NCBI RefSeq assembly: GCF_003270085.1
Contig: NZ_QFDQ01000003.1
Span: 1 to 64,000, forward strand
Source: Streptomyces triticisoli
GTDB taxonomy: Bacteria > Actinomycetota > Actinomycetes > Streptomycetales > Streptomycetaceae
DNA length: 64,000 nt
Direction of reading: 5' to 3'
Shown here: in pieces, positions 1-64,000 of the stretch
Numbering within the stretch: the stretch's first letter is position 1
Layout of the letters: every line of letters begins with the position of its first letter
Made by a program: the position numbers and the translations under genes
Notes under the pieces: model-generated
Database searches by the model: none
The model's input: the letters and a program-made list of their open reading frames with translations, nothing else
Told to the model about the DNA's origin: nothing

Positions 1-1
1 G

Positions 2-961
2 GTGTGGATCCCGCGCCGGGCGGGCGAGCGCGGCGCCGTCGAGGCCGGCGCACTGCCGTCGCTGCTGCCGGGCGGGCGTCCGGCGACCGACCCGCGCGCG
101 CGGGAGGAGGTCGCCGCGCTCTGGCGCGTCGCCGAACTCCCGCACCGCTACGGCCGCGACACCGGCCAGATCATCGAGGCCGCGGCCGGCGGCGAACTGC
201 AGGCGCTGCTCGTGGCCGGTGTGGAGGTCGCCGACCTGCCCGATCCGGCACGCGCGCGTGAGGCCCTGTCCGAGGTGGGCTTCGTGGTGTCGCTGGAACT
301 GCGGCCCAGCGAGGTCACCGAACGAGCGGACGTGGTCCTGCCCGTCGCCGCCGTCGCCGAGAAGGCCGGCACCTTCCTCAACTGGGAGGGCAGGGTCCGC
401 TTCTTCGAGGCCGCGCTCAAGCCCGACCAGATGACCCGCACGCTGTCGCCCACCGACGCGCGCGTCCTGCAGATGCTGGCCGACGCCATGGACGTACACC
501 TGGGGCTGCCGGACCTGCGGACCGTGCGCGCGGAGCTGGACCGGCTGGGCGCCTGGACCGGGCCGCGCGCCGACGACCCGCAGGGGGCCACGGGCGTACT
601 GCCCCGGCCCGCCGCCGGGGAGGCCGTGCTCGCCGGGCACCGGCTGCTGCTCGACCAGGGTGTCCTGCAGGAGGGCGACGAGGCGCTCGCCGGCACCCGG
701 CATGCCGCACGCGCGCGCGTGTCGCCCGCCACGGCCGCCGAGGTGGGCGTCCGGAACGGCGACCTGCTCGCCGTGACCGGCCCCGCGGGATCGGTCGAAC
801 TCCCGCTGGAGATCACCGAGATGACCGACCGGGTGGTGTGGCTCCCGCTGAACTCCGTCGGCGGGGGTGCCGCCTCCGACACCGGGGCGGTGCCCGGCTC
901 CCTCGTCCGTATCGGCCCGGCGACGTCCTCGACCGAGGCCCCCAAGGAGGTGGAGGCATGA
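2..961 (+). CDS. nuoG: NADH-quinone oxidoreductase subunit G, C-terminal part (5' end outside window)
   Basis: The last 319 residues of the large iron-sulfur subunit of complex I, which carries electrons through the peripheral arm. The N-terminal Fe-S domains lie before the window; what is seen is the end of the molybdopterin-oxidoreductase-like domain ([33 protein letters not shown]) and a MopB-type C-terminal beta-barrel (about residues 225-300, [20 protein letters not shown]). The frame is open from the first base. Its TGA overlaps the ATG of nuoH by 4 bp, so it is co-transcribed with nuoH-N. The family and position make the call firm; only the start is unknown. Confidence 0.93.
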
Positions 962-2322
962 GCCCGTACCTCGCCGCTGAGAACCTTTCGATGTTCGGCA
1001 CCGATCCGTGGTGGCTGGTCGTCGTCAAGGCGGTGTTCTGCTTCGCCTTCCTGATGGTGACCGTGCTGTTCTCCATCGTCTGGGAGCGCAAGGTCGTCGC
1101 CTGGATGCAGCGGCGCATCGGCCCCAACCGGAACGGCCCCTGGGGCATGCTCCAGTCGCTGGCCGACGGCGTGAAGCTGATGCTCAAGGAGGACCTCGTC
1201 GTCAAGCGCGCGGACAAGGTGGTCTACGTCCTCGCGCCGATCGTCGCCGCCATCCCGGCCTTCATGGCGATCGCGGTGATCCCCTTCGGGCCGGCCGGCA
1301 ACGAGATCTCGATCTTCGGCCACCGCACCGCGATGCAGCTGACCGACCTGCCGATCGCGGTGCTCTACATCCTCGCGGTCGCCTCCGTCGGCATCTACGG
1401 CATCGTGCTGGCGGGCTGGAGCTCCGGATCCACCTACCCGCTCCTGGGCGGCCTGCGGTCCTGCGCGCAGATGATCTCCTACGAGATCGCCATGGGCGTC
1501 GCGTTCGCCTCCGTGTTCCTGTACTCGGGGTCGATGTCGACATCGGCGATCGTCGAGCAGCAGCACGACCGCTGGTACATCCTGCTGCTGCCGTTCTCCT
1601 TCATCCTCTACATCGTCACGATGGTCGGCGAGACCAACCGCGCCCCGTTCGACATGCCGGAGTCCGAGGGCGACCTGGTCGGCGGCTTCAACACCGAGTA
1701 CTCGTCGATCAAGTTCGCGATGTTCATGCTCGCCGAGTACGTGAACATGGTGACGGTCTCGGCGGTGGCGACCACGCTGTTCCTGGGCGGCTGGCGGGCC
1801 CCCTGGCCGATCAGCACCTTCTGGGAGGGCGCCAACCACGGCTGGTGGCCGCTGCTCTGGTTCGTGATCAAGGTCCAGCTGCTGCTGTTCTTCTTCATCT
1901 GGCTGCGCGGCACGCTCCCACGGGTCCGCTACGACCAGCTGATGAAGCTCGGCTGGAAGGTGCTCATCCCGGCCTCCGTGGCCTGGCTGATGCTCGTGGC
2001 GACAGTGCGGGTGCTGCGCAACGAGAACGTCGACTTCGTCGACATCGCCCTGTACGTCGGCGCCGCCGTGCTGACCGTACTGGTCCTGTCCTTCGTCGCC
2101 GACATGTTCCGCGAACGGGCGAAGGCCGCCGAGAAGCCCGTCGCCCAACCCGTCGGCTTCGACCCGATGGCCGGCGGATTCCCCGTACCGCCGCTGCCGG
2201 GGCAGGAGCTGCCGCCGGTGCCGCGGCGCCGCCCGCGCCGCGAGCGCGAGTTGATTGTCAGTGGCGGGTCGGATACTGAACGTGACGGATCTCTGGATGG
2301 AAAGGAGGCGTCCGATGGCTGA
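958..2322 (+). CDS. nuoH: NADH-quinone oxidoreductase subunit H
   Basis: Membrane subunit that joins the peripheral arm to the proton-pumping arm and helps form the quinone channel. 454 residues with the start at the ATG overlapping the nuoG stop; an upstream GGAGG-like site (aaggaggtggagg) supports it. Signature segments are [20 protein letters not shown] near residue 60 and [19 protein letters not shown] near residue 230. A proline/arginine-rich hydrophilic C-terminus of about 60 residues follows the last hydrophobic segment, longer than in E. coli NuoH. The paralogue at 35217 is shorter and lacks this tail. Confidence 0.95.
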
Positions 2323-2956
2323 GGAGCCCAAGGAGACCAACCCCGGTTTCCTGAACCCCGTGGCCGGCTTCGGCGTGACCTTCAAGGCCATGTTCAAGAA
2401 GCGGCTGACCGAGCAGTACCCGGAGCAGGAGAAGACCACCGCTCCGCGCTTCCACGGACGGCACCAGCTCAACCGCCATCCGGACGGCCTGGAGAAGTGC
2501 ATCGGCTGTGAGCTGTGCGCCTGGGCCTGCCCCGCCGACGCCATCTATGTGGAGGGCGCCGACAACACCGACGAGGAGCGCTACTCGCCGGGCGAGCGGT
2601 ACGGCCGCGTCTACCAGATCAACTACGCCCGCTGCATCCTGTGCGGCCTGTGCATCGAGGCGTGCCCCACGCGCGCGCTGACGATGACCAACGAGTTCGA
2701 ACTGGCCGACTCCAGCCGCGCCAACCTCATCTACACCAAGGAACAGCTGCTCGCCGGACTCGAAGAGGGCATGGTCGACACGCCCCACGCCATCTACCCG
2801 GGCACCGACGAGCAGGACTACTACCGGGGTCTGGTGACGGAGGCCGCGCCCGGCACGGTGCGCCAGGCCGCCGTCTCCAAGGGAGAGGCCCCGCAGGAGG
2901 CCTCCTCGACCTTCGGCGAGGACGAACCCGCGTCGGAGGAGGTGATCGGCCGATGA
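2315..2956 (+). CDS. nuoI: NADH-quinone oxidoreductase subunit I (2x[4Fe-4S])
   Basis: Ferredoxin-like subunit that passes electrons to NuoB. 213 residues. Two 4Fe-4S motifs are plain: [12 protein letters not shown] and [12 protein letters not shown]. The open frame extends upstream to 2255, but ATG 2315 is preceded by aaaggagg at proper spacing and begins the conserved sequence [15 protein letters not shown]. The start overlaps the nuoH stop by 8 bp. The C-terminal 40 residues are hydrophilic and low-complexity. Confidence 0.94.
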
Positions 2957-3795
2957 CCGCACAGCTCGCCGCCTACTCCACCTCCACCGGAGAGGCCTTC
3001 CAGTTCTGGGTCCTCGGCACCGTCGCGGTGATCGGCGCCCTGTGCACCGTCTTCATGAGGAGGGCCGTGCACAGCGCGCTGTGCCTGGCCGCCACCATGA
3101 TCGTCCTGGCGGTGTTCTACCTCGCCAACGGCGCCTACTTCCTGGGCGTCGTGCAGATCGTCGTCTACACCGGCGCGATCATGATGCTGTTCCTGTTCGT
3201 GGTGATGCTCGTCGGTGTGACCGCCGCGGACTCCCTGAAGGAGACCATCAAGGGCCAGCGCTGGCTGGCCCTCCTGTGTGGGCTCGGCTTCGGCATCCTG
3301 CTCTTCGCGGGCATCGCCCACGCCTCCCTCAAGGACTTCCACGGCATCGGCAGGGCGAACGCGAACGGCAATGTGGAGGGCCTGGCCTCCCTCATCTTCA
3401 CCCGGTACGTGTTCGCCTTCGAACTCACCGGCGCCCTGCTCATCACGGCCACCGTCGGCGCCATGGTGCTCACCCACCGCCAGCGCACCGAGCGGGCCCG
3501 CACCCAGCGCGAGCTGTCCGAGCAGCGCGTGCGCGAGGGGACGCACGTACCGCCGCTGCCGGCACCCGGCGTCTACGCCCGCCACAACGCCGTGGACATC
3601 GCCGGCCTGCTGCCCGACGGCACCCCGTCCGAGCTCACCGTCAGCAAGACGCTGCGCGAGCGCGGCCAGATCCGGGACGTCTCCACGGAGGCGCTCAACG
3701 ATCTGAGGGCCCTGGAGCAGCGCGCCGAGGAGCGCCTGGAGCGCACCGAGATCGAGCCGGCGACCTTCAAGCGGTCCGAGGAGGCGTCGAAGTGA
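2953..3795 (+). CDS. nuoJ: NADH-quinone oxidoreductase subunit J
   Basis: Membrane-arm subunit of complex I. 280 residues with five hydrophobic segments in the first 180, including the conserved [20 protein letters not shown] helix with its pi-bulge tyrosine/glycine. About 100 hydrophilic C-terminal residues follow ([17 protein letters not shown] onward), typical of actinobacterial NuoJ. ATG at 2953 overlaps the nuoI stop by 4 bp and the stop overlaps the nuoK GTG by 4 bp, which implies translational coupling. Confidence 0.94.
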
Positions 3796-4091
3796 ACCCC
3801 GTCAACTACCTCTACCTCGCCGCCCTGTTGTTCACGATCGGCGCCACCGGCGTGCTGATCCGGCGCAACGCCATCGTGATCTTCATGTGCATCGAGCTGA
3901 TGCTGAACGCCTGCAACCTCGCGCTCGTCGCCTTCTCCCGGATGCACGGCAACCTCGACGGCCAGATCATCGCGTTCTTCACGATGGTCGTCGCCGCAGC
4001 GGAGGTCGTGGTCGGGCTCGCGATCATCGTGTCGCTGTTCCGTTCCCGCCACTCGGCCTCGGTCGACGACGCCAGCCTGATGAAGCTGTAA
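3792..4091 (+). CDS. nuoK: NADH-quinone oxidoreductase subunit K
   Basis: Small three-helix proton-channel subunit (99 residues, usual size about 100). The conserved glutamates are seen in [16 protein letters not shown] and [16 protein letters not shown]. Starts with GTG overlapping the nuoJ stop. The next gene begins 15 bp downstream. Confidence 0.94.
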
Positions 4092-4106
4092 GGGGTCGGA
4101 AGAATC

Positions 4107-6053
4107 GTGGAGAACCTGATTGCGCTGCTGATCGCGGCGCCCCTGCTCGGAGCGGCCGTCCTCCTGGTCGGCGGCCGGCGCCTGGACGCCGTCGGCCACT
4201 GGATCGGCACCCTGCTCGCGGCCGTCTCCTTCGGGATCGGCCTGGTCCTCTTCGCCGACCTGCTCGGCAGGAGCGCCGACCAGCGGACCCTGACCCAGCA
4301 CCTGTTCAGCTGGATCCCGGTGGCCGGCTTCCAGGCGGACGTCACGTTCCGCCTCGACCAGCTGTCGATGACGTTCGTACTGCTGATCACCGGTGTCGGC
4401 TCGCTGATCCACCTGTACTCGGTCGGGTACATGGAGCACGACGAGCGGCGCCGCCGCTTCTTCGGCTATCTGAACCTGTTCCTCGCGGCGATGCTGCTGC
4501 TCGTCCTCGCCGACAACTACCTGCTGCTGTACTTCGGCTGGGAAGGTGTCGGCCTCGCCTCCTACCTGCTGATCGGCTTCTGGCAGCACAAGCCCGGCGC
4601 GGCCACCGCGGCGAAGAAGGCCTTCCTGGTCAACCGCGTCGGCGACATGGGCCTGGCCATCGCGATCATGCTGATGTTCGCGACGTTCGGGACCTTCGCC
4701 TTCGGGCCGGTGTTCAGCCACGCCGGTGACACCTCCGAGGGCAGGCTCACCGCCATCGCCCTGATGCTGCTGCTGGCCGCCTGCGGCAAGTCCGCCCAGG
4801 TGCCGCTGCAGTCCTGGCTCGGCGACGCGATGGAGGGCCCGACCCCGGTCTCCGCCCTCATCCACGCCGCCACGATGGTGACCGCGGGCGTCTACCTGAT
4901 CGTCCGCTCCGCAGCGGTCTTCAACGGCGCGCCCAGCGCACAGCTCGTGGTCACCGTCGTCGGCGCGGTCACGCTGCTGTTCGGTGCGATCGTCGGTTGC
5001 GCGAAGGACGACATCAAGAAGGCACTGGCCGGCTCGACCATGTCGCAGATCGGCTACATGGTGCTGGCCGCGGGCCTCGGCCCCATCGGCTACGTCTTCG
5101 CGATCATGCACCTGGTGACGCACGGCTTCTTCAAGGCCGGGCTGTTCCTCGGCGCCGGTTCGGTCATGCACGGCATGAACGACGAGGTCGACATGCGCAA
5201 GTACGGCGGCCTGCGCAAGTACATGCCGGTCACCTTCATCACCTTCGGCCTCGGCTACCTCGCCATCATCGGCTTCCCGGGCCTGTCCGGCTTCTTCTCC
5301 AAGGACAAGATCATCGAGGCGGCCTTCGCCAAGGGCGGCACCGAGGGCTGGATCCTCGGCGGCGCGGCCCTGCTGGGCGCGGCCATCACCGCGTTCTACA
5401 TGACACGCGTGATGCTGTTGACGTTCTTCGGCGAGGAGCGCTGGCGCAACCGGCCGACGGCCTCCCCCGCCGAGCCCGACGTGGAGCCGGCGGCCGAGGA
5501 TCGCGGGACCCGCGCCGAGCCGCACCCGCACGAGTCGCCCAGGGTCATGACGATCCCCATGATCGTGCTGGCCGTCGGGTCGGTCCTCGGCGGCGCGTTC
5601 TTCAGCATCGGCGACCGCTTCCTGCACTGGCTGGAGCCGGTCACCGGACACAGCGAGGGCAACTCGCCGCTCAGCGCCCTGACCGTCACCGCGGCGACCA
5701 TGGTGTGCCTGGCGATCGGCGTGGCCATCGCCTGGGCCCAGTACGGCCGCAAGCCGGTCCCGGTCGTCGCCCCGCGCGGGTCGCTGCTCACCCGGGCCGC
5801 CCGGCGCGACCTGCTCCAGGACGACTTCAACCACGTCGTCCTGGTCCGCGGCGGCGAGCACCTCACACGGTCCCTGGTGTACCTCGACCACACCCTGATC
5901 GACGGTGTCGTCAACGGCACGGCGGCCTCGGTCGGTGGCCTGTCCGGGCGGATGCGCCGGCTGCAGAACGGCTTCGCGCGCTCCTACGCGGTCTCGATGT
6001 TCGGCGGTGCGGCACTCCTGGTGGCCGCGACCCTGCTGATGAGGGCGGTCTGA
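4107..6053 (+). CDS. nuoL: NADH-quinone oxidoreductase subunit L
   Basis: Antiporter-like proton pump subunit with the long lateral helix. 648 residues from GTG 4107, preceded by aaggggtcgga. Family motifs are [16 protein letters not shown] near residue 145, [20 protein letters not shown] near 250, and the conserved lysine in [18 protein letters not shown] near 305. A hydrophilic insertion (about residues 445-475, rich in E/P/R) separates the C-terminal helices. Operon member, 5 bp from nuoM. Confidence 0.95.
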
Positions 6054-6058
6054 TACCG

Positions 6059-7630
6059 ATGTCCTTTCCTCTGCTGACAGCGACGGCGGTACTCCCGGCC
6101 GTCGGGGCCATCGCCACGGCCGCCGTGCCGGCCGCCCGGCGCACCGCCGCCAAGTGGCTCGCCCTGGCCGTCTCGCTGGGCACGCTCGCGCTGGCGGTCA
6201 CCATCCTGGTCCGCTTCGACCCGGGCGGTGCCCGCTACCAGCTCACCGAGTCCCACTCCTGGATCGCGGCCTTCGGGGTCCGGTACGAACTGGGCGTGGA
6301 CGGCATCGCGGTGGCGCTGATCGGGCTGACCGCCCTGCTCGTCCCGTTCGTGATGCTGGCCGGCTGGCACGACGCCGACCAGTTGGAGACCGGAAGCCGC
6401 CGCTGGCGGCCGACACAGGGCTTCTTCGCCCTGATCCTGGCTCTTGAGGCGATGGTGATCATCTCCTTCGAGGCCACCGACGTCTTCCTCTTCTACATCT
6501 TCTTCGAAGCCATGCTGATCCCGCTGTACTTCCTCATCGGGGGCTTCGGGGACCGTGCGCACGAGCACGGGGAGAAGGCGGCGTCGACACAGCGGTCGTA
6601 CGCGGCGGTGAAGTTCCTGCTCTACAACCTGGCCGGCGGCCTGATCATGCTGGCCGCGGTGATCGGCCTGTACGTGGTCGCCGGGAGCTTCTCGCTCACC
6701 GAGATCGCGCAGGCCCGTGCCAACGGCTCGCTGCACATGGCGACCGACGTCGAACGCTGGCTGTTCCTCGGCTTCTTCTTCGCCTTCGCGGTGAAGGCGC
6801 CGCTGTGGCCGTTGCACACCTGGCTGCCCAACGCCATGCAGGAGTCCACCGCGCCGGTCGCCGTCCTCATCACGGCCGTGGTCGACAAGGTGGGCACCTT
6901 CGCGATGCTCCGCTTCTGCCTCCAGCTGTTCCCGGAGGCGAGCAAGTGGGCCACGCCGGTCATCCTGGTCCTGGCCCTGATCAGCATCATCTACGGTGCG
7001 CTGCTGGCGGTCGGCCAGCGGGACATCAAGCGCCTGATCGCGTACGCGTCGATCTCGCACTTCGGCTTCATCATCATGGGCATCTTCGCGATGACCAGCC
7101 AGGGCCAGTCCGGGGCGACGCTCTACATGGTCAACCACGGCCTGTCGACGGCCGTGCTCATGCTGATCGCCGGCTTCCTGATCTCCCGTCGCGGCTCCCG
7201 GCTCATCGCCGACTACGGCGGTGTGCAGAAGGTCGCTCCGGTGCTCGCCGGCACGTTCCTGATCGGCAGCCTCGCCACCCTGTCCCTGCCGGGACTGGCG
7301 CCCTTCGTCAGTGAGTTCCTGGTCCTGGTCGGCACGTTCACGCGCTACCCGGCGATCGGCATCGCCGCCACCTTCGGCATCGTGCTCGCCGCGCTGTACA
7401 GCCTCGTTCTCTACCAGAGGACGATGACCGGCCCGGTCAAGAAGGAGGTCTCGGCGATGCCGGACCTGCGGGTGCGGGAGCTGGTGGTCGTGGCACCGCT
7501 GGTCGTGCTGCTGATCTTCCTGGGCGTCTATCCCAAGCCCGTCGCGGACATCGTCAACCCGGCGGTCAAACAGACCTTGTCCGACGTACACAAGACCGAC
7601 CCCAAGCCCGAGGTGGAGGCGGCCAAGTGA
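6059..7630 (+). CDS. nuoM: NADH-quinone oxidoreductase subunit M
   Basis: Antiporter-like proton-pumping subunit, 523 residues. Characteristic segments: FYIFFEAMLIPLYFLIGGFG (conserved Glu), KAPLWPLHTWLPNAMQEST and RDIKRLIAYASISHFGFIIM. ATG 6059 follows the nuoL stop after five bases. A hydrophilic, proline/lysine-rich C-terminus ends in the GTG/TGA overlap with nuoN. Confidence 0.95.
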   Translation: MSFPLLTATAVLPAVGAIATAAVPAARRTAAKWLALAVSLGTLALAVTILVRFDPGGARYQLTESHSWIAAFGVRYELGVDGIAVALIGLTALLVPFVMLAGWHDADQLETGSRRWRPTQGFFALILALEAMVIISFEATDVFLFYIFFEAMLIPLYFLIGGFGDRAHEHGEKAASTQRSYAAVKFLLYNLAGGLIMLAAVIGLYVVAGSFSLTEIAQARANGSLHMATDVERWLFLGFFFAFAVKAPLWPLHTWLPNAMQESTAPVAVLITAVVDKVGTFAMLRFCLQLFPEASKWATPVILVLALISIIYGALLAVGQRDIKRLIAYASISHFGFIIMGIFAMTSQGQSGATLYMVNHGLSTAVLMLIAGFLISRRGSRLIADYGGVQKVAPVLAGTFLIGSLATLSLPGLAPFVSEFLVLVGTFTRYPAIGIAATFGIVLAALYSLVLYQRTMTGPVKKEVSAMPDLRVRELVVVAPLVVLLIFLGVYPKPVADIVNPAVKQTLSDVHKTDPKPEVEAAK

Positions 7631-9276
7631 GCACAGCAGTCGTCCACAACCTGTGGACAACCGCGGCCGATCCGATCTCGAAGATCGACGCGCCGAAGAT
7701 CGAATACGGGCAGTTGTCGCCCACCCTGATCGTCGTGGGCGCGGCGATCGTCGGGGTGATCATCGAGGCGTTCGTCCCGCGCCGGTCGCGCTACTACGCG
7801 CAGGTGTTCGTGTCCGTCGTCGCGCTCTGCGCCGCGTTCGCCGCGGTCGTCGCGCTCGCGGCGGACGGATACGGCACCACCAAGGCGCAGATCGCGGCCA
7901 TGGGCTCCATCGCCGTCGACGGACCCTCCCTGTTCCTGCAGGGCACGATCCTGCTGGCGGCCCTGGTCGGCCTGTTCACCTTCGCCGAACGGCGACTGGA
8001 CCCGGCCGCGCACGGCAACCGGGTCGACTCCTTCGCCGCGCAGGCGGCGTCCGTACCGGGCAGCGACAGTGAGAAGGCCGCGGTCAAGGCCGGCTTCACC
8101 ACCACCGAGGTCTTCCCGCTGCTCCTGTTCGCGGTCGCCGGCATGCTGGTGTTCCCGGCGGCCAACGATCTGCTGACCCTGTTCGTGGCCCTGGAGGTCC
8201 TGTCCCTCCCGCTGTACCTGCTGTGCGCGCTGGCCCGCCGCAAGCGGCTGATGTCGCAGGAGGCGGCGGTCAAGTACTTCCTGCTGGGCGCGTTCGCCTC
8301 CGCGTTCACCCTGTTCGGCATCGCGCTGCTGTACGGGTACGCGGGCTCGGTGTCGTACGCGACGATCGCGCAGGTCGTCGACGGAAACGTGCCGAGGATC
8401 GACCCGGTGCTCGCGAACACCATGGGCAACGACGCGCTGCTGCTCATCGGCGCCGCGATGGTCACGATGGGCCTGCTGTTCAAGGTGGGCGCCGTACCGT
8501 TCCACATGTGGACGCCGGACGTCTACCAGGGCGCGCCGACCCCGGTCACCGGGTTCATGGCGGCGGCGACCAAGGTGGCGGCCTTCGGCGCGCTGCTGCG
8601 GCTGCTGTACGTCGTCCTGCCGGGCATGCGCTGGGACTGGCGGCCGGTGATGTGGGCGGTCGCGATCGTCACCATGCTGGTCGGTGCGATCGTCGCGATC
8701 ACGCAGACCGACATCAAGCGGCTGCTGGCGTACTCGTCGATCGCCCACGCCGGATTCATCCTCGCGGGTGTCATCGCGACCTCGCGGGACGGCGTCTCCT
8801 CCGTCCTGTTCTACCTGGCCGCGTACTCCTTCGTGACGATCGGCGCCTTCGCCGTGGTCACCCTGGTCCGCGACGCCGGCGGCGAGGCCACGCACCTGTC
8901 CAAGTGGGCGGGGCTCGGCCGCCGTTCGCCGCTGGTGGCGGCGGTCTTCGCGGTGTTCCTGCTGGCCTTCGCCGGCATCCCGCTGACCTCCGGCTTCGCG
9001 GGGAAGTTCGCCGTGTTCAAGGCGGCGGCGGAGGGCGGCGCGGTCCCGCTGGTCGTGATCGGTGTGATCTCGTCCGCGGTCGCCGCCTTCTTCTACATCC
9101 GCGTGATCGTCCTGATGTTCTTCAGCGAGCCGCGTCCTGAGGGCCCGACGGTGGCGGTCCCGTCACCGCTGACGATCACCGCGATCGGCGTGGGCGTGGC
9201 GGTCACGGTGGTGCTCGGTGTGGCGCCGCAGTACTTCCTGGACCTGGCGAACCAGGCGGGGGTGTTCGTGCGCTGA
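7627..9276 (+). CDS. nuoN: NADH-quinone oxidoreductase subunit N
   Basis: Third antiporter-like subunit, last gene of the first nuo operon. 549 residues from GTG 7627 overlapping the nuoM stop by 4 bp. Motifs: LFVALEVLSLPLYLLCALAR, KVGAVPFHMWTPDVYQGAPT and TDIKRLLAYSSIAHAGFILA. A cytoplasmic insert near residues 125-150 is typical of actinobacterial NuoN. A strong hairpin follows 18 bp after the stop. Confidence 0.95.
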   Translation: MSTAVVHNLWTTAADPISKIDAPKIEYGQLSPTLIVVGAAIVGVIIEAFVPRRSRYYAQVFVSVVALCAAFAAVVALAADGYGTTKAQIAAMGSIAVDGPSLFLQGTILLAALVGLFTFAERRLDPAAHGNRVDSFAAQAASVPGSDSEKAAVKAGFTTTEVFPLLLFAVAGMLVFPAANDLLTLFVALEVLSLPLYLLCALARRKRLMSQEAAVKYFLLGAFASAFTLFGIALLYGYAGSVSYATIAQVVDGNVPRIDPVLANTMGNDALLLIGAAMVTMGLLFKVGAVPFHMWTPDVYQGAPTPVTGFMAAATKVAAFGALLRLLYVVLPGMRWDWRPVMWAVAIVTMLVGAIVAITQTDIKRLLAYSSIAHAGFILAGVIATSRDGVSSVLFYLAAYSFVTIGAFAVVTLVRDAGGEATHLSKWAGLGRRSPLVAAVFAVFLLAFAGIPLTSGFAGKFAVFKAAAEGGAVPLVVIGVISSAVAAFFYIRVIVLMFFSEPRPEGPTVAVPSPLTITAIGVGVAVTVVLGVAPQYFLDLANQAGVFVR

Positions 9277-9293
9277 GGCCGTCTCCGCGACAC

Positions 9294-9337
9294 GCGGCTG
9301 CCCGGTACCTCCGTCGGCGGAGGTACCGGGCAGCCGC
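9294..9337 (+). terminator. Terminator of the first nuo operon
   Basis: Perfect 20-bp inverted repeat (9294-9313 and 9318-9337) with a 4-base loop, 17 bp after the nuoN stop. There is no strong T-run, which is usual in Streptomyces. The rest of the gap to recQ holds no gene. Confidence 0.85.
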
Positions 9338-9464
9338 ATGTAGGGCCGGACAGTCGTATGTGCGGATCTTCGGACTGGCGTCCTGTGGATAACTTCGGGG
9401 TCCGTCGGTGCGGACCCCTATCGTGGAGGCAGTGGTCGAGGGACGACGCACGGGGGACGAGACG

Positions 9465-11444
<1,980 letters not shown>

Positions 11445-11467
11445 GCGGCTGGGCACAGGGGCGGGCG

Positions 11468-12403
11468 TCACATGGCCGTCAGCCCCGGGGCGAATGTGAT
11501 CAGCAGCGGGAGCAGGGGCACCAGGGACGCCACCGCCGTGGTGAGCGTCCTGTGCCCGCGGTCCAGCCGGGGCGGGGGCTCCAGGAGGCGGTCCACCCGC
11601 TCGCCCAGCAGGCGGTGGCTGTTGGCGCAGGAGAGGACTCCGCGGTGCTGGTTGAGCTCGATCAGGGCCAGCGCCGTGGTGAGGTGGCCGTGGCGGCGGG
11701 AGGCCGTGTCGTCGGCGGCCAGTTCGACCAGCCGGTGCGTCTGGTCGCAGAAGTGCGCGAACAGCGGAACGCGCGGGAAGCCGGTGGCCAGCGCGGTCGA
11801 CAGGTGCAGCAGCCAGTCGTGGCGGGCGCGGGCGTGACCCCGCTCGTGGGCGAGGACGGCGTCGAGCTGGTGGCCGGTGAGCCGGCGCAGCGCGCCGGTG
11901 GTGACGACCAGCTGGGGCGGGTGACCGGGCACCCACCAGGCGTCGGGGTACTCGTCCTCCAGCACCAGCAGCGGCCCGCGGGCCGCCGGAAGGCCGGCGG
12001 GCAGGTCGGGAGCGCGTTCGCGCAGGTGCGCTCGGGCCAGGCCGCGGCGCCGGCGCGCCTCGACGAGTTCGCGGGCGAGCATCGCGGTGGTCCAGGCGGC
12101 GCCGCAGGCCAGCAGCAGGGTGAGGCCGGCTGTCCAGGCAGGCGCCGCCGAGAGGTCGTACGCGGCGGTCACGGCCGGCGGCGCCGGGGCGAAGACCCGG
12201 TCGTGAACGGTGCGGAAGACGGCCGCGGTGCCCAGCACCAGGGCGGCGAGGCAGCACAGCAGAGCCGTGGCGACCAGGCACTGCCACACCCACAGCGCGA
12301 CGACGGGCTCCCGTTCGGGCCACGCCGCCCGGGTCAGCGCGCGGGGGACCGGCACGGCGACCGTCAGTGCGACGGCGCCCAGCAGGAGCAGGCAGACGGT
12401 CAT
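11468..12403 (-). CDS. M56/M48-type membrane zinc metalloprotease
   Basis: 311-residue membrane protein with a zinc-protease motif HERGHARARHDW (about residue 195) and a downstream LVELAADDTASRRHG segment that probably supplies the third ligand. Hydrophobic segments lie at the N-terminus (about 1-25), near 35-60 and 90-110, and at the very C-terminus. This is the layout of the BlaR1/M56 protease domain. ATG 12403 has ccggag nine bases upstream; GTG 12407 is possible. In Streptomyces such genes usually follow a BlaI/MecI repressor gene; none is adjacent here. Downstream of fahA on the same strand, convergent with recQ. Confidence 0.8.
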   Translation of the reverse strand: MTVCLLLLGAVALTVAVPVPRALTRAAWPEREPVVALWVWQCLVATALLCCLAALVLGTAAVFRTVHDRVFAPAPPAVTAAYDLSAAPAWTAGLTLLLACGAAWTTAMLARELVEARRRRGLARAHLRERAPDLPAGLPAARGPLLVLEDEYPDAWWVPGHPPQLVVTTGALRRLTGHQLDAVLAHERGHARARHDWLLHLSTALATGFPRVPLFAHFCDQTHRLVELAADDTASRRHGHLTTALALIELNQHRGVLSCANSHRLLGERVDRLLEPPPRLDRGHRTLTTAVASLVPLLPLLITFAPGLTAM

Positions 12404-12590
12404 TGCCACGGACTCCGGATCCTCGTCGGAGGGGGCGGGTGTCGGGGTCGTGCGGTGGTGGGGCGGTGGGGTACGGCAGGCCGGCGCGTCGGGCGCGCAC
12501 GGCCTGCCGCCAGTATGACGGTCACGGGCACCGGGAGTCAGGGGCCGGCCGCAACCGATTCCCCCGCCACACCGGCCACAGACACCCCCG

Positions 12591-13802
12591 TCATCCCGAC
12601 ACGATCCGCCCCGCCACCTCCCCGAGCCCCACCCGGGCGCCGCCCGCCCCCGGAGCCCAGGCCGACAGCGTCACCACGTCCCCGTCCTCCAGGAACGCCC
12701 GCTTGCCGTCCGGGAGTTCCAGCGGATCACGGCCGTTCCAGGTCAGCTCCAGCAGCGAGCCGCGTTCGCGTTCGGTGGGTCCGCTCACCGTGCCCGAGCC
12801 GTACAGGTCTCCCGTGCGCAGCGAGGCGCCGTTGACGGTCAGGTGGGCGAGCTGCTGCGCGGCCGTCCAGTACATGGTGGAAAACGGTGGCTCGGACACC
12901 ACGTGACCGTTGATCGCGACGGAGATCCGCAGGTCGTAGCCGCCGGGCTCCTCCGCGGAGTCGTCGAGATAGGGCAGCAGCGGATGGGTGCGCTCCGGCG
13001 GAGCCACCCGCGCGTGCTCCAGCGCGTCCAGCGGGGTGATCCACGCCGACACCGACGTGGTGAAGGACTTGCCGAGGAACGGGCCGAGGGGGACGTACTC
13101 CCAGGCCTGGATGTCGCGCGCCGACCAGTCGTTGAGCAGGCACAGCCCGAAGACGTGCTCGCGGAAGTCGCCCAGCGCGACCGGCTGCCCCATCCGCGAC
13201 GGGACGCCCACCACGAAGCCGACCTCGGCCTCGATGTCCAGCCGGACCGAAGGACCGAACACCGGTGCGGGGTCGGTGGGAGCCTTCCGCTGGCCCGAGG
13301 GGCGCAGGACGTCCGTGCCCGAGACCACCACCGTCCCGGAGCGGCCGTGGTAACCGATCGGCAGGTGCTTCCAGTTGGGGGTCAGCGAGTCCGCGGCGTC
13401 CGGGCGGAAGATCTGCCCGACATTGCGGGCGTGGTTCTCCGAGGAGTAGAAGTCGACGTAGTCCGCGACCTCGAAGGGCAGGTGCAGGGTCACCGAGGAC
13501 AGCGGGTGCAGGAACGGCGCGACCGCCTCCTGGTGGGACGGCACCGTCACCCACGCCGTCAGCGCGCGCCGCACGTCCGACCACGCGGTGCGGCCGGCGG
13601 CGAGCAGGGGGTTCAGGGTCGGCCGCGCGAGCAGGTCGGCGTACGGCGAGCCGAGCGCCCGAGCCGCCGCACCGGCGTCGAGAACGTGGTCGCCGAGCCG
13701 GACGCCGACGGTCCTCTCCGGCGACCCGGCCCGGGAGAAGACGCCGTAGGGAAGGTTGTGCGGACCGAAGGGGTCGCCCTCGGGGACCTCGAAGGGGGGC
13801 AT
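12591..13802 (-). CDS. fahA: Fumarylacetoacetase
   Basis: Last step of tyrosine and homogentisate breakdown: fumarylacetoacetate to fumarate and acetoacetate. 403 residues. N-terminal SH3-like domain, then the FAH fold with metal-binding acidic residues in FDVxD-like segment VDFYSSENHARNVGQIF (about 115-130), DIEAEVGFVVG (about 195) and LLNDWSARDIQAWEYVPLG (about 225). Length fits the eukaryote-like FAH family. Divergent from the ATP-grasp gene; about 214 bp separate the starts. Confidence 0.93.
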   Translation of the reverse strand: MPPFEVPEGDPFGPHNLPYGVFSRAGSPERTVGVRLGDHVLDAGAAARALGSPYADLLARPTLNPLLAAGRTAWSDVRRALTAWVTVPSHQEAVAPFLHPLSSVTLHLPFEVADYVDFYSSENHARNVGQIFRPDAADSLTPNWKHLPIGYHGRSGTVVVSGTDVLRPSGQRKAPTDPAPVFGPSVRLDIEAEVGFVVGVPSRMGQPVALGDFREHVFGLCLLNDWSARDIQAWEYVPLGPFLGKSFTTSVSAWITPLDALEHARVAPPERTHPLLPYLDDSAEEPGGYDLRISVAINGHVVSEPPFSTMYWTAAQQLAHLTVNGASLRTGDLYGSGTVSGPTERERGSLLELTWNGRDPLELPDGKRAFLEDGDVVTLSAWAPGAGGARVGLGEVAGRIVSG

Positions 13803-14016
13803 GGGGTGTACTGCCTTCCTTTCCCGTTATCCACGTGATCCACGTGCTTTCCATGTGGTCGCGCCACACGTTACGGGGGTACTGCCGTTCTTGGGCAGGG
13901 CCTAAAGAGTTTGCAATGTCCGAATTGGTCTTGTGGGAGGGGTCAATTCCGGCTTAGCGTCCTTGGGGGACGCGGGCGGGGTGGGTCCGCTCCGCAGGGG
14001 GACACGTGGGGGGCCC

Positions 14017-15276
14017 GTGGCCAGGAATGCCGTCAGTGTGCCTTTCCGGGCCGACCGTGATGTACCGGGCCTGATCGTGAAGTTCGGGGACTATCCGCTG
14101 CACCACGGCGGGGTGGGCGCGATCCGCAGTCTGGGCCGTCTCGGCATCCCCGTGTACGCGATCACCGAGGACGCGTACACGCCCGCCGCCGCCTCCCGCT
14201 ATCTCAGGCGTGCGTTCGTCTGGCCGACACGGGGCACGGAGGAGGCGGACCACCTGGTGGAGGGCCTGCTGCGGGTCGGCCGCCGCATCGGCCGGCCCAC
14301 CGTCCTCGTACCCACGGACGAAGAGGCCGCCGTCCTGATCGCCGAACACCAGGACGAGCTCAAAAGCCGCTTCCTCTTCCCGCGCGTCGCCCCCGGCCTG
14401 CCGCGCCGCCTGGCCAGCAAGCAGGGCCTGCACGAGATGTGCGTGGAGCACGGAATCCCCAGCCCCGCGGCCGCCTTCCCGCAGTCGTACGACGAGATCG
14501 TGGCGTTCGCCGACCAGGCCTGCTTCCCGGTGGTGGCCAAGAACCGCGAGGCGTTCGTACGGCGCGAACGCCCGGCCGTGAACGGCACCACGAGGATCAC
14601 CACCCGCGAGGGCCTGCTGACCCTCGCCCGCGACTGGGGCGAGCGGCCCGGCGTGGTCCTGCAGGAGTACCTGCCGCGGGAGGAGGCCGAGGACTGGATC
14701 GTGCACGCCTACTTCGGTCAGGACTCGGCCCCGCTCGCGATGTTCACCGGCGTCAAGGTCCGCTCCTGGCCGCCGCATGCGGGGATGACGGCGAACGCGT
14801 ACATCGTGGACAACCCGGAACTCGCCGACCTCGCCGCGCGTTTCATCAAACAGATCGGCTTCACCGGCATCGTCGACCTGGACCTGCGCTTCGACCGGCG
14901 CGACGGACAGTACAAGCTCCTCGACTTCAATCCGCGCATGGGCGCCCAGTTCCGGCTCTTCGAGAGCGAGTCGGGGGTGGATGTCGTGCGTGCCATGCAC
15001 CTCGACCTGACCGGTCGCCCCGTTCCGGAGGGGGAACAGCGCGCGGGCCGCCGGTACGTCGTGGAGAACATCGACCTGCCCGCCCTGCTCGCCTACCGCC
15101 GCAGCGGCTGTACGACGCCGCACGCGCCGGCGAGGGCGAGCGGGACGGAGCTGGCCTGGCTCGCGGGTGACGACCCGCTGCCGTTCCTCACCATGCTCGT
15201 GCGCTTCGTGCGGCCCGGCGCGAAGCACCTCCACCAACTGTGGCGGACCAACCGCCGCGGCAGCGCGACCGGTTAG
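14017..15276 (+). CDS. ATP-grasp family protein (carboxylate-amine ligase-like)
   Basis: 419 residues from GTG 14017, preceded by a G-rich site (acgtggggggccc); the open frame reaches back to 13933 but that part looks non-coding. ATP-grasp layout: Rossmann-like N-domain with GAIRSLGRLGIPVYAITED, then FPVVAKNREAF, QEYLPREEAEDW and the metal-binding end IVDLDLRFDRRDG...LLDFNPRMGAQFRLF. Proteins of this family join a carboxylate to an amine or thiol using ATP; the substrate cannot be read from the sequence. A monocistronic gene with a stop 195 bp before the HAD gene. Confidence 0.82.
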   Translation: MARNAVSVPFRADRDVPGLIVKFGDYPLHHGGVGAIRSLGRLGIPVYAITEDAYTPAAASRYLRRAFVWPTRGTEEADHLVEGLLRVGRRIGRPTVLVPTDEEAAVLIAEHQDELKSRFLFPRVAPGLPRRLASKQGLHEMCVEHGIPSPAAAFPQSYDEIVAFADQACFPVVAKNREAFVRRERPAVNGTTRITTREGLLTLARDWGERPGVVLQEYLPREEAEDWIVHAYFGQDSAPLAMFTGVKVRSWPPHAGMTANAYIVDNPELADLAARFIKQIGFTGIVDLDLRFDRRDGQYKLLDFNPRMGAQFRLFESESGVDVVRAMHLDLTGRPVPEGEQRAGRRYVVENIDLPALLAYRRSGCTTPHAPARASGTELAWLAGDDPLPFLTMLVRFVRPGAKHLHQLWRTNRRGSATG

Positions 15277-15459
15277 GGCAGCCCGGTCCTGCGGCTGCCC
15301 AAGCTCCTCGTGACGGGGCCCAGTCGGGCAATTCGGGGAGTTTCCCGCTCGGGGCACCGAAGCGCCCGCCCGGACGGGAGGGTTGAGGGAGGGCGGCCGG
15401 AACAGCCGTGTCCGCCGCCGTCGTCCGGTTCCCGTCGAGTCGCCGGGGCGGAGGGTACG

Positions 15460-15471
15460 TATTCTCTGATC
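15460..15471 (+). promoter_or_regulatory. Possible -10 box for a leaderless HAD-phosphatase transcript
   Basis: TATTCT at 15460-15465 lies seven bases before ATG 15472, so transcription could begin at the start codon. The only Shine-Dalgarno-like sequence (gaggg) is about 15 bases upstream, too far to be convincing. No good -35 is seen. Inference only. Confidence 0.35.
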
Positions 15472-16281
15472 ATGCCCCCTGCCCTCGCATATACCCTCAT
15501 CGCCACTGACCTGGACGGAACGCTGCTGCGCGGCGACGACAGCCTGTCCGAACGGTCCCTCGCCGCGCTCGCGCGGGTGGCGGCCGCCGGTGCCCGGCAC
15601 CTCGTGGTGACCGGACGGCCGGCGCCGAGGGTGCGGCCGCTGCTCGACGCCCTGGGCGCCACGGGGCTCGCGGTGTGCGGTCAGGGCGCACAGGTCTACG
15701 ACGCCGTCACGAACCGTCTGCTGTGGTCGGTCACCCTGGACCGGGAACTGGCCGAGACCGCGCTCGGCAAGATCGAGGCCGAGGTGGGCGAGGTGTACGC
15801 CGCCGTCGACCAGGACGGCGTCGACGGGCTCACGCTCATCGAGCCGGGGTACCGCATGCCGCACCCGACCCTGCCCGCCGTACGGGTCGACCGGCGCGAC
15901 GACCTGTGGCGCACGCCCATCAGCAAGGTGCTGCTGCGCCATCCCGTGCTGTCCGACGACGAGTTGACGGCGGCGGCGCGCAGCGTGGTGGGCTCCCTGG
16001 CCACGGTCACCATGTCGGGCCCGGGGACCGTCGAACTCCAGCCGTGCGGCATCACCAAGGCGACCGGGCTGGCGCTGGCCGCAGGACACCTGGGGCTGGG
16101 CCGCGAGAGCGCCCTCGCCTTCGGTGACATGCCCAACGACATCCCCATGTTCCAGTGGGCCGCCCGGGGTGTCGCCATGGCCAACGCCCATCCGGAGCTC
16201 AAGGCGGTGGCCGACGAGGTCACGCTGTCGAACGAGGACGACGGCATCGCCGTCGTCCTCGAGCGATTGTTTGATCAGTAG
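15472..16281 (+). CDS. HAD-superfamily phosphatase, Cof-type (class IIB)
   Basis: 269 residues. HAD motif I DLDGTLL near residue 12, motif II VTGRPAPR near 45, motif III lysine in KATGLALAAGH, and motif IV GDMPNDIPMF near 220; the 100-190 region is the alpha/beta cap of the Cof/IIB group. Such enzymes dephosphorylate sugar phosphates, nucleotides or pyridoxal phosphate; the substrate is not predictable. The start at ATG 15472 opens the conserved core; the longer open frame to 15310 is not protein-like. Its stop overlaps the stop of the convergent gene by 7 bp. Confidence 0.85.
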   Translation: MPPALAYTLIATDLDGTLLRGDDSLSERSLAALARVAAAGARHLVVTGRPAPRVRPLLDALGATGLAVCGQGAQVYDAVTNRLLWSVTLDRELAETALGKIEAEVGEVYAAVDQDGVDGLTLIEPGYRMPHPTLPAVRVDRRDDLWRTPISKVLLRHPVLSDDELTAAARSVVGSLATVTMSGPGTVELQPCGITKATGLALAAGHLGLGRESALAFGDMPNDIPMFQWAARGVAMANAHPELKAVADEVTLSNEDDGIAVVLERLFDQ

Positions 16282-16769
16282 GGGCCGTTGACGTTGTCGA
16301 TCGAGCCGTACCGCTTGGCCGCGTAGTTGCAGGCGGCGGTGATGTTCGCGACCGGGTCGTAGATGTCGTACGAGGTGCCCGGGACGTGGTAGGCCTTGAA
16401 GGTCGGGTCGATGACCTGCAGCAGGCCCTTGGACGGGATGCCCTTGGCCGCGTTGGAGTCCCAGAGGTTGATGGCCCGCGGGTTGCCGGAGGACTCGCGC
16501 ATGATGTTGCGGTGGATGCCGTTGTAGGTGCCCGGGATGCCGTTCTTCTTCATGACCTCCAGGGAGGCGCGGATCCAGCCGTCGAGGTTGTTCGGGTAGC
16601 CGATGCCCGTGATCGTCCGGACGGTGGCCCCGCCGGCCGGGGTCGCCGCGGACGCGCTGGTGGCACCGAGGAGCGGAACGGCGAGGACGGCGACACCCGT
16701 ACCGGTGACGGCGAGGGTGCGGAGGGCGCGGGCTGTGCGGGAGCGGTGGCGCTGACCCTTTGCAGGCAT
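16275..16769 (-). CDS. Secreted lysozyme-like transglycosylase SLT-domain protein
   Basis: 164 residues: a Sec/Tat-like signal peptide (basic RHRSRTAR, hydrophobic core, probable cut after ATSASA near residue 41), then a small SLT/lysozyme-like fold with catalytic Glu in IMRESSGNPRAINLWDSNAA and the conserved GLLQVIDPTFKAYH. Likely cleaves peptidoglycan glycan strands outside the cell. It is preceded by a c-di-AMP riboswitch (16785-16995) as for other Streptomyces cell-wall hydrolase genes such as rpfA, so expression should respond to c-di-AMP. Ribosome site gagagg lies about ten bases before the ATG. Convergent with the HAD gene, overlapping it by 7 bp. Confidence 0.88.
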   Translation of the reverse strand: MPAKGQRHRSRTARALRTLAVTGTGVAVLAVPLLGATSASAATPAGGATVRTITGIGYPNNLDGWIRASLEVMKKNGIPGTYNGIHRNIMRESSGNPRAINLWDSNAAKGIPSKGLLQVIDPTFKAYHVPGTSYDIYDPVANITAACNYAAKRYGSIDNVNGPY

Positions 16770-16784
16770 GGGGAATTTCCTCTC

Positions 16785-16995
16785 CGTCGCCTGCGAGGTG
16801 AGCTGTCGGGTTCGGGCGGGGAGGTGCCCGGCCGTGCCTTTGAGGGCACGACTTCACCCCGAGCCGTTCCGGCGCGGCGTACGACACAGGACGTACGACG
16901 CCCGGCCCGGCGACTTACCTGGGTCCCCCGCTCCTGCCGTGAGTGACTTGGTCGATGGGTTCACGGGCGGCGGCAGGATTCGGCGTCCGCCCGTC
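16785..16995 (-). promoter_or_regulatory. ydaO-type c-di-AMP riboswitch in the leader of the SLT gene
   Basis: Read on the minus strand, the 5' untranslated region contains the blocks I associate with the ydaO/yuaA (c-di-AMP) class: GAATCCTGCCGCC near 16970-16982, GGGGGACCCAGGTAA at 16915-16929, GGGGTGAAG at 16852-16860, and CAGCTCACCTCGCAGGCG at 16788-16805, joined by G+C-rich stems. Spacing of about 210 nt fits the class. Known biology: in Streptomyces this riboswitch sits before cell-wall hydrolase genes. Boundaries are approximate. Confidence 0.85.
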
Positions 16996-17002
16996 GGCCG
17001 GG

Positions 17003-17032
17003 AACGTATGCGAGAGCACATGTCCGGAACAA
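17003..17032 (-). promoter_or_regulatory. Candidate promoter of the riboswitch/SLT transcript
   Basis: On the minus strand, TTGTTC (17027-17032) and TACGTT (17003-17008) are 18 bases apart, placing the transcription start near 16996, at the 5' edge of the riboswitch. Inference from spacing and consensus. The remaining stretch to the next gene (about 17033-17448) holds no open gene and probably its promoter. Confidence 0.5.
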
Positions 17033-17448
17033 GGGTCGGATGCGGGGAACGCCCTGATTGACCTTGATCCGAGGGGTATGAGGTGCTTGATCCTTTGCGC
17101 CCGCCAAGGCTCAACTGGCGTACAGGCAAAGGAAAGGTCAAGTCGACCGGGGGGAGATGGGCAGAGAGGTCGACGTGACCCAATTCACGGTTTGGTGGCG
17201 TGAGGAGTAATTGCGGCCAATGGGAATTGAAACCCCAATAGGGGTGAATCGGGCCGTGTGGGTGAGTGCCCGTATGGGCCGTGCGGCAGGCGCGTGATGG
17301 TGGTCACGTCGGGTGATGAGGCCCGACCCGTATCGGTGGGCGCTATCGGTGATCGAAACTTGACCGGATACGCTGACTTGAGTGATGGCAGAGACCTATC
17401 GACAAGCCGTGTGACCGCCAGCTGACACCAGCAGACAGGAGACCCCTC

Positions 17449-18459
17449 GTGACCGTCGTCGGGCCGTTCGGGCTGAACGTGCGGGACCAGGCTCTCGAAG
17501 CCGATGTCCGGGCCGGGATGGCGGCTGTCGAGGAAGGCCTGCTCGAAGCCACCAAGAGCGAGGTCCCGTTCATCACGGAGGCCGCTCAGCACCTCGTCAA
17601 GGCGGGCGGGAAGCGGTTCCGTCCGCTGCTGGTGATGCTCGCGGCCCAGTTCGGCGACCCGTACGCGCCGGGGATCGTGCCGTCGGCCGTGGTCGTGGAG
17701 CTGACCCACCTGGCCACGCTGTACCACGACGACGTGATGGACGAGGCCGCGGTGCGCCGCGGGGTGGCCAGCGCGAACACCCGCTGGGGCAACTCCGTCG
17801 CCGTCCTGACCGGCGACTTCCTGTTCGCCCGGGCCTCGCAGGTCCTCGCCGACCTCGGGCCGGAGGCGGTCCGGGTGCAGGCCGTGGCGTTCGAGCGGCT
17901 GGTCACCGGGCAGATCCTGGAGACGGCGGGCCCGCAGGACGGCCGGGACCCGGTCGACCACTACCTGGACGTGCTGGGCGGCAAGACCGGGTCGCTGGTG
18001 GCGGTGTCGTGCCGGTTCGGCGCGATGATGTCCGGCGCCGACGAGACGGTCGTGGACGTGCTGACGCAGTACGGCGAGCGGCTGGGCGTCGCCTTCCAGC
18101 TCGCGGACGACGTCCTGGACATCGCCTCCGACTCGCACGAGTCCGGCAAGACGCCCGGCACGGACCTGCGGGAGGGCATCGCCACGCTGCCGGTCCTGCG
18201 GCTGCGCGAGCGCGTGGCCCGGATGGGGCTGGCCGAGGACGTCGCCCTGTGCGAGCTGCTGGACTCCGACCTGAGCGACGACACGCGGCACGCCGAGGCA
18301 CTGACGGCGCTGCGCACTCACCCGGCGCTGGAGCAGGCCCGCCGGGACACGGTGCGCTACGCCGAGGAGGCACGGGCCGCGCTGGCTCCGCTGCGCGAGT
18401 GCGAAGCGAAGACCGCGCTGACGGACCTGTGCGACGCGGTGGTGCACCGGGCCGGCTAG
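17449..18459 (+). CDS. Polyprenyl diphosphate synthase (all-trans, IspB/HepB type)
   Basis: 336 residues. Condenses isopentenyl diphosphate units to a long-chain all-trans prenyl diphosphate, in Streptomyces most likely for the menaquinone side chain. First aspartate-rich motif in LYHDDVMDEAAVRRG (about 100) and second in QLADDVLDIASDSHE (about 225); GGKRFRPLLVML near 50 is the substrate-binding start. GTG 17449 is preceded by acaggagacccc. Small residues before the first Asp motif agree with a long chain. It lies near two complex I operons that reduce menaquinone, but is not co-transcribed with them. Confidence 0.9.
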   Translation: MTVVGPFGLNVRDQALEADVRAGMAAVEEGLLEATKSEVPFITEAAQHLVKAGGKRFRPLLVMLAAQFGDPYAPGIVPSAVVVELTHLATLYHDDVMDEAAVRRGVASANTRWGNSVAVLTGDFLFARASQVLADLGPEAVRVQAVAFERLVTGQILETAGPQDGRDPVDHYLDVLGGKTGSLVAVSCRFGAMMSGADETVVDVLTQYGERLGVAFQLADDVLDIASDSHESGKTPGTDLREGIATLPVLRLRERVARMGLAEDVALCELLDSDLSDDTRHAEALTALRTHPALEQARRDTVRYAEEARAALAPLRECEAKTALTDLCDAVVHRAG

Positions 18460-18506
18460 GGCCGGTTCCAGGCCGTGCGGCCCGCGCCGGGCTGCTCCAT
18501 TCGGGT

Positions 18507-18556
18507 GGCGCTCTCCACCCCGACCCCTACGGGGTGGCGGAGGCGCCGCCCTTTTC
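18507..18556 (+). terminator. Terminator after the polyprenyl synthase gene
   Basis: Imperfect G+C-rich hairpin (ggcgc...ccaccccg / cggggtgg...ggcgcc, 18507-18547) followed by ctttt at 18550-18555, about 50 bp after the stop. Confidence 0.65.
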
Positions 18557-18743
18557 GTGTCATACCGCAGGCGTACACGAGTTGGCTCCGGGGACTGACG
18601 CTTCCTCGCGGCCGATTTGGTCGGATGGAGACCACGGACCACACCACTCCTCACCGATTTGGGTGAGAATGGCGGCTCGGGGTTGCCCCAGTTCGAAGGA
18701 CAGCCGAAGAACAGCCGCCGCCGACAACGGAGGTAGGGCACAC

Positions 18744-19991
18744 ATGGCACCGTACGAATCCGACGACAGCACGGGCGCCGGGCAGGTGGACGGCAAGCAC
18801 TCGGGCCGGCGCAGGGCCGCGCGCTACGTCGTCCCGGTCGCGGTGGTGGGGGTGACGGCGGTGACCATCGGGCTCGTCCCGGCACTCGCCGACTCCGGCA
18901 GCCCCGACCTGCCGAAGATCACCGCGCAGCAACTCGTGGAGAAAATAGCCCGGTCGGACGTCCAGCAGCTGTCCGGCACGGTCAAGATCAGCACCGACCT
19001 GGGCCTGCCCGACCTCGGCGGCCTGGAGAGCGGCCTGATCCCGGGCGTCGGCAAGGGTGGTGAGGGCTCGTCGGCCGACCCGACGTCCAAGCTGACCGAA
19101 CTGGTCTCCGGCACGCACACCCTGCGCGTCGCGGCCGACGGCCCGGACCGGCAGAAGATCTCGCTGATCGAGAAGGCGGCCGAGTACAGCCTCATCCACA
19201 ACGGCAAGGACGTCTGGGGCTACGACAGCGAGTCGAACGAGGTCTTCCACGGCACGGCGGCCGACAGCGGCGGGAAGCACAGGGGCGACAGGGGCGACGT
19301 GCCCGCCACGCCCAAGGACTTCGCCGACCAGGCCCTGAAGTCGGTCGACGACACCACCTCGGTGATCGTCGACGGCACCGCGCGGGTCGCCGGCCGCGAC
19401 GCCTACCGGCTGGTCGTCAAGCCGAAGCACGCCTCCGGCACCACGGTCGGCGCGATCAGCATCGCGGTGGACGCCAGAACCGGGCTGCCGCTGAAGTTCA
19501 CTCTCACCCCGGCGAGCGGCGGCGCCGCCGTCGTGGACGTGGGCTTCACCCAGGTCAGCTTCGCCAGGCCGGCCGCCGCCACGTTCGACTTCACCCCGCC
19601 CAAGGGGGCGAAGATCACCGAGGAGAAGGACGCCGGAAAGGGCACCGGCAAGGACAGGGGCAAGGACGCCGGACCGGGTGAGCACTTCCGGGACTCCGGC
19701 CCGGCGCGGAAGGACCTCGCGAAGAGCGGCGGCCCGACGGTCCTCGGCAAGGGCTGGAACTCCATCGCCGTGTTCGACTCCGGCGCCGAGGGCGGCATCC
19801 CGTCGTCCTCCGGCAACGGCGACCTGAGCGGCTTCCTCGGCTCGCTCGGCGACCGCGTCTCCGGCACGTTCGGCAAGGGCACGGTCTTCTCCACCCGCCT
19901 GATCAACGCCCTGATGACGGACGACGGCAAGGTCTACGTCGGTGCCGTCACCAAGGACGCGCTGGTGAAGGCGGCGAACACCGGGCGGTGA
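18744..19991 (+). CDS. LolA-like secreted protein (DUF2092-type)
   Basis: 415 residues with one N-terminal hydrophobic segment (about 30-50, ARYVVPVAVVGVTAVTIGL), cut after ALA or left as an anchor. The body resembles the outer-membrane-lipoprotein-carrier fold found widely in actinobacteria (VEKIARSDVQQLSGTVKIST, YRLVVKPKHASGTTVGAISI). The last 130 residues are K/G/D-rich, then hydrophobic. ATG 18744 has a clear ggaggtaggg. The ABC transporter pair starts 80 bp downstream on the same strand, so the three may work together at the membrane; the cargo is unknown. Confidence 0.78.
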   Translation: MAPYESDDSTGAGQVDGKHSGRRRAARYVVPVAVVGVTAVTIGLVPALADSGSPDLPKITAQQLVEKIARSDVQQLSGTVKISTDLGLPDLGGLESGLIPGVGKGGEGSSADPTSKLTELVSGTHTLRVAADGPDRQKISLIEKAAEYSLIHNGKDVWGYDSESNEVFHGTAADSGGKHRGDRGDVPATPKDFADQALKSVDDTTSVIVDGTARVAGRDAYRLVVKPKHASGTTVGAISIAVDARTGLPLKFTLTPASGGAAVVDVGFTQVSFARPAAATFDFTPPKGAKITEEKDAGKGTGKDRGKDAGPGEHFRDSGPARKDLAKSGGPTVLGKGWNSIAVFDSGAEGGIPSSSGNGDLSGFLGSLGDRVSGTFGKGTVFSTRLINALMTDDGKVYVGAVTKDALVKAANTGR

Positions 19992-20071
19992 CGCCGGGCG
20001 GTGACGCCGCGCGGTGAGAGCGCGCGGTGAGAACGCGACGGCACGACGAAACGGACGGAACGAGGGAGCCG

Positions 20072-21016
20072 ATGGACGAAGGGAATGACGGCGTCATCCG
20101 CACCCGCGGGCTCACCAAGCGCTACCGCGGCGGGCAGCTCGCCGTCGACGGTCTCGACCTGACCGTCCCGGCGGGCAGCGTCTTCGGCTTCCTCGGTCCG
20201 AACGGCTCGGGCAAGACCACCACCATCCGCATGCTGATGGGGCTCATCGAGCCCACCTCCGGCACGGCGCGCGTGCTGGGGCACGCCATGCCCCGCTCCT
20301 CGCGCGCCGTGCTGCCCCGGGTCGGCGCGCTCATCGAGGGCCCGGCCCTGTACGGCTACCTGACCGGCCGGGACAACCTGCTGCGCTACGACGCCGCCGA
20401 CTCGACCGCCGACCCCCGCACCCGGCGTGCCCGGGTCGCCGCCGCGCTGGACCGGGTGGGCCTGACGGCGGCGGCGGGCAAGAAGGCCAAGGCGTACTCC
20501 CTGGGCATGAAACAGCGCCTGGGCCTCGCCGCCGCGCTGCTCCAGCCGCGCAGACTGCTCGTCCTGGACGAGCCGACCAACGGCCTCGACCCGCAGGGCA
20601 TGCGCGAGATCCGCTCCCTCATAAGGGAGTTGGCCTGTGACGGCACGACCGTCTTCCTCTCCTCCCACCTGCTGGACGAGATCGAGCAGGTGTGCACCCA
20701 CGCGGCCGTCATGACCCAGGGCCGGCTGGTCACCCAGGGCGCGGTGGCCGAGCTGGCCGCCGGTGCGCGCGGACGGCTGGTGGTGACCACGCCGGACACC
20801 GGGGAGGCGGCCCGGGTGCTGAAGGAACAGGGCGTCGGCGACCTGGTCGTCGGCGAGGACCGGGTGACCGGCGACCCACCGGAGCGTGATCTCGCCGAGG
20901 TGAACGCCGCGCTGGTGACGGCGGGCGTCCGCGTGCGTGGCTTCGGGCTCGAACGGGCCTCGCTGGAGGACGCGTTCGTGGCGCTCACGGGGGAGGGCTT
21001 CGATGTCGCGGGCTGA
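20072..21016 (+). CDS. ABC transporter ATP-binding protein
   Basis: 314 residues. Walker A GPNGSGKTT, signature YSLGMKQRLGL, Walker B LLVLDEPTNGLDP and switch histidine LSSHLLDEIE. The last 80 residues form an extra domain as in CcmA/DrrA-like exporter ATPases. ATG 20072 with cgagggagc upstream is preferred over the upstream GTG/ATG codons in the open frame. Overlaps the permease start by 14 bp. Confidence 0.9.
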   Translation: MDEGNDGVIRTRGLTKRYRGGQLAVDGLDLTVPAGSVFGFLGPNGSGKTTTIRMLMGLIEPTSGTARVLGHAMPRSSRAVLPRVGALIEGPALYGYLTGRDNLLRYDAADSTADPRTRRARVAAALDRVGLTAAAGKKAKAYSLGMKQRLGLAAALLQPRRLLVLDEPTNGLDPQGMREIRSLIRELACDGTTVFLSSHLLDEIEQVCTHAAVMTQGRLVTQGAVAELAAGARGRLVVTTPDTGEAARVLKEQGVGDLVVGEDRVTGDPPERDLAEVNAALVTAGVRVRGFGLERASLEDAFVALTGEGFDVAG

Positions 21017-21878
21017 GACCGCCGTACGCACCCCGAGCCCGCTGTGGACCTTCGGGCTGCTGCGCAGCGAGCTGGCCACCACCTTCCGGCGCTGGCGCAC
21101 CCTCGCCCTGCTGGGCGTGCTGGCCGCCGTACCGGTCCTGGTCGGGGTGGCCGTCAGGATCGAGACGGGGGACGGCTCGTCGCCGGCCCACGGGGGCGGC
21201 GGTGACGGCCCGGCGTTCATCGCGCAGATCACCAACAACGGACTGTTCCTGGTCTTCACCGCGCTGGCCGCCACCCTGCCGTTCTTCCTGCCGATGGCCG
21301 TCGGCGTGATCGCGGGTGACGCGATCGCGGGGGAGGCGAACACGGGCACCCTGCGCTATCTGCTGGTCGCCCCGGCCGGCCGTACCCGCCTGTTGCTGGC
21401 CAAGTACGCCACGACGATGGTGTTCTGCCTGGTCGCCACCCTCGTGGTCGCCGTCTCGGCGCTCACCGTGGGCGCGCTGCTCTTCCCGCTCGGCGACCTG
21501 ACGACCATCTCCGGCACGCGGATCGGCTTCGCCGAGGGACTGGGCCGGGCACTGCTGATCGCCCTCGTCGTCGCCGCGTCCCTGACCGGCCTCGCCGCCC
21601 TCGGCCTGTTCGTCTCGACGCTGACCAACAGCGGCATCGCGGCGATGGCCACGACCGTGGGCCTGCTGATCACCGTCCAGATCCTCGACCAGATCCCCCA
21701 GCTCCACGCGATCCAGCCGTATCTCTTCTCCCACTACTGGCTGTCCTTCGCCGACCTCATGCGCGAGCCGGTCCACTGGGACGGCCTGGTGAAGAACCTT
21801 CAGCTGCAGACCCTGTACGCGGCGGTGTTCGGCTCGGCGGCCTGGGCACGGTTCACGGCGAAGGACATCACCGCGTAG
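21003..21878 (+). CDS. ABC transporter permease (ABC-2 type)
   Basis: 291 residues with about six hydrophobic segments and the DAIAGEANTGTLRYLLVAP segment that is typical of ABC-2/NosY-type exporters. Forms a transporter with the overlapping ATPase gene. The start at ATG 21003 lies inside the ATPase 3' end. The substrate cannot be inferred. Confidence 0.88.
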   Translation: MSRAETAVRTPSPLWTFGLLRSELATTFRRWRTLALLGVLAAVPVLVGVAVRIETGDGSSPAHGGGGDGPAFIAQITNNGLFLVFTALAATLPFFLPMAVGVIAGDAIAGEANTGTLRYLLVAPAGRTRLLLAKYATTMVFCLVATLVVAVSALTVGALLFPLGDLTTISGTRIGFAEGLGRALLIALVVAASLTGLAALGLFVSTLTNSGIAAMATTVGLLITVQILDQIPQLHAIQPYLFSHYWLSFADLMREPVHWDGLVKNLQLQTLYAAVFGSAAWARFTAKDITA

Positions 21879-21927
21879 GGACCGGCCCCGGTGACGGCGC
21901 GGGCCACCGGTTCCTGGTGCGAGTCTG

Positions 21928-21991
21928 TGACGTTGCGGTGACGTGGGCGGGGCAGGCGGGCGGCGAGACTCGACAGTACGCGTACGCGTAC
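21928..21991. repeat. Direct repeats and a GTACGC palindrome before the TPR-like gene
   Basis: TGACGT occurs at 21928-21933 and 21939-21944, 11 bp apart, one helical turn. A 16-bp perfect palindrome built from GTACGC units (21976-21991) follows. Both lie in the upstream region of the gene at 22025 and could bind a regulator; no function is shown. Confidence 0.4.
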
Positions 21992-22024
21992 GACCGGATG
22001 GCACTCATCCGAGTGAGGGAACCG

Positions 22025-22597
22025 ATGTCTCGACCGACCCGCGAGCCCGCCCCCGCCCGCGGTTTCGACGCAGTGGCCGAAGCCGTGCTCGGCGAGGACC
22101 CCAGGACCGCGACCGGTGGGACGGGCGCCGTCCTGCTCGCCGAACCCCTGGCGCGGATCAACGAGGCCGTGAAGGAGGGCCGTATCGACGAGGCGGCGAC
22201 GCTGACGGAACGCACCGTCGCGCAGACCTCCGGCACCCTCGACCCGGACCACCCCGAGGTACTGCGCCTGCGCGAACTGACCGCCTACATCGCCTACTTG
22301 GCGGGCGACCCGCTCCGTTCCCTCCGCCTCTGCCTCGACCTCGCCCGCATCCACCGCCGCCACCGCGACGCGGAGGCCGCCTACGGCGACATCCAGAGCG
22401 CGGCCACCGCCTGGCGCGCGGTCCGCGACCCCGAGCAGGGCCTGCGCCTCGGCCGCGACCTGATCGGCCTGTGGACCGAACTCACCACCGAGGCCGGCCC
22501 CGCCGCCGACGACATGGACCAACTGCGCTCCGCCCGCGCCCGTATGGGCCGCCTGGCCGAACGAGCCCGCAACGCGGCGCCCCCGGCTACGAGCTGA
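22025..22597 (+). CDS. Small TPR-like helical protein, function unknown
   Basis: 190 residues, wholly helical in character, with TPR-like stretches (INEAVKEGRIDEAATLTERT, LRELTAYIAYLAGDPLRSLR, AYGDIQSAATAWRAVRD). No signal peptide or catalytic motif. Similar helical modules occur at the C-terminus of actinobacterial Ser/Thr kinases, so it may be a partner protein; that is inference. ATG 22025 is preceded by gagtgaggga, better than ATG 21998. Convergent with the following gene, 33 bp between stops. Confidence 0.7.
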   Translation: MSRPTREPAPARGFDAVAEAVLGEDPRTATGGTGAVLLAEPLARINEAVKEGRIDEAATLTERTVAQTSGTLDPDHPEVLRLRELTAYIAYLAGDPLRSLRLCLDLARIHRRHRDAEAAYGDIQSAATAWRAVRDPEQGLRLGRDLIGLWTELTTEAGPAADDMDQLRSARARMGRLAERARNAAPPATS

Positions 22598-22630
22598 CGC
22601 GTTCGCCGCGGCGGAAACGGGACGCCCCGG

Positions 22631-24277
22631 TCAGCGGTACTCGGAGCTCTCCCCGATGCTTTCGCAGACCATCGGGTCCGTCATCGCAGGCGGCCGTTCC
22701 TCGAGGATCTGCCGGGCGCGGACATCTCCCCAGCTGGTCTCGTACCAGGACGCCGTTGCCGGACCGAGCTCCTTCGCCAGGGCACCGAGGACGCAGGACC
22801 GCAGGGGCTCCTCCAGCCTGTCCAGGGCGGGGACCGCGTCCGCCGAGAGGTCACGCGCGTAGTCCAGGTCGAACCTGTGGGTCCTCTCGTAACGCCGCAC
22901 GTTCTTCTCGGCGATCAGACCGTCGGGAGAGGCCAGGCCGAAGGCGAGGACCCCGGCAGCTGCCGACGCGGCGACGGCGCGGGGCAGCCGGCGTGCGCCC
23001 CAGATTCCGGCGGCCATGATCAGCAGGATGACCAGGCCGAGCCACAGTTCCACGGCCACGACGGAGATCCGCAGCCGGGTCAGCCCGTACGCCTCGACGT
23101 ACATGTCCATGCGCCGTACCGCCGAAGCGACCACGATCAGGGTGAGTGCGCAGAGGGTGCCGAGGACTCCCCGCACCAGGGTCCGGTCACCGGGCCCGCC
23201 GCGTGGTGCCCAGCGCAGCGCGAGGACGATGACCAGGAGGGTGAGGAGCGTGGCGAGGAGGAGCTGCCAGAAACCCTGCCGCGCGTACTCGGAGTAGGTC
23301 TGGCCGGTCTTCTCCAGGACGGCCTGGTATCCGCCGAAGAGGACGGCGAGCTGGATGGCGTTGAAGACGGCGAACAGGGCGCACAGCACGAGCAGGGGAA
23401 GCGCCCACTCGCCCCGGCCGCGGGCGCGGCCCGGAGTGGTCCTGAAGCTGTCCCACCGCAGCGGGGCGGCGGCGCTGTGTGCCGCCGCGAGGGCACCGAG
23501 GAGCCCGAGGGCGAACAGCACCAGCCGCCAGGGGCCTTCGCCGACGGACGTGTCCGGGACCAGTCTGCTCAGCAGGTCGGCGAAGGCCGAGTCGGCCCCG
23601 GCGAACAGCGCGCCGAAGACGAGGAGGAGCACGGCCGTCACGGCAAGGGCCCGCAGCGCGGAACCCACGTTGCCGGAGGCGTTGCCGGCCCGGGCGCGCA
23701 CTCCTCGCCAGCCCCACACGGTGCCCTTGAACAACGAGTTGACCAGCCCGAAGGAGCTGAGGGCGACACCGGCCCAGGTCCGCGAGCCGTGGAGGGCGAG
23801 CGATGCGAGACCGATGGCGGTGGCCACGGCGAGGAAAGAAGGCCACTGGGCGGCGCGCAGCGCCGGAACCAGCAGGAGGGCGAGCCCTCCGACGCCCCAG
23901 GCGAGCGTCCAGGGACGGGCCTGTGTCCGGCCCGCCTGGCGCGCGGCGAAGTACGCGGTGAGCGTGGCCGGCAGGGCGACGAGCAGCAGATTGACGCCCA
24001 CACCGTGGCTGAGCAGCACCATGCTGAGCACGCCGGTGGCGAGCGCCGACCAGAGGACGGGGGTGTCCACGGTGGAGGGCGGTTCACGGGGCAGGTCGGT
24101 GAACCAGAGTTCGTGGGTGTGGGTGCCCGCGTACACGGAGCCGGGGGCTTCGCCGGACCGCGTGTCCGTCGCCGCGCGCGCCCTGCCCTCCGCCTCTCCC
24201 TCAGGCACTTCGGGTATGCGCTCCGTCGGCCGGGACCGCTCGGGCGGTTTGGCGGGCACAGGTGGTTTCTCTGTCAT
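22631..24277 (-). CDS. DUF4173-family integral membrane protein
   Basis: 548 residues: a proline/arginine-rich cytoplasmic N-terminus of about 85 residues, about a dozen hydrophobic segments, and a soluble tail (about 465-548, RRYERTHRFDLDYARDLSAD...). The pattern, including KNVRRYERTHRFDLDYA and RQGFWQLLLATLLTL, is that of the DUF4153/DUF4173 family, whose role is unknown. ATG 24277 has gggaggggg upstream. Confidence 0.78.
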   Translation of the reverse strand: MTEKPPVPAKPPERSRPTERIPEVPEGEAEGRARAATDTRSGEAPGSVYAGTHTHELWFTDLPREPPSTVDTPVLWSALATGVLSMVLLSHGVGVNLLLVALPATLTAYFAARQAGRTQARPWTLAWGVGGLALLLVPALRAAQWPSFLAVATAIGLASLALHGSRTWAGVALSSFGLVNSLFKGTVWGWRGVRARAGNASGNVGSALRALAVTAVLLLVFGALFAGADSAFADLLSRLVPDTSVGEGPWRLVLFALGLLGALAAAHSAAAPLRWDSFRTTPGRARGRGEWALPLLVLCALFAVFNAIQLAVLFGGYQAVLEKTGQTYSEYARQGFWQLLLATLLTLLVIVLALRWAPRGGPGDRTLVRGVLGTLCALTLIVVASAVRRMDMYVEAYGLTRLRISVVAVELWLGLVILLIMAAGIWGARRLPRAVAASAAAGVLAFGLASPDGLIAEKNVRRYERTHRFDLDYARDLSADAVPALDRLEEPLRSCVLGALAKELGPATASWYETSWGDVRARQILEERPPAMTDPMVCESIGESSEYR

Positions 24278-24367
24278 GGGACCCCCTCCCAACCGGCCCC
24301 TGAACGCATGTACTCGGGTACGTCGAGCGGGTACCGGTGTCGCTTGCGAAGCCGACCGCCATGATCG

Positions 24368-24480
24368 TCAGGGCGGCGTGCCCGCAAGGGTAGCGGGGCG
24401 CGGACATGTCACGCTCCACCGAGCCGATCCGGCCGGCCGGGCCACGCAGAACTCGTTGCCCTCCGGCTTCCGGCATCCGC
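24368..24480 (-). pseudogene. Possible remnant of a VOC/glyoxalase-domain gene
   Basis: On the minus strand a short frame reads KPEGNEFCVARPAGS (24430-24470), resembling the conserved C-terminal DPEGNEFCV strand of Streptomyces glyoxalase/bleomycin-resistance-like proteins. Nothing upstream continues the fold, and no start is near. It lies in the roughly 310-bp gap between the DUF4173 gene and rarD, which otherwise shows nothing. Confidence 0.4.
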
Positions 24481-24588
24481 CGGAACAGCGGCCGGCCCGT
24501 GTGCCAGGAACCATTGACAACAACGGGTGGCCGGGCGCCCGTGCCCGCTCCGGGGTGCTCACACCGTTACCGGCGGCGGGCCTGCCGT

Positions 24589-25551
24589 CTACGCCTCCAC
24601 CGGATCCGCCTTCGCCACCGCCGCCGCCCGGGGAGCCCCGATCCGGGCCCTGAGCAGTGCCGCCCGTCGGGCCGTGCGCAGGCCGTCCCAGGTCAGGAGG
24701 GTCAGGGCCAGCCAGACCAGGGCGAATCCGGCCCAGCGCTCGGCGGGCATGGACTCGTGGAAGTAGACGATGCCCAGCAGGAACTGGAAGAGCGGGGCCA
24801 TGTACTGCAGCAGGCCCAGTGTGGACAGCGGCACCCGTATCGCGGCCGCGCCGAAACAGACCATCGGCAGCGCGGTGACGATGCCCGTGGAGGCGAGCAG
24901 GGCGGTGTGCCCGGCGCCCTCGGTGGCGAAGGTGGAGCGGCCCTGGGCGCCCAGCCACAGCAGGTAGGCGAGGGCGGGCAGGAACTGGACGGCGGTCTCG
25001 GCGGCCAGCGACTCGACGCCGCCGAGGTTGACCTTCTTCTTCACCAGACCGTAGGTGGCGAAGGAGAAGGCCAGGCACAGGGAGATCCACGGCGGGCGGC
25101 CGTAGCCGATGGTCAGCACCACGACGGCGGCGGCGCCGATGCCGACCGCCGTCCACTGCACGGGCCGCAGCCGCTCCTTGAGGAGCAGCACGCCCATCGC
25201 GATGGTGACCAGCGGGTTGATGAAGTAGCCGAGGGAGGCCTCGACGACGTGCCCGCTGTTCACGGACCAGATGTAGACGCCCCAGTTGACGGTGATCACC
25301 GCGGCGGCGACCACGACGAGGCCCAGCCTGCGCGGCTGCCGCAGCAGTTCGCCGGCCCAGGCCCAGCGGCGTACGACGAGCAGCGCGACGGCGACGAAGG
25401 CGAGGGACCACACCATGCGCTGGGCGAGGATCTCCACCGCGCCGGCGGGCTTGAGCAGAGTCCAGTAGATGGGGACGATGCCCCACATCCCGTAGGCGGC
25501 TATGCCGTTCAGCAGTCCTGTGCGCCGTTCAGCCCTCGGCTTCTCGCTCAA
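24589..25551 (-). CDS. rarD: RarD-type EamA/DMT permease
   Basis: 320 residues with about ten hydrophobic segments in two EamA halves. The RarD signature is visible at GLLNGIAAYGMWGIVPIYW, LAQRMVWSLAF, NWGVYIWSVNSGHVVEASLG and QYMAPLFQFLLGI. Substrate unknown; E. coli rarD is named for chloramphenicol sensitivity. Single gene, preceded by an agggatcgcttg leader. Confidence 0.88.
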   Translation of the reverse strand: MSEKPRAERRTGLLNGIAAYGMWGIVPIYWTLLKPAGAVEILAQRMVWSLAFVAVALLVVRRWAWAGELLRQPRRLGLVVVAAAVITVNWGVYIWSVNSGHVVEASLGYFINPLVTIAMGVLLLKERLRPVQWTAVGIGAAAVVVLTIGYGRPPWISLCLAFSFATYGLVKKKVNLGGVESLAAETAVQFLPALAYLLWLGAQGRSTFATEGAGHTALLASTGIVTALPMVCFGAAAIRVPLSTLGLLQYMAPLFQFLLGIVYFHESMPAERWAGFALVWLALTLLTWDGLRTARRAALLRARIGAPRAAAVAKADPVEA

Positions 25552-25691
25552 GCGATCCCTCCTTCATGCTCTGCCCGCGTGCGCGCGCCACAGAAGAAGG
25601 TAACGCCGGACACCCCCGCCTGTCATACCCGTACCGCAGGACGGTCATGACAGGCGGGGGTGCCCGGCGTACTCGGCAGGAGCCGGCGTAC

Positions 25692-28692
<3,001 letters not shown>

Positions 28693-28861
28693 TGAACTGG
28701 ACCTCCCTCGAGGCGGCTGTATGGGAGCGGCCTTCACGAAGAGCCTGCCGAAGACCTTCCCGGTTTCAACCCTACGTCGGTCAGGGTCGCCTTCCTTGAA
28801 CCGTTCGTATGGTGGACGCGACGCTGAGACGGCTCGATCCGACCGTCACAGTGTCGGACGA

Positions 28862-29521
28862 TCAAGAGTTCAGATAGGTGAGCACGGCCAGAACACGCCG
28901 GTGATCCCCGTCACTCGGGGCCAGTCCGAGCTTCAGGAAGATGTTGCTGACGTGCTTCTCGACCGCGCCGTCGCTCACCACCAGCTGCCGGGCGATCGCC
29001 GAGTTCGTCCGCCCCTCGGCCATCAGGCCCAGCACCTCCCGCTCCCGCGGGGTGAGCCCGGCCAGCACGTCCTGCTTGCGGCTGCGCCCCAGCAGCTGGG
29101 CGACCACCTCCGGGTCCAGGGCCGTACCGCCCTCGGCGACCCGCACCACCGCGTCCACGAACTCCCGGACCTCGGCCACCCGGTCCTTGAGCAGATAGCC
29201 CACCCCGCGACTGGAGCCGGCCAGCAGCTCGGTGGCGTACCGCTCCTCCACGTACTGCGACAGCACCAGCACACCCAGCCCCGGGTGCGCCTTGCGCAGC
29301 TGGACGGCGGCCCGCACCCCCTCGTCGGTGTGCGTCGGCGGCATCCGTACGTCCGCCACGACGACGTCGGGCAGCGCCGACTGGTCGTACAGCTCCGTGA
29401 TGGTCTTGATCAGCGCCTCGGCGTCGCCGACACCCGCCACGACCTCGTGCCCGCGGTCGGTCAGCAGCCGGGTCAGGCCCTCCCTGAGCAGCACTGAATC
29501 CTCGGCGATGACCACCCGCAC
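28862..29521 (-). CDS. NarL/FixJ-family response regulator
   Basis: 219 residues from GTG 29521, which has a near-perfect GGAGG five bases upstream and starts with the usual receiver strand VRVVIAEDSVLLREGL. Upstream candidates (ATG 29581) lack a ribosome site. Receiver aspartate in DVVVADVRMPP, lysine in GYLLKDRVAEV, and a LuxR-type HTH (LTPREREVLGLMAEG, VEKHVSNIF). Downstream partner of the two kinases on the same strand, 246 bp after the nearer one; that gap carries paired repeats and may hold a second promoter. Confidence 0.88.
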   Translation of the reverse strand: MRVVIAEDSVLLREGLTRLLTDRGHEVVAGVGDAEALIKTITELYDQSALPDVVVADVRMPPTHTDEGVRAAVQLRKAHPGLGVLVLSQYVEERYATELLAGSSRGVGYLLKDRVAEVREFVDAVVRVAEGGTALDPEVVAQLLGRSRKQDVLAGLTPREREVLGLMAEGRTNSAIARQLVVSDGAVEKHVSNIFLKLGLAPSDGDHRRVLAVLTYLNS

Positions 29522-29584
29522 CCTGTCCTCCACGATCCTCGGCCCCCCACAGCCCCGCTCGTCGGTCGTTGCATACGACATGGT

Positions 29585-29662
29585 CCAGCATTCCAGCATT
29601 CGGACCCTGCCGCGCCCGGGCCCCGGGAAGTGGGGGAGGTGGCTGCGTATTCGACGTATTCG
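29585..29662. repeat. Short direct repeats before the response regulator gene
   Basis: Two pairs: ccagcatt at 29585-29592 and 29593-29600, and cgtattcg at 29646-29653 and 29655-29662. They lie between the kinase stop and the regulator start and could be an operator for a separate regulator promoter. No function is shown. Confidence 0.35.
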
Positions 29663-29767
29663 GCTACACGACTGACGGCATGTTGCGGCATGTCTCGGCC
29701 TGCCGACCACGGCCGGGTGGCCGCGGCCGGCAGGCCGCACGTCAAAGAATTCGGATCCGCGGTGCGG

Positions 29768-31135
29768 TCAGCGCCGCCAGGGCAGCTCCGCCGTCACCCG
29801 GGTGGGCCCGCCGGCCGGCGAGTCGACGACCAGGATCCCGTCCACCGCGTCCAGCCGCTCGGCCAGCCCCGCCAGGCCCGACCCCTCGGACGGGTCCGCA
29901 CCGCCGACCCCGTCGTCCACGACCTGCAGCATCAGCCGGTTCTCCGCCCGCCACACGTCGACGGAGGCGGACCGGGCCCCGCTGTGCTTGCTGACGTTCT
30001 GCAGCAGCTCGGAGACGGTGAAGTAGGCGATGCCCTCGATCGCCGGTGCCGGCCGCTGCGCCAGGTCCACCTCCACCCGCACCGGCACGGTGCAGCGCGA
30101 GGCGACCGAGGACAGGGCCGCGTCCAGACCGCGGTCGGTCAGTACGGCGGGGTGGATGCCGCGGGCCAGGTCCCGCAGCTCCTGCAGCGCCGTCTTCACC
30201 TCGCCGTGCGCCTCGTCCACCATCCGCGCCGCCGCCTGCGGGTCCTCCGCCAGCTTCTCCTTGGCCAGGCCCAGGTCCATCGCCAGCGCCACCAGCCGGG
30301 CCTGCGCGCCGTCGTGCAGGTCCCGCTCGATGCGCCGCAGGTCCGCGGCGGCCGTGTCGACCACGACACCCCGGTCCGACTCCAGCTCCACCACCCGCGC
30401 CGACAGCCGCGACGGCCCGAGCAGCCCGTGCACCAGCACCCGGTCCACCATCGTCAGCGCCCGCACGATCCACGGCGTGGCCAGCGTGAACAGCAGCCCC
30501 ACCAGCGCGGTCACCGTGATCTCGAACGGGTTGTCGAGGTAGATGCCGTGCTGCCCGTCGCCGTAGAGCTGGATGCCGCCCTGGTCGGCCCACATCGGGA
30601 AGACCCAGAACCACAGCGGGTACGTCAGCAGCCCCCAGCCCAGCGACCAGAAGGTCACCGCGACGGAGAAGGAGAACACCGCCCACGGGAACTGCAGCAC
30701 GGCGTAGAGCAGGGCCCGCCAGGAGCTGCCGCTCTTCAGCAGGGTCCCCGTCCAGGCCAGGACACCCGACTCCTTCGTCCGCAGCGGCTCCGGCTCGGCC
30801 ACCTCCAGGCCGAGCAGACCGCGCGCCCGCGCCCGCTCCAGCACGCCGAACAGGCGGCAGCCGGCCAGCGCCGCCGCCAGCACCGGGACACCGAAGAACG
30901 TCACCAGCATGCCCACGCCCAGCGACACCATCGTGACGGCGTACGTGAAGAGCATGATGCCGACCGGCAGGCTCAGCAGCACGTATCCGAACTCGCGCCA
31001 GCTGCGCGCCTCGAACGGCGCCCGCAGCCCGGCCGGCACCAGGTGCCGCCGCCGGCCCGGGGTCCCGTCGTGGAACCCGTCCCCGCTGTAGGGCCCGTAC
31101 CCCTGTCCGTACCGCGATCCGTACTGGGTGGCCAT
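29768..31135 (-). CDS. Sensor histidine kinase (NarL-system type), downstream copy
   Basis: 455 residues from ATG 31135. Four hydrophobic segments in two pairs (about residues 45-95 and 140-230), then HisKA_3 with the phosphate-accepting histidine in RRIERDLHDGAQARLVAL and a HATPase with VSELLQNVSKHSGARSASVD and QVVDDGVGGAD. The extracellular part is small, so the signal may be sensed in the membrane. The frame stays open to ATG 31231 and beyond through a 15-bp triple repeat; that alternative start has GGAGG only one base away. Paralogue of the next gene, with long identical DNA blocks. Confidence 0.86.
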   Translation of the reverse strand: MATQYGSRYGQGYGPYSGDGFHDGTPGRRRHLVPAGLRAPFEARSWREFGYVLLSLPVGIMLFTYAVTMVSLGVGMLVTFFGVPVLAAALAGCRLFGVLERARARGLLGLEVAEPEPLRTKESGVLAWTGTLLKSGSSWRALLYAVLQFPWAVFSFSVAVTFWSLGWGLLTYPLWFWVFPMWADQGGIQLYGDGQHGIYLDNPFEITVTALVGLLFTLATPWIVRALTMVDRVLVHGLLGPSRLSARVVELESDRGVVVDTAAADLRRIERDLHDGAQARLVALAMDLGLAKEKLAEDPQAAARMVDEAHGEVKTALQELRDLARGIHPAVLTDRGLDAALSSVASRCTVPVRVEVDLAQRPAPAIEGIAYFTVSELLQNVSKHSGARSASVDVWRAENRLMLQVVDDGVGGADPSEGSGLAGLAERLDAVDGILVVDSPAGGPTRVTAELPWRR

Positions 31136-31152
31136 CGGCGTCGTCCCGTTCC

Positions 31153-31197
31153 CCTCGTCGTGCTGCGTCTCGTCGCGCTGCGTCTCGTCGTGCTGCG
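31153..31197. repeat. 15-bp triplet repeat at the 5' edge of the downstream kinase gene
   Basis: Three tandem copies of ctcgtcgtgctgcgt (middle copy one base different). If translated from ATG 31231 they encode pentapeptide repeats of the type QHDET/QRDET. Confidence 0.85.
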
Positions 31198-31331
31198 TCC
31201 TGCGGCTTGCTTTCCGCGGCTGTCCCGCCATGCCTCCAGCCTGCTCGGCCGTGGGGGGTGGGGCCATGGAGCGCGTCGGCGTCCTGGGCGGGGGGTTTTC
31301 CCCACCCCTTGCCGGGGGCGCCCGCGTCCCG

Positions 31332-32555
31332 CTACCTCGGGCCGGAGGCGTCCGCGCCCCGGCCGTCCGTGCGGTCCCGCCACGGCAGCTCCGCCGTGAC
31401 CGTCGTCGGGCCGCCCTGCGGCGAGTCGACGACGAACAGGCCGTCGACCGCGTCCAGCCGCTCGGCCAGACCGCGCATCCCCGTCCCGCCGTCCAGCCGG
31501 GCACCGCCGCGGCCGTCGTCCCACACCTGGATCAGCAGCCGGCCCTCGGTCCGCCACACGTCGACGGAGGCGGACCGGGCCCCGCTGTGCTTGCTGACGT
31601 TCTGCAGCAGCTCGGAGACCGTGAAGTAGGCGATGCCCTCGATGGCCGCGGCCGGGCGGGCGTCCAGGTCGGCCGTCACCTTCACCGGCACGGTGCAGCG
31701 CGAGGCGACCGAGGACAGGGCCGCGTCCAGGCCGCGGTCGGTCAGTACGGCGGGGTGGATGCCGCGGGCCAGGTTCCGCAGCTCCTGCAGCGCGAGCTTC
31801 ACCTCGCCGTGCGCCTCCTCGACCATCGCGGCGACCAGTTCGTCGGCCTGACCCTCCAGCAGCTTCTCCTTGGCCAGGCCGAGACCCATGGCCAGGTTGA
31901 CCAGCCGGGCCTGCGCGCCGTCGTGCAGGTCCCGCTCGATGCGCCGCAGGTCCGCGGCGGCCGTGTCGACCACGACACCGCGGTCGGACTCCAGTTCGGC
32001 GATGCGCCGCTCCAGCTCGTCGGAGGGCGAGAGCAGGGCGCGCACCATGGCCCGGTCCACGTTCGTCATGCCCCGCGCGAGGAACGGCAGCACCGGCCAC
32101 AGCACGAACAGCGAGACCAGCGTGACCACGAAGGTGAACACGCCCCAGGGCAGTCGCATGAAGTGGTACAGCGCCGTGCGCCAGCCCACCGGGTCCTTCA
32201 GCGCCGTCCAGAGCCGGTTGGGCAGTCCTTTCGTGCGGAGCAGCGGCAGCGGGCTCGGCTCCTCGATCCGCACCCCGAGCAGTGCCCGGGCCCGCGCCCG
32301 CTCCAGCCGGCCCAGCTGCCGCGTGCCCATGAGCCCGGCCGCCAGCAGCGGGAAGCCGATCACGTTGAGCGTCAGCGCGGCGCTGGTGGGCAGCACCGAC
32401 ACCACGTAGACGAAACCGAACAGCGACACCGGCAGGTTCGCCAGGAGATGCGTGATCTCCTTCCAGGTGGGCAGGTCGTAGGCGAGACGAGCCGGGGGCA
32501 GACGGTCCTCGGCGCCGGCTGCCACCGGATCGGCGGGGGAGTTGCGTGCGGTCAT
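31332..32555 (-). CDS. Sensor histidine kinase (NarL-system type), upstream copy
   Basis: 407 residues from ATG 32555 (MTARNSPADP). Same plan as its neighbour: paired membrane segments (about 40-85 and 130-170), HisKA_3 with RRIERDLHDGAQARLVNL and a HATPase ending in DDGRGGARL. It lacks the extra loop the other copy has before its last membrane segment. First gene of the kinase-kinase-regulator set, divergent from nuoA2 with about 240 bp between. Two kinases may form a heterodimer or respond to two signals. Confidence 0.86.
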   Translation of the reverse strand: MTARNSPADPVAAGAEDRLPPARLAYDLPTWKEITHLLANLPVSLFGFVYVVSVLPTSAALTLNVIGFPLLAAGLMGTRQLGRLERARARALLGVRIEEPSPLPLLRTKGLPNRLWTALKDPVGWRTALYHFMRLPWGVFTFVVTLVSLFVLWPVLPFLARGMTNVDRAMVRALLSPSDELERRIAELESDRGVVVDTAAADLRRIERDLHDGAQARLVNLAMGLGLAKEKLLEGQADELVAAMVEEAHGEVKLALQELRNLARGIHPAVLTDRGLDAALSSVASRCTVPVKVTADLDARPAAAIEGIAYFTVSELLQNVSKHSGARSASVDVWRTEGRLLIQVWDDGRGGARLDGGTGMRGLAERLDAVDGLFVVDSPQGGPTTVTAELPWRDRTDGRGADASGPR

Positions 32556-32658
32556 ACCGGTCAGCGTGCCGTGCGGCGGGCGTCCCGCGCCATGAGGTCG
32601 GCCGCCCTGTCCGGCGGGGGAAAACCCCACCCTCGCACCTCATGGTGTGCAGGACTGC

Positions 32659-32686
32659 TTACCGTTCCTTTATCAGGGCCTAGACT
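32659..32686 (+). promoter_or_regulatory. Candidate promoter of the second nuo operon
   Basis: TAGACT at 32681-32686 fits the Streptomyces TAnnnT -10; TTACCG at 32659-32664 is a weak -35 with a 16-base spacer. It would give a leader of about 105 nt containing the 13-bp repeat array. Confidence 0.45.
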
Positions 32687-32707
32687 CCCGTGCGTACAGA
32701 TCGTCGA

Positions 32708-32772
32708 ACACAGGGCCAGAGGACAAGGCCAGAAGACAGGGCCGGGAGACAGGTCCGGGAGACAGGGCCGGC
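32708..32772. repeat. 13-bp-period tandem array in the nuo2 leader
   Basis: Five head-to-tail 13-bp units with consensus RGACAGGGCCRGR (32708, 32721, 32734, 32747, 32760). Units 3-5 are nearly identical. A weaker sixth unit may follow. Non-coding, 27 bp before nuoA2. Confidence 0.8.
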
Positions 32773-32798
32773 ACGGCCAGGGAGCGAGGGGACGGACG

Positions 32799-33206
32799 GT
32801 GCGGGAGACGTTGCGGGGGTCGACCGCCGTCGTCGCGGCGGACCACTTCCAGTCCTATTCGGTCGTCGGGCTGCTCGCCGTCGTGGGCGTGCTGTTCGTC
32901 GCCGTCGCCTTCGGCGCGGGCCGGCTGCTGCGCCCGGTGGTCCCCACGCCGGAGAAACTGCTGACGTACGAGTGCGGCGTCGACCCCGTCGGCGAGGGCT
33001 GGGCGCACACCCAGGTCCGCTACTACGTCTACGCCTTCCTGTACGTCGTCTTCGCCGTCGACTCGATCTTCCTGTTCCCCTGGGCGACGGTCTTCGCCGC
33101 CCCCGGCTACGGCGCGACGACGCTCGTGGAGATGTTCATCTTCCTCGGCTTCCTGGCCGTGGGCCTGCTGTACGCATACAAGAAGGGCGTCCTGGCATGG
33201 ACGTGA
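32799..33206 (+). CDS. nuoA2: NADH-quinone oxidoreductase subunit A, second operon
   Basis: 135 residues, three hydrophobic helices, with the NuoA signature [20 protein letters not shown] and [23 protein letters not shown] 32799 has gagggg seven bases upstream. First gene of the truncated second complex I operon; overlaps nuoB2 by 10 bp. Confidence 0.9.
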
Positions 33207-33805
33207 ACCCCGAGCCCGTTCTGCTGCCCGAGCCGAAGAGGCTGGGCGCGCTCGCCCGGCTGGCTCCCGAGCCGATGAAGGTCGTCCTGAACTGGGGCCG
33301 CCGCTACTCGCTGTGGGTCTTCAACTTCGGTCTCGCCTGCTGCGCGATCGAGTTCATCGCCGCGTCGATGGCCCGGCACGACTTCATCCGGCTCGGCGTG
33401 ATCCCGTTCGCGCCCGGGCCGCGCCAGGCCGACCTGATGGTGGTGTCCGGCACGGTCACGGACAAGATGGCCCCGGCGATCAAACGCCTGTACGAGCAGA
33501 TGCCCGAGCCGAAGTACGTCATCTCCTTCGGCGCCTGCTCCAACTGCGGCGGCCCGTACTGGGACTCGTACTCCGTCACCAAGGGCGTCGACCAGATCAT
33601 CCCGGTGGACGTCTACGTCCCCGGCTGCCCGCCGCGCCCGGAGGCGCTGCTCCAGGGGATCCTGAAACTCCAGGAGAAGATCGCGCGGGAGTCGCTGGGG
33701 GAGCGGTACGGGGTCGGGACGGCGCGCCCTTCGACGGCGGCGCTGCGGAGCGGGCTGGTGAATCCGCCGGCCGCCGGAGCCGTCGGCGAGGAGGACGCGC
33801 GATGA
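33197..33805 (+). CDS. nuoB2: NADH-quinone oxidoreductase subunit B, second operon
   Basis: 202 residues. All ligands of the terminal N2 [4Fe-4S] cluster are present: [22 protein letters not shown] and [14 protein letters not shown]. The conserved stretch [20 protein letters not shown] follows. So the protein should be electron-transfer competent, even though the partner NuoD is not encoded in this operon. The last 35 residues are variable. The start overlaps nuoA2 and the stop overlaps nuoC2 by 4 bp. Confidence 0.93.
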
Positions 33806-35220
33806 GCGGTGCCGGTGCCGGCTGGCTGCCCGCGCCCGCCGAGGAACTGTTCGGCGAAGGGGCCACGGCGGAGGAGTCCTACGAGGTCCTCACGGTGGAC
33901 GTACCGCCCACCGCGTGGGTGCCCGCTCTGCTGACCGCCCGCGACGAGCTGGGCTGCACCTACTTCGACTGGCTGAGCGCGGTCGACGAGCCGGGCACGG
34001 GCTTCCGCGTCTCGGCCCACGTCGTCGCCCTCGCCCCGGTACGGCGCCTGCTGCTGCGTACGACGGTCCCGCACGAGGCGTCGGTGCTGCCCACCGCGGT
34101 CGACGTCTACGCGGGCGCGGGCTGGCACGAGCGCGAGACGCACGAAATGTTCGGGGTCCGCTTCGAGGGCCACCCCGCCCTGGACCACCTCCTCCTGCCG
34201 GAGACCTTCGAGGGCCACCCCCTGCGCAAGGACTTCGTCCTGGCCGCCCGCGTCGCCAAGGCCTGGCCGGGGGCGAAGGAACCAGGGGAGCCCGCGGTGG
34301 GTACCGCCCACGGCGGCCCCAGGCGCCGCCAGATGCTGCCCCCGGGCGTCCCCGACCCCAACGAGTGGGGCCCCTTGAAGGGCCAACTCCCACCGGCCCC
34401 GGCCCGCCCCGCAAGGGGCACGGCCCGCCCGGCGGGCGAGCGTCCGGTACGGCGTACCCGCACGGCGGCGGAGGGCTCGGCGAGCCAGACCGGCTCCGTA
34501 ACGGACGCGACCGGGGCCGCGAGGCCCCGCCGGACGCGGAGCGCGAGCGAGGGTTCGGTCAGCCAGGGCACCGGCCGGGAGACTCCGGCGGGGACCGAGG
34601 GCGCGCCCGGCGAGGCCGGGGCGGTGGCCGGGAGCACCGCGCCGCGGGGGCAGGCGGCCGGGGGGTCCCGCCGGGCGCGAAGTGCGTCCGAGGGGTCGGT
34701 CAGTCAGCGCGCGGCAGGCGTGGAGGACGCGAGCCCGGAGGCTGCGACGGCGGCCGAGGGCGCACCCGCGGAAGGCGGCGGGGCGGTGGCCGGGGGTGCC
34801 GCGCGGCGGAAACAGGCCGCGGCCGAAGGCGCGACGTCGCAGGCCGCGGCGGCGGAAGGGCCGGCCGCGGAGGCTTCGGTGGCCCATGAGCCGGGCGCGG
34901 AGGCGTCCTCCGCAGCCCGGTCCGGGCCTCGGCGTACGCAGAGCGCGTCCGAGGGGTCGGCTTCCCAGCGGGCCGGCACCGGGCCACGTCGTGCGCGCAG
35001 CGCGAGCGAGGGTTCGGCCTCCCAGCGTGCGGCGGCGGCCGACCGGTCGCCCGTGCCTCCCGCGACCCCGCGCAGCCCGGACGCCCCCTGGCACCACGCC
35101 CGCCCGGCGTTCGACGAGTCCGAGCCGAAGCCGCGGCGGAAACCCGAGGACGCCACCCCCGACGACAACGCCCCCGACACCCCTGACACCCCCGACGGCT
35201 CCGAAGGAGGCCCGCAGTGA
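33802..35220 (+). CDS. nuoC2: NuoC-like 30-kDa subunit with a long repeat-bearing C-terminal tail, second operon
   Basis: 472 residues. Residues 1-160 are a complex I 30-kDa domain, with the family signature [16 protein letters not shown] (110-125) and [16 protein letters not shown] (130-145). Residues 165-472 are a low-complexity A/G/E/S/R/P-rich tail, far beyond the usual length of about 180-240. The tail holds six copies of a 13-residue repeat of the form RRxRSASEGSxSQ at 217-229, 243-255, 290-302, 335-347, 377-389 and 396-408, and then an acidic, proline-rich end. The frame, codon bias and 4-bp overlaps at both ends show that the tail is really translated. No NuoD domain is fused to it. 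Confidence 0.85.
34450..35025 (+). repeat. Dispersed coding repeat (six 39-bp units) in nuoC2
   Basis: Six units encoding a 13-residue motif; the best-conserved units (such as those at 34989 and 34669) share most bases including gcgcgcagcgcgagcgaggg-like sequence. Spacing between unit starts varies from 19 to 47 codons, so it is not a simple tandem array. Confidence 0.85.
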
Positions 35221-36185
35221 ACGACGCGGTCGACGTCGCCCTGCGACTCCTGATCGTCTTCGCGGTCTTCCTCACCTTCCCCCTGATCATCGGTCAGACC
35301 GAGCACAAGGTGATGGCCCACATGCAGGGCCGCCTCGGTCCCATGTACGCCGGCGGCTTCCACGGCTGGGCCCAGCTCGTCGCGGACGGCGTGAAGTTCG
35401 TGCAGAAGGAGGACGTGGTCCCGGCCGGTGCCGACCGCCGGGTCTTCCAGCTCGCCCCCGCCGTCGCCCTGCTGCCGTACCTCCTCGTGCTGCTCGCCAT
35501 CCCGATCGGCCCCGGCGAGGGCGCCGTCGGCCAGGTCCTCGACGCGGGCATCTTCTTCGTGCTCGCCGTGATGGGCGTCGGCGTCCTCGGCTCGCTCATG
35601 GCCGGGTGGGCCTCCGCCAACAAGTTCTCCCTCCTCGGCGGCCTGCGCACCGCCGCCCAGCTCCTCGCCTACGAACTGCCCATGCTGCTCGCCGCCGCCT
35701 CCGTGGCGATGGCGGCCGGCACGGTCTCCCTGCCCGGCATCGTCCACGCCTTCCAGTGGTGGTGGCTGCCCTGGCAGATCGTCGGCGCGATCGTCTTCTT
35801 CGTCGCCGGCCTCGCCGAACTGCAACGTCCGCCGTTCGACATGCCCGTCGCCGACTCGGAGATCATCTTCGGTGCGTACACCGAGTACACCGGTCTGCGC
35901 TTCGCCCTCTTCCTCCTCGCCGAGTACGCCGGGATCGTCGTCCTGTGCGGTCTGACCACCGTCCTCTTCCTGGGCGGCTGGCACGGCCCCTGGGGCGCCG
36001 AGGGACTCGGCTGGCTGTGGACCCTGCTGAAGACCGCCGTCCTCGCCTTCGTCGTCATCTGGCTGCGCGTCACCCACCCCCGCCTGCGCGCGGACCAGCT
36101 CCAGAAGTTCTCCTGGACCCTCCTCGTCCCCCTCTCCCTCGCCCAGATCGCCCTCACCGGCATCGTCAAGGTGGTGATTTCCTGA
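35217..36185 (+). CDS. nuoH2: NADH-quinone oxidoreductase subunit H, second operon
   Basis: 322 residues, about eight hydrophobic helices. Signature HMQGRLGPMYAGGFHGWAQL and ELQRPPFDMPVADSEIIFGA. Shorter than the first NuoH (454) because it lacks the proline-rich tail, and it has GRLGPM where the standard protein has RRIGPN. GTG start overlaps the nuoC2 stop by 4 bp. In standard operons NuoD-G would lie between C and H; here H directly follows C. Confidence 0.93.
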   Translation: MNDAVDVALRLLIVFAVFLTFPLIIGQTEHKVMAHMQGRLGPMYAGGFHGWAQLVADGVKFVQKEDVVPAGADRRVFQLAPAVALLPYLLVLLAIPIGPGEGAVGQVLDAGIFFVLAVMGVGVLGSLMAGWASANKFSLLGGLRTAAQLLAYELPMLLAAASVAMAAGTVSLPGIVHAFQWWWLPWQIVGAIVFFVAGLAELQRPPFDMPVADSEIIFGAYTEYTGLRFALFLLAEYAGIVVLCGLTTVLFLGGWHGPWGAEGLGWLWTLLKTAVLAFVVIWLRVTHPRLRADQLQKFSWTLLVPLSLAQIALTGIVKVVIS

Positions 36186-36803
36186 ATGGCCCCCATCCCT
36201 GGCTCCGGCCTCGCCAAGGGCCTGGCCGTCACCCTGCGCACGATGACGAAGAAGACCGTCACCGAGCAGTATCCGGACACCCAGCCCGACCTGCCGCCCC
36301 GCACCCGCGGAGTGATCGGCCTGTTCGAGGAGAACTGCACGGTCTGCATGTTGTGCGCCCGCGAGTGCCCGGACTGGTGCATCTACATCGACTCCCACAA
36401 GGAGACGATCCCGGCGGCGACCCCCGGCGGCCGCGAACGCAGCCGCAACGTCCTCGACCGCTTCGCCATCGACTTCGCCCTGTGCATGTACTGCGGTATC
36501 TGCATCGAGGTCTGTCCTTTCGACGCCCTGTTCTGGTCCCCGGAGTTCGAGTACGCCGAGACCGACATCCGCGACCTCACCCACGAGCGCGACAAGCTCC
36601 GCGAGTGGATGTGGACCGTGCCGGCCCCGCCCGCCCTGGACCCCGGCGCGGAGGAACCCAAGGAGATCGCCGCCGCCCGCAAGACCGCCGAGAAGCTGGC
36701 CGCCCAGCAGCAGGCCGCACAGGCCGCACAGGCCGAGCAGTCGAAGCAAACCGAGCAGTCAGAGCCGCCCAAGCAGCCCGAACCGCGGGAGGAGGACGCA
36801 TGA
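36186..36803 (+). CDS. nuoI2: NADH-quinone oxidoreductase subunit I, second operon
   Basis: 205 residues with two 4Fe-4S motifs, [12 protein letters not shown] and [12 protein letters not shown]. The start ATG is directly adjacent to the nuoH2 stop. The last 55 residues are low-complexity Q/A/E/P-rich and probably disordered. This subunit would be the electron entry of the complex when the NADH module is absent, as in ferredoxin- or F420-linked relatives. Confidence 0.93.
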
Positions 36804-37441
36804 GCATCGCCGCCGCAAGCCCCGGTTTCCTCTCCCCGACCGGAGTCGAGATCGCCTTCCTCCTCGTCGGCCTGGTCACCTTCGGCGCCGCCCTCGTCAC
36901 CGTCACCACCCGGCAGCTGGTGCACGCCGCCCTGTGGCTGGTGGTGGCCCTCGGTGGCCTCGCCGTCGAGTACCTCCTGCTCACCGCCGAGTTCATCGCC
37001 TGGGTTCAGGTCCTCATCTACGTCGGTTCCGTCGTCGTCCTCCTCCTGTTCGGCCTGATGCTCACCAAGGCCCCCATCGGCCGCTCCCCGGACGCCGACT
37101 CCGGCAACCGCTGGGCCGCCCTCCTCGTGGCCGGCGCCGCCGCGGCCGCCCTGGTCTGGGTGGTCGTCGATGCCTTCCGCACCACCTGGATCGACCTGGA
37201 CGGCGCCGCCGTCGGCACCACGAAGGTCACCGGCGAGAGCCTCTTCCAGAACTGGGTGCTGCCCTTCGAGGCCCTCTCCGTCCTCCTGCTGGCCGCCCTG
37301 GTCGGCGCGATCGTCCTGTCCCGCAAGGCGAAGGCGGACGCAGCCGCTTCTTCCCGAGCTCCGCAGGAGCGCGGCGACCAGGGCGCGGACCGGAGCGAGG
37401 ACCGGAACACGGACCGGAGCGCGCAGGAAGGTGCCCGCTGA
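36800..37441 (+). CDS. nuoJ2: NADH-quinone oxidoreductase subunit J, second operon
   Basis: 213 residues, five hydrophobic helices including [21 protein letters not shown] polar tail of about 45 residues rich in R/D/E/S follows. ATG overlaps the nuoI2 stop by 4 bp; its TGA shares one base with the nuoK2 ATG. Confidence 0.92.
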
Positions 37442-37842
37442 TGCACCTCGCCTATCCCGCCGTGCTCTCCGCCCTCCTCTTCTGCACCGGCCTGTACGGC
37501 GTCCTCGCCCGCCGCAACGCGATCCTGGTCCTGATGTCCGTCGAGCTCATGCTCAACGCCGTCAACCTCAACCTGGTCGCCTTCGACGTCTGGCTCACCA
37601 GGGCCGCGATCGAGACGCTGCACTCCGGGCAGGCCCTGACCCTGTTCACCATCGCCATCGCCGCCGCCGAGATCGGCATAGGCCTGGCGATCGTCCTCGC
37701 CGTCCACCGCAACCGCGGCACCTCGGACATCGACCGGCTCCGCGATGCCGCCGAGGGCCCCGACGACGACCTCGACGACGGCCCCGACAGCGACGCCGCC
37801 GCGCGAGCGCAGGCCGCTGGGAAGGCGGAGGCCACCGCGTGA
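37441..37842 (+). CDS. nuoK2: NADH-quinone oxidoreductase subunit K with acidic tail, second operon
   Basis: 133 residues. The three-helix core (1-95) holds the conserved glutamates ([32 protein letters not shown]). About 35 extra residues, acidic then alanine-rich ([17 protein letters not shown]), extend past the usual length of about 100. Confidence 0.92.
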
Positions 37843-39833
37843 CCACGACCACCCTCGCCGTCCTCGTCCCCCTCCTTCCGTTCCTCGGCGCCGTGGCCGG
37901 CCTGCTGCTCGGCCGCACCGCCCCCGGCTTCGTCCGCCCGCTCGCCGTCCTGCCGACCCTCGCCTCCCTCGTCCTGACCGCGCTGGTCGCCGCGGACCAG
38001 GGCGGCGGCCGGGCCGTCGACGCCGCCACCGAGCTCACCCCCACCGGCTCGGTCCCCATCGAACTCGCCCTGCACATCGACGGCTTCGCCGCGCTCGTCG
38101 CCGTCCTGGTCGGCGCCGTAGCCACCTGCGTGCAGATCTACTCCATGGGCTACCTGCGCGACGACCCGCGCTACCCCTCCTACGCCGCTCTCGTCTCCCT
38201 GTTCACCTCCGCGATGCTGCTCGTCGTCTACTCCGGCGACCTGATCGTGCTGCTGGTCGGCTGGGAAGTCATGGGCATCTGCTCCTACTTCCTGGTCGGC
38301 CACTACTGGGAGACCCCGGAGGCCCGCGCCGCCTCCATCAAGGCCTTCCTGGTCACCAAGCTCGGTGACGTACCGTTCCTGATCGGCCTGTTCGCACTCG
38401 GCACCGCCGCCGGGTCCTTCCGGATCACCGAGGTCCTCGACACCGTCGCGAGCGGCGGACTGCACCACCCGACCGTGGTCGCCCTGCTGCTCCTCGCCGG
38501 CGTGGCGGGCAAGTCGGCGCAGTTCCCGCTCCACACCTGGCTGCCCGACGCGATGGCGGGCCCCACACCCGTCTCCGCGCTGATCCACGCCGCGACGATG
38601 GTCGCCGCCGGCGTCTACTTCGTCGCCCGGCTCCTCCCCGTCTTCCAGGCCTCCGCGGCCGCGATGACCGTCCTCGCCGTCATGGCCGCCGTGACCATGG
38701 CCGGCTCGGCGCTCGCCGCACTCGCCCAGGACGACATCAAACGCGTCCTCGCCTACTCGACGATCAGCCAGCTCGGCTACATGACCGGCGCCCTCGCCGT
38801 CGCCGACCGCGGCGCGGCCGTCTTCCACCTCCTGTCCCACGGCGCCTTCAAGGCGCTGCTGTTCCTCGCCGCCGGCGTGATCATCCACGCCGCCGGCACC
38901 AACTCGCTGGCCGCCATGTCCCGCATGAGCAACCTGCGCGACCGCGTCCCGGACGCCTACTGGACGATGACCGTGGCGCTCCTCGCGCTCGCCGCGATCC
39001 CCCCCTTCAGCGGCTTCTTCTCCAAGGAGTCCGTCCTCGGCGCCGCCGAACACGTCGCCTCCGGCCACACCGACCACGCCCCCGGCGCGGCGGGCTGGAC
39101 CGTCCTCGTCGCCGGCCTCGTCACGGCCCTGCTCACCGGCGCCTACGCCATGCGCCTGTGGCTGCGGGCCTTCCGCGGCCAGGGCACCGAGGCCCCCGAC
39201 CACGGCAAGCAGCCCCTCGCCATGAACGCCGTCCTCTGGGTGCTCGCCATCCCGTCCCTCGCCTTCGGCGGCCTCGCCTTCCGCACCCTGCCCGCCTGGT
39301 TCGACGGCCGCGACCTGAGCCCCACGCTCACCACCTCCGTCCTCGGCACGGGGGTCGCCCTGGTCGGCGGCATCGTCACCTACGGCGCCTGGCGGCACAC
39401 CACCGCACTCGCCGCCCGCGTCCCCCTCGGCGCCGTCGCCGCCCACCCGGAGGCCGACGCCGGACTCGTCGAGGCCGAGGCCATCGCCAGCCACAAGCCC
39501 GCTTACGGGGACATCGCCTACGCGCCCGACCCCGCCGACCCCGGACGGCTGCTGCTCGGACCGCTGCACCGCCACGCGGCCGTCGGCTTCCACCTCGACG
39601 CCGTGTACGCGGCCCTCTTCGTCCGCCCGGTCCTGGCCGGAGCGAGCCTCGTCCGGTTCCTCGACCGGGAGGTCGTCGAGACCTACGTACGCGGCGCCGG
39701 CGCCGCCCCCCGGCTGCTCGGGGCCGTCGTACGGCGTGCCCAGACCGGCAATGTGCAGACCTATGTGAGCGCGCTGCTCGCCGGCACCGTCGTCCTCGCG
39801 GTCGCCGCCGTCCTTCTCGCCACGGGAGTGTGA
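37839..39833 (+). CDS. nuoL2: NADH-quinone oxidoreductase subunit L, second operon
   Basis: 664 residues, antiporter-like, with [37 protein letters not shown] and [20 protein letters not shown]. The C-terminal lateral-helix region is present. GTG start overlaps nuoK2 by 4 bp. The key Glu and Lys residues of proton pumping are kept. Confidence 0.93.
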
Positions 39834-39839
39834 GCAGGC

Positions 39840-41414
39840 GTGACCGGTATCAACGAGTCCGTGATGCAGTTCCTTCTGGCATTCCTCGTCGTCGGCCCGC
39901 TCCTCGGGGCCGGGGCCGCCCTCCTGCCTGCCCCGCCCGGACTGAAGGGGAAGTCACCCGACCAGGCCGTGCTCCGGCACGGCGTCACGGTCACCGGCGC
40001 CGTCCTCGCCGCCGCGATCGCCCTCACGGCCGGCTTCGACCACGCCCAGGCGTCGAAGATGCAGGCCACGACCGACATCAGCTGGATCCCCGCACTCCAC
40101 GTGCGCATCCACCTCGGCGTCGACGGCATCTCCCTCCCCCTCCTCGTCCTGACCGCGCTGCTGGCCTTCCTCTGCGCGCTGTACTCCTACTTCAAGCCAC
40201 CCGCGGGCCCGACCCCGAAGGCATTCGTCGCGCTGCTGCTCCTGCTCGAGTCCGGCACCCTCGCGACCTTCGCCGTCCTCGATCTGCTGCTGTTCTTCCT
40301 CGCGTTCGAGATGGTGCTCATCCCGATGTACTTCCTCATCGCCCGCTGGGGCGGCGAGGGCCGTCAGGCCGCCGCCTGGCGGTTCATCCTCTACACACTG
40401 CTCGGCTCGGTCGTCATGCTGCTCGGCCTGCTCCTGATCGGGATCAAGGCCGGCACATTCGACATGGTCGCACTCGCCACTGACAACGGCCGGTCACTGA
40501 CCGCGACCGTGCAGGTCATCGCGGTTCTGGCGATCGGAGTCGGGCTCGCGGTCAAGACACCGTTGTGGCCGCTGCACAGCTGGCTGCCGGACGCCCACAC
40601 CGCCGCCCCGACCGTCGGCTCGGTCCTGCTGGCCGGTGTCCTGCTCAAGATGGGAACGTACGGGTTCGTCCGGATCCTGCTGCCGATCACGCCCGACGGC
40701 TTCCACACCTTCGCGCCCTACCTCGCCGCCTTCGCCGTCGTCGGGATCATCTACGGATCCCTGGCCTGCCTCGCCCTGGCCAGACCGGGCGCCAAGGGCG
40801 ACCTCAAGCGGCTCATCGCCTACTCCTCCGTCGGCCACATGGGCTTCGTCCTGCTCGGCATCGCCACCATGACCCCGACCGGCGTGAACGGCGCCCTGTT
40901 CGCCAACATCGCCCACGGCCTCATCACCGGCCTGCTCTTCTTCGTCGTCGGCGCCCTCAAGGACCGCACCGGCACCACCGACCTCGACGCCCTCGCGGAG
41001 AAGACAGGCGCCGCCCTGTACGGAAAGGCCCCGCGCCTGGGCGGCCTGCTCGCCTTCGGCGCGGTCGCCTCGCTCGGCCTGCCCGGACTCGCCGGATTCT
41101 GGGGCGAGATGCTCGCCCTGTTCGGCTCGTTCAGGCCCGCCGACGGCCTCAGCCGGCCCGCCTTCCTCACCTTCATGGCGATCGGCGTGTTCGGCACCCT
41201 CCTGACCGCCGCGTACATGCTCATCGTGGTCCGCCGCGTCTGCATGGGCGCCGTACCGCGGCAGGCGCCCCGGCTCGCCGACGTCCACACCTACGAGTTC
41301 GCGGCCTGGACCCCGCTCGTCGCCCTCACCGTCCTCGCCGGGCTCTGGCCGAAGGCCCTGCTCGGGCTCACCGACCCGGCCGTGCAGCAGCTCCTCGCAG
41401 GAGGCACCCGATGA
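39840..41414 (+). CDS. nuoM2: NADH-quinone oxidoreductase subunit M, second operon
   Basis: 524 residues from GTG 39840. [20 protein letters not shown] carries the conserved Glu; [20 protein letters not shown] and [20 protein letters not shown] carry the conserved lysines. Overlaps the next gene by 4 bp. Confidence 0.93.
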
Positions 41415-42940
41415 GCGCCCTGCTCCTGGCCCAGCCGTCGGCCGAATCGATGGTCCAGTCCGTCGACTGGCTCGCCATCGCACCGCCCACCCTCACCGCG
41501 GTGGTCGCGCTCGCGGTGCTCGTCGCCGACCTCTTCGTGCCCGCCGGCCGCAAACCCGTCCTCGGCCGGGTCTCCATCGCGGGCCTCTCCGCCGCCACCC
41601 TGTTGCTGCTGCCCCTCCTCGACGGCCGCCGCAGCACGTTCTGCCTGACCGGACAGGCCGACGTCTGCAGCTACACCGCCGACCACTTCGCCCTCGTCAT
41701 CCAGTTCCTCGTCCTCGGCGGCGCGCTCCTCACGGCCCTGCTGTCGGTCACCGCGCTGAAGGACGCGCGCGGAGCACTGCCCGAAGGGGAGTTCTGGTTC
41801 CTGCTGCTGGCCTCCACCGCCGGCGCCGCCCTGCTGCCCGCCGCACGCGACCTGGCGACCCTGATCGTCGCCCTGGAGGTCGCCTCCCTGCCCGCCTTCG
41901 CCCTCGTCGGCCTGCGGCACGGCGACCGCAGGTCCTCCGACGCGGCCCTGAAGTTCTTCCTGTCCTCGGTCACCGCCACCGCCGTCAGCCTCCTCGGCGT
42001 CAGCTTCGTCTACGCCTCCACCGGCACCCTCTACCTCACCCAGGTCGCCGACCGCATCCAGCACGTCGACGGACAGCTCCACACCGTCGCCCAGACCGGC
42101 GTCGTCCTCACCCTCGTCGGCTTCGCCTTCAAGACGGCCGCCGTCCCCTTCCACTTCTGGGTCCCCGACACCTACGTGGGCGCCCCCCTGCCCATCGCCG
42201 CCTACCTGTCGGTCATCGGCAAGGCGGTCGGCTTCACCGGCCTGATCCTCGTCACCGTCGTCGCCTTCCCGTCGTACGCCGGTGCCTGGGGGCCGGCTCT
42301 CGCCATATTCGCCGCACTCACCATGACCGTCGGCAACGTCGGAGCCCTGCGCCAGCAGGCCACGCGCGCGTACAGCGCGGTACGGCTGCTCGCCTGGTCC
42401 TCCGTCGGGCAGGCCGGCTACCTCCTGGTGCCGATCGCCGCGGCCGGATACGCGAAGGACCCCCAGAAGTCGATCGGCTCCACGGTCGCCTACGCCCTCA
42501 TGTACGCCGCCGTGAACCTCGGTGCCTTCGCAGTCGCCGCCCTCGTGGGCCGTACGAGGGAACGCAACCGCATCACGGACTACCGGGGCCTGTACGCCAC
42601 CAACCCGCTGACCGCCCTCCTGATGGCCTTCTTCCTGCTGTGCCTGGCCGGACTGCCCCCGGGCGTCATCGGCCTGTTCGCCAAGGTCACCGTCTTCTCC
42701 GCGGCCGTCGACGCCGGACTCGGCTGGCTCGCCGTCGTCATGGCCGTCAACGTGGTCATCGCGCTCTTCTACTACCTGCAGTGGACGGCACTGCTGTTCC
42801 GCGCCCCCGAGGGCGAACCCGTACGGCACCGCGTCCCGGTCCCCCTCACCGCCGCCATCACCCTCACGGCCGTCCTCGGCATCGCCCTGTCCGGCGCACC
42901 CCAACTGGTCCTGCGCTTCGCCGGCACCGGCCTGTTCTGA
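41411..42940 (+). CDS. nuoN2: NADH-quinone oxidoreductase subunit N, second operon
   Basis: 509 residues. [40 protein letters not shown] and [17 protein letters not shown] identify NuoN. Last gene of the second operon. No clear hairpin was seen in the 230 bp before the HtpX-like gene, so read-through is possible. Confidence 0.93.
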
Positions 42941-43173
42941 ACACCGGGGAGTCGCCACACGCGCGCCGGGCACTCGCCCCCCACGCGCGCGTGCCGCTCG
43001 GCGTCCCGCTCACCCGGACGGCCCGCGCGCCGTCGCGCACTCCAGGGAACCCGCGGCTCCCGCCTGGCGTTGACCAGTACGTAAGGGTCCACTGGAGGCG
43101 ACACCACGCCATCGGTGGCGTCGGACAACAGCAAGCGAAGGGTTCCCCTGCCGCACCGCTTGGAGGGCGTACC

Positions 43174-44037
43174 GTGCACCGCCGGCACAACGGGCTCAGG
43201 ACCGCAGTCCTCCTCGGGGGACTGTCCGCACTCATCATCGTCATCGGCAGTTTCTTCGGCCGCACCGGCCTGATCGTCGCGGTCCTCGTCGCCCTCGGCA
43301 CCAACGCGTACGCGTACTGGAACAGCGACAAGCTGGCACTGCGCGCCATGCGCGCCCGTCCGGTCAGCGAGTTCGAGGCCCCGGCCCTCTACCGCATGGT
43401 CCGCGAACTCTCCACCCAGGCCCGCCAGCCCATGCCCCGCCTGTACATCTCCCCGACGGAGGCGCCCAACGCCTTCGCGACCGGCCGCAACCCGCGCAAC
43501 GCGGCCGTGTGCTGCACGGAAGGCATCCTGCGCATCCTGGACCAGCGTGAACTGCGCGGCGTCATCGGCCACGAGCTCAGCCACGTCTACAACCGCGACA
43601 TCCTCATCTCCTCCGTCGCCGGAGCCCTCGCCTCCGTGATCATGTTCCTGGTCAATTTCGCCTGGCTGATCCCGATCGGCCGCTCCAACGACGACGAGGG
43701 CCCCGGCCTGCTCGGCATGCTCCTGATCATGATCCTCGGCCCGCTCGCGGCCACCGTCATCCAACTGGCCATCAGCCGCTCCAGGGAGTACGAGGCCGAC
43801 GCGTCCGGCGCCCGGCTCACCGGCGACCCCCTCGCCCTCGCCAGCGCCCTGCGCAAGCTGGAGATCGGCACCCAGCAGCTCCCGCTGCCCCCCGAGCCGC
43901 GTATCGAGACCGCGAGCCACATGATGATCGCCAACCCGTTCCGCCCGCGGCAGGGACTGTCGAGAATGTTCTCCACGCACCCGCCGATGGCGGAGCGCAT
44001 CGCCCGACTCGAGCAGATGGCAGGTCACTACCGATGA
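43174..44037 (+). CDS. htpX: HtpX-like M48 membrane metalloprotease
   Basis: 287 residues from GTG 43174, which has a clear ggaggg. Hydrophobic hairpin at about 8-50, zinc motif in [14 protein letters not shown] (about 135), membrane pair at about 150-200, and the third ligand in [15 protein letters not shown] (about 215). Degrades misfolded membrane proteins. Its stop overlaps the start of the next gene by 4 bp. Confidence 0.88.
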
Positions 44038-44426
44038 AGACAATCCTCAACGTCATCTGGCTGATCCTCAGCGGCTTCTGGCTGTTCCTCGGCTACCTCC
44101 TCGCGGGCGTGCTGCTGTGCATCACCATCATCGGCATCCCCTTCGGCATAGCTTCGTTCCGTATCGGCGTCTACGCCCTGTGGCCCTTCGGATACACCAC
44201 GGTCGAGCGCCGCGACGCGGGCGCCCCCTCCTGCGTCGGCAACGTGCTGTGGCTGATCCTCGCCGGCTGGTGGCTGGCCCTCACCCACATCACCACCGGC
44301 ATCGCGCTGTGCCTGACGATCATCGGCATCCCGTTCGGCATCGCCAACTTCAAGCTGATCCCGGTCTCCCTGTTCCCGCTGGGCCGCGAGATCGTCCGCA
44401 CGGACCAGCCGTTCGCGACACGCTGA
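44034..44426 (+). CDS. YccF-family small membrane protein
   Basis: 130 residues made of two similar halves, each with hydrophobic segments ending in [13 protein letters not shown] and [13 protein letters not shown], the YccF/DUF307 signature. Function unknown. Translationally coupled to htpX. Convergent with the permease; 25 bp separate the stops. Confidence 0.85.
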
Positions 44427-44451
44427 CAGGCGGAGGCAAGGACCCGGAGTC

Positions 44452-45726
44452 CTACCGCGCGGCCACCCACCGCCGTACGCCGTACGAGGCCATGCCCACC
44501 GCCAGCACACCGGCACCCACGGCCACCGAGACCCACGGCAGAGCGAAGGCCAGCGTCACGCACCCGACGAGCCCCACCGCCGGAACCACGCGCCGGGCGG
44601 GAGAGGCGTCCAGGGTCCAGGCGGAGGCGTTGGCGACGGCGTAGTACGCCAGCACACCGAAGGAGGAGAAACCGATCGCGCCCCGGACGTCCACCGTGGC
44701 GGCCAGGACCGCGACCACCGCACCCACGGCCAGCTCCGCCCGGTGCGGCACCTGGAAACGGGGGTGCACGGCGGCCAGCACGCCGGGCAGGTGCCGGTCC
44801 CGCGCCATGGCCAGCGTGGTCCGCGAGACGCCCAGGACGAGGGCGAGCAGCGACCCCAGCGCGGCCACGGCGGCCCCGGCCCGCACCACCGGCACCAGCC
44901 CGGGCACCCCGGCCGCCCGTACCGCGTCGGCCAGTGGCGCCCCCGCGTGCCCGAGCCCCACCGGCCCCAGCACGGACAGGACGGCCACCGCCACGCACGC
45001 GTACACGGCCAGTGTGATGCCCAGGGCGAGCGGGATCGCGCGGGGGATGGTGCGCTCCGGGTCCCGTACCTCCTCGCCGAGGGTCGCGATCCGCGCGTAC
45101 CCGGCGAACGCGAAGAACAGCAGCCCGGCCGCCTGCAGCACACCGCCGACGCCCACGGAGCCGCCGACGGCCGCCCGCCCGGCGGCGGAGGCCCCGGAAC
45201 CCAGGCACACGACGACCACGGAAGCGAGGACCGCCAGCACCACCGCCACGATCACCCGCGTCAGCAGGGCGGACTTCTGGACGCCGCCGTAGTTCACCGC
45301 GGTCAGCGCCACCACGGCCGCGACCGCCACCGCGTGCGCCTGCCCCGGCCAGACGTACGCGCCCACGGTGAGCGCCATCGCCGCACAGGAGGCCGTCTTC
45401 CCCACCACGAACGCCCAGCCCGCCAGATGACCCCAGAACATGCCGAGCCGCTCACGCCCGTACACGTACGTGCCGCCCGAGGCCGGATACCGGGCGGCCA
45501 GCCGCGCCGACGAGGTGGCGTTGCAATAGGCCACCACGGCGGCGACCGCGAGCCCGAGCAGCAGCCCGGAGCCGGCCGCGCGCGCCGCCGGTCCCAGGGC
45601 GGCGAAGATCCCGGCCCCGACCATCGAGCCGAGCCCGACCACCACGGCGTCCCGGACCCCCAGGGTGCGCCGCAGCTCGGACGCGGAAGCGGAGAAGGAA
45701 GGGGAAGAGGAAGGGGACCGGGTCAT
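44452..45726 (-). CDS. APC-family amino-acid permease
   Basis: 424 residues, about 12 hydrophobic helices. N-terminal LGVRDAVVVGLGSMVGAGIF and ARYPASGGTYVYGRERLG are APC hallmarks, and the FAFAGYARIATLGEEVRDPE segment is the conserved helix 6-7 loop. Substrate unknown; probably a cationic or neutral amino acid. ATG 45726 begins the conserved protein; the frame stays open to 46038 without a ribosome site. Confidence 0.86.
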   Translation of the reverse strand: MTRSPSSSPSFSASASELRRTLGVRDAVVVGLGSMVGAGIFAALGPAARAAGSGLLLGLAVAAVVAYCNATSSARLAARYPASGGTYVYGRERLGMFWGHLAGWAFVVGKTASCAAMALTVGAYVWPGQAHAVAVAAVVALTAVNYGGVQKSALLTRVIVAVVLAVLASVVVVCLGSGASAAGRAAVGGSVGVGGVLQAAGLLFFAFAGYARIATLGEEVRDPERTIPRAIPLALGITLAVYACVAVAVLSVLGPVGLGHAGAPLADAVRAAGVPGLVPVVRAGAAVAALGSLLALVLGVSRTTLAMARDRHLPGVLAAVHPRFQVPHRAELAVGAVVAVLAATVDVRGAIGFSSFGVLAYYAVANASAWTLDASPARRVVPAVGLVGCVTLAFALPWVSVAVGAGVLAVGMASYGVRRWVAAR

Positions 45727-45879
45727 GGTCCGAACCCTACTGACCAGCGCAACCGCGGAGCGTGGCCGTGGCGTCTTCCTCCCCAACGCGGTCGGAACGC
45801 CGCATGAACACACGTGTGGTAGGCACGATCTCGACAGACGATCACGACACGCGACGAGTACGACGGGCAGGTTCAGAGC

Positions 45880-46143
45880 ATGAGCATCATCAGCTGGATC
45901 ATCCTCGGGCTGCTGGCCGGGGCCATCGCGAAGTTCCTGCTGCCGGGCCGCGACCCGGGCGGCTTCATCGGTACGACCCTCATCGGCATCGCCGGTGCGT
46001 TCATCGGCGGCTGGATCTCCGCCCGCTGGCTGGACCACCCGATCAACAAGAGCTTCGACAGCGCCACCTTCGCCGCGGCGATCGGCGGCTCGCTCGTCCT
46101 GCTGATCGCCTACCGCATCCTGTTCGGCAACTCCCGCGACTGA
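45880..46143 (+). CDS. GlsB/YeaQ/YmgE-family small membrane protein
   Basis: 87 residues, three hydrophobic segments rich in glycine (LLAGAIAKFLLPGRDPGGF, AGAFIGGWI). The family is called transglycosylase-associated in annotation but has no enzymatic motif; it is often stress-induced. Followed by a 30-bp direct repeat and a bidirectional terminator. Confidence 0.87.
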   Translation: MSIISWIILGLLAGAIAKFLLPGRDPGGFIGTTLIGIAGAFIGGWISARWLDHPINKSFDSATFAAAIGGSLVLLIAYRILFGNSRD

Positions 46144-46194
46144 GCGCGCCGCAGTCAGCAGAAACGCGACTGAGCGCGCCGCAGTCAGCAGAAA
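46135..46194. repeat. Perfect 30-bp tandem duplication at the end of the YeaQ-family gene
   Basis: The 30-bp unit at 46135-46164, which contains the last codons and stop of the gene, is repeated exactly at 46165-46194. Each unit contains GACTG...CAGTC, a small hairpin. Confidence 0.95.
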
Positions 46195-46233
46195 GAGGAA
46201 GGGTGGGCACCAGCGGGGTGCCCACCCTTCCTC
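46195..46233. terminator. Bidirectional terminator between the YeaQ-family gene and yajQ
   Basis: Perfect 17-bp stem (46195-46211 with 46217-46233) and a 5-base loop. The stem base is gaggaa/ttcctc, giving short A/T runs on both sides, suitable for the convergent genes. Confidence 0.9.
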
Positions 46234-46273
46234 GTGACTTCCGCATGCCGCGCCCGTACGTGGCGCTCCGGTC

Positions 46274-46762
46274 CTACCGGTAGTTCACGAACTGCAGCGC
46301 GAAGTCGAAGTCCTGGCCCTTGAGCAGGGCGATCACGGCCTGCAGGTCGTCGCGGCTCTTGGAGCTGACGCGCAGTTCCTCACCCTGGATCTGGGCCTTC
46401 ACGCCCTTGGGGCCCTCGTCGCGGATGAGCTTGGCCACCTTCTTCGCGTTCTCCTGGGAGATGCCCTCCTTGATCGACGCGAAGAGCTTGTACTCCTTGC
46501 CGGACAGCTGCGGCTCGCCCGCGTCCAGGGCCTTCAGCGAGATGCCGCGCTTGATCAGCTTGGACTGGAAGACGTCGAGGACTGCCTTCACCCGGTCCTC
46601 GGAGTTCGCCTCCATGAGGATCTTGTCACCGGACCACGAGATCGAGGCGCCCACGCCCTTGAAGTCGTAGCGCTGCGAGATCTCCTTGGCGGCCTGGTTG
46701 AGGGCGTTGTCGACCTCCTGCCGCTCGACCTTCGAGACGATGTCGAAACTGGAGTCGGCCAT
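46274..46762 (-). CDS. yajQ: YajQ-family nucleotide-binding protein
   Basis: 162 residues, the usual YajQ size. [20 protein letters not shown] start and YDFKG motif, then the second ferredoxin-like repeat ([20 protein letters not shown]). Members bind nucleotides; some bind c-di-GMP in Xanthomonas. ATG 46762 begins the family's conserved start. Confidence 0.93.
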
Positions 46763-46990
46763 GTCCTGTGGCTCCTTGTATCGAGGTGCGTATCGGATGC
46801 GTGTCGGCGGGTGTGGGGAGGCCGCCGAACCCGCTCTTCGGGCCGCGGGCCGCATCCGCACCAGCCTAGTCACCCCCCGTCCCCGCGGTGCCGATCAATC
46901 GGGTGGCGAAGCACCCTTCCGTATCGGGTATTGTTTACGTCGTTGCCAGGGAGAACTGCCGAAAGACGGTTCGAACGGACAGCAATACCC

Positions 46991-47072
46991 GGCGGTGTGC
47001 CCGAGCGGCCAAAGGGAGCAGACTGTAAATCTGCCGGCTCAGCCTTCCCAGGTTCGAATCCTGGCGCCGCCA
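46991..47072 (+). tRNA. tRNA-Tyr (GTA)
   Basis: Acceptor arm GGCGGTG/CGCCGCC, class II with a variable arm, anticodon GTA at 47025-47027, T-arm ccaggttcgaatcctgg. CCA is not encoded. In S. coelicolor a tRNA-Tyr gene is the integration site of the SLP1 element; here no integrase or element follows, and yajQ lies upstream, so the site looks empty. Confidence 0.95.
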
Positions 47073-47080
47073 CACTGGGA

Positions 47081-47124
47081 AACCCCCTCTGATCTGCGGA
47101 GACGTAGATCAGAGGGGGTTTTGC
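47081..47124 (+). terminator. Terminator of the tRNA-Tyr gene
   Basis: Perfect 15-bp stem (47081-47095 with 47106-47120), 10-base loop, ending in gggggtttt. Confidence 0.9.
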
Positions 47125-47143
47125 GTGAAGGGCTGACGCCCAC

Positions 47144-47800
47144 TCAGTTGCCCGCCACCGACTTCACCGCGACCGAGACCGGTGCCGAGCCGCTGATGAG
47201 TTCCAGGGTCAGGCCGGCGGTGGCGGGGGTGTCGACCAGTTCGGCCAGGACGGCGGCCACGTCGTCGCGGGGGATCGCGCCGCGGCCGGTGTGGGCCTCC
47301 AGGCGTACGAGACCGGTGCCGGCGTCGTTCGTCAGTGCGCCGGGGCGCAGGATCGTCCAGTCCAGGGCCTCCTGGTCGCGGATGTAGTCGTCGGCCGCGC
47401 CCTTGGCGCGCAGGTAGACGTCGAAGACCTCGTCGCCCTTGTGCCCCGCGTCCGCGCCCATCGACGACACGACCAGGTGGCGGCGCACGCCCGCGCGTAC
47501 CGCCGCGTCCGCGAACAGCACCGCCGCGCCCTTGTCCACCGTGTCCTTGCGTGCCGCGCCGCTGCCCGGGCCCGCGCCCGCCGCGAACACCGCCGCGTCG
47601 GCGCCCCGCAGCCGCTCCGCGACCTCCTCGACCGACGCCGACTCCAGGTCGAGTACGACCGGTTCGGCACCGGCCGCCCGCAGGTCCTCGCCCTGCTCGG
47701 CACTGCGGATGATCCCCGCCACCTCGTCCCCGCGCGCGGCGAGCAGCCGCTCCAGCCGCAGCGCGATCTGACCATGACCACCAGCGATGACAATGCGCAT
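47144..47800 (-). CDS. NAD(P)-binding SDR-like (YwnB/YhfK-type) protein
   Basis: 218 residues from ATG 47800. Rossmann start MRIVIAGGHGQIALRLERLL, then VSSMGADAGHKGDEVFDVYL with Y-x-x-x-K-type YLRAKGAAD, and ILRPGALTNDAGTG. This is the atypical SDR group that includes NmrA-like and YhfK-like proteins; substrate unknown. The open frame to 47896 is less protein-like. Confidence 0.85.
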   Translation of the reverse strand: MRIVIAGGHGQIALRLERLLAARGDEVAGIIRSAEQGEDLRAAGAEPVVLDLESASVEEVAERLRGADAAVFAAGAGPGSGAARKDTVDKGAAVLFADAAVRAGVRRHLVVSSMGADAGHKGDEVFDVYLRAKGAADDYIRDQEALDWTILRPGALTNDAGTGLVRLEAHTGRGAIPRDDVAAVLAELVDTPATAGLTLELISGSAPVSVAVKSVAGN

Positions 47801-47902
47801 GTCTCCGACCGTACGCCCGAACGGCCGCGTCCGCCGCACGACTTCGGGCGTGTCCCGGGGCGCACACGCGCATACCGCGTCACGGCGCATCCGCACACCG
47901 CG

Positions 47903-49168
47903 TCACGACAGCTCGCCCCGCCCCTGCCGCGGCAGCCCCAGCTCCGCCGTGGCGGCCGAGTCGCAGAACTCCCGCACCGCGCTCGTACGTGCCACCACGC
48001 GCCCCCGGTGCACCACGATCCGGCTGTACCCGAGCGACAGCGCGCCCGCGAGCCGGTCGCCGCGCACCGCGAGCAGCTCGGCGGGAAAGCCCGCCTCCAC
48101 CCGCACCTCGGGCAGACCGAGCGCCGCGCGGGCCGAGGCGCTCACCGCGTCGTAGGCGTCCTCGGGGCGCAGCCCGTGGCGGGAGGCCAGCAGGTACGCC
48201 GCCTCCAGTGGGTCGCCGCGCCCCACCGGGTTCGACACGTCCCGCAGGGCGCCGCTGCCCGCGGCCACCCGCACCCCGGCCGCCCGCAGCAGCCGCACCG
48301 GAGGAGTGTCCCGTCCCTCGGCGTCCCCGCAGCCGCCCTGGGGCAGGCACACCACCGTCACCCCGGCCGCGGCCAGTTGGTCCGCGGCCCGCGCGGCAGC
48401 CCCGGCCGGCAGCCGGGACAGGCCGCCGCACGGGCCCAGCGTGACTCCGGGGCGCAGTCCGCCCGCCATCGCCGCGATCCGCGCCAGGCGGGCCGGGTCG
48501 GCCCCGTCCGTGTGCAGGTCGACGGGGCAGCCGTGCTCGGAGGCGACCTCGAGGACCGCCTCGACGTAGCCCGCGGGGTCGGGGTCCACGTCCGGGCAGC
48601 CGCCCACCACGCACGCGCCCGCCTTCACCGCGTCCCGCAGCACCGCCAGGCCCTCCGCGCCGGCCGCACCGGTGAGCACGCGCGGCACCGCCACCGTCGT
48701 CAGCCCGGTCAGTCCGCGCAGCGCCCGCCGCGCCCGCAGAACCGCCGTCAGGGCGCCGAGCCCCTGGACGTCACCCACGCGTACGTGTGCGCGCACGGCC
48801 GTCGCCCCGTGGCCCAGTTGCAGCAGCGCGGCCTCGGTCGTCCGGCGCTGGACGTCCTCCGGCTCGTACGACACCGGACCGTCGCCGTCGGCGGTCAGGG
48901 CGGTGTCCAGGTGGGCGTGGGGTTCGGCGGGAGCAGGCAGGAGCAGATAGCCGCCGAGATCCACGCGCGTGCCTTTGTCCCGCGGCCCGCCGGCGGCGAG
49001 GCTGCCGGCGGTGCCGACCGCCTCGATGCGCCCGCCGGCCAGCCGTACGTCCACGGTCCGCCCGTCGGCCAGCCGGGCCCCGCACAGCAGCAGCCCGTCC
49101 GGGCCCGTCCGTCCGGACGGGCCCGGCGAGGGGGACGAAGGGGGTGGCTGCGGCTGACCGGGGGGCAT
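47903..49168 (-). CDS. Amidohydrolase-family protein (cytosine deaminase-like)
   Basis: 421 residues. The N-terminal beta-sandwich (LLCGARLADGRTVDVRLAGG) is followed by the TIM barrel: HAHLD (metal site) near 85, VDLHTDGAD near 215 and a late Asp in VAAGSGALRDVSNPVGRGD near 320. Closest known types are cytosine/isoguanine deaminases and related N-ethylammeline hydrolases. ATG 49168 has ggag at five bases. The usual HxH...H...D set is recognisable, except that the histidine expected after strand 6 is not obvious. Confidence 0.78.
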   Translation of the reverse strand: MPPGQPQPPPSSPSPGPSGRTGPDGLLLCGARLADGRTVDVRLAGGRIEAVGTAGSLAAGGPRDKGTRVDLGGYLLLPAPAEPHAHLDTALTADGDGPVSYEPEDVQRRTTEAALLQLGHGATAVRAHVRVGDVQGLGALTAVLRARRALRGLTGLTTVAVPRVLTGAAGAEGLAVLRDAVKAGACVVGGCPDVDPDPAGYVEAVLEVASEHGCPVDLHTDGADPARLARIAAMAGGLRPGVTLGPCGGLSRLPAGAAARAADQLAAAGVTVVCLPQGGCGDAEGRDTPPVRLLRAAGVRVAAGSGALRDVSNPVGRGDPLEAAYLLASRHGLRPEDAYDAVSASARAALGLPEVRVEAGFPAELLAVRGDRLAGALSLGYSRIVVHRGRVVARTSAVREFCDSAATAELGLPRQGRGELS

Positions 49169-49365
49169 CGCACTCCAGGTGGGGACACGGACCGCGTGGC
49201 CGCGCGCGGGACGCAAGATCACGCAGAGTGAGTCGAGCCTAGGGTGGTCACCGGGCCCGACGGGGGAGGAGCGCAATAGTCGTACCGGTGTGGCCGCGCG
49301 GCGGGACGGCACGGCGAAACGGATTTGGGTGTAGGGCGGCGAAGCGTGTAATGTCTTCCTCGCTC

Positions 49366-49438
49366 GCCCCAATAGCTCAGTCGGCAGAGCGTCTCCATGG
49401 TAAGGAGAAGGTCAACGGTTCGATTCCGTTTTGGGGCT
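49366..49438 (+). tRNA. tRNA-Thr (GGT)
   Basis: 73 nt, acceptor GCCCCAA/TTGGGGC, D-arm tagctcagtcggcagagc, anticodon GGT at 49399-49401, T-arm gttcgattcc. CCA not encoded. Followed by tRNA-Met 46 bp later. Confidence 0.95.
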
Positions 49439-49484
49439 CTGATGTGAGAGGTTCCCGCCGTCCGGTGGGTTCCCATCGCATCGC

Positions 49485-49557
49485 AGCGGTGTAGCTCAGT
49501 CGGTAGAGCAAGCGGCTCATAATCGCTGTGTCACCGGTTCAAGTCCGGTCACCGCTA
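49485..49557 (+). tRNA. tRNA-Met (CAT), elongator type
   Basis: 73 nt, acceptor AGCGGTG/CACCGCT fully paired at the first position, so it is the elongator rather than the initiator form. Anticodon CAT at 49518-49520. rpmG begins 86 bp downstream, probably on the same transcript. Confidence 0.93.
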
Positions 49558-49643
49558 CTCCAAGTAGCCGATTGCGGGGTCGGTCCTTCGATCGGCTACT
49601 CTTTCTGCGTTGAAAACCCACCCGTTCGTCAAGGAGCACTCAC

Positions 49644-49808
49644 GTGGCTGCCACCGACGTCCGCCCGAAGATCACGCTGGCCTGCGTGGAGTGCAAGGAG
49701 CGGAACTACATCACCAAGAAGAACCGGCGCAACAACCCGGATCGTCTTGAGATGAAGAAGCACTGCCCGCGTTGCAACGCGCACACCGCGCACCGCGAGA
49801 CGCGATAA
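49644..49808 (+). CDS. rpmG: 50S ribosomal protein L33
   Basis: 54 residues from GTG 49644 with aaggagc upstream. CVECKERNY and [10 protein letters not shown] give the zinc-binding C-x-x-C pair, so this is the zinc-containing (C+) L33 form. It is short, and other frames hide it. Typical of the tRNA-Thr, tRNA-Met, rpmG order. Confidence 0.95.
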
Positions 49809-49821
49809 ACAAAATTTCATA

Positions 49822-49857
49822 CATGAGGCCGCCCCCGCACCCGGGGGCGGCCTCATG
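49822..49857 (+). terminator. Hairpin after rpmG
   Basis: Perfect 16-bp stem (49822-49837 with 49842-49857), 4-base loop, followed by ttgtttc. Transcription of the dehydratase pair probably starts anew or reads through partly. Confidence 0.85.
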
Positions 49858-49904
49858 TTGTTTCATGTGGGAAAACCCCAGCTGACACCAGGAGGTGCCG
49901 AGCC

Positions 49905-50357
49905 ATGGCGCTCGACCAGTCCTTCGTGGGGCGGTCCTACCCGCCCACCGCCCCCTACGAGGTCGGACGGGAGAAGATCCGTGAGTTCGCGGAGGCGGTG
50001 GGAGACGCCAACCCGGCCTACACGGACCCGGAGGCCGCCAAGGAACTCGGCCACCCCGAGGTGATCGCCCCGCCGACCTTCGTCTTCGCGATCACCTTCA
50101 AGGCCGCCGGACAGGTCATCGAGGACCCGCAGCTCGGCCTCGACTACAGCCGCGTGGTGCACGGTGACCAGAAGTTCGCCTACACCCGGCCCGTGCGCGC
50201 CGGCGACCGGCTCACCGTCACCTCCACCATCGAGGCGATCAAGTCCCTGGCCGGCAACGACATCCTGGACATCCGCGGCGAGGTGCACGACGAGGCCGGC
50301 GAACACGTCGTGACCGCCTGGACCAAGCTGGTGGCCCGCGCGGCCGAGGAGGCGTGA
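49905..50357 (+). CDS. MaoC-like dehydratase N-domain protein, HadA homologue (UPF0336)
   Basis: 150 residues, a hot-dog fold. FVGRSYPPTAPYEVGREKIR at the start and VIAPPTFVFAI are typical of HadA/UPF0336. Forms the non-catalytic half of a (3R)-hydroxyacyl-ACP dehydratase with the next gene; in mycobacteria HadAB serves FAS-II. ATG 49905 with caggaggtgccg upstream. The pair is separated by 7 bp. Confidence 0.88.
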   Translation: MALDQSFVGRSYPPTAPYEVGREKIREFAEAVGDANPAYTDPEAAKELGHPEVIAPPTFVFAITFKAAGQVIEDPQLGLDYSRVVHGDQKFAYTRPVRAGDRLTVTSTIEAIKSLAGNDILDIRGEVHDEAGEHVVTAWTKLVARAAEEA

Positions 50358-50364
50358 GAAACCG

Positions 50365-50793
50365 ATGACAGCGAAGATCGCTTACGACGACGTCGAGGTC
50401 GGCACCGAACTTCCGGCCCGGACCTTCCCCGTGACCCGTGCCACCCTCGTCCAGTACGCGGGCGCCTCCGGGGACTTCAACCCCATCCACTGGAACGAGA
50501 AGTTCGCCAAGGAGGTCGGGCTGCCGGACGTGATCGCGCACGGCATGTTCACCATGGCCGAGGCGATCCGCGTCGTCACCGACTGGGTCGGCGACCCCGG
50601 CGCCGTCGTCGAGTACGGCGTCCGCTTCACCAAGCCCGTCGTCGTCCCGAACGACGACAAGGGGGCCCTGATCGAGGTCGCCGGCAAGGTGGCGGCCAAG
50701 CTCGACGACAACACCGTGCGGGTCGACCTGACGGCCACGAGCGGCGGTCTGAAGGTCCTCGGGATGTCCCGGGCGGTCGTACGACTGGCCTGA
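50365..50793 (+). CDS. MaoC-family dehydratase, HadB homologue
   Basis: 142 residues with the hydratase-2 motif: Asp and His in ASGDFNPIHWNEKFAKEVGL (catalytic D..H). So this is the catalytic partner of the preceding protein. rpmG-hadA-hadB is also the mycobacterial order. murB follows 88 bp later. Confidence 0.9.
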   Translation: MTAKIAYDDVEVGTELPARTFPVTRATLVQYAGASGDFNPIHWNEKFAKEVGLPDVIAHGMFTMAEAIRVVTDWVGDPGAVVEYGVRFTKPVVVPNDDKGALIEVAGKVAAKLDDNTVRVDLTATSGGLKVLGMSRAVVRLA

Positions 50794-50821
50794 CCGCCGA
50801 CCATGGCGACGAGCCGTCGGC

Positions 50822-50851
50822 GTACAAGGCGGTACGAGGCTGTACGAGGTT
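50822..50851. repeat. Three 10-bp direct repeats before murB
   Basis: gtacaaggcg (50822), gtacgaggct (50832) and gtacgaggtt (50842), exactly 10 bp apart, so one per helical turn. They lie immediately upstream of a possible -10 box (TAGTCT, 50869-50874) seven bases before the murB GTG. Confidence 0.7.
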
Positions 50852-50868
50852 GTGTCAGTGGGGTCTCG

Positions 50869-50881
50869 TAGTCTTGGGCGC
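50869..50881 (+). promoter_or_regulatory. Possible -10 box of a leaderless murB transcript
   Basis: TAGTCT at 50869-50874 ends seven bases before GTG 50882; no Shine-Dalgarno sequence precedes this GTG. A -35 is not clear. Inference only. Confidence 0.4.
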
Positions 50882-51937
50882 GTGCAGGAACTCCACGACG
50901 CGCCCCTCGCCCCGCTGACCACCCTCCGGCTGGGCGGCCCCGCGACCCGGCTGATCATCGCGGCCACCGACGCCGAGGTGATCGACGCCGTCCGCGAGGC
51001 CGACGCCGGCGGCACGCCGCTGCTGCTCGTCGGAGGCGGCTCCAACCTGGTCATCGGCGACAAGGGCTTCGACGGCACCGCCCTGCGCATCGCCACCCGC
51101 GGCTTCGAGCTCAGCGGTACGACGCTGGAGCTGGCCGCCGGCGAGGTCTGGACCGACGCGGTGGCCCGCACCGTCGAGGCCGGCCTCGCGGGCATCGAGT
51201 GCCTGGCCGGCATCCCCGGCTCCGCCGGCGCGACCCCGATCCAGAACGTCGGGGCGTACGGCCAGGAGGTGTCCACCACCATCACCGAGGTCATCGCCTA
51301 CGACCGCCGGGCGGGTGGGACGGTGACCCTGGAGAACGAGGAGTGCGCGTTCTCCTACCGCCACAGCCGCTTCAAGGCCGACCCCGAGCGGTACGTCGTC
51401 CTGCGCGTCCGCTTCGCCCTCCAGGACGCGGACGGGCTGTCGGCGCCCGTCAGGTACGCCGAGACCGCCCGCGCCCTCGGCGTCGAGGTGGGCGACCGGG
51501 TGCCGCTCGCCACCGCCCGCGACACCGTGCTGAAACTGCGCGCCGGGAAGGGCATGGTGCTGGACCCGGAGGACCACGACACCTGGTCGGCCGGCTCCTT
51601 CTTCACCAACCCGATCCTCACCGACGCCGACTTCGCCGTCTTCCGCGCGCGTGTGCGGGACCGGCTGGGCGAGGGCGTCGAGCCGCCCGCCTACCCGGCG
51701 GGGCAGGGCCACACCAAGACCTCCGCGGCCTGGCTGATCGACAAGGCCGGCTTCACCAAGGGCTACGGCACCGGACCGGCCCGCATCTCCACCAAGCACA
51801 CCCTCGCCCTCACCAACCGCGGCGGTGCGACCACCGAGGACCTGCTGACCCTGGCCCGCGAGGTCGTGGCCGGCGTCCGTGAGACCTTCGGCATCACCCT
51901 GGTCAACGAGCCGGTGACGGTGGGCGTGAGCCTGTAG
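50882..51937 (+). CDS. murB: UDP-N-acetylmuramate dehydrogenase (MurB, type I)
   Basis: 351 residues. Reduces UDP-GlcNAc-enolpyruvate to UDP-MurNAc with NADPH and FAD. FAD site LLVGGGSNLVIGDKGF near residue 50, GIPGSAGATPIQNVGAYG near 110, and the catalytic Ser in WSAGSFFTNPIL near 240. GTG 50882 (MQELHDAPLAPLTTLRLGGP) matches the family start; the frame is open to 50852. Confidence 0.93.
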   Translation: MQELHDAPLAPLTTLRLGGPATRLIIAATDAEVIDAVREADAGGTPLLLVGGGSNLVIGDKGFDGTALRIATRGFELSGTTLELAAGEVWTDAVARTVEAGLAGIECLAGIPGSAGATPIQNVGAYGQEVSTTITEVIAYDRRAGGTVTLENEECAFSYRHSRFKADPERYVVLRVRFALQDADGLSAPVRYAETARALGVEVGDRVPLATARDTVLKLRAGKGMVLDPEDHDTWSAGSFFTNPILTDADFAVFRARVRDRLGEGVEPPAYPAGQGHTKTSAAWLIDKAGFTKGYGTGPARISTKHTLALTNRGGATTEDLLTLAREVVAGVRETFGITLVNEPVTVGVSL

Positions 51938-51995
51938 GCGCCGGGACTGCCGGTAGGTTCACAGGGCACAAGCGGAACAAGGGGAGGGGAAGACC

Positions 51996-52712
51996 ATGGG
52001 GGAGCGACGCGGCAGACGTGCCCTCGCAGCCGCGGCCGCGGCTGTCCTGGTGGGCGTGCTCACCACGGGGTGCGGCGAGCGCCACGCCGAAGCCGGGGAC
52101 GGGAAGCCCCACGCACCGGCGGCGTACACGGGCGTGGAGGAGATCCCCGAGACGCTCGCACCCGACGGCACCACCATCCGCGTGGGATCCCCGCGCGCGA
52201 AGATCGTCGTCCATGTGTACGAGGACCTGCGCTGCCCGGCCTGCGCGGAGTTCGAGAACCAGGGCGGTGAGGGGCTGCGCGAGATGATCCTGTCCGGCGA
52301 GGTCCGGGCCGAGTACACGCTGGCCTCGTTCCTCGACGACCGGGGCGGCCAGGGCTCGAAGAAGGCCGCCAACGCCCTGCGGGCCGCCCTGGACGCCGGC
52401 AGGTTCGTCGAGTACCACGAGGTGCTCTTCGCCCACCAGCCCGAGGCGACCGTCGACGGCTACACCGACGCGTTCCTGCTCGACCGGGCCTCCCAGGTCC
52501 AGGGCCTGCGCGGCACGGAGTTCGACGCGGCGGTCAAGGGCATGAAACACCGCGACTTCGTGACCGCCTCCGAGAAGGCCTACGAGAAGTCGGGAGTGCC
52601 CGGCACGCCCGCGATGAAGGTCAACGGCAAGACCGTCCCCGATCACCTGTCCGGAGGCCTCTTCGACAAGGATCTGCTGCCCATGGTGATCGGCGCCATG
52701 GCCCGTTCCTGA
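51996..52712 (+). CDS. DsbA-like thioredoxin-fold lipoprotein
   Basis: 238 residues. Signal peptide with lipobox LTTGC (Cys near 26), so it is a membrane-anchored exported protein. Thioredoxin fold with active site DLRCPACAEF near 80 and cis-proline VPGTPAMKVNG near 205. Likely an extracytoplasmic thiol oxidoreductase of the DsbA/MDD type. ATG 51996 after aaggggagggg. Confidence 0.87.
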   Translation: MGERRGRRALAAAAAAVLVGVLTTGCGERHAEAGDGKPHAPAAYTGVEEIPETLAPDGTTIRVGSPRAKIVVHVYEDLRCPACAEFENQGGEGLREMILSGEVRAEYTLASFLDDRGGQGSKKAANALRAALDAGRFVEYHEVLFAHQPEATVDGYTDAFLLDRASQVQGLRGTEFDAAVKGMKHRDFVTASEKAYEKSGVPGTPAMKVNGKTVPDHLSGGLFDKDLLPMVIGAMARS

Positions 52713-52722
52713 CCGGTGCGGT

Positions 52723-53787
52723 TCAGCCCGCCAGCCAGTCGTCCACCCCCGACAGCAGCTTCGCGCGGACGTCCTCCGGGGCCGCCGACGCGCGGATCGA
52801 CTGCCGGGCCAGTTCGGCCAGTTCGGCGTCCGTGAAGGCGTGGTGACGGCGGGCGATGTCGTACTGGGCCGCCAGGCGGGAGCCGAACAGCAGGGGGTCG
52901 TCGGCACCCAGGGCCATCGGGACGCCGGCCTCGAAGAGCGTGCGCAGGGGGACGTCCTCCGGCTTCTCGTACACGCCGAGGGCCACGTTCGACGCCGGGC
53001 ACACCTCGCAGGTCACGCCCCGATCGGCGAGGCGCCGCAGCAGGTGCGGGTCCTCCGCCGCGCGCACCCCGTGGCCCACCCGGTGGGCCTGCAGGTCGTC
53101 CAGGCAGTCGCGGACCGAGGCCGGGCCGGTGAGCTCGCCGCCGTGCGGGGCCGCGAACAGGCCACCGGCCCGCGCGATCGCGAACGCCCGGTCGAAGTCC
53201 CGCGCCATGCCCCGGCGTTCGTCGTTCGACAGTCCGAAGCCGATCACGCCGTGGTCCCGGTAGCGCACGGCCAGCCGGGCCAGCGTGCGGGCGTCCAGGG
53301 GGTGCTTCATACGGTTCGCGGCGACCAGCACCCGCATCCCCAGGCCCGTCTCGCGCGAGGCCGTCTCCACCGCGTCCAGGATGATCTCCAGCGCCGGGAT
53401 CAGCCCGCCCAGGCGCGGGGCGTACGAGGTCGGATCGACCTGGATCTCCAGCCAGCCCGAACCGTCCTTGACGTCCTCCTCGGCGGCCTCCCGCACCAGG
53501 CGCCGGATGTCCTCCGGCTCCCGCAGGCAGGAGCGCGCCGCGTCGTACAGCCGCTGGAAGCGGAACCAGCCCCGCTCGTCCGTCGCCCGCAGCTTCGGCG
53601 GCTCCCCGCTGACCAGGGCCTCCAGCAGCGTCTCGGGCAGTCGTACGCCGTACTTGTCGGCCAGCTCCAGCAGGGTGCTGGGCCGCATCGACCCGGTGAA
53701 GTGCAGGTGCAGATGGGCTTTCGGCAGCTCGGAGACATCACGTACACGCGGGGGGTTCGGGGGGTGCCCCCCTGAAGAGCTCAGCAT
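52723..53787 (-). CDS. add: Adenosine deaminase
   Basis: 354 residues from ATG 53787 (start uncertain; the frame reaches 53856). All metal and catalytic sites are visible: KAHLHLHFTGSM, AAPHGGELTG, QAHRVGHGVR and ALGADDPLLFG. Hydrolyses adenosine to inosine. A GTG at 53745 just before the first conserved strand (RDVSELPKAH) is another possible start. Convergent with the preceding gene, 10 bp between stops. Confidence 0.9.
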   Translation of the reverse strand: MLSSSGGHPPNPPRVRDVSELPKAHLHLHFTGSMRPSTLLELADKYGVRLPETLLEALVSGEPPKLRATDERGWFRFQRLYDAARSCLREPEDIRRLVREAAEEDVKDGSGWLEIQVDPTSYAPRLGGLIPALEIILDAVETASRETGLGMRVLVAANRMKHPLDARTLARLAVRYRDHGVIGFGLSNDERRGMARDFDRAFAIARAGGLFAAPHGGELTGPASVRDCLDDLQAHRVGHGVRAAEDPHLLRRLADRGVTCEVCPASNVALGVYEKPEDVPLRTLFEAGVPMALGADDPLLFGSRLAAQYDIARRHHAFTDAELAELARQSIRASAAPEDVRAKLLSGVDDWLAG

Positions 53788-53861
53788 TCCTGGATCGTGC
53801 CGCACGTCCCCCGCGTCCCGGTAGTCGTTTCCCCTTTCGTGGTCTTGCTCGCACAAACGAA

Positions 53862-53901
53862 GGGGTCCGCAGTCTGCTCATGTGAGCAGGCTGCGGACCC
53901 C
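53862..53901 (-). terminator. Terminator after the aspartate aminotransferase gene
   Basis: Nearly perfect 19-bp inverted repeat (53862-53880 with 53883-53901, one G-T pair), just past the stop of the minus-strand aminotransferase gene and before add. Confidence 0.8.
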
Positions 53902-53917
53902 GTGCGAAAAGCGGACC

Positions 53918-55144
<1,227 letters not shown>

Positions 55145-55452
55145 ACCGGCCATCGTTCCAGACCGGAAACGGCCGCGGCACTTCGGTTTCGCCCCCTGGA
55201 CCGCCCTGCTGCTCCGTGAGCCCGCGTCCGCGGTGACGGATGCGACCCGGAGACCGCGGCCGGGGGGCGGCGCGGCCGGTTTCCGGACGATCCGCCGCCG
55301 ATCTTCCGCCGGCGGAGCACCTTCGGACGCTTTCCGTTCGACGACCGGCGCCGGAGCACGTACACTCTCACCTCGTTGGCCTTCAGCGGTCGCCGCCGTA
55401 CCTGGTGCACATCGAGCATCCGGTCGGATGCGGTACGTTGGGGGGCACACAA

Positions 55453-55525
55453 AGGGTCGTAGCTCAATTGGTAGAGCACTGGTCTCCAAAACCAGCGGTT
55501 GGGGGTTCGAGTCCCTCCGGCCCTG
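55453..55525 (+). tRNA. tRNA-Trp (CCA)
   Basis: 73 nt, acceptor AGGGTCG/CGGCCCT, D-arm tagctcaattggtagagca, anticodon CCA at 55486-55488, T-arm ttcgagtcc. Immediately upstream of secE, the usual order. Confidence 0.95.
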
Positions 55526-55632
55526 CTACACACTCCATCGCCAGGATGTGTGCGCATGTACGTACAGCAATGCACCGCCGTGCGGCTCGACCGGGCGCGG
55601 CACGGCCACGACCCGGAATCAGGTGAGGACGA

Positions 55633-55920
55633 ATGACGGACGCCGTGGGCTCCCTCGACACGCCTGATGCCCAGGACGAAGTTGCGGAGTCGAAGAAGAA
55701 GCCCCGCAGGGGCGGCAAGCGCGCCAAGAAGGGCCCGCTGAAGCGCCTCGCGCTCTTCTACCGCCAGATCATCGCGGAACTCCGCAAGGTCGTCTGGCCC
55801 ACTCGCAACCAGCTGACGACGTACACCACCGTGGTGATTATCTTCGTCGTCATCATGATCGGCCTGGTGACCGTGATTGACTATGGGCTCGACCACGCGG
55901 CCAAGTACGTCTTCGGCTGA
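55633..55920 (+). CDS. secE: Preprotein translocase subunit SecE
   Basis: 95 residues: a basic N-terminus ([14 protein letters not shown]), the amphipathic helix [20 protein letters not shown] with the SecE signature, and one C-terminal membrane segment. ATG 55633 after aggtgaggacga. Confidence 0.95.
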
Positions 55921-55927
55921 GCCAAGA

Positions 55928-55962
55928 GCGAAGGGCGCCGCGGTACCCGGCGCCCCTTTCGC
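55928..55962 (+). terminator. Hairpin between secE and nusG
   Basis: Imperfect stem (gcgaagggcgccg with cggcgcccctttcgc, two bulges) ending in ccccttt. Could reduce read-through into nusG. Its strength is uncertain. Confidence 0.55.
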
Positions 55963-56000
55963 ATGTTCCACCCCTATGTATCCAGGAAGAAGCAGCCACC

Positions 56001-56819
56001 GTGTCTGACCCGAACCTGAACGACGCCATCGAGCCGACCGAGTCCGTGGATGACGAGCTCGACACCGTCGAGGGTGCGGACGAGGTCGACGAGGCCGAGG
56101 CTGACGAGACCGCCGCGGGCGAACCGGCCGAGGAGGCCGCCGTCCGCGTCGAGGACGAGGCACCCGAGGGAGGGGCCGTCGAGGAGGAGCCGGAGGCCGA
56201 GGTGGACCCGGTCACCAAGCTCCGCGAGGAACTGCGCACGCTGCCCGGCGAGTGGTACGTCATCCACACCTACGCCGGCTACGAGAAGCGCGTGAAGGCC
56301 AACCTGGAGCAGCGCGCCGTCTCGCTGAACGTCGAGGACCTCGTCTACCAGGCCGAGGTTCCCGAGGAGGAGATCGTCCAGATCAAGAACGGCGAGCGCA
56401 AGACGGTCCGGCAGAACAAGCTGCCCGGCTACGTGCTCGTCCGGATGGATCTGACGGACCAGTCCTGGGGCGCCGTCCGCCACACCCCGGGCGTCACCGG
56501 CTTCGTGGGGGACGCCTTCAACCCGTACCCGCTGACGCTCGACGAGATCGTGAAGATGCTCGCCCCGGAGGCCGAGGAGAAGGCCGCCCGCGAGGCCGCC
56601 GAGGCCGAGGGCAAGCCGGCCCCGCAGCGCAAGGTCGAGGTCCAGGTGCTGGACTTCGAGGTCGGCGACTCGGTCACCGTCACCGACGGCCCGTTCGCCA
56701 CGCTGCAGGCGACGATCAACGAGATCAACCCCGACTCGAAGAAGGTCAAGGGCCTGGTGGAGATCTTCGGCCGCGAGACGCCGGTCGAGCTCTCCTTCGA
56801 CCAGATCCAGAAGAACTGA
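56001..56819 (+). CDS. nusG: Transcription termination/antitermination factor NusG
   Basis: 272 residues from GTG 56001. An acidic N-terminal extension of about 75 residues (E/D/A-rich) precedes the NGN domain ([20 protein letters not shown]), followed by a linker of about 35 residues rich in A/E and the KOW domain ([20 protein letters not shown]). The extension is standard in actinobacteria. Stops 30 bp before a hairpin. Confidence 0.95.
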
Positions 56820-56849
56820 CCCTGACCACGAGCCGAAGAAGCTGAAGAC

Positions 56850-56880
56850 GCCCCTGCCGGAGGTTTCCGCCAGCAGGGGC
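56850..56880 (+). terminator. Hairpin after nusG
   Basis: gcccctgc (56850-56857) pairs with gcaggggc (56873-56880) with an inner cgg/ccg; marks the end of the secE-nusG transcript. Confidence 0.7.
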
Positions 56881-56888
56881 GTTGTGCG

Positions 56889-56936
56889 TGCGGCTGCGGC
56901 TGCGGCTGCGGCTGCGGCTGCGGCTGCGGCTGCGGT
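56889..56936. repeat. Hexanucleotide microsatellite (TGCGGC)
   Basis: Seven perfect TGCGGC units and a near-perfect eighth, directly after the nusG hairpin. Not in a recognised gene. Confidence 0.95.
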
Positions 56937-56974
56937 GCCTGGGGCCGCTGTGCGTATCGGCAGGGTGCCGGGGA

Positions 56975-57880
56975 TCAGTTGAAGCAGCCGGGGACGGTGG
57001 TGGGGCTGGTGCGGCAGTTGTTCGGGGTGTTGGCGGCGACCACGGTGGTCCGCAGGGTCACGGTGCCCTGGTTGTTGTAGATGCCGCCGGGGTTGTCGTC
57101 GTCGGCGTGGTTGTGGCTGATCCTGCTGAAGGACACCGTGGTGGTGCCGCCGGGGGCGCTGGGTACGCCGTTGGCGATGCCGCCGCCGGTCTGCGCGGTG
57201 TTGTCGGCGATGTTGCTGGCGGTGACGGTCAGTGTCCCGATGTTGGCGATGCCGCCGCCCGCGCCGTCGGCTGTGTTCCTGCTGATCTGCGAGGCTTTGA
57301 CGGTCAGCGTGCCGTCGTTGACGAGACCGCCGCCGTTCCGGGTCGCGGAGTTGCCCCGGACGACGGTTCCGGTCAGGTGGGCCTGAGAACCGTTGAACAC
57401 GCTGATGCCGCCGCCGAAGTCGGCGTGGTTGTCCTTGATCACGCTGCCGGTGACGGTCAGGGTGCCGTTGCCGGTGACGACGATCCCGCCGCCGGCGCCT
57501 GTCACGAGGGGACTGCCGGTGGCGTCGCCGTCGGCGATGACGGCCGATCGCAGCGTCAGGTTGCCGCCGTCGACGGTGAGGATGCGGAACGACCCCGATG
57601 TGCGGGTGAGGGTCGCGCTGTTGCCGTTGATGGTGATCGGCGTGGTGATGGCCGGCAGTTCGGTGGTCAACTGGTACGGGCAGTTGCGTGCCAGGTTGAG
57701 GGTGTTGCTGTCCGGGCTGGCGTTGGCCGTGTCGATGGCATCGCGCAGGGCGGTCTGGCTGCACGCCACGTTCTGGGCTGTGGCCGAGGCGGAGGAGGCC
57801 GGCGCGGTGGAGGCCAGCGTGGCGAGCGTGCTTATGCAGAGGACCTGGGTGGTGCGGACGAAAAACCCACGGGTGAACAT
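56975..57880 (-). CDS. Secreted right-handed beta-helix protein
   Basis: 301 residues. Signal peptide (MFTRGFFVRTTQVLC..., cut near residue 35 after SASA), then a repetitive beta-helix with recurring GGGI and GGGL turns (GAGGGIVVTGNGTLTVTGS, GNSATRNGGGLVNDGTLTVK, GAGGGIANIGTLTVTASNIA). No catalytic pectate-lyase or glycosidase residues stand out; a surface or adhesive role is possible. It lies on the minus strand between nusG and rplK, where most actinobacteria have no gene. Confidence 0.85.
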   Translation of the reverse strand: MFTRGFFVRTTQVLCISTLATLASTAPASSASATAQNVACSQTALRDAIDTANASPDSNTLNLARNCPYQLTTELPAITTPITINGNSATLTRTSGSFRILTVDGGNLTLRSAVIADGDATGSPLVTGAGGGIVVTGNGTLTVTGSVIKDNHADFGGGISVFNGSQAHLTGTVVRGNSATRNGGGLVNDGTLTVKASQISRNTADGAGGGIANIGTLTVTASNIADNTAQTGGGIANGVPSAPGGTTTVSFSRISHNHADDDNPGGIYNNQGTVTLRTTVVAANTPNNCRTSPTTVPGCFN

Positions 57881-58238
57881 GTCGCTCCTTCTGAAATCGC
57901 GCCCGCCGCGGGCGCGCGACGGTTCGGAAGGGCCGTGGGCGCCGCGGGCAGGGGTGCTGTCAGCGAAGGAAATCCCCGTCGAGTCACCTGTTTTCTCCGT
58001 GTGTCGCCTGATTTAAGCCCGATGGTCCTCCGTGATGCGCCCGATGGCCGAATCGGGCCGAGGGGCGCGCGGCCGCACGGGGGATGCCCCCGCGAGCTGC
58101 TTGACCTCGGCGATTTCAGGTCCCGAGGGGGCAGGGGCTATCGTGGTGCGGTATGCCATCTGCGGGATCGTGCATCCGAATAGGGCAGGTCCAAGGCGCG
58201 GATGGTACTCAACCTCTCAGCAAGGACCCGGAGAGAGC
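57881..58238. other. Intergenic region before rplK
   Basis: 358 bp between the start of the beta-helix gene (minus strand) and rplK. It should hold both promoters. No convincing -35/-10 pair with proper spacing was found for rplK; a TTGACC near 58101 and a TATCGT near 58140 are too far apart. No open gene is visible. Confidence 0.5.
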
Positions 58239-58673
58239 ATGCCTCCCAAGAAGAAGAAGGTCACGGGGCTCATCAAGCTCCAGATCCAGGCCGGTGCAGC
58301 CAACCCGGCTCCGCCGGTCGGCCCCGCGCTGGGTCAGCACGGCGTCAACATCATGGAGTTCTGCAAGGCCTACAACGCCGCGACCGAGTCGCAGCGCGGC
58401 TGGGTCATCCCGGTGGAGATCACGGTCTACGAGGACCGTTCCTTCACCTTCGTCACCAAGACTCCGCCGGCCGCCAAGATGATCCTCAAGGCCGCGGGCG
58501 TGGAGAAGGGCTCCGGCGAGCCGCACAAGACCAAGGTCGCCAAGATCACCCAGGCGCAGGTCCGCGAGATCGCCCAGACCAAGCTGCCCGACCTCAACGC
58601 CAACGACCTGGACGCCGCCGAGAAGATCATCGCCGGCACCGCCCGTTCCATGGGCGTCACCGTCGAGGGCTGA
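58239..58673 (+). CDS. rplK: 50S ribosomal protein L11
   Basis: 144 residues from ATG 58239 (ggagaga upstream; the open frame to 58032 is not protein-like). [20 protein letters not shown] start, then [19 protein letters not shown] and the proline-rich linker. Binds the GTPase-centre rRNA, target of thiostrepton, and is needed for RelA activation. rplA follows 99 bp downstream. Confidence 0.96.
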
Positions 58674-58772
58674 ACCCCAGCACCGTAGTACTCATGCGGC
58701 CGTGGAAGGCCGCACGTGGCAGGGCCTGCTCGGCCCGTACCACGACTCCTTTCAGAACACTCAGGAGCAGTT

Positions 58773-59498
58773 GTGAGCAAGCGCAGCAAGGCCCTTCGCG
58801 CTGCGGACGCCAAGGTCGACCGGGAGAAGCTGTACGCCCCGCTCGATGCCGTCCGTCTCGCCAAGGAGACCTCCACGACCAAGTTCGACGGCACTGTCGA
58901 GGTCGCCTTCCGTCTGGGTGTCGACCCGCGCAAGGCCGACCAGATGGTCCGTGGCACCGTGAACCTTCCGCACGGCACCGGCAAGACCGCCCGGGTCCTG
59001 GTCTTCGCGACCGGTGACCGTGCCGAGGCCGCGCGTGCCGCGGGTGCCGACATCGTCGGCGCCGACGAGCTGATCGACGAGGTGTCGAAGGGCCGTCTGG
59101 ACTTCGACGCCGTCGTCGCCACCCCGGACCTCATGGGCAAGGTCGGCCGCCTCGGCCGCGTCCTCGGCCCGCGTGGTCTGATGCCGAACCCGAAGACCGG
59201 CACGGTCACCCCGGACACCGCCAAGGCCGTGTCCGACATCAAGGGCGGCAAGATCGAGTTCCGCGTCGACAAGCACTCGAACCTGCACTTCATCATCGGC
59301 AAGACCTCGTTCGACGAGACCAAGCTGGTGGAGAACTACGGCGCCGCGCTGGACGAGATCCTCCGTCTGAAGCCGTCCGCCGCCAAGGGTCGCTACATCA
59401 AGAAGGCCGCCATCACCACCACGATGGGCCCCGGTATCCCGGTCGACCCGAACCGCACCCGCAACCTCCTCGCCGAGGAGGACCCGGCCGCGGTCTGA
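58773..59498 (+). CDS. rplA: 50S ribosomal protein L1
   Basis: 241 residues from GTG 58773 with caggagc upstream. L1 signature around [20 protein letters not shown] and the [13 protein letters not shown] region. Forms the L1 stalk; in many bacteria it represses its own operon. Terminator immediately after. Confidence 0.96.
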
Positions 59499-59523
59499 GC
59501 CCGACGGCTCACCTCAACCGGTC

Positions 59524-59563
59524 ACGGGCCCCGCACCTGCTCAGGTGCGGGGCCCGTCCCCTT
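59524..59563 (+). terminator. Terminator after rplK-rplA
   Basis: Perfect 15-bp stem (59524-59538 with 59543-59557), 4-base loop, followed by ccccttt. Confidence 0.9.
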
Positions 59564-59636
59564 TCCGGCCCGCGGTCCGGTGGTCTGCGCTACGGTGCGG
59601 ACACGGGATACGCACGCGAGGAGCGAGGGCGCAGGG

Positions 59637-60590
59637 GTGGGACCGGGACCGACGACGATCACGTCCGTGCGCCGTGGGAGCCTCGCCCTGGCGGTGGCGG
59701 CCGCGCTGACCGCGGGCTCCGCCTGCACCACCGCCGGTTCCTCCGCCTACCCGGCCTCCTCCGGCCCTTCCGGCAGCGGTGGTGTGGCGGCGGACGACCC
59801 CGGCGAGCGCCGGGAGGCCGGGGCGGGCACCGCTTCCGCCGCGGCGCTGCGGTCCGCCGAGCGCGCCACCTCGGCCGCCGACTCCGCCCGGGTGGAGTCC
59901 AGTACGACCATGGGCGCGATGATGTCCATGAAGGCCACCGGCGCCCTCTCCTGGGGCGACGGACTCACCGGCACCCTCACCCTCACCTACACCGGTGGCA
60001 CCGTGGCCGAGGCCATGCGCCGGCTCGGCAGCACCACGATGGAGGCCCGGTACCTGCCCGACGCCTACTACGCCCGCATGGGGGACGCCTTCGCCGCGCA
60101 GGCGGGCGGCCGCCACTGGCTCCGGTACGTGTACCAGGACCTGGAGCACCTCGCCGACGGCTCGGGTGCCCAACTCGGCGACCAGATGCGCGACACCGCG
60201 CCCCACCAGTCCGTGAAGCTGCTGCTGGCCTGCGGTGACGCCAGGAAGGTCGGCGAGGAATGGGTGCGGGGCGACCGCACCACGCACTACACGGGCACGG
60301 TGGACGTGGCCGGACTGGCCACACGCGACTCCGGGCTCGACGAGGACCAGGTCGCGGACCTCAAGGAGCGGCTCACCCGGGCCGGTGTCACCACCCAGAC
60401 CGTGGACATCTGGGTCGACGACCGGGACCTGCTGGTCAAGAAGGTGGAGAGGGCGCAGACGGCATCGGGTGAGCTGACCCAGACCGCGTACTACTCCGAC
60501 TACGGCGTGAAGGTGTCGGCCGAGGTTCCCCCCGCCGGGGACACCAAGGACTTCAAGGAACTGGTGGGCGGCCACGGAAGCCTCTCCTGA
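59637..60590 (+). CDS. Lipoprotein with LppX/LprG-like domain, first copy
   Basis: 317 residues from GTG 59637 (cgaggagcgaggg upstream). Lipoprotein signal with Cys near residue 30 (LTAGSACTT; the lipobox is imperfect, with Gly at -3). The body has a DUF/LppX-like lipid-binding pattern ([32 protein letters not shown]-like [32 protein letters not shown]). Related to the following gene. Both lie between rplA and rplJ. Role unknown. Confidence 0.8.
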
Positions 60591-60708
60591 GCGCAGGTTC
60601 GGCCCCACGAAATTCGAACGACTCTGTCATACCGGTGGGATAGGCTCCAGTCCCTGTTGTGCTTCAGTTCTGTGTTCCTCGGGGGGATCGATGACTTGGG
60701 GGGATTCG

Positions 60709-61542
60709 ATGAGAACGTCCGTACCTGCCGCCGGACTTGCCGCACTTCTTCTCGCCGCGGGCGCGGTCGGCTGCTCGAAGGGCTCGGGTGAGGAGTCGCC
60801 CGCCATGTCGCCGGCCGCGGCCGTGGCCAAGGCGGCGAAGAACACCGAGGACATCTCGTCCTTCCGCTACACGATGACCGGCAAGGTCCCCGAGGAGGGC
60901 CGGATCAAGGCCGAGGCCTCGATGCGGGTCAAGCCTGATGTCGCCATGAGCATGAAGATGACGGCGCTCGACCGGGGTGCCGACGGCTCCGCCGAGATCC
61001 GGCTCGTGGACAAGGTCATGTACATCGGCAGCGCCGAGATGGCCAAGGAGATGGACGGCAAGAGCTGGATGAAGTTCGACCTGGCCGCGCTCGGCTCCGA
61101 CCAGGAGCTGAACGAGCTGGGCGCCGCGAGCCAGGCCGAGCAGAACCCGGCGACCGAGTCCACGTTCCTCACCGGTGCCAAGGACGTGAAGAAGGTCGGC
61201 ACCGAGAAGATAGACGGGGTCGAGACCACCCGCTACACGGGCACCATCACCCTCGACGACCTGCGCGCCTCCCTCAAGGAGAAGGATGCCAAGGCCGCCG
61301 AGCGCGGCGAGAAGAGCATCAAGCAGTACGAGACGATGGGCGTCGAGAAGCTCACGATGGACATGTGGATCGACGGCGAGGACCACACCAAGCAGTTCCG
61401 GATGCGCGGCGACACCGACAAGGGCCCGCTGGACATGACCATCAAGTTCCTCGACTTCAACCAGCCGGTGACGGTCGAGGCCCCGCCGGCCAAGGACACC
61501 GTCGACCTGGCCGAGATGATGAAGGGCAGCGAGGAGGGCTGA
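60709..61542 (+). CDS. Lipoprotein with LppX/LprG-like domain, second copy
   Basis: 277 residues from ATG 60709; an alternative ATG at 60691 is preceded by the same ggggggat sequence, so the start is uncertain by six codons. Lipobox GAVGCSKG. Body: [40 protein letters not shown] and [19 protein letters not shown], the same plan as the preceding gene. Probably a surface lipid-binding or sensing protein. Confidence 0.82.
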
Positions 61543-61599
61543 CCCCCCTCGCCGGCTCCGGGAACGGATTTGCCTCACGGCGATCCGTTCCCGTACTCT

Positions 61600-61800
61600 C
61601 CTACAGAAGCCAAAGACCGCTGGTCGTTACCGTGCGCTCGTATGAGAGTGCGGTGGCCGAAGGATCCGCTGAACTGCGGACGACCCGCGCAGGTGACAGT
61701 GGAAGAACTCCCGGAGTGCGCGCGATCGTGTCGTGTGCGGCCGGTCGAGTCCGCCCCGTGCGCCTGCGCCGGGGCGTTTCGTTTTCCCAGTCCTCCTTCG
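61600..61800 (+). promoter_or_regulatory. rplJ-rplL leader with an attenuator hairpin
   Basis: The 300-bp gap before rplJ. The stretch ctgaactgcggacgac...gcgcaggtgac (about 61670-61697) resembles the L10-binding leader of bacterial rplJ. Downstream, CGCCCCG (61752-61758) pairs with CGGGGCG (61770-61776) and is followed by tttcgtttt, an intrinsic terminator about 60 bp before rplJ. Together they suggest attenuation and L10 autoregulation; the match to the leader class is from memory. Confidence 0.6.
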
Positions 61801-61842
61801 GGTCCGCGCGGTCCGAATCACCCGGAAGGAGGCCGAGGCTCT

Positions 61843-62373
61843 ATGGCGAGGCCCGACAAGGCTGCCACGGTTGCGGAGCTGACGGACAAGTTCCGCAGCT
61901 CCAACGCCGCCGTGCTGACCGAGTACCGCGGTCTCACCGTGGCGCAGCTCAAGACGCTGCGCCGTTCTCTCGGTGAGAACGCCCAGTACGCCGTGGTGAA
62001 GAACACGCTGACCAAGATTGCGGCCAACGAGGCCGGAATCACGCTGGACGAACAGCTCTTCGCTGGTCCTACGGCGGTCGCCTTCGTCACCGGTGACCCG
62101 GTGGAGTCGGCGAAGGGTCTCCGTGACTTCGCCAAGGAGAACCCGAATCTCGTCATCAAGGGCGGTGTCCTTGACGGCAAGGCGCTGTCCGCCGACGAGA
62201 TCAAGAAGCTTGCGGACCTGGAGTCCCGCGAGGTTCTGCTCAGCAAGCTGGCCGGTGCCTTCAAGGCGAAGCAGTCCCAGGCTGCCTCCGTCTTCCAGGC
62301 GCTGCCGTCGAAGCTCGTCCGCACCGTGGACGCGCTGCGCGCCAAGCAGGCCGAGCAGGGCGGTGCCGAGTAA
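61843..62373 (+). CDS. rplJ: 50S ribosomal protein L10
   Basis: 176 residues from ATG 61843, preceded by gaaggagg. [20 protein letters not shown] and [19 protein letters not shown] are typical; the C-terminal helix (about 125-176) carries the L7/L12 dimers. Stalk base protein; autoregulates its own operon in other bacteria. Confidence 0.96.
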
Positions 62374-62490
62374 CTCGGCTCGCTTCGTGATCCTCGCCGC
62401 CCCGTGGGCGAGGGTCGACGCGGGCCCGACGTACGCCCGCCTTACCCCGTACATCCGGCACCTGCCGATTTGAATGGAAGGACCGCCATC

Positions 62491-62880
62491 ATGGCGAAGC
62501 TCAGCCAGGAAGACCTGCTCGCGCAGTTCGAGGAGATGACCCTCATCGAGCTCTCCGAGTTCGTGAAGGCCTTCGAGGAGAAGTTCGACGTCACCGCCGC
62601 CGCGGCCGCCCCGGTCATGATGGCCGGTCCGGGCCAGGCTGCCCCGGGCGCCCCCGCCGAGGAGGAGAAGGACGAGTTCGACGTCATCCTCACCGGTGCC
62701 GGCGACAAGAAGATCCAGGTCATCAAGGTCGTGCGTGAGCTGACCTCCCTGGGCCTGAAGGAGGCCAAGGACCTGGTCGACGGTGCGCCGAAGCCCGTCG
62801 TCGAGAAGGTCAACAAGGAGGCCGCGGACAAGGCCAAGGAGGCCCTCGAGGGCGCCGGCGCCTCCGTCGAGGTCAAGTAA
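62491..62880 (+). CDS. rplL: 50S ribosomal protein L7/L12
   Basis: 129 residues. N-terminal dimerisation helix region ([20 protein letters not shown]), alanine hinge, and the C-terminal domain with [23 protein letters not shown] 62491 preceded by ggaagga. Followed by a hairpin and then a long leader of rpoB. Confidence 0.96.
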
Positions 62881-62950
62881 GACCTTCACGGGTCCGTCAG
62901 GGACTCCCGCGCGCTGACAGCAGTCCCGTAGGGCTGTAACGCGAACGCAC

Positions 62951-62990
62951 CGAGGAGCGATCATCCATCCGGGTGGTCGCTCCTCGGCGT
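62951..62990 (+). terminator. Terminator after rplL
   Basis: cgaggagcga (62951-62960) pairs with tcgctcctcg (62977-62986) and the stem continues inward by wobble pairs, followed by cgttt. In Streptomyces the rplJL-rpoBC region is known to be partly read through. Confidence 0.8.
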
Positions 62991-63490
62991 TTGCCGGGGG
63001 CGGCGCAGGGTGCCTTGCACCCGCGGCCGGGAGGGGTATGGTGATCTTCGTCGTGCCTCGACAGGTCCCGGCGACAGGCCGCAAGTGACGAGGGCAGCAT
63101 CCGGTTTTGGCATGGGGGGCCTTGACGAACTGCACGCAGCGCGCAATTCTCAGGACGCGTCGTCACAAGGATCCGAATCCGAGGCATGGATCGACGACGA
63201 AGAGGGCAGTATCAGGGTGCGTTGAGGGCAGGCATGCCGCAGGCGTTGACAACTACGAGGGTCTCGAAAAACCCGTACTGGACATCAGTGGGCCAAGTGG
63301 CTACACTGACCCTTTGCGCTGCCTGTTAGCTGCCCCCTGCCCGTCACCAGGGGCATTCCCTCGCCTCAGCAATGACGACCGGACTCTCACTGACCTGGCA
63401 TTTCGGCCGGAATCAGGATGACCTGTCGGCACGCGGCGGCGGGGGGCCGGTACGCGCGTAGTGAGTCCGAGCCCTCGGAAGGACCCCCTC
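62991..63490. other. rplL-rpoB intergenic region
   Basis: About 500 bp without a gene. It holds the candidate rpoB promoter at 63279-63307 and a long transcribed leader of about 175 nt. No other structure with strong support was found. Confidence 0.7.
63279..63307 (+). promoter_or_regulatory. Candidate rpoB promoter
   Basis: TGGACA (63279-63284), a 17-base spacer, TACACT (63302-63307). A close fit to the Streptomyces housekeeping sigma HrdB consensus. It would place the start near 63314, with a leader of about 175 nt before the TTG start of rpoB. Confidence 0.65.
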
Positions 63491-64000
63491 TTGGCCGCCT
63501 CGCGCAACGCCTCGACCGCGAATATGAACAACGGCGACAGCACCGCCCCGCTGCGCATCTCCTTTGCAAAGATCAAGGAGCCCCTCGAGGTTCCGAACCT
63601 TCTCGCGCTGCAAACCGAGAGCTTCGACTGGCTGCTCGGCAACGACACGTGGAAGGCTCGCGTCGAGGAGGCTCTGGAGAACGGTCAGGACGTCCCCACC
63701 AAGTCCGGCCTCGAGGAGATCTTCGAGGAGATCTCCCCGATCGAGGACTTCTCCGGGTCCATGTCCCTGACCTTCCGGGACCACCGCTTCGAGCCGCCGA
63801 AGAACTCGATCGACGAGTGCAAGGAGCGCGACTTCACGTACGCCGCCCCACTCTTCGTCACGGCCGAGTTCACCAACAACGAGACCGGTGAGATCAAGTC
63901 CCAGACCGTCTTCATGGGCGACTTCCCGCTCATGACGAACAAGGGCACCTTCGTCATCAACGGCACCGAGCGTGTCGTGGTGTCTCAGCTGGTCCGTTCC
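63491..64000 (+). CDS. rpoB: DNA-directed RNA polymerase subunit beta (3' end outside window)
   Basis: First 170 codons. Starts with TTG 63491, preceded by ggaagga at eight bases, giving [16 protein letters not shown]; the rest matches RpoB ([57 protein letters not shown]). The catalytic and rifampicin regions lie beyond the window. TTG is unusual but is the known start of Streptomyces rpoB. Confidence 0.95.

Follow-up and report, generated by a model that had tools for sequence, protein, structure and literature searches.

A gene for a putatively secreted beta-helix protein in the nusG–rplK gap of one Streptomyces clade, at a junction that has gained cargo repeatedly

The window analyzed here is a stretch of 64,000 nucleotides from Streptomyces triticisoli, in which an open reading frame of 301 codons lies on the minus strand between nusG and rplK, convergent with the former and divergent from the latter (Table 1). 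The nusG–rplK gap of the window is 1419 bp long; 155 bp separate the end of nusG from the stop of the inner gene, and 358 bp separate the start of the inner gene from rplK. The original prediction had placed a minus-strand gene for a secreted beta-helix protein at this junction, between a microsatellite, here of hexamers, and a 358-bp stretch that leads up to rplK, and the open reading frame, the Pfam assignments of its two neighbors and the coordinates of both flanks agree with it.

Table 1. Features at and around the nusG–rplK junction of the window
Feature	Position	Strand	Description
SecE gene	55633-55920		Pfam
nusG	56001..56819	+	PF02357, E 7.1e-26
Hairpin where nusG and the beta-helix gene converge	56848..56882	.	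16-nt arms, 88% complementary
TGCGGC x7.8 microsatellite	56889..56935	.	Tandem Repeats Finder, 100% matches
Beta-helix gene, product predicted to be secreted	56975..57880	-	301 aa ORF, ATG start; AlphaFold2 model; homologues
Predicted Sec-type signal peptide	57779..57880	-	about residues 1-34, cleavage after SASA; by eye
Divergent intergenic region, beta-helix gene/rplK	57881..58238	.	358 bp; aligns in three species
AAGGAG ribosome-binding site of the beta-helix gene	57885..57890	-	read in sequence
Class B rplK upstream block	58101..58238	+	TATCGT 58139-58144, GGTATGCCATCTG 58150-58162
rplK (L11)	58239..58673	+	PF03946 and PF00298

The gap was also scanned for sequence signals and for repeats. 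The segment 56820-56900 folds with a z of -3.25, equaled in 2 of 200 shuffles, and its hairpin, which was not called by a scan for T-tract terminators, is probably a two-way terminator. No TGCGGC microsatellite was seen in the corresponding gaps of G279, a genome of the genus survey, and of Streptomyces sp. NTH33, the other two carriers of the gene at this site. A sigma-70 promoter scan found none. Two Rfam matches lay far under the gathering scores and were judged to be chance, so that a structured RNA was discarded; a transposon scar was discarded as well, for the direct repeats at 56800-58260 are intragenic or belong to the microsatellite and no pair flanks the beta-helix gene. The GC3 of the gene is 0.934, close to 0.960 in nusG and 0.938 in rplK, and base composition therefore gives no sign of a foreign origin or of recent import. 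Homologues elsewhere in the same genome (6.84 Mb), for which the original prediction had proposed to look, were searched with the protein and with a 22-row profile; at E ≤ 0.01 a single match was returned and no second family member was found.

The AlphaFold2 model of the protein, built on a 22-row alignment with a mean pLDDT of 90.8 and a pTM of 0.86, is a single right-handed beta-helix, in which residues 1-30 form the only long stretch of low confidence. The repeat unit [IVL]xxNx[AP]...GG[GA]?[ILV] occurs in five copies, against a mean of 0.02 and a maximum of 2 in 5000 shuffles. The beta-helix of the original prediction is borne out by the model and by this repeat count, and its GGGI-type turns were found as five GGG[ILV] motifs, together with ten of the form [IV]xxN. 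In a structure comparison, 413 of 513 aligned chains reached Z ≥ 8 with beta-helix entries on top, and the best solved match was rhombotarget A, with 244 residues aligned between 33 and 301 at 2.5 Å, a Z of 24.5 and 19% identity. The protein is predicted, with high confidence, to consist of stacked coils that carry an asparagine ladder and whose GGG[IL] turns are Pmp-like. A sequence search of solved structures gave only 5jh8, annotated ‘Probable chitinase’, at E 0.41, and a profile search gave 7w5z at E 0.0049. In BFVD, the best viral fold match is a Tupanvirus beta-helix protein with 31% identity and a TM of 0.68; this identity is above that of the PDB matches listed. No Pfam model above cut-off and no NCBIfam model was found for the window protein, and a DUF2946 match at E 0.019 was rejected as under the cut-off. 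Family links run via homologues only, one of the 22 matching PF02415 (1.6e-13), one TIGR01376 and one TIGR04212 (1.3e-5).

The N-terminus has a charged start, a hydrophobic core VLCISTLATLAS and an SASA site, as seen by eye and by hydropathy, and the protein would be exported through the Sec pathway. A lipoprotein was considered and rejected, in that the QVLC stretch has no small residue before the cysteine and no lipobox was recognized by eye. Conservation was read from 21 homologues, a set that excludes the decayed row of G279. Among polar, aromatic and cysteine columns, those of at least 80% identity are C40, N53, C67, Y69, R93, R99, N151, N177, N202, N227, N257, N284, N288, C289 and C299, that is, the Asn ladder, four Cys, two Arg and one Tyr. 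The four cysteines would pair in two disulfides, C40-C67 and C289-C299, closing both ends of the helix. Asp, Glu, His and Lys are not conserved at the 80% level in any column of the 21 homologues, which supports the earlier statement that clear enzyme residues are lacking and favors a role in binding or structure over catalysis. The proposed adhesin role is based on the fold and on this lack of conserved acid/base residues; the protein is predicted to act by binding, most likely in adhesion or as part of a matrix, outside the cell or on the hyphal surface.

The catalytic alternative is a pectate-lyase-like polysaccharide lyase, epimerase or hydrolase acting on plant or microbial polymers. Streptomyces secrete many polysaccharide-acting enzymes of the beta-helix class, and several enzymes lie within 1 Z of rhombotarget A, so that the fold is not specific. 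Lyases, epimerases and hydrolases make up many of the fold neighbors. The alginate epimerase/lyase 8ja4 (Z 23.8), the alginate lyase 6kfn (Z 23.6), AlgE4 (2pyh, Z 22.8) and Pel9A (1ru4, Z 21.6) are all no more than 3 below the best Z; with alginate and pectate enzymes so close to rhombotarget A, the fold alone cannot separate a binder from an enzyme, and the weak sequence match to the ‘Probable chitinase’ chain also favors the catalytic side. An enzyme is nevertheless rather unlikely, as conservation at 80% is limited, among charged residues, to R93 and R99, with no D, E, H or K column, and as searches against Pfam and NCBIfam matched no enzyme family. If the protein were an enzyme, the arginines may take part in its action.

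How usual such a filled junction is was read from gap lengths in the 120 of 199 Streptomyces genomes for which the coordinates of both nusG and rplK are listed. The gap is 149-260 bp long in 103 of the 120, while 17, the window included, have enlarged gaps of at least 428 bp: nine of 428-683 bp, five of 1039-1419 bp, among which is the window with its 1419 bp, and three of 2104-6482 bp. The typical nusG–rplK junction is short, and the window is an outlier. The description of this place as one of the most conserved junctions therefore holds for most Streptomyces but not for all of them. The junction gains genes repeatedly, which makes the place less exceptional than the original prediction implied. 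In the titles and abstract beginnings of the papers that literature searches found, this site was not reported.

Homologues of the beta-helix protein were found in at least 74 of 295 genomes of the genus at E ≤ 1e-5 and in at least 18 of 392 at E ≤ 1e-22, the own genome being included in each case; the two genome sets overlap and both counts are lower bounds. Around the 18 closer homologues, stretches of at least 1.5 kb per side were inspected where the contig allows, and nusG and rplK flank the homologue in the window and G279 only, with the proviso that the homologue search may have passed over a copy at the site if its decay is advanced. A third case comes from another genome collection, where the named homologues are Streptomyces and in which Streptomyces sp. 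NTH33 carries the beta-helix gene between nusG and rplK in a gap of 1223 bp. Neither nusG nor rplK was present in stretches of 19-21 kb near the homologues of G029, G282, G318 and S. bungoensis (62-66%). By eye, each of the close homologues has a setting of its own, as would be expected if a single gene moves. In S. bungoensis, two genes of the beta-helix family adjoin each other in convergent orientation (L081 9998-11839). The G282 homologue is located near a run of small secreted proteins that are rodlin- or chaplin-like by eye (L090, G282:C6:328000-347900).

The window species, G279 and NTH33 form one clade with a support of 100/100 in a nusG+rplK tree of 43 rows that includes the full nusG of the window; an earlier tree with a partial nusG of the window gave the same clade at 98/88. 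The beta-helix copies of the three species group at 100/99 in a protein tree of 23 rows, and this group lies within a set that also holds the copies of G282, G029, G318 and S. bungoensis. The simplest account of these trees is one arrival of the gene, which would have taken place in the common ancestor of the three species. The view of the gene as a later insertion is upheld, with short gaps of 149-260 bp in 103 of 120 genomes and the gene found at this site only in the three-species clade. The original prediction had added that a gene present here in nearly all Streptomyces with normal codon use would be an old resident; such a distribution was not found, though the base composition is normal. 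An insertion common to three species is not an event of the newest kind.

A gene selected for its place, for instance by co-regulation with rplK from the common 358-bp region, might be proposed from the divergent arrangement of the pair and from the good alignment of that region in the three species. This proposal is highly improbable, as the gene is missing from the site in most measured genomes and was found there in only 2 of the 392 searched, and as its copies are broken in two of the three carriers while the upstream block of rplK stays.

The copies of G279 and NTH33, the two nearest relatives of the window, are broken. In NTH33, ACG stands in place of the ATG of the window, 42 codons of the N-terminal part are missing in frame and a frameshift occurs near the C-terminus; a 246-codon open reading frame remains from an internal GTG, without the signal peptide. 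In G279, Cys40 is replaced, most of the coils are gone and the C-terminus is shifted; an open reading frame of 197 codons remains. With these reading frames left, some product is possible in both species. The window copy is intact in its frame, start and ribosome-binding site and keeps all four cysteines. The dN/dS is 1.19 between window and NTH33 (bootstrap 0.70-2.64), 1.59 between window and G279 (1.12-2.46) and 1.14 between NTH33 and G279 (0.74-1.98), compared with 0.45-0.75 among copies at other places, against which the window itself gives 0.60-0.84; the window–NTH33 bootstrap reaches the range of the other copies, and the counting method runs high at such GC3. Polarized changes, silent to replacement, number 5 to 20 on the window branch, 3 to 19 on the NTH33 branch and 8 to 39 on both. 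Against six pairs of copies from elsewhere, both branches together give p values of 0.0008 to 0.036, and the window branch alone gives 0.027 to 0.26, with two of the six below 0.05. These figures fit weak selection on the gene in the clade, seen most clearly in NTH33 and G279 by their lesions, and are only suggestive of it for the window’s own copy. The values of dN/dS above 1 could instead reflect faster adaptive change.

The 16 other enlarged gaps of the 120 have unrelated contents. In G192, the gap contains a phosphodiester glycosidase with an SPOR domain; there, the last 18 bases of nusG are exactly repeated 2 bases past its stop, and the repeated end stands ahead of this secreted phosphodiester glycosidase gene (L061, G192:C5:14800-19800). 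Four genomes, G001, G045, G063 and G007 (L064, L065, L066 and L067), carry secreted-looking proteins of one kind, for which no Pfam match was obtained in the one scanned, and in G104 a C-terminal remnant of the same gene is left. Small membrane-type proteins occupy the gaps of six more (G017, G181, G016, G049, G011 and G196); of the three scanned, two match DUF3592 below cut-off and one matches nothing, and the frame in G016 is broken by a stop. No clear gene was recognized in the enlarged gaps of G158 and G080.

Two further gaps contain integrative elements. In G101 (L062, G101:C1:5125500-5135500) and G139 (L063, G139:C32:18200-28200), pSAM2-like elements lie directly behind nusG, alike at 87% in their first 2.95 kb, and a Pfam scan identified RepSA in the former and a tyrosine integrase in the latter; no intact integrase was seen in the list of open reading frames of the G101 element. 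The usual site of pSAM2-like elements is a tRNA gene. Here, a second copy of the nusG end TCCAGAAGAACT follows each element at its far side, with 16 of 18 bases in G101 (14 in a row) and 13 of 18 in G139 (12 in a row), which suggests that the 3' end of nusG is their attachment site. Beyond the repeated nusG end of G101, a further secreted-looking protein is encoded.

These two elements raise the alternative that an actinomycete integrative element, with the 3' end of nusG as its integration site, brought in the beta-helix gene as cargo and was otherwise lost. Besides the elements of G101 and G139 with their repeated nusG ends, homologues on 13 of 72,556 plasmid records could favor it, all from actinobacteria (11 Streptomyces, one Kitasatospora and one Embleya) and all below 60% identity. 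The alternative is unlikely, in view of the lack of a second copy of the nusG 3' end, for which the window gap offers at best 12 of 18 or 10 of 14 bases, not in a row, and the gaps of G279 and NTH33 offer none, and of the lack of an integrase or Rep frame among the open reading frames seen in the window gap. A phage origin is opposed by the search of 50,697 phage records, none of which contains a homologue.

The upstream region of rplK was found to exist in two classes, read from the last 150 bp before the gene, in which class A is defined by GGTATGCCT and class B, to which the window belongs, by GGTATGCCATCTG; two GGTTGCCT variants were counted as class A. Each of the 10 class B loci that were read has an enlarged gap, of 607-6428 bp, and none of the 64 short gaps read is of class B; enlarged gaps also occur at nine loci of class A. 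The association of class with gap size gives a Fisher p of 4e-8, or of 8e-7 with the three-species clade counted once, in a sample for which the large gaps were all fetched and the small ones were sampled. On the nusG+rplK tree, which is built on about 1 kb, class B needs at least 8 changes, and a topology that unites all class B loci in one clade is rejected (p-AU 3.4e-5). With this number of changes, class B and its cargo have either moved between lineages or persisted in some of them after loss from many others. The favored guess is exchange through the conserved flanks. A more specific model, tentative and in our estimate less likely than not, is that the gap acts as a swap slot, in which the class B promoter/leader and a changing cargo would be exchanged as one cassette by homologous recombination, with nusG and rplK as the arms; the cargo would include the beta-helix protein, the DUF3592-like membrane protein and an anchored secreted protein. 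If the exchange of promoter and cargo were real, it would show a way for accessory genes to enter even the most conserved chromosomal region and do no damage there.

In conclusion, the interpretation given in the original prediction is largely right, and the gene is an ordinary accessory gene of known fold. The reading as a whole, that it encodes an accessory, exported, non-catalytic beta-helix binder, inserted once in one clade and weakly selected here, is considered probable. The beta-helix gene is an insertion in the nusG–rplK gap that leaves both neighbors whole. By this account, genes would land in the gap repeatedly and with little harm, because whatever comes to lie between the hairpin behind nusG and the upstream block of rplK interrupts neither of the two. 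By itself, an accessory gene for a secreted protein between two core genes is a modest case. The wider points are that an essential transcription/ribosomal junction gains cargo repeatedly in Streptomyces while its neighbors remain whole, and that the rplK upstream region comes in two kinds, one of which is seen only with cargo or the remains of cargo. Most deserving of further attention are the recurrent filling of the junction and its association with the second class of rplK upstream sequence.

Among known systems, the pSAM2-like elements (AICE) fill the same junction in G101 and G139, from which the window gap differs in that neither an integrase or Rep open reading frame nor a repeat of the nusG end was seen there. 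Rhombotarget A (RbtA), a surface protein of Acinetobacter (PDB 9cdu/9cdv), is a right-handed beta-helix like the window protein. A GlyGly-CTERM sorting tail is a feature of rhombotarget A; this tail is absent in the window protein, whose C-terminus reads VPGCFN with no hydrophobic tail by eye. Its chain of 301 aa also compares with 617 aa for RbtA, as given in an excerpt of PMC12643943, and TIGR04212, the rhombotarget A model, does not match the window protein and matches the one homologue of 22 at 1.3e-5.

The repeat resembles that of the Chlamydia Pmp/POMP proteins (PF02415, TIGR01376) in having a glycine turn and an xxN rung per coil. In Pmp, GGA[ILV] and FxxN are located in the coils of the beta-helix (excerpts of PMC11166332 and PMC10715098), and short repeat motifs have been tied to adhesion (excerpt of PMC2997323). 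Unlike Pmp, the window protein has GGG[IL] and [IV]xxN with no GGA[ILV] and no FxxN, it is without an autotransporter barrel, its chain stopping at 301 just past the helix, and it has no match to PF02415 or TIGR01376, each of which is matched by one of the 22 homologues. Membership in Pmp was therefore rejected on motifs and family models. In the genus itself, a synteny survey of Streptomyces describes, in the part available, one right-handed parallel beta-helix cluster near cysK with no function given (PMC13118837), and its main text mentions neither nusG nor rplK. At the level of annotation, the window protein compares with the right-handed parallel beta-helix proteins of Streptomyces, a family that is widespread in the genus and occurs in at least 74 of the 295 genomes.
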